A DNA stretch of 64,000 nucleotides from Microlunatus elymi (GTDB taxonomy: Bacteria; Actinomycetota; Actinomycetes; Propionibacteriales; Propionibacteriaceae): NCBI RefSeq assembly GCF_007362775.1, contig NZ_CP041692.1:3782001-3846000 (forward strand). Reading direction: 5' to 3'. The notes under the pieces were generated by a model. It searched no databases. It had not been told where the DNA came from and saw only the letters and a list, made by a program, of their open reading frames with translations. Below are positions 1 through 64,000 of the stretch, piece by piece (position 1 is the stretch's first letter; every line of letters begins with the position of its first letter). The translations under genes were made by a program, and so were the position numbers.

Positions 1-2
1 GC

Positions 3-215
3 TTCTGCATGCTGATCGGTCGCTTCATCCTGATCGGTCTGGTGCTCGCACTGGCCGGCTCGTTGGCCGGTCAGGTCAGGCGGCCGGTCTCCGGCAGTCT
101 GCCCACCCACACGCCGCTGTTCGTCGGCCTGCACGTCTTCACCGCCTTGATCGTCGCCGGCCTGACCTTCTTCCCCGCCCTGGCCCTCGGTCCGATCGCG
201 AGTGCGGTCTCATGA
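3..215 (+). CDS. kdpA: KdpA, potassium-transporting ATPase subunit A (C-terminal fragment)
   Basis: This is the last ~70 residues of the K+-binding, pore-forming subunit of the high-affinity KdpFABC pump. The frame is open from the window edge and contains the family's C-terminal pattern: GRF, a small hydrophobic helix, then [14 protein letters not shown] followed by a final membrane helix ending [11 protein letters not shown]. The rest of the gene and any kdpF lie outside the window. kdpB, kdpC, kdpD and kdpE follow on the same strand. The stop at 213-215 is followed by 334 nt of repeat-rich sequence before kdpB, whereas kdpA and kdpB are usually nearly contiguous. Confidence 0.93.
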
Positions 216-549
216 TCACCGAACCCGGACCCTCCCCGTCCCCTCGCCCCTCGCCAACCTTCCAGCACGATCCGCAGTCTGACCCGCGATCCGACACCGG
301 CGGCCCAATTCCCAGCACGAGCCGGATTCTGGCCGCCCCAACCAACCCCGTACCAGGAAATTTCCAGCACGAGCTGGATTTTCCGACCCCAAACCGGCCA
401 ACCACCCCAGAAAATCCCCCACGAGCTGGATTCTCCGACCCCGACCCCGCCACCCACCCCAGAAAATCCAACCCGAGCGGGAAATTCCGAGGGTGGCGGG
501 CGACCCGGACTCGGCGCCGACCAGACCAAGATCAATTTCGGAGTATGAC
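216..549. repeat. Diverged ~50-bp tandem repeat array between kdpA and kdpB
   Basis: This 334-nt gap contains no convincing gene. It holds about five units spaced 50-53 nt apart, with cores near 260, 309, 361, 414 and 465. The clearest core reads TTTCCAGCACGAGCTGGATT, in which CCAGC and GCTGG form a small palindrome. Flanking C-rich tracts such as ACCACCCCAGAAAATCC recur. The core is related to the TTTCCAGCACGTG units found after kdpE and around the IS30 element, but is more diverged. The array must be transcribed if kdpA and kdpB share an mRNA. Confidence 0.75.
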
Positions 550-2631
550 GTGACCACAACCCTGACCAGGCCGGAGACCGAGCACCTGCCGCATCGGCAC
601 ACGCGTCCCCCGGCGACGTTCGGCCCACGACAGCTGGTCCGCAACCTTCCCGCGGCTGCGCGCAAACTCGACCCGCGGACCATGATCAAGAACCCGGTGA
701 TGTTCGTGGTCGAGGTCGGCGCCGCGGTCAGCAGCGCGTTCACGGTCGCCCACTCCAGCCTGTTCGGCTGGCTCGTGGTTGGCTGGCTCTGGTTCACGGT
801 GATCTTCGCCAACCTTGCCGAGGCGGTCGCCGAAGGGCGAGGCAAGGCGCAGGCCGACACGCTGCGAGCGACCACCAGCGAGACGCTGGCCAGACGGCTG
901 AGCGGCGACGTCGAGCAACGGGTTCCGTCCTCCGAGCTGAAGATCGGCGACCGGGTGGTGGTCGAGGCCGGCCAGTTGATCCCGGCGGACGGTGACGTCG
1001 TCGAGGGTGTTGCCAGCGTTGACGAGTCGGCGATCACCGGGGAATCGGCGCCGGTGATCCGCGAGTCCGGCGGTGACCGATCCGCGGTCACCGGAGGAAC
1101 TACCGTGTTGTCGGATCGGATCGTGGTCAAGATCACCGCCGAGCCCGGCTCCGGTTTCGTCGACCGGATGATCGCCATGGTGGAAGGCGCGGCTCGACAG
1201 AAGACGCCAAACGAGATCGCGCTGAACATCTTGTTGGCCTCGCTGACGATCGTGTTCCTGCTGGCTGTGGTGACGCTGCAGCCGTTCGCCGTCTACTCCG
1301 GCCAGGCACAACCCGTGATTGTGTTGATCGCGCTGCTGGTCTGCCTGATCCCGACCACCATCGGTGCGCTGCTGTCCTCGGTCGGCATCGCCGGCATGGA
1401 CCGGCTCGTCCAGCACAACGTGTTGGCCACCTCCGGCCGGGCGGTCGAAGCAGCGGGTGATGTGAACACCCTGCTGCTGGACAAGACCGGCACGATCACG
1501 TTCGGCAACCGGCGTGCGGTCGCGCTGTATCCGGCAGCAGGCGTCAGCATCGAACGGCTGGCCGACGCCGTGCAGCTGTCCAGCCTGGCCGACGAGACGC
1601 CCGAGGGACGTTCGATCATCGATCTGGTTCGGGATCGGTACGCGCTGCCGGACCGATCCGCCGACGCGTTGCCGGCCGCAGAGTTCATCGGGTTCAGTGC
1701 CCAGACCCGGATGAGCGGCGTCGATCTTCCCGACGGTCGCCGCATTCGCAAGGGAGCGCCGAGCTCGTTGCGCGCCTGGGCAACCGAGTCCGGAGCGACG
1801 GGCACGTCCACGATCGGCGACACGGTCGCGACCGTCTCGGCCAAGGGCGGTACGCCGCTCGCCGTCGGCGTCGCACAGGACAACCGCGCCGAGGTGCTCG
1901 GGGTGATCGAGCTCGCCGACGTCCTCAAGCCCGGGATGGCCGAACGCTTCGCGGAGCTGCGTCGGATGGGTATTCGTACGGTGATGATCACCGGCGACAA
2001 CCCGATCACCGCCAAGGCGATCGCCGAGGAAGCCGGCGTGGACGACTACCTGGCCGAGGCAACCCCGGAGGACAAGCTGGAGTTGATCAAAAACGCGCAG
2101 CGGGGCGGGCAACTCGTCGCGATGACCGGAGACGGCACCAACGACGCCCCGGCACTGGCTCAGGCCGACGTCGGCGTCGCGATGAACACCGCAACCGCCG
2201 CGGCCAAGGAGGCGGGCAACATGGTCGACCTGGATTCGGACCCGACCAAGTTGATCGACATCGTCGCGATCGGCAAGCAGTTGTTGATCACCCGCGGTGC
2301 ACTGACCACGTTCTCGATCGCGAACGACGTGGCCAAGTACTTCGCGATCATCCCCGCCATGTTCATGACGATCTATCCCGGCCTGCAGGCGTTGAACATC
2401 ATGCGTCTCTCCTCACCCACGTCGGCGATTTTGTCCGCGGTGATCTTCAACGCGTTGATCATCATCGCGCTGATTCCGTTGTCCTTGCGGGGAGTCCGCT
2501 ACCGGCCGCTGGCGCCGGCGGCCATGCTCCGACGCAACGTGTTGATCTTCGGCGTCGGCGGACTGATCGTGCCGTTCATCGGGATCAAGATCATCGACCT
2601 GCTGGTCTCACTCATTCCCGGCATCGGCTGA
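550..2631 (+). CDS. kdpB: KdpB, potassium-transporting P-type ATPase catalytic subunit
   Basis: KdpB hydrolyses ATP to drive K+ import through KdpA in the cytoplasmic membrane. The protein is ~693 residues, close to the usual 680-700. It shows the TGES actuator motif, the DKTGT phosphorylation site at about residues 311-315, [10 protein letters not shown] at about 527-536, and hydrophobic segments before and after the cytoplasmic domains. The start is taken as the GTG at 550 with a GGAG at 538-541. The frame stays open upstream to 493, but that part is repeat sequence. kdpC follows after 23 nt. Confidence 0.97.
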
Positions 2632-2654
2632 TCTCGTACCGAAAGGAACTCACC

Positions 2655-3239
2655 ATGTCCCAGTTGTTGCGGCAGAGCCTGGCCGGGTTGAAGGTGCTGA
2701 TCGCGTTCACAATCGTCCTCGGCCTGGCCTATCCACTGCTGATCACCGGCATCGGAAAGGTCGTTGCACCCGGCCAGGCTGACGGTTCCCCAATCACCGT
2801 GCAGGACAAGGTCGTCGGCTCCTCGCTGATCGGTCAGCCGTTCGGCGGCAAGCAGTGGTTCTGGTCGCGCCCCTCGTTGGCCGGCGATGGCTACGATTCC
2901 ATGAGCAGCGGCGGGAGCAACCTGGCTGCCAACAGTCCCCAGCTGGCGACGACGATCCAACTGCGCCGAGCCCAGATCGCCAAGGCCAACCGAGTCCGTC
3001 CCGATCAGGTGCCGCCCGATGCCGTGACCGCCTCCGGCAGCGGTCTCGATCCCGACATCTCGCCTGCCTACGCCGCCATCCAGGTCGGCCGCGTCGCCGC
3101 CGCCCGCGGGTTGAGCCCCGCCCAGGTCCGCGAGTTGGTCGCCGAGCACACTCAGGGCCGCACGCTGGGTTTCCTCGGTGAGCCGCGGGTCAACGTCCTG
3201 GAGCTGAACGCCGCCCTGGCCGCCGTCGGCGGCCGATGA
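2655..3239 (+). CDS. kdpC: KdpC, potassium-transporting ATPase subunit C
   Basis: KdpC is the small subunit of the KdpFABC complex. It has one N-terminal membrane helix and an extracytoplasmic domain that stabilises the complex and affects ATP affinity. The 194-residue product begins with a short basic start and a helix (VLIAFTIVLGLAYPLLITGI). It carries the family patterns GSSLIGQPF, FWSRPS, SGGSNLAANSPQL and VTASGSGLDPDISPAYA. The start codon has a good ribosome site (AAAGGA) in front. It lies between kdpB and kdpD in the expected operon order. Confidence 0.97.
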   Translation: MSQLLRQSLAGLKVLIAFTIVLGLAYPLLITGIGKVVAPGQADGSPITVQDKVVGSSLIGQPFGGKQWFWSRPSLAGDGYDSMSSGGSNLAANSPQLATTIQLRRAQIAKANRVRPDQVPPDAVTASGSGLDPDISPAYAAIQVGRVAAARGLSPAQVRELVAEHTQGRTLGFLGEPRVNVLELNAALAAVGGR

Positions 3240-3341
3240 TCACAAGAATCCTGCTCCAGTGCGGCTCGCCGGCCCCGAACAGCCCACCGCAACGTAACTG
3301 GCGCAGCATTCTTGTACCTGCGCAACAGTCAGGAGGTGAAG

Positions 3342-6029
3342 ATGGTGGGCATGAACGGCAGCGTGGGCCGACGGGGCGTGCTGCGCGTCTACCTCGGCGC
3401 CGCGCCCGGCGTCGGCAAGACGTACGCGATGTTGTCGGAGGCCAGGCGGCGGCAGGCCCGGGGCACGGACGTGGTTGTCGGGATCGCCGAGACGCACGGC
3501 CGCGCCCACACCGCCGAACTGCTGGAGGGGCTCGAGCTCGCCCCGCGCCGCACCGTCGAGTATCGCGGCGCGACCGGCTACGAGTTGGACCTGGACTGGC
3601 TGCTGCACCGCAAACCGCAGGTGGCGTTGGTGGACGAGCTGGCACACACCAATCTCGGCGCCGACACGGAGAACACCAGCCGCCTGTCCGGGCCGAGCGC
3701 GGCGCTTGAGGTACACCGCAAACGCTGGCAGGACGTCAGCTCCCTGCTGGACGCCGGCATCGACGTCATCTCGACCGTGAACGTCCAGCACCTCGAATCA
3801 CTGAACGACGTGGTGGCCGAGATCACCGGGATCCGCCAGCAGGAAACGATTCCGGACGACATCGTCCGCAGCGCGGACCAGATCGAACTGGTCGACATGG
3901 CGCCGGAAGCGCTGCGCAAGCGACTCGGACACGGCAACGTCTACCCGCGGGAGCGGGTCGACACGGCCCTGTCGAACTACTTCCGCGTGGGCAACCTGAG
4001 CGCGCTGCGCGAACTCGCCTTGCTCTGGTTGGCCGACCGGGTGGACGCGGGCCTGGCCGACTACCGAGCACGGCACGGCATCGACCGCCCCTGGCCCGCG
4101 CGCGAGCGAGTGGTGGTCGCACTGGCCGGCGGACCGGAGGGCGAGACCCTGCTGCGCCGGGGGGCCCGGATCGCCCAGCGCGGCGTCGGCGGCGAGTTGA
4201 TGGCAGTGCACGTCGCCCGCGGCGACGGTCTGGTCGCCCGGCAGGCCGGAAACCTGGAAGCCCAACGAGCACTGGCCGAACGGCTGGGCGGCTCGTTCCA
4301 TCGGATCATCGGCGACAACATCGCCGAGGCGATCACCGAGTTCGCTCGCGGTGCGAACGCGACCTTGATCGTGATCGGGGCGAGCAGCAAGCGGCCGTGG
4401 CAGTCGCTGTTCGTCGGCAGCGTCAGCAACGCGGTGGTGACCGGAGCCGGCGAGGCGATCGACGTGCACGTGGTCACCCATGAACGGGCCCGGCGCGGCA
4501 GTCTGCCCCGACGCCGGGATTTGCTCAGCCGCCGTCGCCGAGTGCTCGGCTGGATTGCGGCCGCGGCCGCACCGGCGATCCTGGTCGGTCTGCAGAGTCT
4601 GAGCCTGACCTCCGCCGGGCTGACCACCAACGCGATGCTGACGATCGCGATCACCGTGGGCGTCGCGCTGCTCGGCGGTCTGTGGCCCGCGATCGCCGCT
4701 GCCCTGTGGGGATCGTTGCTGCTGAACTGGTTCCTGACGCCGCCGCTGCACAAGATCACCATCGCCAGCCCGGAGAACGCGCTGGCACTGGTGATCACCG
4801 TGATGGTGGGCGCCGCGGTCGCGTCGGTGGTGGACATGGCTGCCCGACGCAGCCAGCAGGCACGACGAGCCGGGGCGGACGCGGAGATCCTGTCGGTGCT
4901 GGCCGGCAGTGTGGTCCGCGGCCGGGACACCGTGGATGCGGTCCTTGATCAACTTCGTACCACGTTCGGGATGGAGTCGGTCTCGTTGCTGGAACGCGAC
5001 GACGAACGCTCCGGCTGGCGACGGGTGCAGCATGCCGGCGAGCCTGCGTGTGACACGCCGCAGCAGGGCGACACCGAGGTCCGGGTGACGCCGACCCTCA
5101 CCTTGGTGTTGCGCGGACCGGACCTGGACGGCGGATCCCGGCGAGTGCTGGAGGCGTTCGCGGCCCAGGCGACTGTCCTGCTGGAGACCGAACGGCTGCG
5201 GCATCGGGCCGAGGAGGCGCGACGACTGGAGGCCGGCGACGCGATGCGGCGTACGCTGCTGGCCGCGGTCTCCCACGATCTTCGTACGCCGCTGGCTTCG
5301 ATCAAGGCGAGTGTCACCAGTCTGCAGCAACACGACGTCGACTTCAGCGCCGAGGATCGCGAGCAACTGGTGGCGATGGTGCACGATGCCACCGTGCAGC
5401 TGGAACGTCTAGTGGACAACCTGTTGGACATCTCCCGGCTGCAGTCGGGTACGGCGCGGCCGCGGTCGCTGCCGACCGGCATCGACGAGGTGGTCTGGCC
5501 GGCGATCGCGACGGTGTCGCCGGGTCGGATCCGGGTGGAGGTGGACGAGACGTTGCCGTTGATCATGACCGATCCCGGGTTGTTGGAGCGCGCCCTCGGC
5601 AACGTGGTGGAAAACGCGAACCGGTACGCACCCGCCGATTCCATGATCACCATCACCGCCCTGCCGACGCTGACCGAGTCCGAGCGGACCATGATCGAGA
5701 TCCGCGTCGTCGATCATGGTCCGGGCGTGCCGGACGAGGCGAAGGAGCGGATGTTCGACTCGTTCCAGCAGGTCGGCGATCGGCGCCGGGCCGGCGGCCT
5801 GGGGCTCGGCCTCGCCGTCGCCCGCGGCTTCACCGAGGCGGTCGGTGGCACGCTGCGCGCCGAGGACACACCCGGCGGCGGACTCACCATGATCATCACC
5901 GTCCCCGCCCAACCCCTCACGGGGCCTGAGCCCGTCGAAGGACCGATAACCCAACCCCACAAGCGTCCTGAGCCTGTCGACGAACCGGGAACACAACCGT
6001 CGATGTCCACCGGTGGGGAGACGCGATGA
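3342..6029 (+). CDS. kdpD: KdpD, sensor histidine kinase for the kdp operon
   Basis: KdpD is a membrane sensor kinase that answers K+ limitation or osmotic stress and phosphorylates KdpE. From the chosen ATG (AGGAGG five bases upstream; the frame stays open to 3312) the protein is ~895 residues. In order it has a KdpD domain with Walker A GAAPGVGKT at about 19-27 and LVDELAHTN, a UspA-like domain, four closely packed membrane helices, a GAF-like region, and a kinase core. The kinase core has VSHDLRTPL (His about 645), NVVENANRYAP, DHGPGVPDE and GGLGLGLAVA. The last ~40 residues come from a repeat element (5925-5983) and are not part of the fold. The stop overlaps kdpE by four bases. Confidence 0.96.
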   Translation: MVGMNGSVGRRGVLRVYLGAAPGVGKTYAMLSEARRRQARGTDVVVGIAETHGRAHTAELLEGLELAPRRTVEYRGATGYELDLDWLLHRKPQVALVDELAHTNLGADTENTSRLSGPSAALEVHRKRWQDVSSLLDAGIDVISTVNVQHLESLNDVVAEITGIRQQETIPDDIVRSADQIELVDMAPEALRKRLGHGNVYPRERVDTALSNYFRVGNLSALRELALLWLADRVDAGLADYRARHGIDRPWPARERVVVALAGGPEGETLLRRGARIAQRGVGGELMAVHVARGDGLVARQAGNLEAQRALAERLGGSFHRIIGDNIAEAITEFARGANATLIVIGASSKRPWQSLFVGSVSNAVVTGAGEAIDVHVVTHERARRGSLPRRRDLLSRRRRVLGWIAAAAAPAILVGLQSLSLTSAGLTTNAMLTIAITVGVALLGGLWPAIAAALWGSLLLNWFLTPPLHKITIASPENALALVITVMVGAAVASVVDMAARRSQQARRAGADAEILSVLAGSVVRGRDTVDAVLDQLRTTFGMESVSLLERDDERSGWRRVQHAGEPACDTPQQGDTEVRVTPTLTLVLRGPDLDGGSRRVLEAFAAQATVLLETERLRHRAEEARRLEAGDAMRRTLLAAVSHDLRTPLASIKASVTSLQQHDVDFSAEDREQLVAMVHDATVQLERLVDNLLDISRLQSGTARPRSLPTGIDEVVWPAIATVSPGRIRVEVDETLPLIMTDPGLLERALGNVVENANRYAPADSMITITALPTLTESERTMIEIRVVDHGPGVPDEAKERMFDSFQQVGDRRRAGGLGLGLAVARGFTEAVGGTLRAEDTPGGGLTMIITVPAQPLTGPEPVEGPITQPHKRPEPVDEPGTQPSMSTGGETR
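5925..5983 (+). repeat. Two REP-like copies of CCTGAGCCYGTCGA inside the kdpD 3' end
   Basis: Two copies of the motif CCTGAGCCYGTCGA (5925 and 5967, 42 bases apart) lie in the last 110 bases of kdpD. They translate as PEPVEG and PEPVDE. The motif is familiar as a dispersed, often palindromic intergenic repeat in many bacterial genomes (general knowledge, not searched here). Its presence inside the reading frame shows that the KdpD tail was extended by repeat sequence. Confidence 0.65.
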
Positions 6030-6715
6030 GCACGCTGACGGCCCTGGTGGTGGACGACGAGCCGGCCCTGGTGAAGGCGCTCTCGATCAATCTGCGCGCC
6101 CGACACTGGGAAGTGATCACCGCCGCGGACGGGGCGGGCGCGCTGGAGGCGGTGGCCAAGCGGCGGATCGATGTGGTGGTGCTCGATCTCGGCCTTCCCG
6201 ATCTTGACGGCATCCAGGTGATCGAGGGCATCCGCGGCTGGTCGAAGGTGCCGATCATCGTGTTGTCGGCACGCCACGATTCGGACGAGAAGGTGGCCGC
6301 GCTGGACGCCGGCGCCGACGACTACGTGACCAAACCATTCGGGATGGACGAGTTGCTGGCGCGGCTGCGAGCCATGGTTCGCCGGGCCCAACCGAGCGCC
6401 GACGGCGACGACTCGCCGTTGATCGAGGCCGGCTCCTTGATCATCGACCTGTCCCGGAAGAAGGTCAGTCGGGACGGCATCGACGTACGACTGACCCCGA
6501 CCGAATGGCATCTGCTCGAGGTCCTGGTCCGCAACCGCGGCCGGCTGGTCTCGCCGCAGCAGCTGCTCGGCGAGGTCTGGGGTCCCGGCTATCGCACCGA
6601 GACCAACTATCTACGCGTCTACTCCGCCCAGCTCCGCCGCAAACTGGAGCACGACCCGTCACACCCGAAACACCTGATCACCGAACCCGGCATGGGCTAC
6701 CGCTTCGAACTCTGA
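6026..6715 (+). CDS. kdpE: KdpE, OmpR-family response regulator
   Basis: KdpE receives phosphate from KdpD and activates kdpFABC transcription. The 229-residue protein has a receiver domain with the acidic pair DDEP near the N-terminus, the phospho-acceptor in VVLDLGLPDLDG, the conserved Ser/Lys patterns VLSARHD and DDYVTKPF, and a C-terminal winged helix (LTPTEWHLLEVLVRN...YLRVYSAQLRRKLE). Its ATG overlaps the kdpD stop (ATGA), a sign of translational coupling. A GC hairpin follows at 6729-6748. Confidence 0.97.
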   Translation: MSTLTALVVDDEPALVKALSINLRARHWEVITAADGAGALEAVAKRRIDVVVLDLGLPDLDGIQVIEGIRGWSKVPIIVLSARHDSDEKVAALDAGADDYVTKPFGMDELLARLRAMVRRAQPSADGDDSPLIEAGSLIIDLSRKKVSRDGIDVRLTPTEWHLLEVLVRNRGRLVSPQQLLGEVWGPGYRTETNYLRVYSAQLRRKLEHDPSHPKHLITEPGMGYRFEL

Positions 6716-6728
6716 TCATGAAGCCACT

Positions 6729-6748
6729 CGGGCGGAAACTGCCGCCCG
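6729..6748 (+). terminator. Putative terminator hairpin after kdpE
   Basis: Arms CGGGCGG and CCGCCCG are separated by AAACTG, 13 nt after the kdpE stop. No T tract follows. This is the most likely 3' boundary of the kdp operon. Confidence 0.5.
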
Positions 6749-6799
6749 ATCGGGCTACCGCGGCCCAAACGAGCGGAGTTCCGGCGGCCGGTTTCGGGC

Positions 6800-6937
6800 G
6801 GTCACTTTCCAGCACGTGCGGGGTTCTGAGCCGTCCCGGGCCCTGATCACGCGGGAATTTCCAGCACGTGCGGGGTTTTCGGGGTCTGGACGGGCTGTCG
6901 GGGCCGAAATTTCCAGCACATGTGGGTTTTTCGGCGA
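6800..6937. repeat. ~50-bp tandem repeat array, left part (before the IS30 element)
   Basis: Three direct units have cores TTTCCAGCACGTGCGGGG starting near 6806, 6858 and 6910 (the third reads CAGCACATGTGGG). The third unit is cut by the left end of the IS30-family element at 6938. Its other half reappears after the right end of the element at 8240. Units of the ACTTTCC and AATTTCC subtype alternate, as in the right part of the array. Confidence 0.8.
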
Positions 6938-8239
6938 GCGGATTCAAGGCCGTGACGCAACACGCGTCCTTGGAGGTCGTGTTGCGTAACGCTCAGGTAC
7001 GTATCGAGTTTTGGCATTTGATCCGAGCTGGAGTTCTCCCTGACGAGGCTGGTCGGCGTGTCGGGCTGGGGAAGCTCAGCGGCCGGCGGTGGTTCCGCGA
7101 ATCTGGCGGCATGGTGCCGTGCAATTTGCTCAAGGCGAAGACCGGCCGCTATCTGTCGGGCCGAGGAACGTGATCAACTGGCAGGCCTGCTCCAGGACCA
7201 GACGAAGTCGCTGCGCGACATCGCCAAGATCCTGGGCCGGTCACCATCAACGATCAGCCGGGAGCTGCGACGGAATCGGTCCGACACCCGTAGCCCTGCG
7301 GCGCATCCGGCCCGGCAACCGGGTCAGCCCACCGGCCGACGCGGCCGGATCCTCAAGCGCCACAACTACCAGCCACTGAGGGCTCAACGGCTGGCCGAGG
7401 CGCGACGACGAGAACAAGCCCCGGCCAGCAAACTAACCCGCATCCCCCGGTTGCATGCCGAGGTGCAGCGACGGCTGGAACTGGATCACTCACCCGAGCA
7501 GATCAGCAATTGCCTGAAGACCGAGTTCGCCGATGATGGACAGATGCAGATCAGCACCGAGTCGATCTACCGATCCCTTTACGTGCAAGGAAAAGGCGAG
7601 CTAAACCGCGAACTCACCCGCCACCTGCGCACCGGTCGGGCCCTGCGTAAACCCCGCCGCCGCAGCGACCAGCGCCGCGGCCGGATCCCGAACATGATCA
7701 ACATCCGCGAACGACCCGCCGAGATCGCCGACCGGGCTGTGCCCGGCCATTGGGAAGGCGACTTGATCATCGGCAAGGACAGCGCCTCAGCGATCGGCAC
7801 CCTGGTCGAACGAACCTCCGGATTCGTAATGCTGCTCCACCTGCCCCACAGCCACACAGCCGACGCCGTCGAACAAGCCATGATCACCGCGATCAGTCAG
7901 CTCCCCAAGACCCTGGCCAAGACTCTCACCTGGGACCAGGGCAAGGAGATGGCCAACCATGCCCGGATCGCTGACGCGACCGGCCTGAGCATCTACTTCT
8001 GCGACCCCCACTCACCCTGGCAGCGCGGCACCAACGAAAACACCAACGGCCTGCTACGACAGTACTTCCCCAAAGGCACCGACCTGTCCGGCTACCACCC
8101 CGACTACCTCGACTGGGTCGCCACCCGACTCAACAACCGACCCCGCAAACGTCACGGATGGAAGACCCCCGCCCAAGCTCTGGACCAGCTACTGTCGAAC
8201 CCACCAACCATCAGTGTTGCGACACCAGCTTGAATCCGC
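6938..8239 (+). mobile_element. IS30-family insertion sequence (1302 bp)
   Basis: Both ends were found by eye. The 26-bp terminal inverted repeats at 6938-6963 and 8214-8239 agree at 22 of 26 positions and both begin GCGGATTCAAG. The transposase stop codon lies inside the right repeat. The element sits within one unit of the 50-bp repeat array, with the front half of the unit to its left and the rear half to its right. The 2-3 bp target duplication usual for IS30 is ambiguous here (CGA on the left, CGC on the right). Confidence 0.88.
6979..8233 (+). pseudogene. IS30-family transposase with an N-terminal frameshift
   Basis: This DDE transposase would move the surrounding element. The N-terminal DNA-binding part (LIRAGVLPDEAGRRVGLGK...RRWFRESGGMVP) is in one frame and the rest in the next. 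Removing one G from GGG at 7158-7160 restores the continuous family pattern GRYLSAEERDQLAGL. The downstream part has the second helix-turn-helix (LRDIAKILGRSPSTISRELRRN) and the catalytic core with GHWEGDLIIG, TWDQGKEM and NENTNGLLRQYFPKGTDLS. The start is probably TTG 6982 or GTG 6979 behind GGAGG. The element is probably inactive unless the shift is bypassed or the base is an error. Confidence 0.85.
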
Positions 8240-8600
8240 CGCCATGGAACGGTGCGTCGGGTCGGATTTTCCGGCACGTGTGGGGTTTTCGGACCATGGA
8301 ACGGTGCGTTGGGTCGGAATTTCCAGCACGTGCGGGGTTTTGGCGGTCGGGTCAGGCCCCGGCGATCACTTTCCAGCACGTGCAGGGTTCTGAGGCGTCC
8401 CGGCCCCGATCACGCGGGAATTTCCAGCACGTGCGGGGTTTTGGCGGTCGGGTCAGGGCCCCGGCGATCACTTTCCAGCACGTGCACGGTTCTGAACCAT
8501 CCCGCGGCCGATCATGCAGGAATTTCAGCACGTGCGGACTCTGGCGGGCCCGGGCCGCGGGCGACCACTTTCCCGCACGTGCTGGAAAGTGAACGAGGAC
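8240..8600. repeat. ~50-bp tandem repeat array, right part
   Basis: Seven units have their CACGTG cores at 50-51-nt intervals (core region near 8270, 8321, 8371, 8422, 8473, 8523 and 8571). The core is TTTCCAGCACGTGCGGGG followed by GTTYTG. Two subtypes alternate, giving a ~101-bp higher-order period: 8319 matches 8420, and 8369 matches 8470. The last unit is a near-perfect palindrome, in which CACTTTCC at its left is mirrored by GGAAAGTG ending at 8591. No gene is supported in this stretch. Confidence 0.85.
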
Positions 8601-8773
8601 AACAAGCCCGGCAGCGGCCAATGCGACAGGAACCGACCGGTAACTTGATCTTGAAACCCGGCCACCCGAACGCAACCTACGCACGCCCGTCGAGCGCCCC
8701 AGCGCGAGACCGGTGCCGCAGCGCAGCGGAGGCGCCGCGGCGACGCAACTGTGGAGGTGCCCACGCCCGGGGG

Positions 8774-8794
8774 TCCGGGGGTCGTCCCCCCGGA
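8774..8794. terminator. GC-rich hairpin element 3' of yqgE
   Basis: TCCGGGGG pairs with CCCCCGGA around a short loop, ~55 nt beyond the minus-strand stop at 8848. The sequence belongs to the same G-rich family as the hairpins at 30493 and 33298. The 8601-8847 interval otherwise shows no gene. Confidence 0.5.
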
Positions 8795-8847
8795 ACGAAA
8801 CGTACAGCACCCAGAATTGCGGCAGCAGCACCCAAAACGGACGTAAC

Positions 8848-9411
8848 TTAATTGAGCTCCGGATCTTCAGTCCAGGTTGAGAAGTAGGACAGTTCATCGG
8901 GCTGGCGGCGGAGCACCGTACGCCAGAGGTTGAGCGGGCGGGCGGAGAAGACGTCGCTGTAGGTGGCCGCGAGGACATGCCAGGTGCCTTCGGCGATCTC
9001 TTCCTCCAGTTGACCCGGCGACCAGCCGGCGTAGCCGGCGAAGATCCGCAGGTCGCGGTAGGCGCCGCGGACGATCTCGACCGGGGTGTCCAAGTGCAGC
9101 AGGCCCACCCGTTCGAACATCCTGCGCCAGCCGGGCGGTTCCTCCTTCGGATCGGCCACGCTGGCCAGGCAGATCGCGCCGTTGGGTGATACCGGTCCGC
9201 CGTGGAAGAGGTACTTCGGCTCGGACACCACCGGCAACCAGTCCGGCAGCACGGCGTCGAGTGGCGTCTGGGAGATCTCGTTCAAGATCACTCCGAGTGC
9301 CCCGTCGGCGTCGGAGTCCAAGATCAACACCACCGACTGGTTGAAGATACCGTCGGTGAGCAGCACACTCGCGACCAGCAGCGAGCCGGCCTTGGGCCCC
9401 GGCACGTTCAA
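8848..9411 (-). CDS. YqgE/AlgH (UPF0301) family protein
   Basis: This is a 187-residue cytoplasmic protein of the conserved but poorly understood UPF0301 family. Family hallmarks are visible: GSLLVASVLLTDGIFNQSVVLIL at the N-terminus, GALGVILNE, the FHGGPV motif, IFAGYAGWSPGQLEEEIAEGTWHV, and a C-terminal LWRTVLRRQ. Length is normal for the family. The exact function is unknown. It lies 39 nt downstream of the malic enzyme gene on the same strand and may be co-transcribed with it. Confidence 0.93.
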   Translation of the reverse strand: MNVPGPKAGSLLVASVLLTDGIFNQSVVLILDSDADGALGVILNEISQTPLDAVLPDWLPVVSEPKYLFHGGPVSPNGAICLASVADPKEEPPGWRRMFERVGLLHLDTPVEIVRGAYRDLRIFAGYAGWSPGQLEEEIAEGTWHVLAATYSDVFSARPLNLWRTVLRRQPDELSYFSTWTEDPELN

Positions 9412-9450
9412 AGGCGCAACTCCCTCATCTCGACGCGGTGCGTTCCGGCG

Positions 9451-10869
9451 CTACTCGACCTCGGTGTCCTTGGGCAGTTCGGCCGGTCCACCGGCGGCGG
9501 TCCGGACAGCGGCCGCCACCGCGGTGTGTACGTCGGAGTGGAAGACGCTCGGCGTGATGTAGGCGGCGTTCAGCTCGTCGTCGCTGACCACGCCGGCCAA
9601 CGCGTGCGCGGCCGCGACCAGCATCGGCGTGGTGACCTCGTTCGACTGGGCGTCCAGCAGGCCGCGGAAGACCCCCGGGAAGGCCAGCACATTGTTGATC
9701 TGGTTGGGAAAATCGGAGCGTCCGGTCGCCACCACGGCCGCGTACTGGCTGGCCTCGGCCGGGTCGACCTCCGGATCCGGATTGGCCAGCGCGAACACGA
9801 TCGCCTGATCAGCCATCCGGGACACGTCCTCGCCGGTCAGCACGTCCGGTGCCGAGACGCCGATGAAGACGTCGGCATCGACCACGGCTTCCTTCAGCGT
9901 GCCGGTCATCCCGATCTTGTTGGTGTGCTCGGCCACCCAGGCCAGCTCGCCCTCGATCCCCGGCCGGCCGGTGTGCACCACGCCGTCGATGTCGGAGACC
10001 ACGAGATTCTGCGCCCCCGCGGCCAGCAACAGATGGATGATCGCGGTGCCGGCCGCACCGGCTCCGGACATCACGATCCGTACGTCCTCGATCCGCTTGC
10101 CCACCACTCGCAGCGCGTTGATCAAGGCCGCCAGCACCACGATCGCGGTGCCGTGTTGATCATCGTGGAAGACCGGAATGTCGAGCTGTTCTCTCAACCT
10201 GGCTTCGATTTCGAAGCACCGGGGCGCCGAGATGTCCTCCAGATTGATGCCGGCGAATCCCGGCGCCACCGACCGCACCACGGTGATGATCTCTTCCACG
10301 TCCTGGGTGTCCAGGCACAGCGGCCAGGCGTCGATGTCGGCAAATCGCTTGAAGAGCGCGGCCTTGCCTTCCATCACCGGCAGCGCCGCGTACGGGCCGA
10401 CGTTGCCCAGGCCCAGCACCGCCGAGCCGTCGGTGATCACCGCAACGCTGTTGCGCTTGATCGTCAGCCGGCGGGCGTCCTCGGGGTTCTTCGCGATCGC
10501 CGACGACACCCGCGCGACACCGGGGGTGTAGATCATCGAAAGATCATCACGGTTACGGATCGGGCGCTTGGAGTTCATCGCGATCTTGCCGCCGATGTGT
10601 GCCAGGAACGTTCGATCACTGACCTTGCCGATCACCACGCCCGGCACCGTGCGCATCACCTCGACGAGCTCGTCGGCGTGATCGGTGTCCCGGGCCGCGC
10701 AGGTGACGTCGATGCGCAATCGCTCGTGGCCCGATGCCGTGACGTCGAGCGCGGTGACGCTGCCGCCGGCCTGTTCGACGGCGGTCGTCAGCCCGCTGAC
10801 CGAGGCGCCACCGGCAGGCATCTCGAGTCGTACGGTGATGGAGTAGGAAACCGACGGGAGTGCGCTCAC
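9451..10869 (-). CDS. NAD-dependent malic enzyme with N-terminal ACT domain
   Basis: The enzyme decarboxylates malate oxidatively to pyruvate, linking the TCA cycle with gluconeogenesis. The ~472-residue protein starts with an ACT-like regulatory domain (first ~85 residues). It then shows MIYTPGVARVSSAIAKNPEDA, the catalytic Lys region VMEGKAALFKRFADIDAWPL, the metal-binding INLEDISAPRCFEIE and HDDQHGTAIV, the nucleotide-binding MSGAGAAGTAI, and FALANPDPEV. The GTG at 10869 is preferred over the ATG at 10887 because a GGAAGA site precedes it. An ACT-malic-enzyme fusion suggests allosteric control by a small metabolite. Confidence 0.93.
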   Translation of the reverse strand: MSALPSVSYSITVRLEMPAGGASVSGLTTAVEQAGGSVTALDVTASGHERLRIDVTCAARDTDHADELVEVMRTVPGVVIGKVSDRTFLAHIGGKIAMNSKRPIRNRDDLSMIYTPGVARVSSAIAKNPEDARRLTIKRNSVAVITDGSAVLGLGNVGPYAALPVMEGKAALFKRFADIDAWPLCLDTQDVEEIITVVRSVAPGFAGINLEDISAPRCFEIEARLREQLDIPVFHDDQHGTAIVVLAALINALRVVGKRIEDVRIVMSGAGAAGTAIIHLLLAAGAQNLVVSDIDGVVHTGRPGIEGELAWVAEHTNKIGMTGTLKEAVVDADVFIGVSAPDVLTGEDVSRMADQAIVFALANPDPEVDPAEASQYAAVVATGRSDFPNQINNVLAFPGVFRGLLDAQSNEVTTPMLVAAAHALAGVVSDDELNAAYITPSVFHSDVHTAVAAAVRTAAGGPAELPKDTEVE

Positions 10870-11077
10870 TCGGCGATCTTCCCACAATCGGTGCCCGATT
10901 TCGCCGAACGTTGTGTGCGTGCTGCGCGCCGATCCGATCGGTGTTCCGGTCCGGTGCTGCCGCCCGGTTCAGCGCCGGGACTGATCATGATCGGCTGTCG
11001 CAGCTGCATGCCCCGACGACGTTGTGGGGCTATGGTGACTCCAGTTTTCGACGCCGGAGAGGAAGGGTGCTGGCGCC

Positions 11078-12085
11078 ATGGCACGGGTGACCATCGATGA
11101 TCTTGCAGCCCGACTCGGGCTCTCCCGCGCGTCTGTGTCGTACGCTCTCAACGGCCGGCCCGGTGTCGGCGAGCAGACCCGGTCGCGGGTGCTGGCGTTG
11201 GCGATGGAGCTCGGTTGGCAACCCAGTGTCAGCGCCCGTTCCTTGTCGCGGTCGCGTTCTGACGCGTACGGCCTGGTGATCAAGCGGCGGCCCGAGGAAC
11301 TGGGTTCGGAGCCGTACTACATGGCGTTGCTGTCCGGGATCGAGTCGGCGCTGTCCGAGGCCGGGGCGAGTCTGATGCTGCGCTTCGTCACCGATCGGGA
11401 GACCGAATCTGCCGTTTATCGCCAGTGGAGCGCGGAACGCCGGGTGGACGGCGTCATCCTGACCGATCTTCGCCAGCACGATCCGCGGCCGAGGCTGCTG
11501 GACGAGTTGTCGCTGCCCTACCTGGTCCACGGCGCACGATGGGAGAGCGAAGGCTGGCAGTTCGCGCAGTCCGACGATGCGGCCTTGCTGGTGGCGCATC
11601 TGGCCGGTCTCGGTCACACCCGGATCGCTCATGTCAGTGGTCCGGCAGAGCTGCAGCACGAGACCGAGCGACGTACGGCAGTGGCCGAAGTCGCCGCCCA
11701 GCAAGGGATTCGTACGATCACCGTGGAGGGCGATTACTCCGTCGACGGGGCCGAAACGGTCACCCGCGACCTGTTGCGGCGCCGCGGGCAGCCGACCGCG
11801 ATCATCTACTCCAATGATCTGATGGCGATCGGCGGGATGGTCGAACTGCGGGCCGCCGGCCGGGTCGACATCGCGATGGTGTCCTGGGACGAATCGCTGC
11901 TGTGCCAGACGGCGATCCCCGGAATCACTGCCCTGCAACGAGATCCGTACCATGCCGGCCGGAACACCGCGAGCCAACTCATCCGACGCGCGCACGCCGA
12001 AGCCGGCGCCGAGGTGCCCGACCTGACGCCGGTCCGCAGCCGCTTGATCATCCGAGATTCGAGCTGCCCGCCCTGCCGTCAGTGA
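11078..12085 (+). CDS. LacI-family transcriptional regulator
   Basis: This is a 335-residue sugar-type repressor. The N-terminal helix-turn-helix and hinge read VTIDDLAARLGLSRASVSYALNGRPGVGEQTRSRV. The periplasmic-binding-like core follows, with VDGVILTDLRQHDPRP, LGHTRIAHVSGP and AIIYSNDLMAIGGMVEL. A ribosome site (GAGAGGAAGG) lies 14-15 nt upstream of the ATG. It is divergent from the malic enzyme gene across ~190 nt. No sugar gene is adjacent, so the effector and targets cannot be told from context. Confidence 0.93.
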   Translation: MARVTIDDLAARLGLSRASVSYALNGRPGVGEQTRSRVLALAMELGWQPSVSARSLSRSRSDAYGLVIKRRPEELGSEPYYMALLSGIESALSEAGASLMLRFVTDRETESAVYRQWSAERRVDGVILTDLRQHDPRPRLLDELSLPYLVHGARWESEGWQFAQSDDAALLVAHLAGLGHTRIAHVSGPAELQHETERRTAVAEVAAQQGIRTITVEGDYSVDGAETVTRDLLRRRGQPTAIIYSNDLMAIGGMVELRAAGRVDIAMVSWDESLLCQTAIPGITALQRDPYHAGRNTASQLIRRAHAEAGAEVPDLTPVRSRLIIRDSSCPPCRQ

Positions 12086-12089
12086 CGGA

Positions 12090-13001
12090 TCAGTCGATCA
12101 CATACTCCACCGTGTCGGCGACCGGCCGATAGCCGATGCGTTGATAGATCTTGTTGGACACCGGGTTGGCCTGATCGGTGAACAAGCACACCCGAGCGCC
12201 CGCGTCGACGAAGTGCCGTGACACCAGCGCGACCGTAGCCGCTGCGAAGCCGCGACCACGATGCTCCTTCGGCGTGAACACCGGGCCGATCCGGGCGACT
12301 CCGAGACTCGGTGGTCCGCCTCCGGTCAGGTGCACGATCTCGCCGTCGTCCTCCCAGACCCAGAGCCGTCGGCCCCGGATCCGACGACGAGTGTCGTCGC
12401 GATCATGTTCCTGCTCCTGACCGACCGGACGACTCCCCTGCTCTGCTGCCTCGCGCTGGAAGATCGTCAGCCAGTGATTCACCAGCTCGAGATCATCGAC
12501 ACCCGCGGCCCGGAACCGTCCATGCGGCTGCGGAGGCAAGATCAACTCCGCCAGCTCGAAAAGTCGTGTGTGCGAAGCGATGCGGGTCGTTCGGGCGGCC
12601 AGCCGTGCCGTCTCCTCCGCAACGATCCGCGCCGCCGGCAGTGCGCCGTTGGCACCGCCGATCGACTCACCACGAGCATGCAGCGCACCGACGAGCTCGC
12701 ATGCTGCATCGTCGGGCATTTCCTGCACCCACAGCGGATACGGCGGATGCGGCGCGGTCCGCATCGCCACCCCGACGACCTCCCCGGCGACGCCGTCACC
12801 ATGATCAACAGCGGACTGCCGGCGGATGATCACGAACCAGTACGGCCGTCCCGTCTCGGGGAGTACGCCCTCGGCACGTTCTCTGACGGCCCGCTCCGCG
12901 TTGGTCATCAGTACGGTGTTCAGCACCGGCTCTCCGGCAAGATGATCACCCGCCTCGTCCAGGAAGCGGCTCGGATCGTCGGTGAACGTGAACGCGTACA
13001 T
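12090..13001 (-). CDS. GNAT-family N-acetyltransferase
   Basis: This is a ~303-residue cytoplasmic acetyltransferase. The acetyl-CoA-binding motif A is visible near the C-terminus (VARIGPVFTPKEHRGRGFAAATVALVSRHFVDAG). It is followed by CLFTDQANPVSNKIYQRIGYRPV, the usual final strand and helix of the fold. The first half is a degenerate GNAT-like domain. The substrate is unknown. The start is placed at the ATG at 13001; a longer frame runs to a TTG at 13037. The gene ends 4 nt from the convergent LacI gene. Confidence 0.85.
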   Translation of the reverse strand: MYAFTFTDDPSRFLDEAGDHLAGEPVLNTVLMTNAERAVRERAEGVLPETGRPYWFVIIRRQSAVDHGDGVAGEVVGVAMRTAPHPPYPLWVQEMPDDAACELVGALHARGESIGGANGALPAARIVAEETARLAARTTRIASHTRLFELAELILPPQPHGRFRAAGVDDLELVNHWLTIFQREAAEQGSRPVGQEQEHDRDDTRRRIRGRRLWVWEDDGEIVHLTGGGPPSLGVARIGPVFTPKEHRGRGFAAATVALVSRHFVDAGARVCLFTDQANPVSNKIYQRIGYRPVADTVEYVID

Positions 13002-13049
13002 GATCGGATTCTTCGCTCCGCGCACGACACCGGTCAATCGGATTCCGAT

Positions 13050-13847
13050 CTACTGAGCGGACCAGCCGCCGTCCGCCGGCAGGATCGCGCCGGTGATGTT
13101 GGCGGCGTCGTCGCTGAGCAGGAAGCTGATCGGCGCGGCCAACGCGGCCGGCACGGTGGGCGCCGGGATCTGCTGCATGAAGCCGCCGATCCGCTCGGCA
13201 CCCAACGCGGAGGCGAACTTGGCCTCGATGTTGGTGGCGACCGGACCGGGTGCCACCGCGTTCACTCGGACGCCGCTGGCCGCGTACATGTGAGCACTGT
13301 TCTGGGTGAGACCGACCACCGCGTGTTTGGAGGCGGTGTATGCGGCGCCGGCCGCCGACCCGCGCAGAGCCGCCTCGGATGCGACGTTGACGATGGAGCC
13401 CGACCGCCGGGCCAGCATGATCGGCAGCACGGCCCGCATCAGCCGCATGGTGCCGTCGAGGTTGACGCTCAGCACCCGCCGCCACACCTCGTCGGTGAGC
13501 TCGTGCACCGGCGTCATGTCGTCCATGATTCCGGCGACGTTGGCCAGCCCGTCGATCCGGTCACCGGCCGCCGCGACGATCCGTCGCACCGCTTCGGCGT
13601 CGGTGATGTCGGCCGGCAGGCTGACGACCTGCTCGCTCGGCAGCCCCCGGGAGGACTCGGCCAGCCGCGACTCGGAGACGTCGACAGCGATCACCCGGCC
13701 GCCCTCCCGGACGATCCGGGACGCGGTGGCGGCACCGATGCCGGAACCGGCCCCGGTGACGATCACCGTCCGGTCGGCGAAGCGTCCCGGCGAGATGCGT
13801 TCGGCGAACGGGGTGATCTGGGGCAGGTGGCTGCTCGAATCGGTCAT
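13050..13847 (-). CDS. SDR-family NAD(P)-dependent oxidoreductase
   Basis: A classical short-chain dehydrogenase of ~265 residues. It has the TGAGSGIGAA cofactor motif, NVAGIMDD, VNVASEAALRG containing the catalytic Ser, and the YTASKHAVVG active-site Tyr/Lys. A strong AAGGAG site precedes the ATG at 13847. The substrate is unknown. It is divergent from a TetR-family gene with a palindrome between them, so it is probably the regulator's main target. Confidence 0.92.
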   Translation of the reverse strand: MTDSSSHLPQITPFAERISPGRFADRTVIVTGAGSGIGAATASRIVREGGRVIAVDVSESRLAESSRGLPSEQVVSLPADITDAEAVRRIVAAAGDRIDGLANVAGIMDDMTPVHELTDEVWRRVLSVNLDGTMRLMRAVLPIMLARRSGSIVNVASEAALRGSAAGAAYTASKHAVVGLTQNSAHMYAASGVRVNAVAPGPVATNIEAKFASALGAERIGGFMQQIPAPTVPAALAAPISFLLSDDAANITGAILPADGGWSAQ

Positions 13848-13866
13848 GGCTGGGCTCCTTCGCATA

Positions 13867-13884
13867 CCGGACATAGTTGTCCGG
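13867..13884. promoter_or_regulatory. Candidate TetR operator
   Basis: A perfect palindrome, CCGGACA-TAGT-TGTCCGG, lies in the 53-nt gap between the divergent SDR and TetR genes. Position and symmetry suit binding of the adjacent TetR dimer. Confidence 0.6.
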
Positions 13885-13900
13885 TCGCTAGTCTAGCCGA

Positions 13901-14482
13901 GTGACTGCGCCCGAAGCATCGACGCCGGACCGCGCCCGCAACCTCGGCCCACGGGCAGCCGCCGCCAACCGGCGGGCACTGCTGGAGGCCGCCCGCCGCG
14001 TCTTCGGCAGCCAGGGTGCCGGGGCTCCGCTGTCGGCGGTGGCCAAGGAAGCGCGGGTCGGGCAGGGCAGCCTGTATCGCCACTTCCCCACCCGGCAGGA
14101 CCTGGTCTACGCGGTGTTCGCCGAGGGCGTGGACGAGTTGGAGGCGTACGCCGACGCTCCCGGCGCCGATCTTCGCGGCCTGCTGCGCGCGCTGTTGGAC
14201 CAGATGCTCGCCTCCACCGCGTTCCTGCAGATGCTCGATGACCGCCGCGAGGATCGGATGTACGAGTTGGGTCGCCGGGTCGGCCGTCGGATCGACCGGC
14301 TGTTGCCGGCTGCCCGACGCGACGGCCTGGTCGGCGAGCAACTGACCACCGACGACGTGATGTTCGTGATCGCCATGCTGGCCGGCGCCCTGACGATGTT
14401 GCCACCTACCGATCGCGAGCGCGCCGTCAATCGGCTGGCCGTCATGATGAACGCGCCCTGGCTGCCGACGCCATCGCGCTGA
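13901..14482 (+). CDS. TetR-family transcriptional regulator
   Basis: A 193-residue repressor. The N-terminal helix-turn-helix reads ALLEAARRVFGSQGAGAPLSAVAKEARVGQGSLYRHFPTRQDLVYAVFA. The C-terminal part is a helical ligand-binding domain. The GTG start has no Shine-Dalgarno sequence and a TAGTCT-like -10 lies about 7 nt upstream, so the mRNA may be leaderless. It is divergent from the SDR gene at 13847 and probably represses it and itself through the palindrome at 13867-13884. Confidence 0.92.
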   Translation: MTAPEASTPDRARNLGPRAAAANRRALLEAARRVFGSQGAGAPLSAVAKEARVGQGSLYRHFPTRQDLVYAVFAEGVDELEAYADAPGADLRGLLRALLDQMLASTAFLQMLDDRREDRMYELGRRVGRRIDRLLPAARRDGLVGEQLTTDDVMFVIAMLAGALTMLPPTDRERAVNRLAVMMNAPWLPTPSR

Positions 14483-14607
14483 TCTGACGTAGACCACAAC
14501 TCGACTTGGTCACGATTCGGTCGAAGGCCCGCAACGGCCGACTCCGGCGTCTACGCTGCTGCCACCAGCACAGCTGGCCTCATAAAGGGAATCGGGGGTG
14601 AGGCCGG

Positions 14608-15048
14608 ATGGACACAAGCCGGTCGGACGTAGGCCGGATGGACGCGCTGAATGGCGACAACGTCGTCGCCGGCGGGGCCGTGGGCACCGCCTTCGCGCAA
14701 TCGCTCGCGATCAAGGACGCCTCGGCTCTGCGTGCGCTGTTCGCCGACGAGGTCGACTTTCGCGCGATGACACCGCGCCGACATTGGAACGCGACCACGC
14801 CGAACGAGGTGATCGACGACATCGTGCTGGGTTGCTGGTTCGAACCGCAGGACAAGATCATCGAGCTGGTCGCGGTCGACACCGACAGCTTCGCCGACTG
14901 CGACCGATTGAGCTATCGGCTGCTGCTGAGCAATCCCGACGGCGACTACCTGGTCGAGCAGCAGGCCTACTTCACGGTCACCGACGGCGGCAAGATCAAC
15001 TGGATGCGGGTGATCTGTTCCGGCTTCCGGCCGATCACGACCCGGTAG
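14608..15048 (+). CDS. SnoaL/NTF2-like protein
   Basis: A 146-residue protein with the cone-shaped NTF2-like pattern. A long N-terminal helix (AFAQSLAIKDASALRALFADEVDFRAMTP) is followed by strands ending in INWMRVICSGFRPI. Such proteins bind or turn over small hydrophobic molecules, or are ketosteroid-isomerase relatives. No catalytic residues can be assigned. A GGGGTGAGG site lies just upstream of the ATG at 14608; ATG 14638 is an alternative start. It stands alone between TetR and convergent genes. Confidence 0.75.
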   Translation: MDTSRSDVGRMDALNGDNVVAGGAVGTAFAQSLAIKDASALRALFADEVDFRAMTPRRHWNATTPNEVIDDIVLGCWFEPQDKIIELVAVDTDSFADCDRLSYRLLLSNPDGDYLVEQQAYFTVTDGGKINWMRVICSGFRPITTR

Positions 15049-15103
15049 CCGAACGACGTACTGCCGGCGGCGACCCTCAGCCTGGCTCAGCCTGCATCCA
15101 GGC

Positions 15104-15541
15104 TCAGGCGAACACCAGCAGCGCGATCCCGGCGATCAGCAGCGCGAGGACCTTGATCAACTCCGTACCGACGTAGCCGAAATGCGCTCGCGAGCGGGGC
15201 GCGTCCTCGGCCACGGTGCCGGCCAGTACGGCGTCCGTCCGACGACTCAGCCGGGGCCGGACGATCAGCACCTGAACCAGCAGCGCGACGATCGCCACCG
15301 CCAGCAGCACCATGATCAACAACGACGCCGGATCGATGATCATCGCCACGATGATCGCGGCGGCCAGCACCAGTTCGATGATGTTCAGCACCCGGAAGAC
15401 CAGCCGGCCGATCCCCAGACCGATCTTCAGCGTGACGCCCGGCGCAGTGAATTTCAGCGGTGCTTCGATAAACGAGATCGCCAGCACCATGCCCAGCCAG
15501 CTGAAGGTCGTGGCCACGGCGATCGCGGTACCGACGCCCAT
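15104..15541 (-). CDS. Predicted four-helix integral membrane protein
   Basis: A ~145-residue protein with four hydrophobic segments: an N-terminal helix TAIAVATTFSWLGMVLAISF, two central helices separated by DPAS, and a C-terminal helix LIKVLALLIAGIALLVFA. The stretch PLKFTAPGVTLKIGLGIGRLVFRVLN looks conserved in actinobacterial hypothetical proteins, but I cannot name the family. Its ATG shares one base with the stop of the upstream regulator gene (TGATG). The two are therefore probably translated together and may be functionally paired. Confidence 0.8.
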   Translation of the reverse strand: MGVGTAIAVATTFSWLGMVLAISFIEAPLKFTAPGVTLKIGLGIGRLVFRVLNIIELVLAAAIIVAMIIDPASLLIMVLLAVAIVALLVQVLIVRPRLSRRTDAVLAGTVAEDAPRSRAHFGYVGTELIKVLALLIAGIALLVFA

Positions 15542-16239
15542 CAGGCGGCCTCCCCCGACGCCAGCTCGGCCCGGCACAGATCCGGCTCGGCGAACGGCAA
15601 CAGCCGTCCGACCGTCTGCGCGGCGCCCTGCTGCTCGAGCACCCCCTGCATCAGGCCGAGGTGAATCGCACAGACCACCCGGGCGTCCTCATGAGCCAAC
15701 TCCAGGAACGGGCAGTGCCGCAGCTCGATCCGCCGGTCAGGTCGACGGCCGGCGAGCGCCGGCTGGAAACCAAGATCATCCAGCGCCTGTACCAGCGTTG
15801 CCAGCGAGCGTCGATCGGACCGCCGGCCGACCCCCGTGCTGCTGTCCCCCGTAGCGCTGCCCGGGCCGTCGGCGACCAGACCGCGGCCGAACGCCCGTCC
15901 GGCCGCCAGCGCACGAGCGCGGGCATCGCGATGACCCGACAACTCCTTGATCAAGATCTCGGCCAGGATGCGGTAGTGCCGGGTGCCCTCGGGATCCATC
16001 CCCGCGACACTCCGGAATCCGATGGCCGGGCGACCGGGGCGCTGGGCCGGCATCGCCACCTGCTCGGCCCGACGTTGCTCGACCAGCGCCTTCAGATGGA
16101 AGCGAACCGTGTTGTGGTGGATGCCCAGTCGGTCGGCGATCTCGGTCACGCCGATCGGCTCGTCGGCCTGGTTGAGCACCGCGAGCACGTCGGCCCGCCG
16201 GCCGCCGGTGACGGCCCCACTGTCGGACTCCGGAAACAT
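15541..16239 (-). CDS. ArsR/SufR-like winged-helix regulator with C-terminal Cys cluster
   Basis: A 232-residue regulator. The N-terminal winged helix reads VLAVLNQADEPIGVTEIADRLGIHHNTVRFHLKALVEQRRAEQ. The C-terminal part carries HCPFLELA, then VCAIHLGLMQGVL, then DLCRAEL: three spaced cysteines (plus His) of the kind that hold a metal or Fe-S cluster in SufR-like proteins. A redox or NO signal is therefore plausible but not shown. It is divergent from the DUF2249-cupin gene over only 48 nt and overlaps the membrane protein gene downstream. Confidence 0.82.
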   Translation of the reverse strand: MFPESDSGAVTGGRRADVLAVLNQADEPIGVTEIADRLGIHHNTVRFHLKALVEQRRAEQVAMPAQRPGRPAIGFRSVAGMDPEGTRHYRILAEILIKELSGHRDARARALAAGRAFGRGLVADGPGSATGDSSTGVGRRSDRRSLATLVQALDDLGFQPALAGRRPDRRIELRHCPFLELAHEDARVVCAIHLGLMQGVLEQQGAAQTVGRLLPFAEPDLCRAELASGEAA

Positions 16240-16287
16240 GTCCTAGAGTTTACACAATCTCACATTGGAAAAACCCCGGGAGGGTCC

Positions 16288-16911
16288 GTGCCCGAAGCAG
16301 CTCAGACAGACCGAGAACTCGATGTACGCAAGGTTCGTAAGCCCGACCGGCATCCGATGATCTTCGCCCGCTTCCGCGAACTGGCCGTCGGCGAGGGATT
16401 CGTGTTGATCAACGATCATGATCCGCGACACCTGCGCGACGAGTTCGAGAACGAACTACCCGGCAGCTACGGCTGGGAGTATCTCAACCAGGTCAACGGC
16501 GACTGGCAGATCAAGATCAGCAGGCTCACCGAGACGCCGCTCCCCCGGGTGCTGGCGAACACCGCGTCGCTGGCGGACGCGCAACCGGACGCAGCCGGCG
16601 TGATCTGGAAACTCCCGATCAACGAGCGCGATCTCGACTCGAACGTGATCGGGCTGGCGCCCGGCGGCAGGATCGACCCGCACGCCGGCCCGGAACTCGA
16701 CGTGCTCATCCACGTACTGGCCGGCAGCGGCACCCTGACCACCGAGTCCGGCACCCTCGACCTCACCGCCGGCGACCTGCTCTGGCTGCCGCGGCGCTCG
16801 CGGCGCAGCTTCGCCGCCGGCGACGACGGCCTGCGCTATCTGACCGTGCATCAGCGCCGAGCGTCGCTGCAACTCGACCTGACCGCCCTGCAGAGAACGA
16901 CGAACGGGTGA
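16288..16911 (+). CDS. DUF2249 (TusA-like) plus cupin domain protein
   Basis: A ~207-residue two-domain protein. Residues ~15-80 match DUF2249 (MIFARFRELAVGEGFVLINDHDPRHLRDEFE...YGWEYL), a TusA-like fold often found near NO- and haem-related genes. The C-terminal half is a cupin (GGRIDPHAGPELDVLIHVLAGSG...LTAGDLLWLPRRSRRSFAA), which probably binds metal. The GTG start has GGGAGGG just upstream. It is divergent from the Cys-rich regulator, which probably controls it. The exact role is unknown. Confidence 0.82.
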   Translation: MPEAAQTDRELDVRKVRKPDRHPMIFARFRELAVGEGFVLINDHDPRHLRDEFENELPGSYGWEYLNQVNGDWQIKISRLTETPLPRVLANTASLADAQPDAAGVIWKLPINERDLDSNVIGLAPGGRIDPHAGPELDVLIHVLAGSGTLTTESGTLDLTAGDLLWLPRRSRRSFAAGDDGLRYLTVHQRRASLQLDLTALQRTTNG

Positions 16912-16944
16912 GATTCGCACCAATGTTGGTACGAATCCCACCCG
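16905..16944. terminator. Bidirectional terminator between the cupin gene and katG
   Basis: A long hairpin, CGGGTGAGATTCG paired with CGAATCCCACCCG (one mismatch) and extended by ACCA/TGGT around a short loop. It overlaps the last codons of the plus-strand gene and lies 13 nt beyond the minus-strand katG stop, so it can end both transcripts. Confidence 0.75.
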
Positions 16945-16956
16945 CTCGTACGGTGA

Positions 16957-19329
<2,373 letters not shown>

Positions 19330-19449
19330 TCACGGCACTAGCCTGTCCCCTTTTCTGGAATTGTTCAAGAGACGGGCCCGAGTCGATCGAAGGTTCGAAT
19401 CAGCCGTCGGTGAAATTCGGACACAACGAGGGATATCCGAGCACGACAA

Positions 19450-19480
19450 AGCCCGGACCCTCACGATGAGGATCCGGGCT
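19450..19480 (-). terminator. Intrinsic terminator of ssrA
   Basis: On the minus strand AGCCCGGATCCTC pairs with GAGGGTCCGGGCT and is followed by TTTGT, directly after the tmRNA 3' end. The remaining 19213-19449 interval up to katG shows no gene. Confidence 0.8.
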
Positions 19481-19487
19481 GTGTCGC

Positions 19488-19856
19488 GGTGGAGGTGGCG
19501 GGAATCGAACCCGCGTCCTCGAGCAGCGAACCAGGTCTTCTCCGGGCGCAGCTGATGGTGGCGTTCTCATCGACCCCTGCGCTCGCATCAGCACGTTGCA
19601 GACAGGCCCAGTCTCAGTTGATGTCCCCGCTGAGTCCCGAGACCACTCTCAGCAGGTCAGCCTTCTTGATGAGGCCAGGTTCCGGGTCGAAGGCAGTCCC
19701 GGTCTGACCCTTCGATTACTGCTCAGGCAGCAAGAGCGAAGTCAGTGCGCTTAGAGTTGGCACTTATTGGTTTCCAAGGGTCGTTTACGAGTTGACCTTG
19801 GATCCTCGGCCCGCTTCTCCTGGGACTACCGTCCCGAGTCGAAACCGATCACCCCC
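19488..19856 (-). ncRNA. ssrA: tmRNA (transfer-messenger RNA)
   Basis: tmRNA rescues stalled ribosomes with SmpB and tags the unfinished protein for degradation. The 5' end GGGGGTG (from 19856) pairs with CACCTCC (19497-19491) to form the acceptor stem. The T-arm reads GGGTTCGATTCCCGCC, and the 5' part has GGTTTCGACTCGGGA. The CCA end is not fully encoded. Between them is a 12-codon tag frame (19762-19724) encoding ANSKRTDFALAA and a TGA stop. Length is ~369 nt. smpB lies 3.5 kb away on the same strand. Confidence 0.95.
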
Positions 19857-19982
19857 TGTTGAGTTGTGCACTCGGCCGGCGAGCCGTACGAGCAGCGGCC
19901 GACCAGCACGCCGGACGACCAGTCACGCAGTCTAGCCGTTGATTCAACCGATCGGCATCCGGATTGATTCCGGCACACGAAA

Positions 19983-20011
19983 CCGCCGTCCCCACTCGAC
20001 GGGAACGGCGG
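19983..20011 (-). terminator. Terminator after the DUF1707 gene
   Basis: On the minus strand, CCGCCGTTCCC and GGGGACGGCGG form a hairpin followed by TTTCGTGT, 30 nt after the stop at 20041. The rest of 19857-20040 is presumably the ssrA promoter region. No clear -35/-10 pair was identified. Confidence 0.65.
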
Positions 20012-20040
20012 CTCGTTGCCAGTAACGCTCTGGTCAGCGA

Positions 20041-20649
20041 TTACTTCTCCGGCAGTACGTCGAGCTTGATCACCTTCTTGACCGGGTTCTGCCAGTCGGC
20101 GCCTTGCGCGGCCTTCACACCGCCGACGATGGTCAGGATGAACCAGGCGAGAGTGCCGAGACCGACCAGGAAGTTGATGATCCCCCAGTTCGTCACGGCC
20201 GTCAGGGTGCCGCCGATGATCAGGCCGATCAAGCTGATCAGCTGGAAGTTGAAGGCCTTCGCCGACTCCTTGCGGGCGATGCTGCCCGGCTTCGACACCG
20301 CGTAGCCGATGGCCGGCCCGATGATCATGCCGGTGAACAGCGCACTGAAGTGGGCCAGCGCGCCACCCGGGCTGGGCTCGACCCGGCTGGCCGGGGTACG
20401 CGAGTACGTGCTGGCTGCCGGGTAGTAGTTGGTCGTCGGCGCCGCCGTGGGCACCTCGACCAGGCCGTAGAAGGCGTCGTTGAGTTGCTTGCGGTTCTCC
20501 GCACCCAGGACCTGACCGATCCGGCGGTCGAACTCCTCCTCGGTGATCCGGCCCTCCGCGTACAGGCCCTGCAGGTGCTCCGCGGCACGATCGCGTTGCT
20601 CGGTGGTGACCGGCATACGCAGGGTGGGGTGTTCGTAACTGGCGCTCAT
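20041..20649 (-). CDS. DUF1707 and DUF4870 domain membrane protein
   Basis: A ~202-residue protein. The N-terminal 55 residues match DUF1707, an actinobacterial SHOCT-like domain (RMPVTTEQRDRAAEHLQGLYAEGRITEEEFDRRIGQVLGA). A low-complexity linker leads to three membrane helices resembling DUF4870 (AFNFQLISLIGLIIGGTL...WFILTIVGGVKAAQG). It is located in the membrane with an unknown function. The start at ATG 20649 has an AAGGA site 9 nt upstream. The next upstream gene (FKBP) is divergent. Confidence 0.85.
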   Translation of the reverse strand: MSASYEHPTLRMPVTTEQRDRAAEHLQGLYAEGRITEEEFDRRIGQVLGAENRKQLNDAFYGLVEVPTAAPTTNYYPAASTYSRTPASRVEPSPGGALAHFSALFTGMIIGPAIGYAVSKPGSIARKESAKAFNFQLISLIGLIIGGTLTAVTNWGIINFLVGLGTLAWFILTIVGGVKAAQGADWQNPVKKVIKLDVLPEK

Positions 20650-20760
20650 GGCCGCCATCCTTGTCGACCACCCCAAACCAGACCATCCGGCGCAACCCTC
20701 AGCGATCCCCCGGATCCCGGCAGGACTTGCCCCATACGGGAGGCGTTAGCGTTGTCGCCC

Positions 20761-21132
20761 ATGACCGAGAAACCAGAAGTTGACTTCCCCGAGGGTCCGC
20801 CGCCGGCCGACCTGCAGATCACCGACCTCACCGTCGGCGACGGCGCCGAGGCCACCGCCGGCAGCACCGTACGGGTGCACTACGTCGGCGTCGCGCACAG
20901 CACCGGCGACGAGTTCGACGCCAGCTACAACCGCGGCGAGCCGCTGGAGTTCCCGCTCGGCGCGGGCTACGTGATCGCCGGCTGGGACCAGGGCGTCACC
21001 GGAATGAAGGTCGGCGGCCGCCGGCAGCTGGTCATCCCGCCGCACCTCGGGTACGGCGACCGGGGCGCCGGTGGCGCGATCAAGCCCGGCGAGACCCTGA
21101 TCTTCGTGGTCGATCTCGTCGACGTCCGCTGA
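20761..21132 (+). CDS. FKBP-type peptidyl-prolyl cis-trans isomerase
   Basis: A 123-residue cytoplasmic single-domain FKBP that catalyses proline isomerisation in protein folding. Conserved elements are VRVHYVGVAHSTGDEFDASYNRGEPLEFPLGAGYVIAGWDQGVTGMKVGGRRQL, PPHLGYGDRGAGGAIKPGETLIFVVDL. No signal peptide is visible. The 3' end is followed 7 nt later by a long hairpin that also serves the convergent gene. Confidence 0.95.
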   Translation: MTEKPEVDFPEGPPPADLQITDLTVGDGAEATAGSTVRVHYVGVAHSTGDEFDASYNRGEPLEFPLGAGYVIAGWDQGVTGMKVGGRRQLVIPPHLGYGDRGAGGAIKPGETLIFVVDLVDVR

Positions 21133-21138
21133 CCCCTG

Positions 21139-21192
21139 CCGACTTGTCAGCGTCAGAAGGCGCTACAGCGCGTCCTGAAGCTGACAAGTCGG
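21139..21192. terminator. Bidirectional hairpin, copy 1 of a dispersed family
   Basis: Perfect 13-bp arms CCGACTTGTCAGC (21139-21151) and GCTGACAAGTCGG (21180-21192) enclose a second GC hairpin. It lies between the convergent FKBP and DUF2207 genes. Related hairpins occur near 38769 and 56300. Confidence 0.75.
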
Positions 21193-21197
21193 GGTTG

Positions 21198-23156
21198 TCA
21201 CCAGCTGGAGGCGCCGCCGCCACCGCCGCCACCGCCGGAGAAGCCGCCGCCCGAGAACGAGCTGCCGCCACTGCCGAAGCCGGTGCCACCGCTTCCGCTG
21301 CCGAAGCCGCCGGAGGAACTGGCCGGGGTTGCGGCCGTGGTCAGCGAGCCGGTCAGGTAGCCGACGTTGAACGCGGTGAAGCCGTTGCCGTAGCCGCTGT
21401 ACCAGTACGGTGTCCGGTCCGGCATCCGGCCCATCTCCACCAGCCGCTCGCAGATCCGCTGCCACCGATCGGCCAGATCGAAGGCGATCGCCCAGGGCAG
21501 GTACTTGGAGAAGATGTCCTCGCCCTCCTCGAACCGGAGCTGGTCGGCCTCGGCGGTGGCCAGGTACTGCTTGAAGCCGTCGACGTGGTCGCAGATCGCG
21601 CGACCGTTCGGGGTGCGCTGGCCGCGGCGCAGGATCCGGCTGACCAGGGCGATGGTGAGCACCAGGGACGCCACCGGGATCGCCAGCAGGAAGATCACCG
21701 AGGTGGCGCCGGCGTGGAAGATGAAGATGCCGGCCATCACGGCGAAGGCGAAGACCCCGCCGAACGCGGACCGGCCGGCTGCCTTCGGCACGTTGGTGAA
21801 CCAGCCCAGTTGCGCCACCTCGCTGCGGATGCGCTGCACCATCGTCTTGTGCGCCTCGGTCATGCTGCCCCGGCTGGACAGGTCGGTCCGGGCGCCCGGC
21901 GGGCGACCGCCGAAGATCTCCGTGAGCAGCGCCGTCTGATGCGGCGCAGCCGCCTTGTTCGGATCGAGCAACTCGACCACCGGGCCGTCGCCGTCGGAGT
22001 TGTCGATCTTGATCGCACCGCGTACGGCGAGATCGATCAGGGTGGCGGCGGTGTCCCGGACGTCGACCTGGCCGTCGACCAGAATGCCGGCCTGGGCGAC
22101 CGGAATCGGCGGTGGTGTGAACGCGACCGGGATCTGCAGCCTCGGGTCGCTCTTGCCGACCCGGGCGTCGGCGCCGGCCAGCGGCACGGTGCCCGGCGGC
22201 AGATCGAGATAACGCAGGTCGGTGGATCGTGACTTGGCGATCAGGTAGCCGACGATCGGCATTCCGGCGGTGATCACCAGCAGCACGATGCCGGGAATCA
22301 GTACGCCCGGCGACAGCAGCACCGAGGCGATGCCCGCCTTGCGTTCAAGATCGGGAGTGGCGTCGGCGACGAGTCCGGACTTGATCTTGACGCCGATGGT
22401 GACGCCGTCACCGGCCGGCAGATCCGTCTGCCCGAACACGGCGTCCTGGCCGCTGACATCCTTGCTGGTGCAGGCATTCCTGCTCTGCACCGGCCCGGCG
22501 TAGCAGTTGACTCCCTGGGCGCCACCCGGCACCGACGCGGTGATCTCGAGGTTGTCGATCAACGGGTGCAGCGGTTGGTCGGTGCTGGCGCTGAGCGCAT
22601 CCCAGAAGAGCTCGTCGTAACCCTGGAAGCTGCGCAGCGCACCGCGGACGTCGTAACTGAGGTCGTAGGTCGCGGTGTCGGAGTCGACGGTGTAGTCCGG
22701 GCTGCCGATCTGGTACGTGGTGCTGCGGGTCCGATCGGTCTTGCCGCCGTTGTCGGTCTGCTCGACGTCGGTGTGCACGCCCGGGTCCGGACTGCTCGCG
22801 GTGAAGTTGGTGATCGTGTAGACGATGTCCTTGTCCTGGTTCTCACCGGTGTCCGGCTCACGGGTGACCAACTCGCGCTTGATCCCGTGCCTGCCGGAGT
22901 CCGAGCCGAACCGCCAGACCCACTGCTCCTTCACGTGCAGCACACCCTGGGTGTCCACGGTGTAGTTGATCTTGAGGTTGTCGACCTGATCGGCGGTCGC
23001 CGCCTGTGCCGCGGGCAGGTTCTGCCAGGTCAGCAGCAACGCCCCGGCGCAGGCCAACAGCAGTGCCACGGCCAGCCGGATGATCTTGGTCGGCAAGGGC
23101 GCCGCCACGGTCGCGACCGCGGCTCGACGCCCGTACGGATCGACTCCTGTGCTCAT
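21198..23156 (-). CDS. DUF2207 domain membrane protein
   Basis: A ~652-residue protein. An N-terminal helix (IIRLAVALLLACAGALLLTW) probably acts as a signal anchor. The extracytoplasmic DUF2207 domain follows (LKINYTVDTQGVLHVKEQWVWRFG...HGIKRELV). Then come a membrane helix, a cytoplasmic winged-helix-like region (DTAATLIDLAVRGAIKI), two more helices, and a Gly/Ser-rich tail ending SGGGGGGGGASSW. This architecture is typical of the family. Its biochemical role is unknown. The ATG at 23156 has a GAGGGG site. The frame runs further upstream but without a good start. Confidence 0.88.
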   Translation of the reverse strand: MSTGVDPYGRRAAVATVAAPLPTKIIRLAVALLLACAGALLLTWQNLPAAQAATADQVDNLKINYTVDTQGVLHVKEQWVWRFGSDSGRHGIKRELVTREPDTGENQDKDIVYTITNFTASSPDPGVHTDVEQTDNGGKTDRTRSTTYQIGSPDYTVDSDTATYDLSYDVRGALRSFQGYDELFWDALSASTDQPLHPLIDNLEITASVPGGAQGVNCYAGPVQSRNACTSKDVSGQDAVFGQTDLPAGDGVTIGVKIKSGLVADATPDLERKAGIASVLLSPGVLIPGIVLLVITAGMPIVGYLIAKSRSTDLRYLDLPPGTVPLAGADARVGKSDPRLQIPVAFTPPPIPVAQAGILVDGQVDVRDTAATLIDLAVRGAIKIDNSDGDGPVVELLDPNKAAAPHQTALLTEIFGGRPPGARTDLSSRGSMTEAHKTMVQRIRSEVAQLGWFTNVPKAAGRSAFGGVFAFAVMAGIFIFHAGATSVIFLLAIPVASLVLTIALVSRILRRGQRTPNGRAICDHVDGFKQYLATAEADQLRFEEGEDIFSKYLPWAIAFDLADRWQRICERLVEMGRMPDRTPYWYSGYGNGFTAFNVGYLTGSLTTAATPASSSGGFGSGSGGTGFGSGGSSFSGGGFSGGGGGGGGASSW

Positions 23157-23323
23157 GTTCCCCTCTGATTCGGGCGCCGGACTGACCGTACGCACTCGGC
23201 GACGATCACCGCACCGACCCCATCCGCGCGCACGCCACCGACTCGGTGTCCACAATACGGGGCCGAGGGTTGACCGACCGGCCGGATCAGGCTGCCCGCG
23301 GAGTCAGGCTCGTTGGATCCGTC

Positions 23324-23872
23324 TCAGCCGCGGCCGCGCTTGTTCCGTGCGGCCAGGGCGCGCTGTGCCTCGCGTTCTGCGTCCCGCTTGGCGATGGACT
23401 CGCGCTTGTCGAACTCCCGCTTGCCGGTCGCGATGGCCAACTCGACCTTCGCGTAGCCGTTGCTGAAGTAGATCGCCAGCGGGATCAACGTGGTGCCGGC
23501 CGAGCCCAGGGCCCGGTCGATCTTGGCGATCTCCTTGCGATTCAGCAGCAGCTTGCGGGTCCGCCGTGCGGCGTGGTTTGTCCAGGTGCCGTGGCTGTAC
23601 TCACCGATGTGCGCGGCGCGCAGCCAGACCTCGCCGTCATCCACGGTGGCGAACGCGTCCGCCAGCGAGGCGCGCCCCTCACGCAACGACTTCACCTCAG
23701 TGCCGGCCAGCACCACCCCGGCCTCGAACGTGTCGACGATCGCGTAGTCGTGCCGGGCTCGCCGATTCTGGGCGACCATCAGCTTGTCCCCGCCCTTGGT
23801 GCCCGGTGCGGCCTTGCCGTTCTTCGGCTTCTCCCCGGCTCCCGTCGGGATCGCCTTGCTGCTCTTGGCCAT
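23324..23872 (-). CDS. smpB: SmpB, SsrA-binding protein
   Basis: SmpB binds tmRNA and places it in the A site of stalled ribosomes. The 182-residue protein has an extra basic N-terminus of ~30 residues. The OB-fold core follows with [73 protein letters not shown] and [31 protein letters not shown]. It ends in a basic C-terminal tail. The ATG at 23872 follows AAGGATGGAG. Its partner ssrA lies downstream on the same strand, separated by three unrelated genes. Confidence 0.97.
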
Positions 23873-24151
23873 TGCTCCATCCTTCTGCGTCCGGTCGATC
23901 GATGTGTGTCGGTACGCAATTCGAGCCGAAACCTTAGCCCGTACGGCGCGGATACCCAACGGCATTGCTGTTCTGCTCAATCGTCGCCACCGGGTCTCAC
24001 CCGGGTCACGATCATCACCGTCGGCACGCCGTTGAATCAAGATCAACAACCGGCCTGGTCCATCGGATGCGAACCGCCCCGCAAGCGGTCGATGCTGGCG
24101 AGCGCCGGATGCAGACAGCGTCCAGGAAAACCCCACGAGAAGGGTCTCGTT

Positions 24152-24892
24152 ATGAATCAGCTCTCCCCGACTGTCCGACGGGCCGGCGCATTGGGCCTGG
24201 CTGCCGCCTCGGCAGCACTGATCGTCAGCGGAGCGTCGGCACTCACCGCATCAGCCGCGCCGTCGTCGGCTTCGACGTCGTCGGTGTGCGGGACGATCAA
24301 GCACTGCAAGGTCGTCAAACACGTCGACGTCGACGGTGATCATCGCAAGGACACGGTCGCGATCGTGCCGAAGAAACTCCACCAGGGCAGTCCGACCGAG
24401 GTGACGGTGCGGGTGAAACTGGCGAGCGGCAAGCTCGTCAAGACCACGGTGAAGAACCTGAGCGGTCCCGGTGGCGACTATCTGTTTCGCGGTGCGGCCC
24501 GGCTGGACGGACACCGCGGCGCCGAGTTGTTCATCTCCCATCTGGTCGGCGCCCACGGCGTCTCCTACCGGGTGCTGACCTATCGGCACGGAGCTCTGCA
24601 GACCCTGCTACCGCCCAAGGCCGATGCCGGAATCACCAGCAGGGACTGGTTCACCGACTCAGCGTTGAACTTCGAGACCGGCGTGTTCCGATCCAGGCAC
24701 CCAGGTCAGCCGGCCAAGATCAAGATCAAGAACGCCGCCTACTCCGAGAAAGCGAAGCGGATGCAGGGAGAGGTGGTCAGCTACCGCTGGCAGAACGGCG
24801 GCTGGCACCACCTCTCGACCGTGAAGAGGAGCTGGGCGCAGGAACACTCGGACTTCGGCGGCTGGCACCTGAGCGGTCTGCACGGCGTGTGA
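24152..24892 (+). CDS. Secreted protein of unknown function
   Basis: A 246-residue protein with a clear Sec signal peptide ([27 protein letters not shown] then AP). The mature part begins with [29 protein letters not shown]. The DVDGDHRKD stretch resembles a calcium-binding FG-GAP/dockerin-like loop. Repeated beta-rich segments and a hydrophilic C-terminus ([18 protein letters not shown]) follow. I do not recognise a family beyond similarity in style to actinobacterial exported proteins. It is convergent with trpS 37 nt away. Confidence 0.8.
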
Positions 24893-24929
24893 CCGAGCAC
24901 CCGGCAACGATGATCATGATCGGAATCCG

Positions 24930-25955
24930 TCAGCCCAGGCCGATGGCATCGCGTGCCGCGGCCAGGGTCGGCGCGGCAGCCGCTCGAGCCTGCTCGGCAC
25001 CCCGGGCGAAGATCATCCGTACCTCGGCCGGGTCGATCTCGGCGTACCGCGTGCGGATCGGCTCGATGATCGCGATCACCGCGTCGGCAACCGTATTCTT
25101 CAACGTACCGAAGGAAGTATGGCTGTTGATCAACTCCTGCACGGTCAGCCCGGAGGTCGCGGCACCGAGATCGAGCAGGTTGGCCAGCCCCGGGCGTTCG
25201 TCGGGGCGGTAGCTGATCCCGGGCTCGGAGTCGGTGACGGCCCGTTTGATCTTGCGCCGGATCGTCTCCGGAGAGTCGAGCAGGTAGATCACCCCGGCCG
25301 GATTCGTACTCGACTTGCTCATCTTGACCGCGGGGTCCTGCAGATCCTTCAGCCGCGCGGCGATCTTCGGGTTGATCACCTCCGGTACGGTGAAGACGTC
25401 GCCGTCGGAGCCGGGATAGTCCCGGTTGAAGCGCTGAGCAAGATCACGAGCGAGCTCGACGTGCTGGGTCTGATCATCGCCCACCGGGATCTTCTCGGCC
25501 TGGTAGAGCAGGATGTCGGCGGCCATCAGCACCGGATAGCTGAGCAGCGACATCCGAGTGTCCGGGCGACCGCGCCCCTTCTCCTTGTACTGGATCATCC
25601 GGCCGAGCTCGCCGACTCGGGCCACGCACTCCAGCAGATAGTGCAGCCCGGTGTGCTCTGGGACCGCGCTCTGCCGGAAGATCACCTGCCGATCCGGATC
25701 CAGCCCGACGGCGATCATCAGCCGGCTGAACTCCGCGATCCGCGCACGCAGCAGGTCCGGTCGATGGGTCGTGGTCATCGCATGCAGATCGGAGATGCCG
25801 AAGAAGCAGCGGCCGGTTGCTTCCCGCATCGGGCGCAGCGCGCCGAGGTAGTTGCCGACGGTCAACCGGCCGCTCGGCGTGAGCAGGCTCAGTTGGACGC
25901 CGTCGCCTCCTGCCGGATCGAGGTCGGCCGAGCGTTCGGCGAGATCGAGACTCAT
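24930..25955 (-). CDS. trpS: Tryptophanyl-tRNA synthetase, attenuator-controlled
   Basis: TrpS charges tRNA-Trp with tryptophan. The 341-residue protein is a class I synthetase with LLTPSGRLTVGNYLGAL (HIGH region, residues ~24-40), DLHAMTTTHRP, the DDQTQHVELARDLAQRFN pattern, and VKMSKSSTNPAG (KMSKS at 211-215). The ATG follows AGGAGA. The leader 26103-26003 carries a Trp-Trp leader peptide and attenuator, so expression should rise when charged tRNA-Trp is scarce. Auxiliary, antibiotic-resistant TrpRS genes of Streptomyces are regulated this way. Whether this is the only TrpRS or an auxiliary copy cannot be decided from the window. Confidence 0.96.
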   Translation of the reverse strand: MSLDLAERSADLDPAGGDGVQLSLLTPSGRLTVGNYLGALRPMREATGRCFFGISDLHAMTTTHRPDLLRARIAEFSRLMIAVGLDPDRQVIFRQSAVPEHTGLHYLLECVARVGELGRMIQYKEKGRGRPDTRMSLLSYPVLMAADILLYQAEKIPVGDDQTQHVELARDLAQRFNRDYPGSDGDVFTVPEVINPKIAARLKDLQDPAVKMSKSSTNPAGVIYLLDSPETIRRKIKRAVTDSEPGISYRPDERPGLANLLDLGAATSGLTVQELINSHTSFGTLKNTVADAVIAIIEPIRTRYAEIDPAEVRMIFARGAEQARAAAAPTLAAARDAIGLG

Positions 25956-26002
25956 GATCGTTCTCCTGGGTCGAGAGCCCCGGCCGAGAAGCTGCCGACA
26001 TG

Positions 26003-26034
26003 CGAACAGCCGCCCTGGTCGGGGCGGCTGTTCG
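26003..26034 (-). terminator. Terminator stem (3:4) of the trpS attenuator
   Basis: Perfect 13-bp arms CGAACAGCCGCCC and GGGCGGCTGTTCG form a hairpin between the leader peptide and trpS. No U-tract follows, which is common for actinobacterial terminators. Its first arm can pair instead with GGGCGGC just after the leader stop codon, giving an antiterminator. Confidence 0.8.
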
Positions 26035-26046
26035 GATGGTGTTCCG

Positions 26047-26096
26047 GGTACGTGTCGACAGGCCGCCCTAGGCGGCCCACCAGCAACACGTACGCG
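26047..26096 (-). promoter_or_regulatory. Leader stem (1:2) of the trpS attenuator
   Basis: The RNA GTACGTGT in leader codons 4-6 pairs with ACACGTAC downstream, and GGCCGCC pairs with GGCGGCC across the TAG stop. Together they form a long interrupted hairpin enclosing the two Trp codons. A ribosome halted at those codons would open it and free the 3' arm. Confidence 0.78.
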
Positions 26097-26103
26097 AAGT
26101 CAT
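26068..26103 (-). CDS. trpS leader peptide MTSRTCCWWAA
   Basis: A tiny reading frame of 11 codons plus TAG encodes MTSRTCCWWAA, with tandem Trp codons (82-77 of 26000) preceded by two Cys codons. It is placed exactly before alternative hairpins and 113 nt upstream of the trpS ATG. This is the classic arrangement of ribosome-mediated transcription attenuation. No strong Shine-Dalgarno lies directly upstream (GGTGGAG is ~14 nt away), so initiation may be leaderless or weak. Confidence 0.85.
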   Translation of the reverse strand: MTSRTCCWWAA

Positions 26104-26125
26104 GGCAGGGATGCTACTCCACCGG

Positions 26126-26392
26126 TTATCGGGCGGAGAACCGGAATACCGAGGTCGAGTCGAAGGACTGTCCCGGTCGCAGCACGGTGCTCGGGTAGCT
26201 CGGATGGTTGGGCGAGTCCGGGAAATGCTGGGTCTCCAGGGTGACCGCATCGCCTTGCCGGTAGACCTTTCCGCTGATGCCCTTGATCGTCGCGTCCAGA
26301 TAGTTGCTGGTGTAGACCTGCACTCCGGGCTGATCGGTGAAGCAGTCGACTGTCCGGCCGGACCCCGGATGGAAGACCCTGGCCGCGAAGCT
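26126..26392 (-). pseudogene. Aldose 1-epimerase (galactose mutarotase) C-terminal remnant
   Basis: About 85 codons match the C-terminal end of GalM-type epimerases: AARVFHPGSGRTVDCFTDQPGVQVYTSNYLD, GKVYRQGDAVTLETQHFPDSPNHPSYPSTVLRPGQSFDSTSVFRF. The catalytic Glu of the family lies in this region (TDQPGVQVYT to LETQHFPDSP), but the N-terminal ~270 residues are absent. Upstream sequence in the same frame (to ~26690) has no family resemblance. The fragment ends 22 nt before the trpS leader peptide. Confidence 0.75.
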
Positions 26393-26854
26393 CGGCGGTG
26401 CGCCGGCCCTGCGGTTGAGGATGGCACCGGTGGCCCGCAGCAGATCCCGGCGAGGTATGTCGTGCGGTCGGTTCTGTTCCGGCCGGCGGTCGGTGGATAG
26501 TTCGCGAACTGAGCTGTCGCGACCGGGCAGGCGTGAATTCATGAAGCGCTCCTTGCTCGCCGACCACAATGTCGGCGGCGACGGAATTGTTGACGGGCAT
26601 CGGCGAATCGGCGCCGGTGTCCCACGCATGGCAGCTTTTCGGAAGTTGCACCTCGGCCACGAAACGCCACAAGGGCCCACGAAACGCCACAAGAGCCTGG
26701 GCGGTGCCGGCGGAGATCATGGCCGGCCACCTCTTACGGAAGTCTGGACGCGGCGACGAAAGGCGAGCAGACTACCGGCGGCGACGATGGTTCCGGTCGA
26801 GTCGCTGAATCGGTCCTCGGGGGGCACCGACACCTTCAATGGAGAGGATGTTCC
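26393..26854. other. Intergenic region with a short tandem repeat
   Basis: No gene is supported here. A 20-bp unit, CCACGAAACGCCACAAGGGC, is present twice in tandem at 26657-26696 (one difference). The region separates the galM remnant from the GH43 gene and should contain the latter's promoter, but no convincing -35/-10 pair was seen. Confidence 0.5.
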
Positions 26855-28672
26855 ATGAAACCCCGTAGGTTGCCTGCGGCACTGGTCGCTGCCCTGACGT
26901 TGGCCGCGAGCCTGCTGATCGGGACCGGCCAACCGGCGTCGGCCAACCCGGCGGGCGGCGGCCGGCCGACCCCGGCCGCGTACACGAATCCGATGCAGCT
27001 CGACCTGCCCGGCGGTTTCACCGCGGCCAGCTGTGCCGATCCGGATGTGATCCGCGACGGCCGCACCTGGTATCTCTACTGCACGACCGACCGTGCCAGC
27101 GATGACACGAACGCCCCGGACATCGGACTCATCCCGATCTACCGCTCCACCGATCTGGAGCATTGGACCTACGTCACTGCAGCGCTGCCGGCGATACCTT
27201 CGTACGCGGCGGCGGGCGCCGGCATGTGGGCTCCCGACATCAACTACGTCGACGGCCGGTATCGGCTCTATTTCGCCGTCTCCGACACCAACCTGCCCGG
27301 TGGCGGTTCGGCCGTCGGCGTGGCCACCGCGGACTCGCCGACCGGCCCCTTCACCGTGTCACAACAACCCGTTGTGGCCCCGTCCGACATCCCCGGCAAC
27401 CCCGGTTCGAAGCGGTCGACGATCGACCCGGAGCTGGTTCGTGATCATGGTCGCAGTTACTTGTTCTACGGGGGTTTCGGCGGCGGACTGAGTTCGCGCG
27501 TCCTCAGTGCCGACGGGTTGAGCACCGACCCGTCGAGCCAGCAGCAGATCGCCATCGACAATCGGTACGAGGGTGCCAAGGTCGTTCGGCACGGCGGCTG
27601 GTGGTATCTGATGGCCTCGTCCACCAACTGCTGCAACGGCCCACTGACCGGCTACACGGTGTTCGCTGCCCGATCGAAGAACGTGCTCGGGCCCTACCTG
27701 GATCGACACGGTCGCTCGGTGCTGGACAGCCAGGTCGGCGGCACGGTGGTGGTCGCGCAGAACGGCAACCGCTGGGTCGGCGTCGGTCACAACACCATGA
27801 TCACCGACTTCGCCGGTCAGGACTGGATGATCTATCACGGCATCGATCGCAACGATCCGTACTACCGAGGGGCGCCCGGCTACACCAAACGGCCCGGGCT
27901 GATCGACCCGGTCGACTGGATCGGCGGCTGGCCCGAGGTCAACGCCGGCGCCGGGCCGTCCGACACCCTGCACGCCGGGCCGGTCGCCCAGCCCGGTGAA
28001 CGCGCCACCTATCACGCCCGCCCGGTGCGTGACGTACGACCGGGGCGTCCGATCGGCTCGCTGTCGGACGAATTCAACAGCACCTCGCTGGGCTCGCAAT
28101 GGAGCTGGATCCGACAGCCGGATCCGTCCAGCTATGCGCTGCGGAACGGCAAGCTGATCTGGGACACCCAATCCGGTGATCTTCATCCGCCGACGGACAA
28201 CCTGCCGGCAGTACTGACCGAGCCGGCGCCGGCAGGTCCGTACGTGGTGGAGACGAAGGTGGCGATGTCGTGGCCGGCATCGGGCTGCTGTCAGAACTAC
28301 GTCCAGGGCGGCCTGGTGATCTACAACGACGACGGCAACTACATCAAACTGGCGTCGGTGTCGATCTGGAACACCCGGCAGACCGAGATCGGCAAGAACG
28401 TCTACCCGCAGCCGTCCGGCTACCCGAACTACGGCAACGGGGTGATCGGCCCGGTGGGCAGGACCTACACCTATTTGCGCCTGGTACGTGGCACGGCCGG
28501 GGACCTGGACACGTACACCGGTTACAGCAGCCCGGACGGCCTGCACTGGGACAAGGGTGCAACCTGGACCCAGCAGCGATCGGACGACACCAAGATCGGC
28601 CTGGTGTCGATGGCCGGTGCCGGTTTCACCAGCACCTTCGACTACGTCCGGGTGAGCCGGCCGAGCGGGTAA
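26855..28672 (+). CDS. Secreted glycoside hydrolase family 43 protein
   Basis: A 605-residue exported enzyme likely to attack arabinan, arabinoxylan or pectin side chains. A signal peptide (ALVAALTLAASLLIGTGQPASA) precedes a five-bladed propeller. The GH43 residues are visible: Asp in CADPDVI (~62), Asp in TIDPELV (~191) and Glu in RYEGAKVV (~239). The C-terminal ~200 residues (LSDEFNSTSLGSQWSWIRQPDPSSY...GLVIYNDDGNYIKL) are a concanavalin-like beta-sandwich as in beta-xylosidase C-terminal or DUF1349 domains. A GGAGAGG site precedes the ATG. The last 31 bases overlap the convergent SDR gene. Confidence 0.92.
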   Translation: MKPRRLPAALVAALTLAASLLIGTGQPASANPAGGGRPTPAAYTNPMQLDLPGGFTAASCADPDVIRDGRTWYLYCTTDRASDDTNAPDIGLIPIYRSTDLEHWTYVTAALPAIPSYAAAGAGMWAPDINYVDGRYRLYFAVSDTNLPGGGSAVGVATADSPTGPFTVSQQPVVAPSDIPGNPGSKRSTIDPELVRDHGRSYLFYGGFGGGLSSRVLSADGLSTDPSSQQQIAIDNRYEGAKVVRHGGWWYLMASSTNCCNGPLTGYTVFAARSKNVLGPYLDRHGRSVLDSQVGGTVVVAQNGNRWVGVGHNTMITDFAGQDWMIYHGIDRNDPYYRGAPGYTKRPGLIDPVDWIGGWPEVNAGAGPSDTLHAGPVAQPGERATYHARPVRDVRPGRPIGSLSDEFNSTSLGSQWSWIRQPDPSSYALRNGKLIWDTQSGDLHPPTDNLPAVLTEPAPAGPYVVETKVAMSWPASGCCQNYVQGGLVIYNDDGNYIKLASVSIWNTRQTEIGKNVYPQPSGYPNYGNGVIGPVGRTYTYLRLVRGTAGDLDTYTGYSSPDGLHWDKGATWTQQRSDDTKIGLVSMAGAGFTSTFDYVRVSRPSG

Positions 28673-29583
28673 GTCACGCCGGTCAGTTGCTCGGATACCT
28701 TCCAGAGACGTTGTTGGGCCGCGAGGTCGTAGGAGGCCGGTATGGATTCGACCCGAATGGGATGCCCCGTCCATTCGTTGCGGCCGTCGGGCCCGTAGTA
28801 CTCACCGCCGGTCACACCGGGTTCGACCGCGGCACGAACCAGCGCCAGCGCCGAGGTCTCCGGATCCTGCAGTAACCACGAGGTGAACAGCCGCAGCCGG
28901 GGATCGGTGACGACCCGGATCGGAAGTTGATCTCCGCCGAACGCGGTACGGGCATTCCCGTGATGGGCGGCGACGGAGATCGTCGCTGCCCCAGCCGCGG
29001 CGAGTCGACGCTGCAACTCGTAGGCGAACAGGAGGTTGGCCAGCTTGGACTGGAAGTAGGCCCGGTTGGAGTGGTACCCGCGGGCGAACTGGAGGTCGTC
29101 GAACTGCATCACCCCGCGCCGGTGGCCGACGCTACTGACCGTCACGACGCGCGAGCCTGGCCTCTCCAGCAGTCGCGGCAGGATCAGACCGGTGAAGGCG
29201 AAGGCCCCGAGATGATTGGTCGCAAAGGTCCGCTCGAACCCGTCCTCGGTGGTGTCCCGGCGTCTGATCAAGGCTCCGGCGTTGTTGATCAACAGGTCCA
29301 CCCGCGGGTGATCACGATCGAGCCGCTCAGCAGCCTGTCGGACTGAATTCTGTGAGGCCAGATCCAGTTGCAGCAAGTGCACTGCTGCCGACCTGGACTC
29401 CGCGAGGATCCGGGTCCTCGCCTCACCAGCCTTCCGGAGGTCACGGCAGGCCAACACGACCTCGGCCCCGTGGCGGGCGAAGATCCGCGCGGTCTCGTAT
29501 CCCAAGCCCGAATTGGCTCCAGTGATGACCACAGTCCGACCACTCTGGTCGGGAACATCGCGTTCGGTCCAACGGGTGGCCAT
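28642..29583 (-). CDS. SDR-family oxidoreductase, retinol-dehydrogenase-like
   Basis: A 313-residue short-chain dehydrogenase of the longer type. It shows VVITGANSGLGYETARIFARHGAEVVLACRD, INNAGALIR, TNHLGAFAFTG, VVTVSSVGHRRG and the catalytic YFQSKLANLLFAYEL. The substrate is unknown. It is divergent from a TetR gene with palindromic sequence between them, so it is a likely target of that regulator. Its 3' end overlaps the GH43 gene by 31 nt. Confidence 0.93.
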   Translation of the reverse strand: MATRWTERDVPDQSGRTVVITGANSGLGYETARIFARHGAEVVLACRDLRKAGEARTRILAESRSAAVHLLQLDLASQNSVRQAAERLDRDHPRVDLLINNAGALIRRRDTTEDGFERTFATNHLGAFAFTGLILPRLLERPGSRVVTVSSVGHRRGVMQFDDLQFARGYHSNRAYFQSKLANLLFAYELQRRLAAAGAATISVAAHHGNARTAFGGDQLPIRVVTDPRLRLFTSWLLQDPETSALALVRAAVEPGVTGGEYYGPDGRNEWTGHPIRVESIPASYDLAAQQRLWKVSEQLTGVTYPLGRLTRT

Positions 29584-29660
29584 GATTCACTCCTCTCGAC
29601 TTCTGCCGGTCGCTGCCCGGTGGCGCCGACGCCGGTATTGACACATAATCGGAATGGACG

Positions 29661-29693
29661 TCCCGGTTAGAACTATCCGGGATACTCATCCCG
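29661..29693. promoter_or_regulatory. Candidate TetR operator between SDR and TetR genes
   Basis: The sequence contains TCCCGG, then CGGGAT-ACTC-ATCCCG (29678-29693, perfect 6-bp arms). A further half site TCCCG at 29661 is spaced to form a second dyad. The position between divergent genes suits autoregulation. Confidence 0.55.
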
Positions 29694-29721
29694 TTTGTCA
29701 ATAGTTTCGAGAGGAACTGCG

Positions 29722-30279
29722 GTGACGCCACCTCCGCGACCGATGCGAGCAGATGCCCAGCGCAATCGCGACCAGGTCCTGCGTACCGCAGCGGAAGTCT
29801 TTGCGGCCGAGGGTCTCTCGGTGCCGATACACGAGATCGCCCGACGAGCAGGCGTGGGCACCGGCACGGTCAGCCGGCACTTCCCCACCAAGGAGTCGCT
29901 GTACGCCGCGGTGCTGCTCGACCGAATGAGCCAGCTCCGCCGTGCTGCTGACGACGCGGCCGCCGACCACGATCCGGGCCAGGCGTTCTTCGACGTATTC
30001 GCCCGGCTGATTCACGAGGGGGTCTCGCATCGGGGATTGGCCGAAGCACTGGCTGGCAGCGGGTACGACATCGAGGCCGCGGCCACGGCGGCCGACTGCA
30101 ATGTCTCGGACCGGCTGCGCCACCTGCTCTCCGATGCACAGCGCGCGGGCGCCGTCGATCCGGCGATCACCTACGCCGACGTCAAGGCGATGATGGCAGG
30201 CTGCCTGGCCTACAACGGCCCCGACCCCGACCGGGTCATCGACGTGATCATCCGTGGCCTCCGTCCGGTCTCCAGATGA
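29722..30279 (+). CDS. TetR-family transcriptional regulator
   Basis: A ~185-residue regulator. The DNA-binding part reads RNRDQVLRTAAEVFAAEGLSVPIHEIARRAGVGTGTVSRHFPTKESLYAAVLLDRM. The C-terminal domain resembles the SbtR-type domain common in actinobacterial TetR proteins (ALAGSGYDIEAAA...LLSDAQRAGAVDPAITYADVKAMMAGCL). The GTG at 29722 is chosen because GAGAGG lies 7 nt upstream. It is divergent from the SDR gene at 29583. Confidence 0.92.
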   Translation: MTPPPRPMRADAQRNRDQVLRTAAEVFAAEGLSVPIHEIARRAGVGTGTVSRHFPTKESLYAAVLLDRMSQLRRAADDAAADHDPGQAFFDVFARLIHEGVSHRGLAEALAGSGYDIEAAATAADCNVSDRLRHLLSDAQRAGAVDPAITYADVKAMMAGCLAYNGPDPDRVIDVIIRGLRPVSR

Positions 30280-30492
30280 CGTCTCGAACCAGATCGCGCC
30301 GACCCCTGCGAAGGACGAGTCAGCTCACATCGATCGCAGGAGGCCACGCACCGCCGAAGGTCCGACCGCCGAATCCCCCGATCGCCGGACTCCCCACCGC
30401 GACAGCGGCAGCGTGATTCGAGCCGCCCGCGGCGGCGAGAATCGCCAGAGAAATCGTACGAAGCAAGACCCGACCCGGTAGGAACGTGGGGG

Positions 30493-30513
30493 TCTGGGGG
30501 CTCGGCCCCCAGA
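30493..30513 (-). terminator. GC-rich terminator hairpin after the M23 gene
   Basis: TCTGGGGGC and GCCCCCAGA form a perfect 9-bp stem with a TCG loop, 5 nt beyond the minus-strand stop. It is related to the G-rich hairpins at 8774 and 33298. The 30280-30492 interval shows no gene. Confidence 0.65.
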
Positions 30514-30517
30514 AGTC

Positions 30518-31969
30518 TCAGTACCAGGTCATCGGGTTGATCATGGTGCCGTCCTCCCACACCATCAGGTGCATGTGGCAGCCGGTCGCATACCCGGTCT
30601 CGCCGACGTAGCCGATCACCTGTCCCTTGGTCACGTGCTGGCCGACACCGACGGTGTAGCGGATGGCGTGATTCATCGCGGTGGTGATGTAGTGCCCGTC
30701 GACCTTGCCGTGATCGATGATCAACCGGTTGCCGTAGCCGGCGTTGTAGTAGCGCTCGGCCACCCGGCCGTCGTACGGGGCATGGATCGGGGTGCCGCAG
30801 CCGGCGCCGAAATCGGTGCCGTCGTGGAGCTTCCAGATATGCAGGATCGGGTGCAGCCGCATCCCGTACGGGGAGGTGATCGGCCCGTTCACCGGGTAGA
30901 TGAAGCCGTGGTGGGCCGACGAACTGCTGGCGGTGTAGCTCGATCCGCCGGAAGATCTCGACGACCCGGACGAGCCGGAGTTGGAGTGGCTGGTTTGGCT
31001 TCTGGCCCTGGCCCGAGCAGCAGCCGCCCGTGCTTCGGCTTCTCGTTGCCGCTTCTCGGCCGCAGCACGGCGGGCCGCAGCCGCCTTCTCCCTTGCGATC
31101 CGTTCGGCGATCCGCTTCTGCACCGCCGCGTCCTCGCGCTGCAGTTCGGCATAGTGCGCCTTGTCCTGCGCGGCGGCCTTGTCGGCGGCGGCCTGAGCCG
31201 TCCGGCGCTGCTTGACCAAGGTGGCGACCTCCGCCTCCTGGGTCTTGGCGGTCGCCTCCAGCTGACGCTTGGTGGCCAGGTTCTCGGCCGACTCGGCCTT
31301 GGCCGCGGCGACCTGCTTCTCGAGTTCGGCCTGCTTGGCCTTCTCCGCGTCAAGCTGCTTCTGCAGCGTGGTCAGGTCCTCGAACTCGCTCTGATTGGTG
31401 TCCAGCATCGTCCTCGACAGCTGGGCCCGCTTCTCCAGATCGGACATCGAGGTGGCCGAGGTCAGCATCGCCAGCGGCATCAGGCTGCTCTGCCGTTGGA
31501 ACTGGTTGCGCACGATCGAACCGACCAGCGCCTTCTGCGCAGCGATCTTCTTCAGGCCGTCCGCGACAGCGGCCTTGGCCTTGGCCAGCGCGGCTTGCTG
31601 CTGCTTGAGCTTGGTGGCCAGCGCGTCGTCCTTCTTCTGCGCGGCGGCGACTTCCTGCTGTGTCTTCGCCAGGGCGGCCTGCGCCACGGACAACGCGTTC
31701 TGAGCCTTGGTCAGCGCGACCGCAGCGGCGGCAGCCTCCCGGGAGGACTCGCTCATGTCCTGCTTGGTCTGGCTGATCTGATCCTGCAGCTGCTGATGCT
31801 TGGTGTCCAGCGGATCGGCGGCCACGGGGGTGACCGGGCCCACGTTGCCGATCAGGCCGACGTTGCCGATCACCGCGGCAACGGTCAGTGCGACGCCGGC
31901 GCGCACCAGCAGGCGCGTCCGGTGCCGGACCTTGTGGCCTCGTACGATCTTGCGTTCAGTTGTGCCCAT
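30518..31969 (-). CDS. Coiled-coil M23 peptidoglycan hydrolase (FtsEX partner candidate)
   Basis: A ~483-residue exported cell-wall endopeptidase. A signal segment (TRLLVRAGVALTVAAVIGNVGLIGNVGPVTPVAADP) is followed by ~220 residues of Ala/Lys/Gln-rich coiled coil. A Ser-rich linker then leads to a LytM/M23 domain with the zinc ligands HDGTDF and HMHLMVW and the usual GNRLIIDHG strand. Coiled-coil hydrolases of this type (EnvC, PcsB) are activated by FtsEX, and ftsE-ftsX lie immediately upstream on the same strand. The ATG start lacks a strong Shine-Dalgarno, and the frame is open to a TTG at 32077. Confidence 0.9.
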   Translation of the reverse strand: MGTTERKIVRGHKVRHRTRLLVRAGVALTVAAVIGNVGLIGNVGPVTPVAADPLDTKHQQLQDQISQTKQDMSESSREAAAAAVALTKAQNALSVAQAALAKTQQEVAAAQKKDDALATKLKQQQAALAKAKAAVADGLKKIAAQKALVGSIVRNQFQRQSSLMPLAMLTSATSMSDLEKRAQLSRTMLDTNQSEFEDLTTLQKQLDAEKAKQAELEKQVAAAKAESAENLATKRQLEATAKTQEAEVATLVKQRRTAQAAADKAAAQDKAHYAELQREDAAVQKRIAERIAREKAAAARRAAAEKRQREAEARAAAARARARSQTSHSNSGSSGSSRSSGGSSYTASSSSAHHGFIYPVNGPITSPYGMRLHPILHIWKLHDGTDFGAGCGTPIHAPYDGRVAERYYNAGYGNRLIIDHGKVDGHYITTAMNHAIRYTVGVGQHVTKGQVIGYVGETGYATGCHMHLMVWEDGTMINPMTWY

Positions 31970-32238
31970 GGACGCTGGCCGGAGCCAGGCGAAGCGACCT
32001 CGCGCTGCTGGTGCCTCGCTGTCGTCCGGAACGCCGTTGACGGCGCAGGGAAGGTCCGGAACCACAGCTTTCCCCAATCAGTACCCCGAGTACGTTCTGT
32101 CGGTGTCAAGTTGTCGCGGCGGCCCATAAGCCGACGCGGAACCGATTTAACAGCACGGACCCGGTCCCGGGCGCGACTGGTTTGCGCGTGTCCGGATGAT
32201 CTGGGGTCAAAGCTGAGCGGACCCAAAGGTCCCGACCG
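31970..32238 (-). other. 269-nt leader between ftsX and the M23 gene
   Basis: No separate gene is seen. The stretch is long for an operon gap and contains GGGGAAAGC, AAGGTCCGG and GC-rich short dyads on the coding strand. Leaders of actinobacterial cell-wall hydrolases often carry c-di-AMP riboswitches, but I cannot recognise the conserved core here. Confidence 0.3.
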
Positions 32239-33153
32239 CTACACGCGGAGGTATTTGCGGGTCGTCACCAGCGTGGGGATCACGGCCAGCAGGATGCCGA
32301 CGATGGCTACCGCCGCCATTGCGAGCAGCGTCTGATGCCAGCCGATCCAAGCTATAGCCTGTATCGAGACTTGAGCCTTACGCATGATGATGAAGTAAAC
32401 GCCTGCGGCCAATGTGGCGCATGCGAAGCCGGCACCGATCAATGCGGCGATCACGGACTCCATCAAGAACGGCAACGTGATGTAGAAGTTGCTCGCCCCG
32501 ACGAGTCTCATGATGCCGATCTCACGTCTTCGGGCGAACGCGGTCAATCGGATGGTGTTTCCGATCTGCAGGGCAGCCGCGAGCAGCAGCAGCGCGGAGG
32601 CGATGATCGTCCCCCACTGCAGCAGGTTGATCCAGCTGAACAGTGGATCGAGGATCTGTTTGAGGTCCTGGATCGCCTGCACGCCCGGTAGACCTTGCAC
32701 CGACGAGACGACACCCTCGTACTGCTCGGGGTTCTTCAGCTTGACCCGGAATGACTCCTGCATCTGGTCCTCGGTCAGCGAACCCTTCAGCGGATTGCCC
32801 TCGTACGCCTTCTGGAATTCCTCGAACGCGTCGTGCTTGGACTCGAAGTAGACGCCGTCCTGGGCGACCTCCGGGTTGGACTCCAGCGCTTGCCGGATGA
32901 CCACCTTCTGCGACTCGGTGGTGTCCTGGCCCGGCGTGCAGTTGTCGCCGGAGACGTCCTTGGAGCAGAGGAAGACGGTGATCTCGATCTTGTCGTACCA
33001 CTTGCCCTTGGCCAGGCCGACCTCCTGCTGCGCCAGCAGACCTGCGCCGAACAGGGACAGCGAAACCCACATCGTGACGATCACGGCCAGCGTCATCGTC
33101 AGGTTGCGGCGCAATCCGGCGCCGGCCTCGGCGAAGATGTGTCGTAGTCGCAT
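32239..33153 (-). CDS. ftsX: FtsX, cell-division ABC transporter permease
   Basis: FtsX is the membrane half of FtsEX, which relays cytoplasmic ATP hydrolysis to periplasmic or extracellular peptidoglycan hydrolases. The 304-residue protein starts MRLRHIFAEAGAGLRRNLTMTLAVIVTMWVSLSLFGAGLL (helix 1). It then has a ~130-residue external domain (with two Cys, CSKDVSGDNC) and three C-terminal helices, with RLTAFARRREIGIMRLVGASNFYI between helices. A GAGGGA site precedes the ATG. It is separated from ftsE by 169 nt of repeats, which is unusual. Confidence 0.96.
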   Translation of the reverse strand: MRLRHIFAEAGAGLRRNLTMTLAVIVTMWVSLSLFGAGLLAQQEVGLAKGKWYDKIEITVFLCSKDVSGDNCTPGQDTTESQKVVIRQALESNPEVAQDGVYFESKHDAFEEFQKAYEGNPLKGSLTEDQMQESFRVKLKNPEQYEGVVSSVQGLPGVQAIQDLKQILDPLFSWINLLQWGTIIASALLLLAAALQIGNTIRLTAFARRREIGIMRLVGASNFYITLPFLMESVIAALIGAGFACATLAAGVYFIIMRKAQVSIQAIAWIGWHQTLLAMAAVAIVGILLAVIPTLVTTRKYLRV

Positions 33154-33200
33154 GGAGCAGGTTCCCTCTTCGTTTCTTGCTTATGTCACAACAGCGTCCG

Positions 33201-33313
33201 GGCAGGGACGCCACCAGGCCCGGGGGCTCCGGGACCATCCCGGATCGCGCCCATCGACGAGACCCACCGGGGCAGGGACGCAACCACGCCCGGGGTCCGG
33301 GGGTCGCCCCCCG
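33201..33313. repeat. Duplicated GC-rich element between ftsE and ftsX
   Basis: Two direct copies of GGCAGGGACGCMACCA plus a G-run (33201 and 33271, 70 nt apart) lie in the ftsE-ftsX gap. The second ends in a hairpin, CGGGGG with CCCCCG (33298-33313), 9 nt from the ftsE stop. The same G-rich hairpin style occurs at 8774 and 30493. Confidence 0.65.
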
Positions 33314-33322
33314 TGCTCTAAA

Positions 33323-34012
33323 TCACGTGGCGTAGCCGTAGACGCCGCGGCTCTGGTCGCGGACGACCAGGCCGTCGTCGAGTTCGATCACGCGTTTCCG
33401 CATCTGGTCCACGATGGTCTGGTCGTGGGTGGCCATCAGCACCGTGGTGTCGGCGCGGTTGATCCGGTCCAGCAGCTTCATGATGCCCACGCTGGTGGCC
33501 GGGTCGAGGTTTCCGGTCGGCTCGTCGGCGATCAGGATCATCGGCCGGTTGACGAAGGCCCTGGCGATCGCCACCCGCTGCTGCTCACCGCCGGACAGCT
33601 CGTCCGGCAGCCGATCCTGCTTGCCGTCCAGGCCGACCAGATCCAGCACCTCCGGCACCACCCGATCGATGGTGGTCTTGGACTTGCCGATCACCTGCAG
33701 CGCGAAGGCCACGTTCTCGTGCACGGTCTTGTTCGGCAGCAGCCGGAAGTCCTGGAACACGGTGCCGATCTGGCGCCGCATCCCCGGCACCTTCCAGCTG
33801 TGCAGCTTCGACAGGTCCCGACCGGCCACGTACACGGTGCCTTGGGATGCCCGCAACTCACGCAGGATCAACCGCAGGAAGGTCGACTTGCCCGAGCCGG
33901 AGGTGCCGACCAGAAAGACGAACTCGCCCTTGTCGATCTCCACGTTCACGTCGGAGAGCGCGGCGCGTCGCTGGCCGTCGTAGACCTTGGTTACGTTCTC
34001 GAATCGAATCAC
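33323..34012 (-). CDS. ftsE: FtsE, cell-division ABC transporter ATPase
   Basis: FtsE is the ATPase partner of FtsX at the division site. The 229-residue protein has Walker [10 protein letters not shown], the Q-loop [20 protein letters not shown], signature [14 protein letters not shown], Walker [15 protein letters not shown] and the H-loop THD. The start is the GTG at 34012 with GAGAAG just upstream; a longer frame extends to 34123. It follows prfB and a PPOX gene on the same strand. Confidence 0.96.
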
Positions 34013-34240
34013 AGTGCTTCTCGGTTTGGGCTTCTCGTCTCGGGGATGCCCGCCGCGGCTGGTTCGCACGGGCGGAGGTGGGCCGCAACGAGTGTAGGCG
34101 AGCCTCGACCGGGTTCCGGACATTGGCGCGGTCCGGGCGCGTGAGACCTTGCGAACGGCTCAGGTCGCGACTCTGTTCGGCCTCAAGCCCGGCCCAAGGT
34201 TTGTGGGGTCTTCCCACGGTTCGCGGGTGGCGACCTGCCC

Positions 34241-34654
34241 TCAGCGCTGCTGCTTGAAACCGCCCCAGCCGTGCCAGCGGTCGACCTCGATCCAGGCGTT
34301 CACCCGAGGGCTGGTCCGATTGGGGTATTCCTGACCGGTGTAGAGCTTGCTCAACCGGTCGATGCCGGACAGGTCGGTGTCGTCGCTGAACTCGGTCACC
34401 CGGCCCTGCAGGCTGACGTGGCTGTACCAGTCGTCGGCAAGCACGGTCAGCGAGATCCGCGGATCCTCACGCAGATAACTCAGCCGCTTGCGGCTGGCGT
34501 CCATGTTGACCAGCACCCGGCCGGAGTCCGCGTCGTACGCGTACCAGGTGGCCACCGTCACCGGTGCGCCGTCCGGGCGGACGGTGCCGATGATGGACGG
34601 ATTGGGTTTGGCCAAGAAGTCGGCGATCTCGGCGGGAATCGGTCCCTTGGGCAT
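34241..34654 (-). CDS. PPOX-class (pyridoxamine 5'-phosphate oxidase-like) flavin/F420-binding protein
   Basis: A 137-residue split-barrel protein. Family features are IPAEIADFLAKPNPSIIGTVRPDGAPVTVATWYAYD, a ...GRVLVNMDASRKRLSYLREDPRISLTVLADDWYSHVSLQGRV core, and a C-terminal VNAWIEVDRWHGWG. Actinobacterial proteins of this group usually bind F420 or a flavin and reduce unknown substrates. Its ATG shares one base with the prfB stop (TAATG), so it is probably translated with prfB. It is an extra gene inside the usual prfB-ftsE order. Confidence 0.88.
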   Translation of the reverse strand: MPKGPIPAEIADFLAKPNPSIIGTVRPDGAPVTVATWYAYDADSGRVLVNMDASRKRLSYLREDPRISLTVLADDWYSHVSLQGRVTEFSDDTDLSGIDRLSKLYTGQEYPNRTSPRVNAWIEVDRWHGWGGFKQQR

Positions 34655-35763
34655 TACGCAGCTACCTCCTGAGTACGCCTCCAGCGGACCCCGGCGTCCA
34701 GGAAGTCGTCGATCTCACCGTCGAAGACCGCGTCGGGACTGGAGACCTCGTAGTTGGTACGAAGATCCTTCACCATCTGGTAGGGGTGCAACACATATGA
34801 CCGCATCTGGGCACCCCAGCTGTTGCCACCGTCCCCCTTGAGCGCGTTCATTTCCGCCTCGCGCTCCTGCCGGGCCCGCTCCAGCAGCTTGGCCTGCAGC
34901 ACCTGCATGGCGGCGGCCTTGTTCTGCAGCTGGGACTTCTCGTTCTGACACGACACCACGATGCCGGACGGCAGGTGGGTGATCCGGACCGCGGAGTCGG
35001 TGGTGTTCACGCTCTGCCCGCCGGGCCCGGAGGACCGGAACACGTCCACCCGGATGTCTCCCTCGGGGATGTCGATGTGGTCGGCCTGCTCGGTCACCGG
35101 CAGCACCTCCACGCCGGCGAACGAGGTCTGCCGGCGGCCCTGGTTGTCGAAGGGCGAGATCCGGACCAGCCGGTGGGTGCCCTGCTCCACGGACAGTGTG
35201 CCGTAGGCGTACGGGGCCTTGATCGCGAAGGTGGCCGACTTGATCCCGGCCTCCTCGGCGTACGAGGTGTCGTAGACCTCGGCGCTGTAGTGGTGCCGTT
35301 CGGCCCATCTCAGGTACATCCGCAACAGCATCGCGGCGAAGTCGGCGGCGTCCACACCACCGGCCTCGGAACGGATCGTGACCAGGGCGTCTCGCTGGTC
35401 GTACTCCCCGTTCAGCAGGGTACGGACCTCGAGCGAGTCGATCGCCTTCTGCAGGCTCTTCAGCTCCTGATCGGCCTCGGCCAGGCTGTCGGAATCGGAC
35501 TCCGACTGCGCCAGCTCGATCAACACCTGAACGTCGTCCAGCCGGGAACGCAGCTTGCCGACCCGCTCCAGCTCGCCCTGCAACATCGACAGCCGGGAGG
35601 TCACCTTCTGCGCGTTCTCCTGGTCGTCCCACAGGTCGGGCCGGGCCACTTCCTTCTCCAGCTCGGCGATCTCGGCCCTCTTCGACTCCGGATCGAGCAC
35701 GGATTCGATCGAGGTCAGCGACCGGTCGAGCTCGGTCAGGACGACGGGATAGTCAGTAGCCAC
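34654..35763 (-). CDS. prfB: Peptide chain release factor 2
   Basis: RF2 ends translation at UGA and UAA codons. The ~369-residue protein has the GGQ motif ([27 protein letters not shown]), the [10 protein letters not shown] region, and an N-terminal helical bundle starting [17 protein letters not shown]. The start is taken as GTG 35763, directly before ATDYP. No in-frame UGA frameshift site is seen, so the autoregulatory frameshift of many bacteria is absent. The frame extends far upstream, but only as shadow of the divergent ROK gene. Confidence 0.95.
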
Positions 35764-35866
35764 AGCCGCCCAGACTACCCCGGCAGGCCACGTCGTTATG
35801 CTGCGCGTTGCTGCCGGGCGACCAGCCCGGCGACGAGGCACATCGGTGGGCGACAGGGTGGAGCAG

Positions 35867-36802
35867 ATGACCGACTCGGACAGTTCAGTGCTCGCGATCG
35901 ACATCGGCGGGACCAAGGTCGCCGTCGCGGTGGTCCGGTCGGACGGCGTCATCACGCACGAACTCCGTACTCCCACGCTGCGCGGCGTCGACGGCGACGC
36001 GACCTTCGCGCCGGCCGCGGAGGCCATCACCAAGATCATTTCCGAGGCGGGGTTGTCGGGCCGGTTGCGGGTCGGGATCAGTTCGGCCGGACCGATCGAC
36101 ACGCCGGCCGGCTGGATCTCCCCGGTCAACATCGGCGCCTGGCGTGAGTTTCCGATCGTCGCCCGGGTCGCCGAGACCGTACGGGGTGCCACCGGCGCCG
36201 AGCCCGCCGTTGGGTTGGCCGGCGACGGGCATTGCATGGCGCTCGGCGAACACTGGCTGGGCGCCGGCAAGGATTGGGACTCGATGATCGGGATGGTGCT
36301 GTCGACCGGCGTCGGCGCCGGCGCGGTGATCAACAACCGGCTCTACCCGGGGCTGACCGGCAACTCGGTGCTGCTCGGTCACATCAGCGTCAACGCGTAC
36401 GGGCCGCGGTGCGTCTGCGGCGGCCACGGCTGCGTCGAGATGTACGCCCGCGGACCGGCGCTGGTGGCGGCCGCGCAGGAGGCGGGCTGGACCGGCGGCG
36501 AGGATGCCGAGGCATTGACCGCCGACGCTCGCGCGGGCAACGAGATCGCCCTCGAAGCAATTGATCACGGCATGCGAGCGCTGGCCGCCGGCATCGCGGC
36601 CGCCGCGACCCTGCTGGACGTGGACAAGTTCGTCCTCGGCGGCGGCGTGTCCAAGGCCGGTGCGGTGATCTTCGATCCGCTGCGCAAGCACCTGCACGAC
36701 TTCGCCGTGTTGTCGTACGTGAAGGCCCTCGAGGTCCGCCCGGCGATCTTGGAGAACGCCGGCATCCTCGGCGCCGCTGCCCTCGCCTTCGCCGACGAAT
36801 AG
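35867..36802 (+). CDS. ROK-family sugar kinase (glucokinase-like)
   Basis: A 311-residue cytoplasmic kinase likely to phosphorylate a hexose. It shows the phosphate-1 motif [33 protein letters not shown], the [20 protein letters not shown] phosphate-2 region, and the ROK signature with zinc ligands [13 protein letters not shown]. There is no N-terminal helix-turn-helix, so it is a kinase, not a NagC/XylR-type repressor. ATG 35867 is preceded by GGAG. It is divergent from prfB. Confidence 0.92.
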
Positions 36803-36884
36803 GGTCTGACTCCACCGCGCCCCGCCGACACAGGGGTCGGCCAACGGCCGCACCCGAGACGTACCGCCGCTGAGGGGCGGCACG

Positions 36885-36998
36885 CAAACCGACATCCACC
36901 ATCAGCCGCAGCACCAAACCGACCCCCACCATCAGCCGCGCGCAAGATTGACTCCCGCACGCGGAATACCGGGTGCGCGGGTCGATTCCGCGCGCGGC
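36885..36998. terminator. Direct repeats and imperfect hairpin between convergent ROK and AraC genes
   Basis: A 25-nt unit beginning CAAACCGAC and ending CATCAGCCGC occurs at 36885 and 36915 (23 of 25 identical). It is followed by an imperfect inverted repeat starting CCGCGCGC and ending GCGCGCGG (~36935-36998). This probably ends both transcripts. No gene is supported in 36803-37028. Confidence 0.5.
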
Positions 36999-37028
36999 TG
37001 TGACCGCACCCGGCGATATCGGATGCGG

Positions 37029-37880
37029 CTAACTGGAGCGTTGGCGGTAGGCGGTCGGGGGGATTCCGACGGCGGCGCGGAAGCGGCGGGAGAAGTAGAG
37101 GGGGTCGGGGTAGCCGGTGCGGGCGGCGATGGTGGCGACCGGGAGGTCGGTCATGGTCAGCAGTTGACGGGCCAGGTCCATTCGCTGACGCTCCACGTGG
37201 GCCATCAGGCTGGTCCCGAGTTGGGCTCGAGCCAGGTGTGCGAGTCGGGTGGCGGAGACTCCGCCGATCCGGGCCAGCGTCTCCACCGTGTGGGGTTGAT
37301 CCAGATGATCGCCGACATGCGCCAGCACGGCCAGCAGCCGACTGTCCAGCACCGGCCGGTTGGGGTTCTGGGTGTCGCACCACAGCAGGGCGTCCTCCAC
37401 CGCGTTCATCGCGAGCCGAGCGCCCTGCGGCAACCCGCTGCGTACCACAGAGGTGGCTCTGTCGACGTCCTGCACCAACCGCGACAGCACGGTCTCGTCG
37501 ACCCGCAGACGTCGTACGCCGGGCGCGAGCTGGGGCCAGTCCAGCAGCGGCAGCCAGTCCGGGCGAGGATCGAGATGGATCCAGCGCAGCGACCAGCGCC
37601 CGGTCGCCGGGTCGGTGCCATAGTCCTGCGCGGCGTACGGCTCGATCGCGATCAGGTCGCCGGAGCCGCAACGGACCTCGTTCCGCCCGGCCGACCGTAT
37701 CCGGCCACGACCGGCCACGGTCGCCAGCAGCAGCCAGTCGGTGGTGCCGCGGGGCCGGATCGTCCGGTACCCCGCATCCTCGTCGAGACTGCCGGTGACC
37801 ACCCGGGCGGCCGGTCCAGTGACCGATAAGGCACCGGCTCTGGCACGGGAGTCAGGTGCACGCACGACAGGATTATCCAT
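37029..37880 (-). CDS. AraC-family transcriptional regulator
   Basis: A ~283-residue regulator. The N-terminal AraC-type cupin (TTDWLLLATVAGRGRIRSAGRNEVRCGSGDLIAIEPYAAQDYG) senses a ligand. The C-terminal pair of helix-turn-helix motifs reads TVETLARIGGVSATRLAHLARAQLGTSLMAHVERQRMDLARQLL and VATIAARTGYPDPLYFSRRFRAAVGIPPTAYR. It is divergent by 55 nt from the PhyH gene, which is its probable target. ATG 37880 is chosen; the frame continues to 37943 over the PhyH start. Confidence 0.92.
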   Translation of the reverse strand: MDNPVVRAPDSRARAGALSVTGPAARVVTGSLDEDAGYRTIRPRGTTDWLLLATVAGRGRIRSAGRNEVRCGSGDLIAIEPYAAQDYGTDPATGRWSLRWIHLDPRPDWLPLLDWPQLAPGVRRLRVDETVLSRLVQDVDRATSVVRSGLPQGARLAMNAVEDALLWCDTQNPNRPVLDSRLLAVLAHVGDHLDQPHTVETLARIGGVSATRLAHLARAQLGTSLMAHVERQRMDLARQLLTMTDLPVATIAARTGYPDPLYFSRRFRAAVGIPPTAYRQRSS

Positions 37881-37935
37881 CCGGCCGACCGGATTCGTGC
37901 TGTCCGGCGAGGCCGTGTTCCGCGAGGATCGTGGC

Positions 37936-38769
37936 ATGACCACAATCCAGAACGAGCTCGTACTGAGCGCCGATGATCCGGCCGCGCTCCGCGGACGTTA
38001 CGACCGCGACGGAGTCGTCCAGGTCAATTCGGTGCTGTCGCCGGCCGAGATCGACGAGATCCGCGACGCCTTCATGCAACAGGTCGCCTCCGATCGAGAA
38101 GCACTCGGAGCGATTCAGGAGGTCGCAGACGACGACATCCTGTCCCGCTATCCGCGCTTCATGCAGCCGCACCGGCGGCCCGATCTCCCGGTCGGCAAGA
38201 TCTCCCGCCGGTTGATGACCGATCCGCGCATCCTCGACATCGTCACCGCGCTGGTCGGACCGGCGTACGGGGCTCAGTCGATGTTCTACTTCAAGCCTCC
38301 GTCGGCGCGCGGCCAGGCCATGCATCAGGACAACTACTTCCTGCGCGCCCATCCGGAGACCTGCATCGCTGCCTGGATCGCGGTCGATCGCTGCGATGCC
38401 GCCAACGGTGGCCTATCGGTCGTGCCGGGCAGTCACGCGATGGAGGTCGTCTGCCCCGAGACGGCCGATGCAGAGCAGTCCTTCACCACCGGACTGGTTC
38501 GGCCGCCGGAGGGGATGACCGCGGTACAGACCGACATGCAGCCCGGCGACGTGCTCTTCTTCCACGGCAGCGCCGTCCACGGATCACTACCGAACACCAC
38601 CACCGACCGGTTCCGGCGCTCGCTGATCTTCCACTACGTACCGCAGGACAGCCGGGAAGTCTCCCGCTTCTACATGCCGCTGATCGCACACGACGGCACC
38701 GAGGTCAGCATCGACGAGGCCACCGGCGGCGGCCCCTGCGGCGACGGCTGGGAGGGTGCCATGCATTGA
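37936..38769 (+). CDS. Phytanoyl-CoA dioxygenase (PhyH)-family 2-oxoglutarate/Fe(II) oxygenase
   Basis: A 277-residue non-haem iron dioxygenase. The metal triad is suggested by HQDNYFLRAHP (His and Asp) and FFHGSAVHGSLPN (distal His). The 2-oxoglutarate Arg lies in DRFRRSLIFHYV. Other family patterns are GAQSMFYFKPPSARGQAMHQD and AWIAVDRCDAANGGLSVVPGSH. The substrate is unknown. The AraC regulator next to it suggests a nutrient- or sugar-derived inducer, and the SDR gene at 38821 is convergent. Confidence 0.9.
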   Translation: MTTIQNELVLSADDPAALRGRYDRDGVVQVNSVLSPAEIDEIRDAFMQQVASDREALGAIQEVADDDILSRYPRFMQPHRRPDLPVGKISRRLMTDPRILDIVTALVGPAYGAQSMFYFKPPSARGQAMHQDNYFLRAHPETCIAAWIAVDRCDAANGGLSVVPGSHAMEVVCPETADAEQSFTTGLVRPPEGMTAVQTDMQPGDVLFFHGSAVHGSLPNTTTDRFRRSLIFHYVPQDSREVSRFYMPLIAHDGTEVSIDEATGGGPCGDGWEGAMH

Positions 38770-38817
38770 GTTGTCAGAAGGTCGTTGGCCTATGAGCCAA
38801 CTACCTTCGGACAGGTC
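38769..38817. terminator. Bidirectional hairpin, copy 2 of a dispersed family
   Basis: TTGTCAGAAGGT and GTTGGC pair with GCCAAC and ACCTTCGGACA around CTATGA. It lies between the convergent PhyH and SDR genes. It matches copy 3 (56300-56353) in both the TTGTCAGAAG arm and the GCCAACTAC inner arm. Confidence 0.7.
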
Positions 38818-38820
38818 GGC

Positions 38821-39588
38821 TCAGAAGGCGGTGTAACCGCCGTCGAAGACCAGGATCGAGCCGGTCATGAAGCTGGAGGCGTCGGAGGCCAGGTAGACGA
38901 TGGTCGGGCCGAGTTCGGCCGGCTCGGCGGCGCGCTGCATGGGTGCGTCGCCGATCCAGTACGGCTTGAACTTCGGGTCGTCGGCGGGCGCCATCTCGGT
39001 CTTCACATAACCCGGTGCGAGCGCGTTCACCCGTACGCCGTGCGGAGCCCACTCGGCGGCCAGCGACTTGGTCAGCTGATGCACTGCCGCCTTGGACGCG
39101 TTGTAGCCCGGCTGCCACTGCGGCCGGTTGACGATCAACGCGGAGATCGAGCCGATGTTGATGATGTTGCCGCTGCCCTGCTCGACCATCCTGCGGCCGA
39201 AGGCCTGGGCGCAATGCCAGACGCCGTTCACGTTGACGTCCATCACCGCATTCCACTCCTCCGCGGACACCTCGAGCGCCGGCCGGTGTACGCAGATGCC
39301 GGCGTTGTTGATCAACACGTCAACGGTGCCGAGCTCGGCGTAGATCTGTCCCACCGCCTGCTCCACCTGAGCCGCGTCCGTGACGTCAGCACCAACCGCA
39401 AAGGCCCGGACGCCGAGCTTCTGCAGGTCGGCCAACTGATCGACGACCGCGGCCGGATTGCGTACCAGCAGGACGACGTCGCTGCCGGCCTCGGCCAGGG
39501 CCGTCGCCAGTGCGTGGCCGATGCCGCGGGCAGCTCCGGTCACGACCGAAACCTTGCCCTGCAGGGAGAATGCGTCCAGTACTGCCAT
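38821..39588 (-). CDS. SDR-family oxidoreductase, polyol/gluconate dehydrogenase-like
   Basis: A 255-residue classical short-chain dehydrogenase. It has SVVTGAARGIGHALATALAEAG, the VLINNAGICVHRP motif, NIINIGSISALIVNRPQWQPGYNASKAAVHQL (catalytic Ser, Tyr, Lys), and LAPGYVKTEM. It ends with FMTGSILVFDGGYTAF. The pattern resembles gluconate 5-dehydrogenase and arabinitol dehydrogenase relatives, so a sugar acid or polyol substrate is plausible. Neighbouring genes are a dioxygenase (convergent) and a membrane protein (same strand). Confidence 0.92.
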   Translation of the reverse strand: MAVLDAFSLQGKVSVVTGAARGIGHALATALAEAGSDVVLLVRNPAAVVDQLADLQKLGVRAFAVGADVTDAAQVEQAVGQIYAELGTVDVLINNAGICVHRPALEVSAEEWNAVMDVNVNGVWHCAQAFGRRMVEQGSGNIINIGSISALIVNRPQWQPGYNASKAAVHQLTKSLAAEWAPHGVRVNALAPGYVKTEMAPADDPKFKPYWIGDAPMQRAAEPAELGPTIVYLASDASSFMTGSILVFDGGYTAF

Positions 39589-39701
39589 GTCGTGTCCTCA
39601 TCGTGTCAGCGGTAAAAACGTCGGACGAGATGAGCCGAACCGGCCGAAATCGGCGGTTGTGGTCCATCTGCTCCGACATTGTTACCGCTTCGGCCGGCAG
39701 C

Positions 39702-40088
39702 TCAGTCCTCGGGCGGGTGCTGCGGGCCCTCGATCCGGAAGAGCCGGCGCCGCTCGGTGGACACCGGGCGGGGACCGTGGCGCCGGATGATCAGGAATCC
39801 GGCGAACGAACAACCCAGGCCAAGCACCGGGCCCGCTGTCCCCCACCAGACCAGCACCAGGCCGATGATCGCCAAGCTCAGCGTGATCAAGCTCGCCCGT
39901 CGACCGAGGTCGCTGCGACCGGCACGCCATCCGACATAGCCGACCCAGGACAGCATGACGATCCCGCAGACGACACCCGCCAACACGGGACTGCCGGGGA
40001 AGCCGCCGATGATCAGCCGGAGGATCGCGATCAGGCCGACCAGTCCGATCGCGCCACCGAGCAGCGCTCTGGGCAAACGGTTCGGCAT
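39702..40088 (-). CDS. Small four-helix membrane protein of unknown function
   Basis: A 128-residue protein with hydrophobic stretches at about 8-30, 36-54, 64-84 and 86-102, then a basic and Pro-rich cytoplasmic tail (IIRRHGPRPVSTERRRLFRIEGPQHPPED). I do not recognise the family. The ATG at 40088 has no Shine-Dalgarno sequence in place. The 3' end of a group II intron lies just five bases upstream, so the original 5' untranslated region is now nearly 2 kb away unless the intron splices. Confidence 0.75.
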   Translation of the reverse strand: MPNRLPRALLGGAIGLVGLIAILRLIIGGFPGSPVLAGVVCGIVMLSWVGYVGWRAGRSDLGRRASLITLSLAIIGLVLVWWGTAGPVLGLGCSFAGFLIIRRHGPRPVSTERRRLFRIEGPQHPPED

Positions 40089-40093
40089 TGGTA

Positions 40094-42081
40094 GTCAGGG
40101 GCGCAGTAGCCCGGAGGCTCTGTTTCCCCATCCCCCTTTCAATCCGTGCATGCGGTTTTCCCGCACACGGCTTACCGATGATCTTCTTGGCATGGTTACG
40201 CAGCCCTCGGGTAGCGCACGCTCCCGCGGAGCCGGTAGAGCCCGTGGTCGTTGAACCAGTCCTCGGTCCACTGATCGGCGACTCCGGCGTGCAGATTGCG
40301 TCCCCGCTTCTTAACCAGCAAGCGGTGAAGACGCCACACAACGTAGCGATCGATCTGACGGAACTTGATGGCGGCATTTCCGATGCGGAAGTAGTTTCCC
40401 CAACCACGCAGGATCGGATTCAACTGCCCGATCAACACTTCGATCGGAACACCCACGTGGTTGGCACCGGTGCGGTCGCGGACCTTCTCCCGCACCGACT
40501 TCATCGCCCGCTGCGACGGCCACCGATGCAGGTAATAGCGCACGATGTGCTTCTGTTCCCACAATCGGCCCGACATCCGCGCACGGAAGTGGCACCCCAG
40601 AAAGTCGAAACCCTCCCGGCCTTCCCGCAGGTCCACAACCCGCGTCTTGCCCGGATGCAACTCCAACCCCAACCCCGCCAGAATCTGTCTGGCCTGATCC
40701 AAGGCCGTCTTCGCCTGTCCTGGTGTACTGCACATGATCACGAAATCGTCGGCATACCGCACCAACACCCCAAGACCCTGTGCCTGCACCTGTTCGTCGA
40801 AGGCGTGCAGGTAGATGTTGGCCAACAGGGGCGAGATCACCCCACCCTGCGGAGTTCCAGCAACCGTCTGCTGCAACCCCTCCCCGGTCAACACTCCTGC
40901 TCCGAGCCACTGTCTGACCAGTTTCAGCACCCGCCGATCCGAAACCCTCCGGGCCACCTGTTCCATAAGAACGTCATGGTCCAGATGATCGAAGAACCCT
41001 CGAATGTCGGCCTCGGCCACCTGAGTGAACCCTGCGATGAACGACTTCCGGATGGTCTCCTTGGCCTGCGTCGCCGACCGCCTCGGACGGAACCCGAACG
41101 AGGACGACTTGAAGTCGGCCTCAAAAATTGGCTCCAGAACGATCTTCGCCGCAGTCTGCACCACCCGGTCGATCACCGTCGGGATCCCCAACGGTCGGAC
41201 ACCACCAGCTGGTTTAACAATATCCACACGCCGCACCGGCGCGGGGAGATACGACCCGGCGCGAAGGACCCGCTGAACCTCGGCCAACATCCGGCCGACG
41301 CCGTAGTCCTCCACCATGGCCAGGGTGATCCGATCCACCCCGGCCGCTCCCCGGTTCCTACGGACCCGTTCCCACGCCTCCCACAGCACGTCACCCCTGC
41401 AGATACGGTCAAACAGAGCGTGGAAACGACGCCCCTCAGACTGCTTAGCCGCAGCCCATAGCTTGCCTTGCAGTTTTCGCACTTTCACCGGCGATGGAGC
41501 CTCATCGACGGCTACCACCCGCTGAAACGAGTCGGGGTTGTTGGACCCGGAACACCGGGTCATGCCCACGCGCTTACCCACTCCGCCAGCATGATCAAAG
41601 TCAGGGCCCTTCCCTTCCGACGCGTTATGTTGCACGCCGATCCCGACACCAACCGATGCCATCGGTACTACGACCCCATCGGACTCCCGCTGCACTCCCT
41701 CGGCCTTCACCATCGGCTCATACCTCGGGTCTCTCGCCTGACGCAGGCATGCGCAGACGGGCCTCTCCTGTTCCGTGTCAGACCTTGAACACGTGCCGCC
41801 GTCCCTACCCCGGAAAGACCCGCCCCACCATCCGGAACCCAGTGGAACAGACATGGCCTTCGCCGTGAAATGAGCGGCTCGGCTCTCCCGTTGCATCTGT
41901 GACGAGGCTGCAACGTTCGCTTCACGCTACGGCCCGCGTCCTTGCTCCCTCCGAAGAGGCTCTCGACACCCCGCTCAGCCCGCCAGATCTCTCCAACGAA
42001 CCGGGGCCCGCTACCCGGCGCTCCGGCGCCTACCGGAACGGGACTCACACCCGCCGGCCTGACACAGCTTCCAGGACGCAC
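40094..42081 (-). mobile_element. Group II intron with reverse transcriptase/maturase
   Basis: The element is read on the minus strand. A 5' end like GTGCGTCC at 42081 and the block GTGTGAGTCCCG just inside it match group II domain I starts. Domain V is clear at 40142-40174 (AGCCGTGTGCGG, loop, CCGCATGCACGG). Domain VI follows and the intron ends ...CCCCTGAC at 40094. The 505-codon RT lies between. The exons would join as GAGCCGATG/TACCAATG, immediately before the ATG of the membrane protein gene at 40088. The exact 5' boundary is less sure, because another GTGCG starts at about 42108. Confidence 0.85.
40196..41713 (-). CDS. ltrA: Group II intron reverse transcriptase/maturase
   Basis: This intron-encoded protein helps splicing and copies the intron RNA into DNA targets. 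RT motifs run from GAAGVDRITL through VRPLGIPTVIDRVVQTA, SFGFRPRRSATQA, GFFDHLDHDVLM, TPQGGVISPLLANIYLH, the catalytic VRYADDFVIM, and KTRVVDLREGREGFDFLGCHFRAR. The maturase (domain X) follows with GWGNYFRIGNA. The protein ends shortly after, with no HNH endonuclease domain. ATG 41713 is chosen; the open frame runs to 41896 across intron RNA sequence. Confidence 0.92.
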   Translation of the reverse strand: MVKAEGVQRESDGVVVPMASVGVGIGVQHNASEGKGPDFDHAGGVGKRVGMTRCSGSNNPDSFQRVVAVDEAPSPVKVRKLQGKLWAAAKQSEGRRFHALFDRICRGDVLWEAWERVRRNRGAAGVDRITLAMVEDYGVGRMLAEVQRVLRAGSYLPAPVRRVDIVKPAGGVRPLGIPTVIDRVVQTAAKIVLEPIFEADFKSSSFGFRPRRSATQAKETIRKSFIAGFTQVAEADIRGFFDHLDHDVLMEQVARRVSDRRVLKLVRQWLGAGVLTGEGLQQTVAGTPQGGVISPLLANIYLHAFDEQVQAQGLGVLVRYADDFVIMCSTPGQAKTALDQARQILAGLGLELHPGKTRVVDLREGREGFDFLGCHFRARMSGRLWEQKHIVRYYLHRWPSQRAMKSVREKVRDRTGANHVGVPIEVLIGQLNPILRGWGNYFRIGNAAIKFRQIDRYVVWRLHRLLVKKRGRNLHAGVADQWTEDWFNDHGLYRLRGSVRYPRAA

Positions 42082-42263
42082 CATCGGCTCAGCCTAGACG
42101 AGCGCACCTGATGCGAGGTTGTGCTGCTCGATGCTGAGCCGGGGCTTGCTTCTGCGTCCGAACATCGAACGGATGCCGTCGTACCCGACCATCCCGATTA
42201 AGCTTCCCGGGATTAGGTAGATGGTCGGCATTGTGTCGACTCCGGACCGGACGAGAGGCGCGG

Positions 42264-43250
42264 GTGGACTTCTTCGATCCAGGGCTGCTGCTCGGTGGAC
42301 TCGGCGTCGGCATCATCGTCGGGCTCACCGGGATGGGCGGCGGCGCGCTGATGACGCCGATGCTGGTGTTTCTGTTCAAGATCGACCCGCTGGTGGCGAT
42401 CGCCAGCGACCTGGTCACCAGTCTGTTCATGAAGCCGGCCGGCGCGATCGTGCACCTGCGGCGCAAGACCGTGAACCTGAAGCTGGTGCTGTGGCTGTGC
42501 GTCGGGTCGGTGCCGGCCGCGTTCGGCGGCGTGTTCGCGCTGAAGGCGCTGCACCTCGGCGAGGCGACCGACACCGTCTTGTCGTACGCCCTCGGCATCG
42601 CTCTGTTGGTCGCGGCGGCCGGCCTGATCTATCGGGCGTGGCGACAGCTGCGGGTCAATCACTCCGCGTGGGGTGAGGGCCGCCCGGTCGAGGTCGCCCA
42701 GCCGGACATCGTGGTACGTCCCGCGCCGATCATCGTGCTGGGTGCGGTTGCCGGGCTGTTCGTCGGGCTGACGTCGGTGGGTTCGGGGTCGATCATCGTG
42801 GTCGTCCTGCTGCTGATGTTCCCGGCGTTGAAGGCGTCGCAGTTGGTCGGCACCGACCTGGTGCAGGCCGTGCCACTGGTGGCCGCCGCCGCGACCGCTC
42901 ACGTGATCAACGGCGACGCCGACTTCGGCGTGGCGATCTCGTTGCTGATCGGCGCCATCCCCGGTGCCTTCATCGGTGCCCAGATCTCGTCCCGGGCGCC
43001 CGGCGGAATCGTCCGCCGGGCCCTGGCGATCTTGCTGGTCTGCTCGGGCATCAAGATGCTCGGCGCGCCGAACCTGGTGGTCGTGATCGCCGCAGCAGCC
43101 ATGCTGGTGCTCGGAAACCTGGCCTGGATCAGCGTCCGGAACTACTCCCGCCGCCGGGCCGACCACCGTCGTACGGAGGCCGGCCTGGACCACGATCAGC
43201 AGCCGGGTCAGGATCAGGATCAGGCCAACTCGAGCCGCAACGCGTCGTAG
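42264..43250 (+). CDS. TauE/SafE-family sulfite exporter-like permease
   Basis: A ~328-residue membrane protein with about eight helices in two repeated halves. Each half begins with the family-type loop: GIIVGLTGMGGGALMTPML in the first and LFVGLTSVGSGSIIVVVLL in the second. Such proteins export sulfite, sulfoacetate or other organosulfonates; the substrate here is unknown. The GTG at 42264 has GAGAGG upstream. The last 31 nt overlap the end of the convergent PL4 lyase gene. The upstream gap 42082-42263 would hold divergent promoters. Confidence 0.88.
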   Translation: MDFFDPGLLLGGLGVGIIVGLTGMGGGALMTPMLVFLFKIDPLVAIASDLVTSLFMKPAGAIVHLRRKTVNLKLVLWLCVGSVPAAFGGVFALKALHLGEATDTVLSYALGIALLVAAAGLIYRAWRQLRVNHSAWGEGRPVEVAQPDIVVRPAPIIVLGAVAGLFVGLTSVGSGSIIVVVLLLMFPALKASQLVGTDLVQAVPLVAAAATAHVINGDADFGVAISLLIGAIPGAFIGAQISSRAPGGIVRRALAILLVCSGIKMLGAPNLVVVIAAAAMLVLGNLAWISVRNYSRRRADHRRTEAGLDHDQQPGQDQDQANSSRNAS

Positions 43251-45127
43251 GTCGCCTGGGTGACCACGTTGTCGATGCCCTGATTGACGGTCAGGGTGAG
43301 CGTGTTGGCACCGCGCCGCAGCGAGGCCGGATCCAACCGGAACCGGCGCACGAATCCCCTTGCTCGGTTGGCGCTGCGATAGATCGCACCGCGTGGGGCG
43401 TCGGGGCCGAAGTCCCAGACGATCGGCGCCCCGTCGTTGCAACTGAGGGTCAGGTTGCTGGGCAGCCCGGGATTGGGTACGGCGCTGTCCAGCGACCAAC
43501 CGGCCAGCGAGATCGTCAGGGTGAAAACGTCATCGGCCCGCGGCTGCCGATCAAGATCGAAGTGGATCCGCCACGGCGCGACGTTCTGCCCGTCGACCTG
43601 CTGCTTCTGGGTGAAGTACCAATCCTGGCTACGATTCCGGCCGATTCGGTAGTCCAAGCCGTCTCGGAATCGATCCGAATAGTCGACCATGCTGTCGTAG
43701 CGACGCGCCTGCTGGGCGCCGGCGAATTCGGCCGAGGTGCCGTCCGGGGAGCCGATCTGCCAGAGCAGTCGGCCGTTCTTCTCCGGCCGCCAATCGATGT
43801 TGATTTTGGTCGGACCGTCGATCCGGACATGATCACGGACGTACTCTCCCCACAGACCGGGCCGGCGGGCGGTCAGCCGATAGCTGCCCGGTCGCACCGC
43901 GTCGAGACGGAAGCTCCCGTCCGCTTCGACCTCGGTCCAGTACTGGAACCCGGCAGCCGTGTCCTGGGGGGCGGTCTCGTCGTCGGACAGGATCACCATC
44001 GCACCGCGGGTCGTTGCGCCGCGAACGTTGAGCCGGCCGCGGACCGTGGCGCGCTGCGACGTGGGCACCCAGCCGACCAGCCCGGAGCGGTCGTAGAGCT
44101 CGGCATGCCGCTTCGGATCCGCGTACTGCAAGGCATCCCGGCGAAGTTGATCAGGACTGTCGGCCGTACCGAGGTAGACGAAGTACGGCCCGTAGGTCTT
44201 GGCCCAGTCTCCGTCGGCGTTCACGAACGGCGCCCCGTAGTGGGTTGCGTGCGGCTCCAGCAGCAGCACCGGCCCGGCGTCGGTCTGGTGCAGCGTGAGG
44301 TCCTGCCGATCCGGTCCGCCGTTGAAGGACTCGCGATTGGCCAGCACGGCGAAGGCACCGATGTAGTGGTCATCGACCCGTCCGTAGAGCCCGTGCACGA
44401 CGTGATCACGCATCGAGATCGCCCAGTCGTACTTGGTGTAGCAGCGACGCGCGTAGCCGCTGCCCAGTCCGGCCAGGTCGTACGTCGCGTCCATCACCAT
44501 CGGGCCGGCGGCCAGTTCGTCGGGCGTCGGCAACTGGGCGGCTGCTCGCCGCCACGGCTTGCCGAAGTCGTCGTCTTCCAAGCTGGCGTGGGTGAAGATC
44601 GCCGGATCCACCCACCAGACGAAGCGATGCTGCTCCACAGAGACCGCCGGATGCTCGGCGCTGTGCGCGAATCGCGGCGCCAGATGGAAACCCGGCTCGT
44701 CGGCGGCGAAGATATAGCTGCGATCGCGGCGGTACGGCGCGTCGGTGGACGGCGGCAGCGTGACGGTGATCATGACCTGGCCGTCGGCTCGGTCGACCCG
44801 GTAGCTCACCGGAGCCTGCTCGATCTCGATCTTGGGCTCCAAGATGTTGACGTTCTGATCGAACCGCCCACGCCCGCCCTCGGCGATCAACTCCTGCTCG
44901 CCCAACTTGAGCGATATCAGCCGCCCTTCGAATTCCTTGGAGATCACCGCCCGGATGCGGCCGTTGTCCACGGTGATCTCGGTGTCGGTCTCGGTGGCCG
45001 TCGGGGTCTTCCCGGTGCGCCGTCCGCCGGTCGGGGTCGCCTCGGCGAGGTTCAACCGGCCGGCGGCCAGCGCCGTACCGGCCGCAGCCGCTGCGGAGAG
45101 CTGAAAGGTCCGTCGAGAGATGATCAT
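43220..45127 (-). CDS. Secreted polysaccharide lyase family 4-like rhamnogalacturonan lyase
   Basis: A ~635-residue exported enzyme expected to cleave the rhamnose-galacturonate backbone of pectin by beta-elimination. The N-terminus has a Tat-type signal (SRRTFQLSAAAAAGTALAAG). The catalytic beta-sandwich runs to about residue 400 (RFVWWVDPAIFTHASLEDDDFGKPW...). It is followed by the small PL4 middle domain (ATVRGRLNVRGATTRGAMVILSD...SYRLTARRPGLWGEYV). The C-terminal CBM-like domain reads LLWQIGSPDGTSAEFAGAQ...FTLTISLAGWS. It is on the same strand as, and 13 nt after, the modular pectate lyase. Confidence 0.85.
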   Translation of the reverse strand: MIISRRTFQLSAAAAAGTALAAGRLNLAEATPTGGRRTGKTPTATETDTEITVDNGRIRAVISKEFEGRLISLKLGEQELIAEGGRGRFDQNVNILEPKIEIEQAPVSYRVDRADGQVMITVTLPPSTDAPYRRDRSYIFAADEPGFHLAPRFAHSAEHPAVSVEQHRFVWWVDPAIFTHASLEDDDFGKPWRRAAAQLPTPDELAAGPMVMDATYDLAGLGSGYARRCYTKYDWAISMRDHVVHGLYGRVDDHYIGAFAVLANRESFNGGPDRQDLTLHQTDAGPVLLLEPHATHYGAPFVNADGDWAKTYGPYFVYLGTADSPDQLRRDALQYADPKRHAELYDRSGLVGWVPTSQRATVRGRLNVRGATTRGAMVILSDDETAPQDTAAGFQYWTEVEADGSFRLDAVRPGSYRLTARRPGLWGEYVRDHVRIDGPTKINIDWRPEKNGRLLWQIGSPDGTSAEFAGAQQARRYDSMVDYSDRFRDGLDYRIGRNRSQDWYFTQKQQVDGQNVAPWRIHFDLDRQPRADDVFTLTISLAGWSLDSAVPNPGLPSNLTLSCNDGAPIVWDFGPDAPRGAIYRSANRARGFVRRFRLDPASLRRGANTLTLTVNQGIDNVVTQATYDALRLELA

Positions 45128-45140
45128 GGTAATTTCCTGT

Positions 45141-48100
45141 CTATCCGACCTGACGCCAGGCGCCGTGGTGCCCGTCCCGGGACTGATGCTGGCTTGGAAC
45201 TTCATGCTGCGTTGACTTCTGCGCCTGCCACAAGGCGTCCTTGTAGCTGACGATGTCGCCGAATCGATACAGCCAGCTGGAGGTCCAGGCTCGGTGCGGG
45301 CCGAGCCTGCCGTCGACGAACTCTCCGGCCTCCATCCACGGCCCGCGCTCCACATTCGGCACCTGACGGCCGGCATCGCGCCCAGCCACCCAGGTGTGGC
45401 CGGCCCGGCTGACCAGATCACCTTCGGGGTACGAGGTGGCCCGGTCCCACGCCAGCAGCTGATCGGTGAGCCCTGCTGCATAAGTACGCACGGTGATCTC
45501 GGACGACGGTTCGGACTGCCCGACCGCGTTCACCGCCCGAACCGCGTACGTGTACTGCTGGCCGGGCTCGGCCGTGCGGTCGTAGTAGGTGGAGACCTTG
45601 GCCTCGCCGATCTTCGTCGCCGGCTCCCCGTGCTGGCTGCGGTAGATCGCGTGCGTCACTGCGCCGTCGCCGGGCTTGAAGATCAATCCGACGAAGGACT
45701 CCCCCTTCAACCCGACCACGAGTTCGGTCGGCTTGTCCGGCAGCAGGGTGTCGGCATGCGCCGGCTCGCTGGGTTCGGAACTGCCGCGCTCGTTCACCGC
45801 CACGATCCGATAGCTGTAGCCGGTCTTGCCGGCATCGAGGGAGTCGTCGACGAAGTCGGTGGTGGTCGTCGTGCCGATCTCGGTGAAGATGCTGTCGTCG
45901 TCGGCCTTGCGTTGCACCAGGTAGGTCTGGGCGTCGGCGACCGTCGGCCAGGCCAGCCGCACCGACGAATGATCGACTGCTGCGATCGTCGGCTGCTGTG
46001 GCGTGATCCGCATTGCGAGCGGGCCTTTCGTGCTGACCGTGACGGCGCGGATTCTCCGCCGGCGCCGAACGCGGTGACGCGGTAGCGGTAATGGCTGCTG
46101 GGTTGGGCCGAGGTGTCGGTGAAGGACGGCTCGGCGCTGTGTCCGATGACGGTGAACTCACCGTCGGCTCCGGCTCGCTGGATTGAGTAGCCGACCACGT
46201 CGTCGACCTTCGGCCAACTGAGCTCGACCGAGTAGCTGTGTGGCTGGGCCTGCGGGACCGCGGGTGCGGCCGGTGATTCTTTGCTGCTGTCGTGAAAGGT
46301 CAACTCGATCGGATCCGACAGGGTCGACTCGCCGCCCGCATTCACCGCCGCGACCCGATAGCTGTACTGCATGCCTGCCGTCAGGCCCTTGTCGCTGAAC
46401 TGCGGCTCCTCGCTGGTCGCCACCCAGCGAAGATGTTGATCATCGACCGAGGATCGATAGACGACGTAGCGGGTCGCGTCGGCCACCGCGTCCCAGTGCA
46501 GATTCGCTGTGCCGGTAGCGATGTCGCCGCCCACCGCGGCGGGTGTCGCGGGTGTGCTGTCGGGCGAGGTCGGATGCAAGATCACGATGTAGTTCATCGT
46601 GGTTCCGCCGGCGTTGGGACCCATCACCACTCGGGTGCCGGCGGGCACGGTGCGCTTGAACAATCGGTACGAGACCGGCTGGTCGTCGGTGATCATGGTG
46701 CCGGTGTCCTGGTAGTCCGAGGTCAGCCAGCCAGGACGCGGGGAGATCCGATCGTCGTGCGCGACATAGACGTCGGTGTCCCGGGACACGTGGAAGCTCA
46801 GCACGTCGTCGTTGTCGGCGGCGCGGGACTCCACCGCCGGCCGGATCCACTCCGATCCGAGCAGACCAGCCGGGATGTCGGTGAACCGATAGTCCCGGTC
46901 CCCGTCGGTCAGATCGCCGACCTGAAGATCGGACTGCACCGACCAGTCGGCCGCGTTCTCGGTCCCGGTGCTGGAGGTGTCGTTGACCGTCACACTGCGG
47001 GCGACCTCGCCGTTCAGCGGGGCCGATGGCTCAGGCTCCTCGGCAGGGTCGCTCGGCGGCTCGAACGGCGTACCGTCGAAGGGCAGCGGCGTCATCGGAT
47101 AACCGGACGGGAAGCCGGGTGCCGCCAACTGGTTCAGGTAGTCCTCGAGCTCGGTGTAGCCGTTGTGATTGCGATCGGCATTGCGATCTTGATCATCGTT
47201 GGGGTCCAGACCGTGCTTGAGCTCCCAGGCGTCGGGCATCCCGTCCCGGTCGGTGTCCTTCGGTGCGGTGCCCGGATCGAGCTTCGGGAAGCCGCCGACG
47301 TCGTTCTCGTCGTCGATGATCACCCCGGTTTGATGCTGGACGCCTGCGGTGACCCGTCGATCGACGGTGTCCCGCCGGAGCGAGTCACCGGCGTAGTTGA
47401 TCACGTGCCGGTAGGCTCGTTCGGGAGATTCGGTGTGCACCGGTGGGTAATTGAAGCGGTTGTCGACGACGACGCTCGGCCGGTCGGCCTCCATGATCTT
47501 GGTGCCGGGATCGACGCCGTCGATGACACCGTTGAGGTTGCTGTCGAGACGATTGTCGTGCAGGTAGACCTGGTAGTTCTCGTTGCCGCGGAAGACGCCG
47601 TACTGCGGCTCCGTGGAGTTGGGTCCGGCGACGAAGTAGTTGCCGACCACGTTGCCGTAGCCATTGGTCCCGGACTCCCCGCCGGCCACGTAGGCGAAGC
47701 CGCCCCAGTTGTAGACGACGTTGTTGACGAAGTCCATCACACCCTTGGTCTTGGGATTGCGATCGTTGTTGTCGGCGTACAGGTTGTGGTGCATCGAGAT
47801 GGTGTTCATCTCGACCAGGCCACCCATCGAGTGGGTCAGCAGCCCCTCGGAGACGATCGACCACTGCACCGTCAGGTTCTTCGACTGCGGGTTGTCGTAG
47901 TCCTTGCTCTTGATCGACAGCACCTCGTCACTGCCCCAGGAGAAGGACGAGTGATCAACCATGACGTCGTGGCAGTTCTCGAAGTACATGGTGTCGTCGT
48001 GCACCTTGTCGGTCATCCGGAATCGCAGGTAGCGGATGACGAGCTGACTGCTGTCGTAGAAGCGGATGTTGTTGCCGGCGATGGTGACACCGTCACCCGG

Positions 48101-48475
48101 CGCGGTCTGACCGGCGATCGTGATCTTGGACTTGTTCCGGACGATGATCTGCGGAATCGGCAGCTGCCCACCGATGTCGAAGACGATCGTTCGCGGCGTC
48201 GACCCGGCGGTGGTGAGTGCGTCGTGGAAGGTGCCCGGACCGGTCAGCTCACGACTGGTCACGTGGTAGACCTCGCCGCCACGGCCGCCGGCGGTCATCG
48301 CGCCGTACCCTTCCGCCCCGGGAAATGCGGGCAGCCGCGGGTCGTCGGCGTGAGCGCGGCCGGTCGCCGCCAGCGCCAACGCGATCACCAGGCACAGTGC
48401 CGAACCCAGCGCGAGCAGTCGCGTCACCGCAGATGCTGGCCGGCCGGTCACGGTTCGCGGGCGTTCGGTGGACAT
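45141..48475 (-). CDS. Secreted modular PL1-like pectate lyase with Fn3 and CBM5/12-like domains (frameshifted)
   Basis: A large exported pectin-degrading protein. A signal peptide (LLALGSALCLVIALALAATGRAHA) leads to a right-handed beta-helix lyase (PAFPGAEGYGAMTAGGRGG..., TIAGQTAPGDGVTI, VMVDHSSFSWGSDE). A DTDRDGMPDAWE calcium-binding segment follows, then a beta domain and fibronectin type III repeats. Near 46030-46050 the frame shifts by one base: GAGGESAPS is in one frame and TVSTKGPLAMRITP in another. The second part carries two more Fn3 repeats and two chitin-binding-like modules (LLAWDRATSYPEGDLVSRAGHTW...). The gene is either broken or affected by a sequencing error. The ATG at 48475 has GGAGG upstream. 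Confidence 0.85.
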
Positions 48476-48866
48476 GGAGCGGACCTCCGTCATTGGGGGC
48501 GAGACCGTCGGTGGGCGTGCGCCGTCGTCGGGGCCGAGGCAGGTGAATGGGGAGCGACAGCGAACGTTGACACCGCACCAGGAGCCTTCGGCCGATGATC
48601 GCCAAGGGCATGGGAACCGATTTCACGCTAGCCAGATCTGCCCTCGATCGTCAAGCTCCAGATAATCCCGTTTCATCAATCAGCGTCGAGCTTTCTCCAC
48701 TGACACAGCGCAACTCGCATGGCAACCCGTTGACAGACCGACGAACGTCTGCCTAGTCTCTCCCGGCAAACGCTTTCTGATATCCCCCCGAACCGAGAGA
48801 GACGATGTCGTTTCACCGAGCCGCAGTGCCGCCAAGACTTGAATCGTTTCAGGATCGGTGTTGATC
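48476..48866. other. Divergent promoter region of the pectin locus
   Basis: This 391-nt stretch has no gene. It separates the minus-strand lyases from the plus-strand ABC transporter genes. It contains a good plus-strand promoter (48730-48759), an AAACGCTTTC motif just after it, and three copies of CGTTTCA (near 48669, 48809 and 48845) that could be half sites for a LacI-type repressor. Confidence 0.5.
48730..48759 (+). promoter_or_regulatory. Predicted sigma-70-type promoter of the ABC transporter operon
   Basis: A perfect -35 TTGACA (48730-48735) and a -10 TAGTCT (48754-48759) are separated by 18 bp, ~100 nt upstream of the permease gene. AAACGCTTTC starts within 10 nt of the -10 box, where a repressor would block initiation. 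Confidence 0.6.
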
Positions 48867-49859
48867 ATGACGGCAACCACTGCACCGCCGACCCGCGACG
48901 AGACTCCCACCGCCGAACCGCTCAACCACCACCACCACCACCATCCGCCGCAGCCGTGGTGGCGCCGGATGTGGCGAGACCGCACCCTGTTGCTGTTCGC
49001 GTTGCCCGGGATGGCGCTGCTGATCGTCTTCCACTACGTCGCGCTCGCCGGTAACGTGATCGCCTTCCAGGACTACCAACCGTTCCTCGGCATCCGTAAC
49101 TCGTTGTGGGTCGGCTTCGAGAACTTCTCGGTGATCTTCACCTCCGACCCCGACTTCTGGAACGCGGTCAAGAACACGCTGATCTTGACCGTGATCCAGA
49201 CCGTGTTCGTCTTCCCGATGCCGATCGCGCTGGCGCTGCTGCTGAACAGCCTGCTCTCGGAGAAGATCAAGCGGGTGGTGCAGTCGGTGCTCTACCTGCC
49301 GCACTTCCTGTCCTGGGTGATCGTGGTCGCGATCTTCCAGCAGATGCTCGGCGGCACCGGTCTGCTGAACAACTTCCTGCGGGCACACGGACACCAGGCC
49401 GTCAACATCATCAGCAACCCGGACATCTTCTTCGGATTGCTGACCTCACAGGTGATCTGGAAGGACACCGGCTGGTCCACGATTCTCTTCCTGGCAGCAC
49501 TGTCCCAGATCGATGCCAGCCTGTACGAGGCTTCGGCAGTCGACGGAGCGGGTCGCTGGCGGCAGATGTGGCACATCACCCTGCCGGGCCTGCGCGGCAT
49601 CATCATCCTGTTGTTGATCTTGAAGCTCGGCGACTCGTTGTCGGTCGGCTTCGAGCAGATCATCCTGCAGCAGCCCGCCGTCGGCACCGAGGTGTCGGAA
49701 GTGATCGACACCTACGTCTACAACAACGGCATCGTCGGCGGCAGTTGGGGCATCTCGACCGCCGTCGGGCTGGTCAAGGGCGTGATCGGAGTCGCCCTGG
49801 TGCTCGGCGCCAACAAGCTCGCCCACGTCTTCGGCGAAAGCGGGGTCTACCAGAAATGA
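48867..49859 (+). CDS. CUT1 sugar ABC transporter permease (LplB-like)
   Basis: A ~330-residue inner-membrane subunit of a carbohydrate importer with six helices. The permease EAA loop reads ASLYEASAVDGAGRWRQMWHITLPGLRG. The first helix is preceded by a cytoplasmic tail containing six consecutive natural histidines (LNHHHHHHPP). The protein resembles LplB/UgpA permeases that pair with LplA-type binding proteins and often import oligogalacturonides. Its stop overlaps the next permease by four bases (ATGA). No ATPase gene is present. Confidence 0.93.
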   Translation: MTATTAPPTRDETPTAEPLNHHHHHHPPQPWWRRMWRDRTLLLFALPGMALLIVFHYVALAGNVIAFQDYQPFLGIRNSLWVGFENFSVIFTSDPDFWNAVKNTLILTVIQTVFVFPMPIALALLLNSLLSEKIKRVVQSVLYLPHFLSWVIVVAIFQQMLGGTGLLNNFLRAHGHQAVNIISNPDIFFGLLTSQVIWKDTGWSTILFLAALSQIDASLYEASAVDGAGRWRQMWHITLPGLRGIIILLLILKLGDSLSVGFEQIILQQPAVGTEVSEVIDTYVYNNGIVGGSWGISTAVGLVKGVIGVALVLGANKLAHVFGESGVYQK

Positions 49860-50824
49860 CCACCACGACCACTCCCCCGACGGCCGGAACCGAGGCCGGC
49901 GGCCGATCAACAGCCGCCACACACAAGCGGCGGCGTACGGTCCGTACCGTCAACGGCGTCGAGCCGCCCAACATCGGCATCCGCATCCTGAAGGGTGTGG
50001 TGCTGACGATCGCCTGCGCGATGGTGATCATCCCGTTCCTGGGGATCCTGTCCACGAGCATCTCCAGCCCCGAGCACGTGACCAAGTCCGGCGGCTTCGT
50101 CCTGTTCCCCGACACCGTGAATCTGGCTGCGTACAAGTCGATCCTCAGCGGCGGCGTGGTCACTCGGGCGCTCGGCGTCTCCGCCTTCGTCACCATCGTC
50201 GGAACCCTGGCCTCGCTCGCGGTCACCAGCCTGCTCGGCTACGCACTGTCGCGCCGCGGCGTCTTCGGCGGTCGGGCGATGCTGATGTTGATCTTGCTCA
50301 GCCTGCTGTTCTCGCCCGGTCTGATCCCGTCCTACCTGGTGGTGAAGCAACTCGGTCTGCTGGACAGTCTGGCCGCCCTGATCGTGCCGACCATGGTCAG
50401 TGCGTTCAACGTGATCGTGATCCGTTCCTTCTTCAGCAACATCCCGGCCGAATTGATGGAGTCGGCCAAGGTGGACGGTGCCAGCGAACTGCAGATCTTC
50501 ACCCGGATCGTGCTGCCGCTGTCCAAGGCGGTGTTGGCGGTGATCGGCTTGTTCTACGCGGTGAACTACTGGAACGCCTTCTTCAACGCGTTGATCTATC
50601 TCAACGACAGCGCGAAGTGGCCGCTGCAGTTGGTGCTGCGGACCTACGTGATCAACAACACTCAGCTGGACCAGGGTGATCTCGGCTCGCTGGAGTCGAT
50701 GCCGCCGCAGCCGTCCATCCAGATGGCGATTCTGGTCATCTCCCTGATCCCGATTCTGATCGTCTACCCGTTCCTGCAGAAGCACTTCGCCAAGGGAGTG
50801 CTCACCGGTGCGGTCAAGGGCTGA
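49856..50824 (+). CDS. CUT1 sugar ABC transporter permease (LplC/YtcP-like)
   Basis: A 322-residue second permease with six helices. The EAA-type loop is ELMESAKVDGASELQIFTRIVLPLSKA. The N-terminal ~45 residues are hydrophilic and Thr/Arg-rich, with helix 1 at IRILKGVVLTIACAMVIIPFLGI. It forms the heterodimeric membrane channel with the preceding permease. The C-terminus (FLQKHFAKGVLTGAVKG) is the family's usual end. The binding-protein gene follows after 27 nt. Confidence 0.94.
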   Translation: MTTTTTPPTAGTEAGGRSTAATHKRRRTVRTVNGVEPPNIGIRILKGVVLTIACAMVIIPFLGILSTSISSPEHVTKSGGFVLFPDTVNLAAYKSILSGGVVTRALGVSAFVTIVGTLASLAVTSLLGYALSRRGVFGGRAMLMLILLSLLFSPGLIPSYLVVKQLGLLDSLAALIVPTMVSAFNVIVIRSFFSNIPAELMESAKVDGASELQIFTRIVLPLSKAVLAVIGLFYAVNYWNAFFNALIYLNDSAKWPLQLVLRTYVINNTQLDQGDLGSLESMPPQPSIQMAILVISLIPILIVYPFLQKHFAKGVLTGAVKG

Positions 50825-50851
50825 GAGCCCAACCAGGAAAGGAAAACCATC

Positions 50852-52483
50852 ATGCCCAACGCCGTCAATCGGCGACGGTTCCTGACCGGATCGCTCGGCG
50901 TCGCCGCCCTGGCCGCCGGTGGTACGAGTCTGCTCAGCGGCTGCTCGTCGTCGTCCGGATCGTCCGCCACCGGCTCCGGATCCGGCGCGACCGGAACCCC
51001 ACCGACGTACACCCGCTATCAGGGCGTCAAGGCCGACCTGCCCGGCACCGACTCCGGTGTCCCGGACGCGTTCTTCCACTATCCCGAAGAGCCGGTCAAG
51101 GCATTCGACAAGGCCCCCGGTGACGGCAAGCCGATCACCGCGATGGCACAGACCTCCGAGCCGATCCCGCCGGCGATGGGCAGCAATCCCTACTGGCAGG
51201 AGCTGAACAAGCAGCTCGGTTCGGAACTCAAGATCGCGATGACCACCGCGACCGACTACGACGCGAAGTTCGCCACCGTGGTGGCGGGTGGCGACGAACT
51301 GCCCGACATCTTCCAGGTCTCCCGTGGTGCGACCGCGGTGCCGCAGCTGATGGCCTCCAAGGCGCTCGACCTGACCGAGCACCTGTCCGGCGACGCAGCC
51401 AAGGACTACCCGTTCCTGGCCAACATCCCGACCGCATCCTGGAAGCACGCGATGTTCGACGGCAAGATCTACGCGGTGCCGATCCCGCGTGGCACCTTGC
51501 AGAGCACGATCATCTACCGCCGCGACGATCTGCTCGACAAGCTCGGCGTGAATACCGAGCCGGCCAACTTCAACGACTTCTTCGACCTGTGCAAGCAGGT
51601 GACGAACGCGAAGAAGAACGTCTGGGCATTGTCCCAGGCCCCGACGAACTACGTCATGCAGATGCTCAAGGTGCCCAACGGCTGGGCCGAGGAGGGCGGC
51701 AAGCTCACCAGCAAGTGGGAGTCGCCCAAGATCAAGGATGCGCTGGACGCAACCCGGAAGATGGTCGCGGCCGGCGTCATCGCCCCAGACTCGTTCGCCG
51801 CGAACGCCAGCCAGTACAAGCAATGGTTCATGGCGGGCACCACGTACATGACCGGCGACTCCTACAGCGCCTGGCCGGCCTACTACGCGCAGAGCACCGG
51901 GGTGAAGGGATTTGCCCTGTCTGCCATGGGATTCCCGGGCTTCGACGGCGGCAAGGGCAGCATCTGGCTGCGTTCGCCCACGCACAGCATCGTCGGCATC
52001 AACAAGGAGAGCGCCGACCGTGCCAAGACGCTGCTGTCGGTGATGAACTGGCTGGCAGCGCCGTTCGGCACCGAGGAGTATCTCTTCCGCAAGTACGGGA
52101 TCGCCAACCGCAATTATCACCTGAAGGGCACCGATCCCGTACAGGATCAGGGAAAGGTGGGCGAGACGTTCCTCGGCATCCAGTACCTCGCCGACGCGCC
52201 GCCGGTGCTCTACCTGCCGGGCGCGGAGAAGATGATCAAGGGTCAGTACGAGCAGATGAAGTCGGTCATTCCCGACGGCACGCCCGATCCGACCGAGGGT
52301 CTCTACTCCGAGACCAACACCCGGATCGGCGGCAAGATCGGCGACAAGCTGGACACCCTGATCGAGGACATCCTGCAGGGACGCAAACAGGTCTCCGAAT
52401 GGGACGCCGCGGTCGCCGAGTGGCGCAAGTCCGGCGGCGACAAGATTCGCAGCGAGTACGAGGAGTTGCTGCAGAAGCAGTAA
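50852..52483 (+). CDS. Extracellular solute-binding lipoprotein, LplA-like
   Basis: A 543-residue substrate-binding subunit for the ABC importer. The N-terminus combines a Tat motif (NRRRFLTGSLG) with a lipobox (LLSGC), so the protein is folded before export and lipid-anchored. A Ser/Gly linker precedes the two-lobed binding domain (NPYWQELNKQLGSELKIAMTTATDYDAKFATVVAGGDELPDIFQ..., GKIYAVPIPRG). The long size and the LplA/YtcQ style fit importers of plant-derived oligosaccharides. A strong terminator follows at 52485. Confidence 0.93.
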   Translation: MPNAVNRRRFLTGSLGVAALAAGGTSLLSGCSSSSGSSATGSGSGATGTPPTYTRYQGVKADLPGTDSGVPDAFFHYPEEPVKAFDKAPGDGKPITAMAQTSEPIPPAMGSNPYWQELNKQLGSELKIAMTTATDYDAKFATVVAGGDELPDIFQVSRGATAVPQLMASKALDLTEHLSGDAAKDYPFLANIPTASWKHAMFDGKIYAVPIPRGTLQSTIIYRRDDLLDKLGVNTEPANFNDFFDLCKQVTNAKKNVWALSQAPTNYVMQMLKVPNGWAEEGGKLTSKWESPKIKDALDATRKMVAAGVIAPDSFAANASQYKQWFMAGTTYMTGDSYSAWPAYYAQSTGVKGFALSAMGFPGFDGGKGSIWLRSPTHSIVGINKESADRAKTLLSVMNWLAAPFGTEEYLFRKYGIANRNYHLKGTDPVQDQGKVGETFLGIQYLADAPPVLYLPGAEKMIKGQYEQMKSVIPDGTPDPTEGLYSETNTRIGGKIGDKLDTLIEDILQGRKQVSEWDAAVAEWRKSGGDKIRSEYEELLQKQ

Positions 52484-52484
52484 T

Positions 52485-52555
52485 CACAGCCGCACCCAAG
52501 AACGCCCGCCGCACCCGAAATTTCGGCTGCGGCGGGCGTTCTTGCGCCGGCTGTG
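52485..52555 (+). terminator. Strong terminator after the ABC transporter operon
   Basis: A 16-bp perfect stem, AAGAACGCCCGCCGCA with its complement at 52528-52543, is nested in an outer CACAGCC/GGCTGTG pair. It begins 2 nt after the binding-protein stop and also faces the convergent dehydrogenase gene. Confidence 0.85.
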
Positions 52556-52568
52556 GGGATCCTCTGGG

Positions 52569-53945
52569 TCAGGCAGAGACGCGTGTAGCGGCAGGATCGA
52601 GGATCGGGAGGCCGAGGGACGCGACCGGGACGCTCTGCCCGGTGATCATGGACTCGTTGGCGCAGATGCCGATCGCCACACTGCGCAGGCCGGCGCGCCA
52701 GCCGGCGCGGTGGCCGAGCGGGTCGTCGCCGTCGGCGCGGAAGATGTCGTCCAGCAGCCGGGCGTCGCCGCCACCATGGCCGCCCCTGCCCTCCGGGATC
52801 GGGATCTCTCGAGCACGCTCCCAATGCCGCTGCAGCAGCAGCCGGCTGCCGCGGGTGCGAGCCTCGGACGGCTTGGAATCCTTGTCGTTGTTGGCTTCCT
52901 CGTGCCGGGCGCTCGGGTCGATCTCCTCGTCCTTGCCTGCCCGGTGCGGGCTTTCCACCACATCCAACTCGATCCGGCCGCGGGTGCCGTTGAACGCGAC
53001 CCGGTAGCCCTCCCACGGGGCGTAGGCGTACAGGCTGTAGGTCAGCTGGGTGCCGCGTTCGTAGCCGACCAGCACGTTCATGGTGTCCTCGATGGTGATC
53101 GGTTCTCCGAACACGTTGCGATCACGCTGGTAGCCGTCGACGTGCTCGGCGTTCAGGTAGAGCCGCCGCAGCCGATCGTTGCCGGCAAGATCAATTCGGT
53201 ACGGGTCGTCGGCAGCAAGATCACGGCTGGTCACGCCTGGATGATGATCACCGCGCGCCCGCGCGTTCTCGGCGCCGTAGAACCTTAAGGCCCCGAGCGC
53301 GGTCACCGTCCGCGGCGCGTCCGCCAGCCACCAGTTCACCAGATCGAAGTGGTGACTGGCCTTGTGGATCAGCAATCCGCCGGACTTGTCCTTCTCCCGA
53401 TGCCAACGCCGGAAGTAGTCGGCGCCGTGGCCGGTGTCCAGCAGCCATTCGAAGTGCACCGAGGTGACCTGGCCGATCTCGCCGGAGTTGATCAACTCCT
53501 TGACCAGCGTGTTCCGCGGCGAGTAACGGTAGTTGAAGGTGACCGTGACGTCGCCGTCGGACGTGCTCGCGGCGTCGGCGATGGCGCGGGCCTTCTCCCC
53601 GTCGGTGGTCAGCGGCTTCTCGCTGATTACCCGCAGGCCACGCGCCAGACCCGCGCAGATGTACTTGCTGTGCAGGTAATCCGGAGTGGTCACGATCAGC
53701 GCATCCGGCTTGGCCTCGTCCAGCATCTGCTCGAACTGATCCGCCGAGTACGACGCCGGCAGTGCGGTGCCGGGTGCCAACTCGGCGGCAAGTTCGTCGT
53801 AGTAGTGCATGCGGACCGGGTTGGTGTCGCACCAGGCCACCAGCGAACCGACATCGGCATGGCTGGTCAGCAGGGCACGGATGTACATCTCCGACCGGTG
53901 CCCGGTGCCGACAACGGCGTACCGGCGAGGACTGGCTGGGCTCAT
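52569..53945 (-). CDS. Gfo/Idh/MocA-family oxidoreductase
   Basis: A 458-residue NAD(P)-dependent sugar dehydrogenase-like protein. The N-terminal Rossmann fold reads YAVVGTGHRSEMYIRALL. The family EKP motif is present (RVISEKPLTTDGEKARAIADAA). The C-terminal substrate domain shows GGLLIHKASHHFDLVNWWL, with the Lys-His-x-x-Asp pattern. It is larger than the usual ~340-380 residues because of an insertion of ~60 hydrophilic residues (AGKDEEIDPSARHEEANNDKDSK). Location beside the pectin transporter suggests a role in sugar-acid catabolism. Confidence 0.9.
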   Translation of the reverse strand: MSPASPRRYAVVGTGHRSEMYIRALLTSHADVGSLVAWCDTNPVRMHYYDELAAELAPGTALPASYSADQFEQMLDEAKPDALIVTTPDYLHSKYICAGLARGLRVISEKPLTTDGEKARAIADAASTSDGDVTVTFNYRYSPRNTLVKELINSGEIGQVTSVHFEWLLDTGHGADYFRRWHREKDKSGGLLIHKASHHFDLVNWWLADAPRTVTALGALRFYGAENARARGDHHPGVTSRDLAADDPYRIDLAGNDRLRRLYLNAEHVDGYQRDRNVFGEPITIEDTMNVLVGYERGTQLTYSLYAYAPWEGYRVAFNGTRGRIELDVVESPHRAGKDEEIDPSARHEEANNDKDSKPSEARTRGSRLLLQRHWERAREIPIPEGRGGHGGGDARLLDDIFRADGDDPLGHRAGWRAGLRSVAIGICANESMITGQSVPVASLGLPILDPAATRVSA

Positions 53946-54005
53946 CTGGATCGCTCCTTGATCTTGCGGATGATTCTGATCTTGCTCAGATCGATTTGAT
54001 CTTGC

Positions 54006-56102
54006 TCAGGGCGCAGGGACGATGCCTTCGACGCGTACGTCCCAATTCTCGGGAAAGCCCGGTGCCGGCCGTGCCGGGCATGCGTCCCAGCCGCCGGCCA
54101 TCACGGCGATCGCCGTCAACAGGCCTCCGTTGCCGGGCAGGTAGAGCGGCAGCGAGGCGGTCTGCCGGTTGTGGCCGTTGGGCAACACGGTGTTCTTCTC
54201 CTCGCCCATCAACAGCGCGTCGACCGCCAACTCCGGGCGACCCAACCGGGCCGCACACATCGCGATCACCGGGTAATCCCAGCCCCAGGTGGACTTCCAG
54301 TCCCAGTCGGCCAGTACGGCGTCGAGGGTGGCGGCCATCGTCTCGGAGTTGATCTTGTCCGTCTTCGGCAGCACGCCGAGCGCACACAGCATCGATGGGT
54401 GATCACTGCGTTTGGTCCACGGTTCGACGCCGATGGCCTCGTAACGGCCGTCCCGGACAGTGGGTTCGACCATGCCGTCGGCGACCTGCTGCCAGTACGG
54501 CTCGGGTTGCTGTCCGAGCCTGGTGCGCCACTGGTTGGCGATGCGCAACGCCCAATGCCAATACACCAGTTCGTACGTCGGGTTGATCACCTCGGCCCGC
54601 ATCCCGCCGTAACTCTCCTGAGCCGGCACCAGTGGCGGGCCGAGCTCGAAACCCGCCTCGGTCGGCACGGCGTAGCCGGCCATGAAGTCGGCGGTCTCGA
54701 AGACGATCTCGGCGAACTCCTCCAGCACTTCCCGGTCGCCGGTGGCGCGATAGATCAACTCGGCCAGGTACATCGGGTGCGGCTGCTGCCAGATCAGGAA
54801 CGGCCCGATACTGCTCGGGCTCTCCCGGCCCTCCGGACCGACCTGCTTCGGCCAGCGAACACCCGGAAACCCTTGTCTGGTTGCGGTTTCGCGCGCTTGC
54901 GGCAGGATCTCGGCATACCAGCCGAGGCTCCGACGCAGCAGTTCGGGTCGGCCCCAGAGTGGGAAGTGCGCGGCGTGCCACCAGTGCATCTCCAGGTGGA
55001 ACTTGCCCCGCCAGGAGTTGCAGACCAGCCCGGTCTCGGCCGGTGGCAGCGAGCCGGCACAGTTGATCGCCGTCAGGTACTGCGAGAGCACGATCCGGCG
55101 TTCGAGCTCGACAGCGCGCCGATCGTGGATGTGGGCCAGCTCGACCGCGGCACCGCCGGTCCAGAAATCGCGCCAGTGATCGCCAGCGGTCTCGATGATC
55201 TTGTCGGCGGTCGTAGCCACCGGATCGCGATCAGGCTCAGTGCCGAAGGCGAAGATCAACTCCAGCCGATCCTGATCAGTGCTGATCAGGACCTGGTGCG
55301 GACCGGTCTGGGTCAGCCGCGCAGCGGGTGCCGAGACGTCGACCTGATAGCGAGTCTGGTCAAGGGTCCGCCGAATCGTCCAGCGGTCGCCGGTACGTTG
55401 ATCAAGTTCGGTCCGGTGCGCGGTCGGGCGGTTCCAGTCGGTGTTGTCGTGCCAGGCCTGATTGCCGTACGGGAACGCCAGTTGCACTGCCAGGGTGTCG
55501 ATCAGTGCGGGCGATTCGATCACCACTGCCAATAGATCATGATCAGGATCGCAGACGGTCGTCACCTGCACCGGCCGACCGTCCAGGGCGAACCGGCTGG
55601 TCAGCATCCCCCGCCAGAGATCGAGAGTCTGCTCGACCTCGCTGAGCTGTTCGACCTCGATCGGCCGCCCGTGCCCGGCGTCGCGCTGGACGAACCCGAT
55701 CATGCCCAGGTGCAGGCGATGAGGATTGCCGCGCAGCCACAGTTCGTTCTCCGGCGTGCCCTGCTCGGTGCCGCCGCTGATCGAACCGCCCAGGTCGACG
55801 TAGCTCACCGGCCCGCGCCGGGACTGGTAGCTGACCAGCGAATCCGCCAACTCGTACGGCGGATCGGCCGGCTCCTCGTGCCAACCCCACTGGGACTGGG
55901 TGCCGAGCAGCGTCCCGTCGGCGGCGCGGGAGTCCCGGGGACCGACCGGATAGCTGTCGGGAAAGGTCTGCAGGCCGGTGACGTCCGCGGTGAAACAGAA
56001 CTCCCCGTTGCCCACCGAGAGCGGCGATCTCGGGTCGATCTCCCGCATCACCACCCGATGTCGATCCACCAGGGCTTGCCGATCGATCGCCGGGCCAGAC
56101 AC
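54006..56102 (-). CDS. Six-hairpin glycosidase-like protein
   Basis: A ~698-residue protein without a signal peptide, so probably intracellular. The N-terminal half is beta-rich (SVGNGEFCFTADVTGLQTF...). The C-terminal half resembles an (alpha/alpha)6 barrel: TGLVCNSWRGKFHLEMHWWHAAHFPLWGRPELLRRSL, LIWQQPHPMYLAELIYRATGD, and NPTYELVYWHWALRIANQWR. This outline resembles GH65/GH95-type enzymes, but I cannot assign the family or substrate. Candidate acid residues lie in the GKFHLEMHWWH segment. The GTG at 56102 has an excellent AAGGAG site. It lies directly upstream of the dehydrogenase gene on the same strand. Confidence 0.75.
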   Translation of the reverse strand: MSGPAIDRQALVDRHRVVMREIDPRSPLSVGNGEFCFTADVTGLQTFPDSYPVGPRDSRAADGTLLGTQSQWGWHEEPADPPYELADSLVSYQSRRGPVSYVDLGGSISGGTEQGTPENELWLRGNPHRLHLGMIGFVQRDAGHGRPIEVEQLSEVEQTLDLWRGMLTSRFALDGRPVQVTTVCDPDHDLLAVVIESPALIDTLAVQLAFPYGNQAWHDNTDWNRPTAHRTELDQRTGDRWTIRRTLDQTRYQVDVSAPAARLTQTGPHQVLISTDQDRLELIFAFGTEPDRDPVATTADKIIETAGDHWRDFWTGGAAVELAHIHDRRAVELERRIVLSQYLTAINCAGSLPPAETGLVCNSWRGKFHLEMHWWHAAHFPLWGRPELLRRSLGWYAEILPQARETATRQGFPGVRWPKQVGPEGRESPSSIGPFLIWQQPHPMYLAELIYRATGDREVLEEFAEIVFETADFMAGYAVPTEAGFELGPPLVPAQESYGGMRAEVINPTYELVYWHWALRIANQWRTRLGQQPEPYWQQVADGMVEPTVRDGRYEAIGVEPWTKRSDHPSMLCALGVLPKTDKINSETMAATLDAVLADWDWKSTWGWDYPVIAMCAARLGRPELAVDALLMGEEKNTVLPNGHNRQTASLPLYLPGNGGLLTAIAVMAGGWDACPARPAPGFPENWDVRVEGIVPAP

Positions 56103-56299
56103 GTCGCTCCTTCGCGTAGTCAGAGATCGCTTTCTCTTCACGGACAACACGATCCTATCTGCCACTGATCGAGCCGACGCAGCCGGGAACCCACGTGAGA
56201 CAACAAGATGGCAATCGATGGCAACGCCTTGACGACCCGGCACGACGCCGCCCGCCAACGTCTCGCGCCACGATGTCAGCAATCGCTCTCTGGCCCTGC

Positions 56300-56353
56300 C
56301 CGACTTGTCAGAAGTTGGTTGGGTCATAGGCCAACTACGTTCTGACAACTCGG
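56300..56353. repeat. Hairpin, copy 3 of a dispersed family
   Basis: Arms CCGACTTGTCAGAA (56300-56313) and TTCTGACAACTCGG (56340-56353) pair at 13 of 14 positions. An inner GTTGG/CCAAC pair flanks GTCATAGG. It is similar to copy 2 near 38769. The 56103-56438 gap otherwise contains the promoter of the glycosidase gene with GATCGCTTTCTC at 56124. Confidence 0.7.
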
Positions 56354-56438
56354 TGCGGCCACAACGATTCGGTGCCCCGACACGCGTCCGCTATCGTTTT
56401 GTCGCGCCGACCGCACGGTCGGCAGCAATCTGCTCCGC

Positions 56439-56512
56439 GGGTGCATAGCTCAGTTGGTTAGAGCACTTCCCTTACAAGGAAGGGGTCAGGGGTTCGAGTC
56501 CCTTTGCACCCA
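56439..56512 (+). tRNA. tRNA-Val (anticodon TAC)
   Basis: A 74-nt cloverleaf. The acceptor GGGTGCA pairs with TGCACCC. The D arm is GCTCAGTTGGTTAGAGC. The anticodon stem CTTCC/GGAAG encloses CTTACAA with anticodon TAC at 56473-56475. The T arm is AGGGGTTCGAGTCCCTT-like. The 3' CCA is not encoded. Confidence 0.97.
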
Positions 56513-56917
56513 CCCGACGCGCAGCGCGGCCCGGCCGTGGATCCACGGTGGGCATCCTCGTGATCATCAACGATGAGCGCAGCCCCACCAGGTGGTGGGG
56601 CGCGCCCGTCCTCGTCGGTTGTCACCGCACCGATTCCATCGCAGCGGGAGCGCGGCGAGGGCTTCGTGGCCCACACGGCGGGGGACCTCATGCGGACCAC
56701 GACCGGCGGTGCGAGCCAAGGCCCGGTGGAGACCAGAGATGCCCCAAACGGCATCCCCCGGTGACCGCCGGTGCCAGAGATCCCCACCGGAACCTTCGGC
56801 GCCACAAAAACTTGTGACCCCTACAGCGTCCCACGTGAGCGCGCGCCGGGAACCGAATACGGCGAAGTTCTGAGCTCAACCTGATCCGGACCCAACAATG
56901 CGCTGTGCCCGGCCGCC
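56513..56917. other. Intergenic stretch without a supported gene
   Basis: This ~405-nt region after the tRNA has only overlapping open frames in several directions with no family resemblance, no ribosome sites and typical non-coding composition. I see no repeat or structural RNA in it. Confidence 0.5.
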
Positions 56918-57727
56918 TCAGTCGAGCGGACGCCAATAGGCACAGAAGTCAAGTCTGCTCTTCGGTACGCCGGCGGCTTTGATCATGTTCCGAGCGGCGA
57001 GCATCATCGACGCCTCGCCCACCACGTAGCCGTAACTGTCCGGCGAAATCTGCATCGCGGCGAGCCGTTCCAGGAGATGCCGGCCGGGCATCGCGGTCGA
57101 GTCACGTACCAGCCACTGCGCGTCGGCAGCAAGATCTCGTACGTCGTCGGCATGCGGCACCTCGAGCAGGTACGTGGCCGGCCGGCCCGCCAACGAACGG
57201 GCAATACCCTCCACTCCGGGAACACCGGATTCGTCGGCGATGATCAAGATCGGACGATCATCATCTGCCGGGGCGAAGATCCGCCCCTGATCCAGCAGGG
57301 CCACCCGGTCCCCCGGCTGGGCGGAGCAGGCCCAGTTGGCCGCAATCCCTTCCACAGCACCGGATGCCGAGCCGTGCACGACGAAATCGATGTCCAGTTC
57401 CCAGCCGTCCTCGATCCGCCGAGCGGCCCGGATGGTGTAGTTGCGGATGACGGGACGCCGGTCCGGTTCGGCGTCCGTCCAGCGGCGATACCAGCCCTCG
57501 AGTCCGCCGTACGGTGGCTCCAGAATGCTGTGCTCGTTGGGCAGGAACAGCCGGACCCACTGATCGAAGCCGAGGTGGTCGAACTCCTCGACGAAGCGCG
57601 GGTCACGGCACTCGACCGTGACCCGCACGAACCCCGACGAGACGCGCGCCTTGTTGATCACGACGGCATCGGTCACCGAACCGGCATTGGGCTTGACCAT
57701 CCGGTCCGATGTCAGTGTCTCCGTCAT
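56918..57727 (-). CDS. Siderophore-interacting protein (ferric-siderophore reductase, ViuB-like)
   Basis: A 269-residue cytoplasmic flavoprotein that releases iron from imported siderophores by reduction. The FAD-binding motif RNYTIRAARR is followed by the DFVVHGSASGAVEGIAANWACSAQPGDRVALLDQG region. The SIP C-terminal domain reads PILIIADESGVPGVEGIARSL... YGYVVGEASMMLAARNMIKAAGVPKSRLDFCAYWRPL. A well-formed DtxR/IdeR-type iron box lies 36 nt upstream of the ATG. The gene stands alone. Confidence 0.94.
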   Translation of the reverse strand: MTETLTSDRMVKPNAGSVTDAVVINKARVSSGFVRVTVECRDPRFVEEFDHLGFDQWVRLFLPNEHSILEPPYGGLEGWYRRWTDAEPDRRPVIRNYTIRAARRIEDGWELDIDFVVHGSASGAVEGIAANWACSAQPGDRVALLDQGRIFAPADDDRPILIIADESGVPGVEGIARSLAGRPATYLLEVPHADDVRDLAADAQWLVRDSTAMPGRHLLERLAAMQISPDSYGYVVGEASMMLAARNMIKAAGVPKSRLDFCAYWRPLD

Positions 57728-57762
57728 TGCTGCTCCCGCCGGGTCGCCTGCTGATTCTCAAA

Positions 57763-57781
57763 CTAGGTTAGGCAAGCCTAA
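57763..57781 (-). promoter_or_regulatory. DtxR/IdeR-type iron box
   Basis: CTAGGTTAGGCAAGCCTAA matches the iron-box consensus (TTAGGTTAGSCTAACCTAA style) with only a few differences. It sits directly in front of the siderophore-interacting protein gene, as expected for iron-dependent repression. Confidence 0.8.
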
Positions 57782-57829
57782 GCGATGTCCGGCGGGAGCG
57801 GTACCTCGGGTCGATCGGTGGGACCAGAC

Positions 57830-58942
57830 TCAGGACTGCACGACTCCGCCGGGCGCGTCCTGCAGCGGGACCGGATCGGGACGCTGGCAGCTGGTCTGGA
57901 CGTCCACTGCGACCCCCTGGTCGGCGGAGTCCAGCAGCGACAGCATGACGTCCAGCACGTGCAGGGCAAGCTCACCGGAGGCTCGTCCGTCCTGGCCGGC
58001 CGGCGTCGCCGCAAGATCGGCAATGCCGTAGCCGCGACCGGCGTCGCGGTAGCCAGCGGACACCGGCAGCGTGGTCCACTCGCCGCCGACCTCGTGCAGT
58101 TCGACGTCGCCGTCGAACCGGTTCGGATCCGGCACCACCAGCGACGCGGTGGAGCCGTGCACCTCGATGTTGGACGCCTTGGTCGCCGCGGCATCGAAAC
58201 TCATCACCAGCGTGGAGAGTGCGCCGGACTCGTGCACCAGCACACCGGTCACGTGGGTGTCCACGGCGACGTCGATGATCTCGCCGGCGCGCGCGCCCGA
58301 GCCGATGGTCCTGGTCGGCCGGGTGTGACTGGCCGCACCGATCACCCGACGAACCGGTCCGAGCATGGTGATCAAGGACGACACGTAATAGGGGCCCATG
58401 TCCAGCAGCGGACCGCCGCCGGGCTGGTAGTAGAAGTCCGGATTCGGGTGCCAGCGTTCGTGCCCCGGAGTGATCATGGTCGCGGTGGCGGAGATCGGCG
58501 TGCCGATCAGGCCGTCGTCGATCGCCTTGCGGGCGGTCTGGGTGCCGGTACCCAGCACGGTGTCCGGTGCCGATCCGACCCGGACCCCGGCTGCACGCGC
58601 CGCCTCGATGATCTTGATCCCGTCGGACAGCGTCGCGGCCAGCGGCTTCTCCCCGTACACCGCCTTGCCGGCCGCGATCGCCTGCAACGCGATCTCCGCG
58701 TGCGCGGCCGGAATGGTCAGGTTGAGGACAAGATCAACATCCTCGCTGTTGATCAACTCGTCCACGCTCAGCGCCGATGCGCCGTACTTCTGCGCGACCT
58801 CGGCGGCCCGGGTCAGATCAAGATCGGCAACGGCGGTCAGCTGCAGGATGGGCAGCCGTTCGATCACGGCCAGATACTGTCCGGAGATTGCCCCGGCGCC
58901 GATCATGCCGATCTTGATCGGATTCAGCGTGCTGTCGCTCAC
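57830..58942 (-). CDS. Gfo/Idh/MocA-family oxidoreductase
   Basis: A 370-residue NAD(P)-binding dehydrogenase. The Rossmann motif reads IGMIGAGAISGQYLAVIERLPILQL. The EKP motif is GKAVYGEKPLAATLSDGIKII, and the substrate domain shows GGGPLLDMGPYYVSSLITMLGPVRRV. The GTG at 58942 overlaps the stop of the ThuA gene (GTGA), so both are translated together. ThuA plus Gfo/Idh pairs commonly act in disaccharide or sugar 3-keto metabolism. The divergent LacI protein probably controls them. Confidence 0.92.
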   Translation of the reverse strand: MSDSTLNPIKIGMIGAGAISGQYLAVIERLPILQLTAVADLDLTRAAEVAQKYGASALSVDELINSEDVDLVLNLTIPAAHAEIALQAIAAGKAVYGEKPLAATLSDGIKIIEAARAAGVRVGSAPDTVLGTGTQTARKAIDDGLIGTPISATATMITPGHERWHPNPDFYYQPGGGPLLDMGPYYVSSLITMLGPVRRVIGAASHTRPTRTIGSGARAGEIIDVAVDTHVTGVLVHESGALSTLVMSFDAAATKASNIEVHGSTASLVVPDPNRFDGDVELHEVGGEWTTLPVSAGYRDAGRGYGIADLAATPAGQDGRASGELALHVLDVMLSLLDSADQGVAVDVQTSCQRPDPVPLQDAPGGVVQS

Positions 58943-59655
58943 CGGGTCACCCACAACAGGCCGCGCTCGATGATGGTGCGTACCGACGGATCCTGAACCA
59001 CGCTCAGCTGATGGCCAGGGGTACAGACGAACACCTTGCCCTTGCCCCACTGCCGAGTCCAGATCGCCGGGCAGGTGATCGGCCGGTGCCAGTTGTCGAA
59101 GTCCCGGCTGGGGATCGTCGTGGTCGCCAGCACGTCGTTGTAGTCGTCGCTGAGCACCCAGTACTGCTCGGTCTCCAACTCGAAGTCGGAGATGCCGGCC
59201 ACGATCGGGTGATCGGCCTGCTCCGGCACGATGTTGACGCTGTAGCGGACGAAGTTGTCGCCGGCTTCGCCCTTCAACTCCGCCGGCCGGCCCTTGGCCT
59301 GGTGGTGGGCGAACTGGCCGCCGATCAGTTGCAGATAATCGGCCTCGTTGCGGTACGAGTCCGCGATGCCGCCGTGCCAACCGGCCAGGCCGGTGCCGGC
59401 CGCGACCGCGGCGCGCAGCCCCTTCAGCTCGTCGCGTTCGATCGTCGACATGGTGACGACCTGGACGATCAGGTCGACGGTGGCGAGGTAGTCGGCGTCG
59501 GCGTAGATCTTGGTGCTGTCCTCGACGCGCACCTGATAGCCGTTGTCGGTCAGGAACGGGACGAACGAGTCGGTGGTCTGCACCGGTTCGTGGCCGTCCC
59601 AGCCACCCCTCACGATCAGCGCGGTCGGATTCTTGCCCTGGCTCGGTGTCGTCAT
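58939..59655 (-). CDS. ThuA-like domain protein (trehalose-utilisation type)
   Basis: A 238-residue class-I-glutamine-amidotransferase-like fold. It shows ALIVRGGWDGHEPVQTTDSFVPFL, the TVDLIVQVVTMSTI strand, GLAGWHGGIADSYRNEADYLQLIGGQF, and DHPIVAGISDFELETEQYWV. ThuA proteins work with ThuB-type dehydrogenases on disaccharides or keto-sugars; the exact reaction is not settled. The ATG at 59655 has AAGGAG only ~16 nt upstream. It is the first gene of a two-gene operon and is divergent from the LacI gene. Confidence 0.9.
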   Translation of the reverse strand: MTTPSQGKNPTALIVRGGWDGHEPVQTTDSFVPFLTDNGYQVRVEDSTKIYADADYLATVDLIVQVVTMSTIERDELKGLRAAVAAGTGLAGWHGGIADSYRNEADYLQLIGGQFAHHQAKGRPAELKGEAGDNFVRYSVNIVPEQADHPIVAGISDFELETEQYWVLSDDYNDVLATTTIPSRDFDNWHRPITCPAIWTRQWGKGKVFVCTPGHQLSVVQDPSVRTIIERGLLWVTR

Positions 59656-59724
59656 CTGCTGTCGGTCGCTCCTTGTTGGTCCGGCCGAAGCACGCGGAGG
59701 GCCGCAGCCGAAGTAGGTTTGAAG

Positions 59725-59834
59725 TTGCGCAATCACAGACCCTGCGACGGCGCCGCAGTCGAGCATTCCACCGCGCAATCGCAGTGTCAATCGTCACGAA
59801 GCCGGCACTCCGGATCCGTCCGATGTTGCGCAAC
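59725..59834. promoter_or_regulatory. Candidate LacI operators (TTGCGCAA)
   Basis: Palindrome AGTTGCGCAATC at 59723-59734, partial copy CGCGCAATCG at 59772-59781 and GTTGCGCAAC at 59825-59834 are spaced across the gap between thuA and lacI. CpG-centred 8-10 bp palindromes are typical of LacI-family operators. Confidence 0.6.
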
Positions 59835-59852
59835 TCGTCTCCGATGAACAGG

Positions 59853-60902
59853 ATGGATTCCGTGACTCCCGGCACCTCGCGCCAGCCGACCCTGGCCGAC
59901 ATCGCAGCCCGCGCCGGCACCACCGTGCCGACGGTGTCGAAGGTGCTGAACGGTCGCTCGGACGTGTCCGAGATCACCCGCAACAAGATCATGGAACTGG
60001 TCGCGCAGACCGGCTACCGCCGCCGCGGTACGACGCCGGTTGCCCGGCCGTCCAGGGACCGCAGGCTGATCGACCTGGTGATCAGCAACGTGGCCGGCGG
60101 CTGGGCCAATCAGGTCCTGGTCGGGGTGGAGAGCGCCGCCGCCGCAGCCGGTTACGACCTGGTGGTGACGGTGGCCCGCCCGGACGGCACCGCCTCGGTC
60201 CGCGACGACTGGGTGGCCCGGCTGCTGGCGCGGTCGTCTCCCGGGGTGGTGCTCGCGCTGGTCGACACCGGGATCGACCGGTTGGCCACCCTGCAGGCGG
60301 CGGGTGTGCCGGTGGTGCTGCTGGATCCGGTCGACCCGCCCCCGGACTCGGTGGCCAGCGTCGGTGCCACCAACTGGTCGGCCGGCCGGGACGTGGCCGA
60401 GCATCTGCTCGGCCTCGGGCATCGGCGTCTGGCCGTGCTCGCGGGCAGCTCCCGCCAGCTCTACAACCGGGCCCGGGTGGACGGCTTCGCCTCCGCCGTC
60501 CGGCTGCATCGTGACGATCCCGCCTCGGGCGGGCAGCGCGAGCCCACCGTCTGCCATCTCGAGCGGCAGCACTCCGCGGTCGAGGAGGCCGGCCGATTGC
60601 TCGACGACCCGCAACGTCCGACGGCGATCTTCGCCTGCGCCGACTATCTCGCGCTGGCGGTGATGCAGGCCGCGACCGCTCGCGACATCGCCATCCCCCA
60701 GCAGCTCAGCCTGGTCGGGTTCGACGATCTACCCGAGGCCGCCTGGGCCGGGCTGACCACCGTACGACAGCCGATCGCGGAAATGGGTGCGGCGGCGATG
60801 CGGCTGCTGTTGCGGCTGCGCGAGGCCGACCGACGGTTGCCCCGGGAGGAGCTGGCGACCTCACTGATCATCCGCGACACTACGGCGCCGCCGGCCGGCT
60901 GA
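59853..60902 (+). CDS. LacI-family transcriptional regulator
   Basis: A ~349-residue repressor. The DNA-binding part reads PTLADIAARAGTTVPTVSKVLNGRSDVSEITRNKI. The ligand-binding core includes IDLVISNVAGGWANQVLVGVESAAAAAGYDLVV, LGHRRLAVLAGSSRQLYNRARVDGF and ISLVGFDDLPEAAWAGLTTVRQP-like sequence. ATG 59844, ATG 59853 and GTG 59862 are all possible starts. TTGCGCAA sites upstream suggest it represses itself and the divergent thuA operon. The 3' end overlaps the convergent amidohydrolase gene by 42 nt. Confidence 0.92.
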   Translation: MDSVTPGTSRQPTLADIAARAGTTVPTVSKVLNGRSDVSEITRNKIMELVAQTGYRRRGTTPVARPSRDRRLIDLVISNVAGGWANQVLVGVESAAAAAGYDLVVTVARPDGTASVRDDWVARLLARSSPGVVLALVDTGIDRLATLQAAGVPVVLLDPVDPPPDSVASVGATNWSAGRDVAEHLLGLGHRRLAVLAGSSRQLYNRARVDGFASAVRLHRDDPASGGQREPTVCHLERQHSAVEEAGRLLDDPQRPTAIFACADYLALAVMQAATARDIAIPQQLSLVGFDDLPEAAWAGLTTVRQPIAEMGAAAMRLLLRLREADRRLPREELATSLIIRDTTAPPAG

Positions 60903-62405
60903 CCGGTCCAGGCCTTGTTCGGTCAACTCGCTCGGGCCGTACCGCCGACGACCGGCGACGGCGGTCGCGTGCACTCCGATGGTGATCAACTCCGGCCCGG
61001 TCAGGGTGTACGGATCGCTGTCCAGCAAGACCAGATCGGCCGCATCACCGGCCCGCACGATCCCTGGACCGCAGGTGGAGAAGCGCACCGCGTCGGCGAC
61101 CGGCAGCTGTTGTTCGCGATGCCACTCGCGCCCGATCACACCGTGCCGATCCACCGCCGCGGCGATCGCGTGCCACGGATCCAGCGGCGCAACCGGGGCG
61201 TCCGAACCGAATTCGATCGTGGCGCCCGCCTCGGCCAACGCCGCGTACGGAAATGATCGGCCGGTGCGTCCGGACCAGTAGCGATCAGCGACCGGCCAGT
61301 CGTCGATCGCATGCCACGGCTGCACACTGGCGACCACGCCCAGTGCGGCGAACCGACCAAGATCATCATCGGCGACCAGCTGGGCGTGCTCGATCCGACC
61401 GGCGATTCCGCTGGCAGCAAAGCAATCCAGCGCGATCGTGTTGGCCCGATCACCGATCGCGTGCACCGCGATCTGCAGGCCGCGACCCCGGGCGTCGGCC
61501 ATGATCGCGGTCAACTCGTCACGATCAAGAACCAGTTCGCCGTGATCATCGCCACCCGGGTACGGGTCGTGGCAGAGCGCGGTCCGGGTGTTCAACGAGC
61601 CGTCGACGAACACGTTGACCGGGCCCATGGTGATCAACCCATCGGTGCCCGACAGCGACTCCCCCGTCCGAAGGCCGCGGGTCGTCCGCTCGGACAAGGT
61701 GGCAGCCATCACTCCACAGTCGACCCGGATGGCGACTCCCCCGGCACGCCGTCTCCGCAGCCACACGGTCAGGTTGTCGGCGAACTCGAAGTCCCGGATC
61801 CCGGTCAACCCACGAGCGACCGCGCCCCGAAGCGCGGTGTCGACCCAGGCATCGGTCCGGTCGGCGGGCGGCTGCGGCAACGCCGCCAACCCGTCCATCC
61901 ACACCTTCTCCTTCAGCACCCCGGTCGGATGATCACGATGCCCGAGCAGCGTCATCCCGGCTGAGTTCGCCCAGCCGCAATGCAGGTCACCGCTGATCAT
62001 GATCACCGGAAGGCTGCCGAATTCGTCGTCCAGCAACGTCTTCGTCGGCTGCTCGGGCCAGAAGCCGTCCCGGAAGCCGGCGGCGATCACCGGCTCGCCA
62101 TCGACTCGGCGCGATGGTTGATGATCAAGCACGTCCCGGACCAGCCGGGTTGCGTGCTCGGCCGAGGTGGCAGCAGAGACGTCGATGCGTCCTTGCTGGA
62201 TCGCGTACTGGGTGGCGTGGACGTGCCCGTCGTACAAGCCGGGAATCAGCCAGCGACCCTCGGCATCATGCACAGACGCCCCGTCATTGCGGTGTGGTTC
62301 ATGATCAACAATGGCGCGGACCCGGCCGTCGCCGATCTTGACGTCGACCAGGCGGTCCGAGCCCGGACGGCGGACAGCAGCCAACCAAAGCGCATCGTCG
62401 GTCAT
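60861..62405 (-). CDS. YtcJ-like metal-dependent amidohydrolase
   Basis: A ~514-residue hydrolase of the amidohydrolase_3 family. Metal ligands appear in LIPGLYDGHVHATQ. Further conserved parts are AAGFRDGFWPEQPTKTLLDDEFGSLPVIMISGDLHCGWANSAG, VNVFVDGSLNTRTALCHDPYPG, QIAVHAIGDRANTIAL, GRIEHAQLV and IEFGSDAPVAPLDPW. The substrate is unknown. The ATG at 62405 overlaps the stop of the upstream FMN-dehydrogenase gene (ATGA), so it is the last gene of a coupled operon. Confidence 0.92.
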   Translation of the reverse strand: MTDDALWLAAVRRPGSDRLVDVKIGDGRVRAIVDHEPHRNDGASVHDAEGRWLIPGLYDGHVHATQYAIQQGRIDVSAATSAEHATRLVRDVLDHQPSRRVDGEPVIAAGFRDGFWPEQPTKTLLDDEFGSLPVIMISGDLHCGWANSAGMTLLGHRDHPTGVLKEKVWMDGLAALPQPPADRTDAWVDTALRGAVARGLTGIRDFEFADNLTVWLRRRRAGGVAIRVDCGVMAATLSERTTRGLRTGESLSGTDGLITMGPVNVFVDGSLNTRTALCHDPYPGGDDHGELVLDRDELTAIMADARGRGLQIAVHAIGDRANTIALDCFAASGIAGRIEHAQLVADDDLGRFAALGVVASVQPWHAIDDWPVADRYWSGRTGRSFPYAALAEAGATIEFGSDAPVAPLDPWHAIAAAVDRHGVIGREWHREQQLPVADAVRFSTCGPGIVRAGDAADLVLLDSDPYTLTGPELITIGVHATAVAGRRRYGPSELTEQGLDRSAGRRRRSVADDQ

Positions 62406-63652
62406 CGCCACCGGCCGAGGCTCACGTGACGCGGCGCAAGATCAACACTGCGGCGGACGCCGAGCAGTTGCATCGCTCGCCGGTACTCCTCAGCCAGGAT
62501 CTCGTACGCTCGCACCACACCATCCTGGCCGCCGGCCATGATCCCGTACAGGTAGGCCCGGCCGACCAGTGCGGCATCGGCGCCCAAGGCGCGTGCCGCA
62601 ACGATGTCCTGACCGTTGCGAATGCCGCTGTCGACCAGGATCGGCACCCGATCACCGAGGGCAGCACGGACCTCGGGCACCAGCGTGATCGGCGCCGGCG
62701 TACGGTCCAGCTGCCGGCCGCCGTGGTTGGACAGCACGACACCGTCGGCGCCGTGCTCGACCGCGGCGACGGCGCCGTCGACCGAGAGAATTCCCTTCAC
62801 CAGCAGGGTTCCGCGCCAGCTGTCGCGGATCCAGTCCAGGCTCTCCAGGCTGAGGTTGGAGTCGAACACCCGGTCGGCGATCTCGTTGAACTTGTACTTG
62901 GACTCCAGGAACATCAACGAGGCAAAGGAAACCTGCTCGGTGGTCAACTTGTTGACCCACCAGTACGGATGCTGAGCCATGTCCGCGATCGTCGACGGCC
63001 GCAGCGTCGGCGGGATGGTCAGCCCGTTCCGGTCGTCCCGGAATCGCTTGCCGGAGACCGCGGTGTCGCAGGTCAGCACGATCGTCGAACAGCCCGCGTT
63101 CGCCGCCCGGCGGATCAGTTCGGCGTTGATCTCCTGCGAGGTCGGGTAGAGCTGGAACCAGAGATCCACCTCGGGTGCGGCCGCCCGCACCTGCTCCACC
63201 GTGCTGTTGCCGACGGTGGACAACCCGTACGGGATGCCGACGGCCTGCGCAACGCGCGCCACCGCCGCCTCGCCGTGGTGATGCATCATCCGGGTGTAGC
63301 CGGTCGCGCCGAAGCCGAGCGGCAGCGACCAGGTCCGGCCGAGGAGTTCGACCTCAAGATCAGGATCGGCCACCGCTCGCAGCGCATCGGGATGAAAGGT
63401 CAGCCCTCGATAGGCCTGCACGTTGCGCTCGGCGGTGATCTCCGATTCCGCTGCCCCGTCGACGTAGTCGAACACCGATCGCGGGGTGGTCCGGCGTGCG
63501 ATCTTGCGCAGATCGTCGATGGTCAGCGCGTTGTCCAGCCGCCGCTGAACCCGATCACGGGAGACGGAGCGGAATTGGATGTTCTGTCGAATCTCCGACC
63601 AGCGCGGCCGGCGGCGTACCACCTCGACGGGAGGAAGTCCGGGAAGTCGCAT
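62402..63652 (-). CDS. FMN-dependent alpha-hydroxyacid dehydrogenase/oxidase (LldD-like)
   Basis: A ~416-residue flavoenzyme that oxidises L-lactate or a related 2-hydroxy acid. Family features are LTIDDLRKIARRTTPRSVFDYVDGAAESEIT, LGFGATGYTRMMHHHGEAAVARVA, LWFQLYP, LTCDTAVSGKR, LLVKGILS and the active-site GVVLSNHGGRQLD (His, Arg), then VLVGRAYLYG-like sequence. The ATG at 63652 lies 5 nt after the stop of the upstream dehydrogenase gene, with GGAGTGAGG as the ribosome site overlapping it. Operon partners suggest a sugar-acid substrate. Confidence 0.92.
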   Translation of the reverse strand: MRLPGLPPVEVVRRRPRWSEIRQNIQFRSVSRDRVQRRLDNALTIDDLRKIARRTTPRSVFDYVDGAAESEITAERNVQAYRGLTFHPDALRAVADPDLEVELLGRTWSLPLGFGATGYTRMMHHHGEAAVARVAQAVGIPYGLSTVGNSTVEQVRAAAPEVDLWFQLYPTSQEINAELIRRAANAGCSTIVLTCDTAVSGKRFRDDRNGLTIPPTLRPSTIADMAQHPYWWVNKLTTEQVSFASLMFLESKYKFNEIADRVFDSNLSLESLDWIRDSWRGTLLVKGILSVDGAVAAVEHGADGVVLSNHGGRQLDRTPAPITLVPEVRAALGDRVPILVDSGIRNGQDIVAARALGADAALVGRAYLYGIMAGGQDGVVRAYEILAEEYRRAMQLLGVRRSVDLAPRHVSLGRWR

Positions 63653-63657
63653 CGGCC

Positions 63658-63999
63658 TCACTCCGCCTGTTCATGATCATCACCGATCCGCAACAACACC
63701 TTGCTGGCAGCGGTTCTGTCGGCGGCGGTCCGGAACGCCTGCAGTGCCTCACGCAGCGGGAACTCGTGCGAGATCAGCGGTTCGGGATCGATCTCGTCTG
63801 CCAGCAACTCGATCGCCTCGGCAAACTCGGTGTGGAACCGCCAGGACCCGTGCAGCTGGAGCTCCTTGTTCACAAGGGCATTGCCGAGGATCGCGGTCAT
63901 CCCCGGCGGCAGGATGCCGACCTGAACGACTCGGCCGGCACGGCGTACGGTCCGGATGCAGCTGTTCAGCCCGGGCCCGGAACCGGATGCCTCGATCGC
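63658..63999 (-). CDS. Zinc-dependent L-idonate 5-dehydrogenase-like protein (C-terminal part)
   Basis: The frame is open to the window edge and gives the last ~113 residues of a medium-chain dehydrogenase: AIEASGSGPGLNSCIRTVRRAGRVVQVGILPPG, NALVNKELQLHGSWRFHTEFAEAIELLADEIDPEPLISHEFPLREALQAFRTAADRTAASKVLLR. The SWRF and PLISHEFPL patterns resemble L-idonate 5-dehydrogenase. The catalytic zinc site and most of the NAD fold lie outside the window. It is the first visible gene of the operon with the FMN dehydrogenase and amidohydrolase. Confidence 0.85.
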   Translation of the reverse strand, partial: AIEASGSGPGLNSCIRTVRRAGRVVQVGILPPGMTAILGNALVNKELQLHGSWRFHTEFAEAIELLADEIDPEPLISHEFPLREALQAFRTAADRTAASKVLLRIGDDHEQAE

Positions 64000-64000
64000 C

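Follow-up and report, generated by a model that had tools for sequence, protein, structure and literature searches.

A predicted ribosome-mediated transcription attenuator upstream of an auxiliary trpS gene in Microlunatus elymi

Introduction

An attenuator controlling the gene of an auxiliary, indolmycin-resistant tryptophanyl-tRNA synthetase (TrpRS) in Streptomyces was reportedly described by Vecchione and Sello in 2010 (J. Bacteriol. 192:3565). In S. lividans, the leader TrpL2 (MMTRTCTQLWRAA), located upstream of trpS, is reported to be leaderless and to have two hairpins but no U-rich stretch, and the same source also prints a trpE leader with WWW and a longer tail (MFAHSTRNWWWTAHPAAH) (PMC8079986). 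Trp operon attenuators of Corynebacterium and Streptomyces, together with a candidate trpS2 attenuator in S. avermitilis, are found in the available part of PMC1262725, where they mostly precede trp biosynthesis genes. The predicted cysteine leader ORFs of actinobacteria are likewise short and carry runs of the sensed codon, but the codons are those of Cys and, in the same part of that text, no conserved terminator hairpin accompanies them (PMC1262725).

Here we analyse the region upstream of a trpS gene of Microlunatus elymi, contained in a window of 64,000 nt (contig NZ_CP041692.1, positions 3,782,001-3,846,000; coordinates below are those of the window unless stated otherwise), which an initial annotation had read as a complete Trp attenuator. 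The locus shares with the Streptomyces trpS attenuator and S. lividans TrpL2 a short leader, Trp codons just before the stop and a position upstream of trpS; it differs from TrpL2 (W-R) by its WW pair, its shorter leader and its family (Propionibacteriaceae). It follows the same logic as the Trp attenuators of PMC1262725, whose triples (gGCC-rGCy-GGCC, in the text available) resemble the GGCCGCC/GGCGGCC of the window, but it precedes trpS. Printed examples outside Streptomyces (e.g. in Propionibacteriaceae) were sought in the open-licence literature and none was found.

Results

The sequence, read base by base, agrees exactly with the attenuator parts that had been claimed (leader, 1:2, 2:3 and 3:4). 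The features, all on the minus strand, are as follows, with the evidence in brackets:

26111-26116, minus: predicted -10 box TAGCAT, 7 nt 5' of the leader ATG (sequence, promoter-box geometry in relatives)
26068-26103, minus: leader peptide ORF MTSRTCCWWAA, 11 residues (sequence, WW leaders in relatives)
26103-26101 and 26070-26068, minus: leader ATG and leader stop TAG (sequence)
26082-26080 and 26079-26077, minus: tandem TGG codons of the leader ORF (sequence)
26048-26093, minus: whole 1:2 stem (sequence, folding, covariation of the outer stem between clades)
26093-26086 with 26055-26048, minus: outer 1:2 stem, GTACGTGT with ACACGTAC (sequence, folding)
26077-26071 with 26067-26061, minus: inner 1:2 stem around the leader stop, GGCCGCC with GGCGGCC (sequence, folding)
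26022-26068, minus: 2:3 antiterminator, GGGCGGC (26068-26062) with GCCGCCC (26028-26022) (sequence, ribosome-masked folds)
26003-26034, minus: 3:4 hairpin, proposed intrinsic terminator lacking a clean U run (sequence, folding, 38-locus consensus)
25962-25967, minus: Shine-Dalgarno (SD) sequence AGGAGA of trpS (sequence)
24930-25955, minus: trpS, tryptophanyl-tRNA synthetase, 341 aa (profile match, alignment)

The ORF downstream of the leader is trpS (TIGR00233, 282 bits against a cut-off of 177), i.e. a gene of Trp charging, and the short ORF in front of it has its tandem Trp codons just 5' of the stop. The 3:4 hairpin is built of 13 perfect pairs (26034-26022 with 26015-26003) around a loop of 6 nt, and 47 nt separate its end from the trpS ATG. 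When 25950-26110 was folded, the minimum-energy structure included the 1:2 and 3:4 stems and reached -80.6 kcal/mol, whereas 200 dinucleotide shuffles averaged -63.7 +/- 4.6 (z -3.6) and one of them did as well. The terminal base pairs of the two 1:2 stems and the 3:4 stem had probabilities of at least 0.92, also when the RNA started at 26103.

A comparison across relatives upheld the WW leader. Related trpS loci (140 found, 80 kept) comprised the 34 closest, L003-L036 (49-69% identity), and the others, L037-L082 (42-47%). All 34 closest loci, which are labelled Microlunatus, Propionibacteriaceae, Nocardioides, Kribbella, Actinomadura, Thermomonospora and Streptomyces, carry a WW leader; none was present within 450 nt in the remaining 46. 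In each of the 34, the WW pair stands directly before -AA, -AV, -SA, -PA, -PAS or -SAS and the stop comes two or three residues past it. Within the genus, locus L083 has the leader MQLRTNQWWAA, locus L084 (genome G107) has MTSRTCCWWAA, identical to that of the window, and the trpS locus of genome G114 has the same leader as L003 (Microlunatus endophyticus). In L086 (MRMTGQWRSA) a lone Trp precedes Arg, as in S. lividans TrpL2. L085 and L087 duplicate the records L003 and L004 and were removed, which left a working set of 38 loci including the window; the first Trp codon lies four codons before the stop in 36 of them and five in the other two. This conservation in relatives places the predicted attenuator beyond chance. 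Similar DNA was also searched for on plasmids, and none was found.

Can the position of a ribosome select among the mutually exclusive 1:2, 2:3 and 3:4 pairings? By computation it can. We folded the RNA of the 38 loci starting at the ribosome edge and stopping where strand 3 ends, i.e. before strand 4 exists. The mean probability that strand 3 pairs upstream was 0.75 when the A site held the first Trp codon, 0.21 when it held the stop codon and 0.24 with no ribosome; the Trp-state value was the highest in 38/38 loci, and it exceeded the stop-state value in 38/38 for ribosome edges of 9-15 nt. The claimed logic, in which stalling at Trp codons opens 1:2 and favours 2:3, is thus supported computationally, as the masked fold favours 2:3 at these codons. 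As the A site was moved along the leaders, this probability stayed level (means 0.69-0.76) from the second codon 5' of the first Trp through the second Trp and then fell, to 0.21 at four codons on. When the letters of strand 2 and the spacer were shuffled, the Trp state still averaged 0.35-0.63: at most 5 of 100 shuffles were as high in 23 of the 38 loci (0 in the window) and 6-17 in the other 15, and base composition alone yields part of the Trp-state effect. Once strand 4 is present, 3:4 prevails at equilibrium in all three states (0.92, 0.88 and 0.89 in the window), so the choice must be kinetic and made during transcription.

The expectation that the three stems would covary was borne out in part: the outer 1:2 stem shows compensated changes between clades, and the 2:3 core is near-invariant, i.e. 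conserved but devoid of covariation. The outer 1:2 stem was missed by RNAalifold when run on the plain alignment, and we therefore used an alignment-free swap test with five clades assigned by hand. The leader paired with its own spacer at a mean of -14.4 kcal/mol, with spacers of the same clade at -12.9 and with those of other clades at -9.7; a leader's own spacer beat the other-clade median in 37 of the 38 loci and every other-clade spacer in 14. Only 1 of 2000 five-clade rearrangements was equally good for the outer 1:2 stem, against 297 of 2000 for strand 2 with strand 3. In a MAFFT alignment, two-sided changes occurred at least once in 6 of 15 consensus pairs, of which five belong to the terminator, and the 3:4 hairpin is present in the 38-locus consensus.

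The promoter geometry is shared as well. In 37 of the 38 loci, against 0.15 expected, an in-frame leader start has a TAnnnT box 6-7 nt 5' of it, the miss being L016 (every in-frame start was counted, 89 candidates in all); taking first-choice starts only, a TAnnnT box ends 6-7 nt 5' of the start in 32 of 35 loci, the background being 0.18% of positions. In the window, a clear -35 element is not apparent by eye near the predicted -10 box, which points to a putative transcription start at or next to 26103, and the leader is probably leaderless. Mycobacterial cysteine leader ORFs are reported to be leaderless.

The leader-free second trpS that the initial annotation had suggested looking for exists: the 5.12-Mb single-contig genome holds two TrpRS genes, the second lying at 1,501,805 of that contig (47% identity), and a search around it found no WW leader. 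A protein search of 197 family genomes found TrpRS at 60% identity or more in six genomes of the genus (G000, G107, G114, G125, G140 and G160), and a second TrpRS gene is present in all six. Copies were counted in 30 chosen genomes: two TrpRS genes are present in 24/24 with an attenuated gene of the window's TrpRS clade, and one only in the 6 Propionibacteriaceae with an attenuated trpS of another type. The sole attenuated trpS of the latter indicates that attenuation of trpS is not confined to spare copies.

The Trp pocket sets most leader-bearing enzymes apart. Thr26 of the window TrpRS aligns with Gln9 of the TrpRS of PDB 1i6k/5dk4. Among 39 leader-bearing loci, two of which are duplicate records, position 9 is Thr in 26, Lys in 12, Met in 1 and Gln in none; among 71 loci without a leader it is Gln in 66, and the other 5 were unaligned. 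Against a strict rule, Gln occurs in 2 of 16 further leader-bearing TrpRS loci (L209 and L210). Lys9 is said to render S. coelicolor TrpRS1 indolmycin-resistant (Kitabatake 2002); the window gene resembles TrpRS1 in having a second trpS beside it, and at the position of Gln9 its enzyme has Thr, not the Lys of TrpRS1. We take Gln11 of E. coli TrpRS to be the same position as Gln9. In the available part of a docking report, Gln11 of the E. coli enzyme is a contact of indolmycin (PMC6450493). At a second site, where H43N confers resistance on Bacillus TrpRS (PMC4899734, available part), His is kept in the window (His58, aligned on His43) and replaced by Gln in L086. The suggestion that the window trpS is a resistant or backup copy is plausible because of the position-9 residue and the two-copy pattern.

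To see how far the element extends, a covariance model (R1) was built from the 38 loci and used with a hit threshold of E 0.001. In its own genome R1 found the window place at E 8e-13, the next match being the opposite strand of the same place at 0.07, and a script search of about 600 nt upstream of trpE, trpD and trpB of this genome found no leaders. R1 had hits in 25 of the 396 genomes sampled across the phylum and in 104 of the 293 from the order. Of the 29 phylum loci examined (L117-L145), eight lie before TrpRS genes, and a WW leader with a promoter box is present in 23. Two of the Streptomyces loci matched by R1, L117 and L119, have the leader MTTRTCTQLWWAA 5' of a TrpRS about 48% identical to that of the window; from these, the mapped S. 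lividans TrpL2 case is very likely a homologue. Five other Streptomyces loci (L126 and L141-L144) have leaders that resemble the published trpE leader, sharing its WWW and longer tail. The hits L132, L134, L135, L136, L139 and L140, which have no WW leader with promoter box, look like chance.

From the order, 40 hits were picked by hand and are a non-random sample (L197 is the contig of L016). The genes that follow encode TrpRS in 22 cases, trpD-like proteins in 7, trpB-like proteins in 6, a TrpB-like enzyme in 1, TrpX-like proteins in 3 and anthranilate synthase in 1; among the 18 non-TrpRS proteins, nine were searched against NCBIfam and nine were called from the start of their sequence, and the TrpX matches scored 266 and 272, under the curated cut-off of 390. 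A WW ORF is present in all 40 hits, and a TAnnnT box at 6-7 nt in 31. Strand 3 pairing was higher in the Trp state than at the stop in 40/40 and higher than with no ribosome in 38/40, the two misses being L192 and the anthranilate synthase locus L213; L213 also lacks a promoter box, and the trpE case is therefore weak. Loci L184, L186 and L187 have a WW attenuator before the gene of a TrpX-like ABC substrate-binding protein (L186 named from its sequence start only), which suggests attenuation of Trp uptake.

In six Propionibacteriaceae genomes (G008, G068, G027, G047, G116 and G103), the WW attenuator and promoter box lie 5' of the sole TrpRS gene found (L191-L196). The leaders are of the WWRP or WWRRCxRP type, and five of the six TrpRS are divergent (31-34% identity, with a TGDRPTG motif).

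Discussion

We propose, with a probability of about 0.88, that the locus is a ribosome-mediated transcription attenuator of an auxiliary trpS. Transcription would start at the leader ATG and a ribosome would load on the bare 5' end. With plentiful Trp-tRNA, the ribosome would reach the UAG stop and cover strand 2, leaving strand 3 free to form the 3:4 hairpin, and RNA polymerase would halt before trpS. When charged Trp-tRNA is scarce, as in Trp starvation or under indolmycin-like inhibition of the main TrpRS, the ribosome would stall at UGG 8 or 9 and cover the 5' arms of 1:2, strand 2 would be free to pair with strand 3 while strand 4 is still unmade, and trpS would be transcribed. Without translation, the 1:2 stems would hold strand 2 and termination would be the default.

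A translational switch, in which the structures hide the trpS SD, either alone or in addition to termination, is an unlikely account. It would explain why, in the whole-leader fold from 26103, SD bases 25963-25967 pair with 25987-25991 (P 0.94-0.99), why SD pairing exceeds all but at most 10 of 200 shuffles in 7 of the 33 loci scored (a trpS start was obtained in 33 of the 38, none for L015, L019, L020, L024 and L026, and the start chosen for L031 is doubtful), and why the window 3:4 hairpin is followed by no clean U run (GUUCGCAUGU). However, neither 3:4 nor 2:3 touches the SD or its partner, so that a choice driven by the ribosome would not open the SD. Moreover, the window SD hairpin (25962-25991) is absent from a shorter fold that extends through the first 12 nt of the gene, in which the SD pairs less than it does in shuffles (0.40, with a shuffle mean of 0.63; pairing at least as high in 191 of 200 shuffles), and good U runs follow the terminator hairpin in several relatives, e.g. 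L083 and many Kribbella loci. As the pairing partner of the SD lies outside the switch, we did not build upon it as a second regulatory layer.

It is very unlikely that the leader senses cysteine besides tryptophan, through its Cys6-Cys7 codons. The masked fold of the window is as antiterminating at both Cys codons (0.82 each) as at the Trp codons (0.82 and 0.75), so the identity of Trp as the signal follows from codon conservation and from the gene, not from the fold; the CCWW leader also recurs in a second genome (L084), and published work describes leaders with runs of Cys codons ahead of actinobacterial cys operons (PMC1262725). Nevertheless, the controlled gene encodes TrpRS, and no other listed leader has Cys-Cys before WW: the preceding residues are SC in L003 and NQ, RT, LQ, QL, QQ and others elsewhere. 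The stress that had been laid on the unusual CCWW leader is accordingly dropped, the Cys pair not being conserved.

We give extremely little weight to the 3:4 hairpin being nothing more than a terminator for the upstream aldose epimerase-like gene, with the WW ORF accidental: a same-strand ORF with an aldose 1-epimerase C-terminal match does end at 26126 and GC-rich hairpins are common in such genomes, but WW leaders in 34/34 closest loci argue against an accident, a promoter-like box separates the upstream gene from the leader, and leader, spacing and pairings are kept despite different upstream genes (e.g. the end of an ABC-transporter-like gene in L086, judged by eye). A T-box or another tRNA- or ligand-binding riboswitch, which a structured leader before a tRNA synthetase gene might bring to mind, is barely conceivable, since no Rfam family, T-box included, reaches its gathering score over the leader, and a relaxed threshold gave RcsR1 and RNAI only, far below theirs.

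A ribosome-mediated attenuator at this locus would extend the Streptomyces mechanism to the Propionibacteriales, where TrpRS genes of the same clade sit beside a second copy. Its link with a changed Trp pocket would make the notion of a drug-induced spare synthetase testable outside Streptomyces, and the elements in their order (TAnnnT, 6-7 nt, start, WW, stop and two mutually exclusive hairpins) offer a rule for annotating such switches. A leaderless attenuator would also be a simple system in which to ask how translation that initiates at a bare 5' end keeps up with RNA polymerase. On a broader scale, the odds seem to us even that a single leaderless Trp-attenuator design is the common Trp switch of many actinobacteria, placed before spare and sole trpS, trpD, trpB, trpE and trpX-like genes, with a trpS branch tied to pocket-altered enzymes that withstand Trp mimics.

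Some minor observations deserve mention. Between the terminator and trpS, an extra hairpin pairs the trpS SD above shuffles in L003, L017, L018, L027, L032, L034 and L084. The ORF 5' of the leader (26129-26692, minus strand) resembles aldose 1-epimerase over no more than the C-terminal third (profile positions 201-298 of 299) and may be the remnant of a truncated galactose mutarotase adjoining a GH43 gene (26855-28669, plus strand). Elsewhere, the window contains a group II intron (40199-42056, minus strand), with an RF02003 D1-D4 match at 41922-42056 and a reverse transcriptase/maturase ORF (RVT_1, GIIM).
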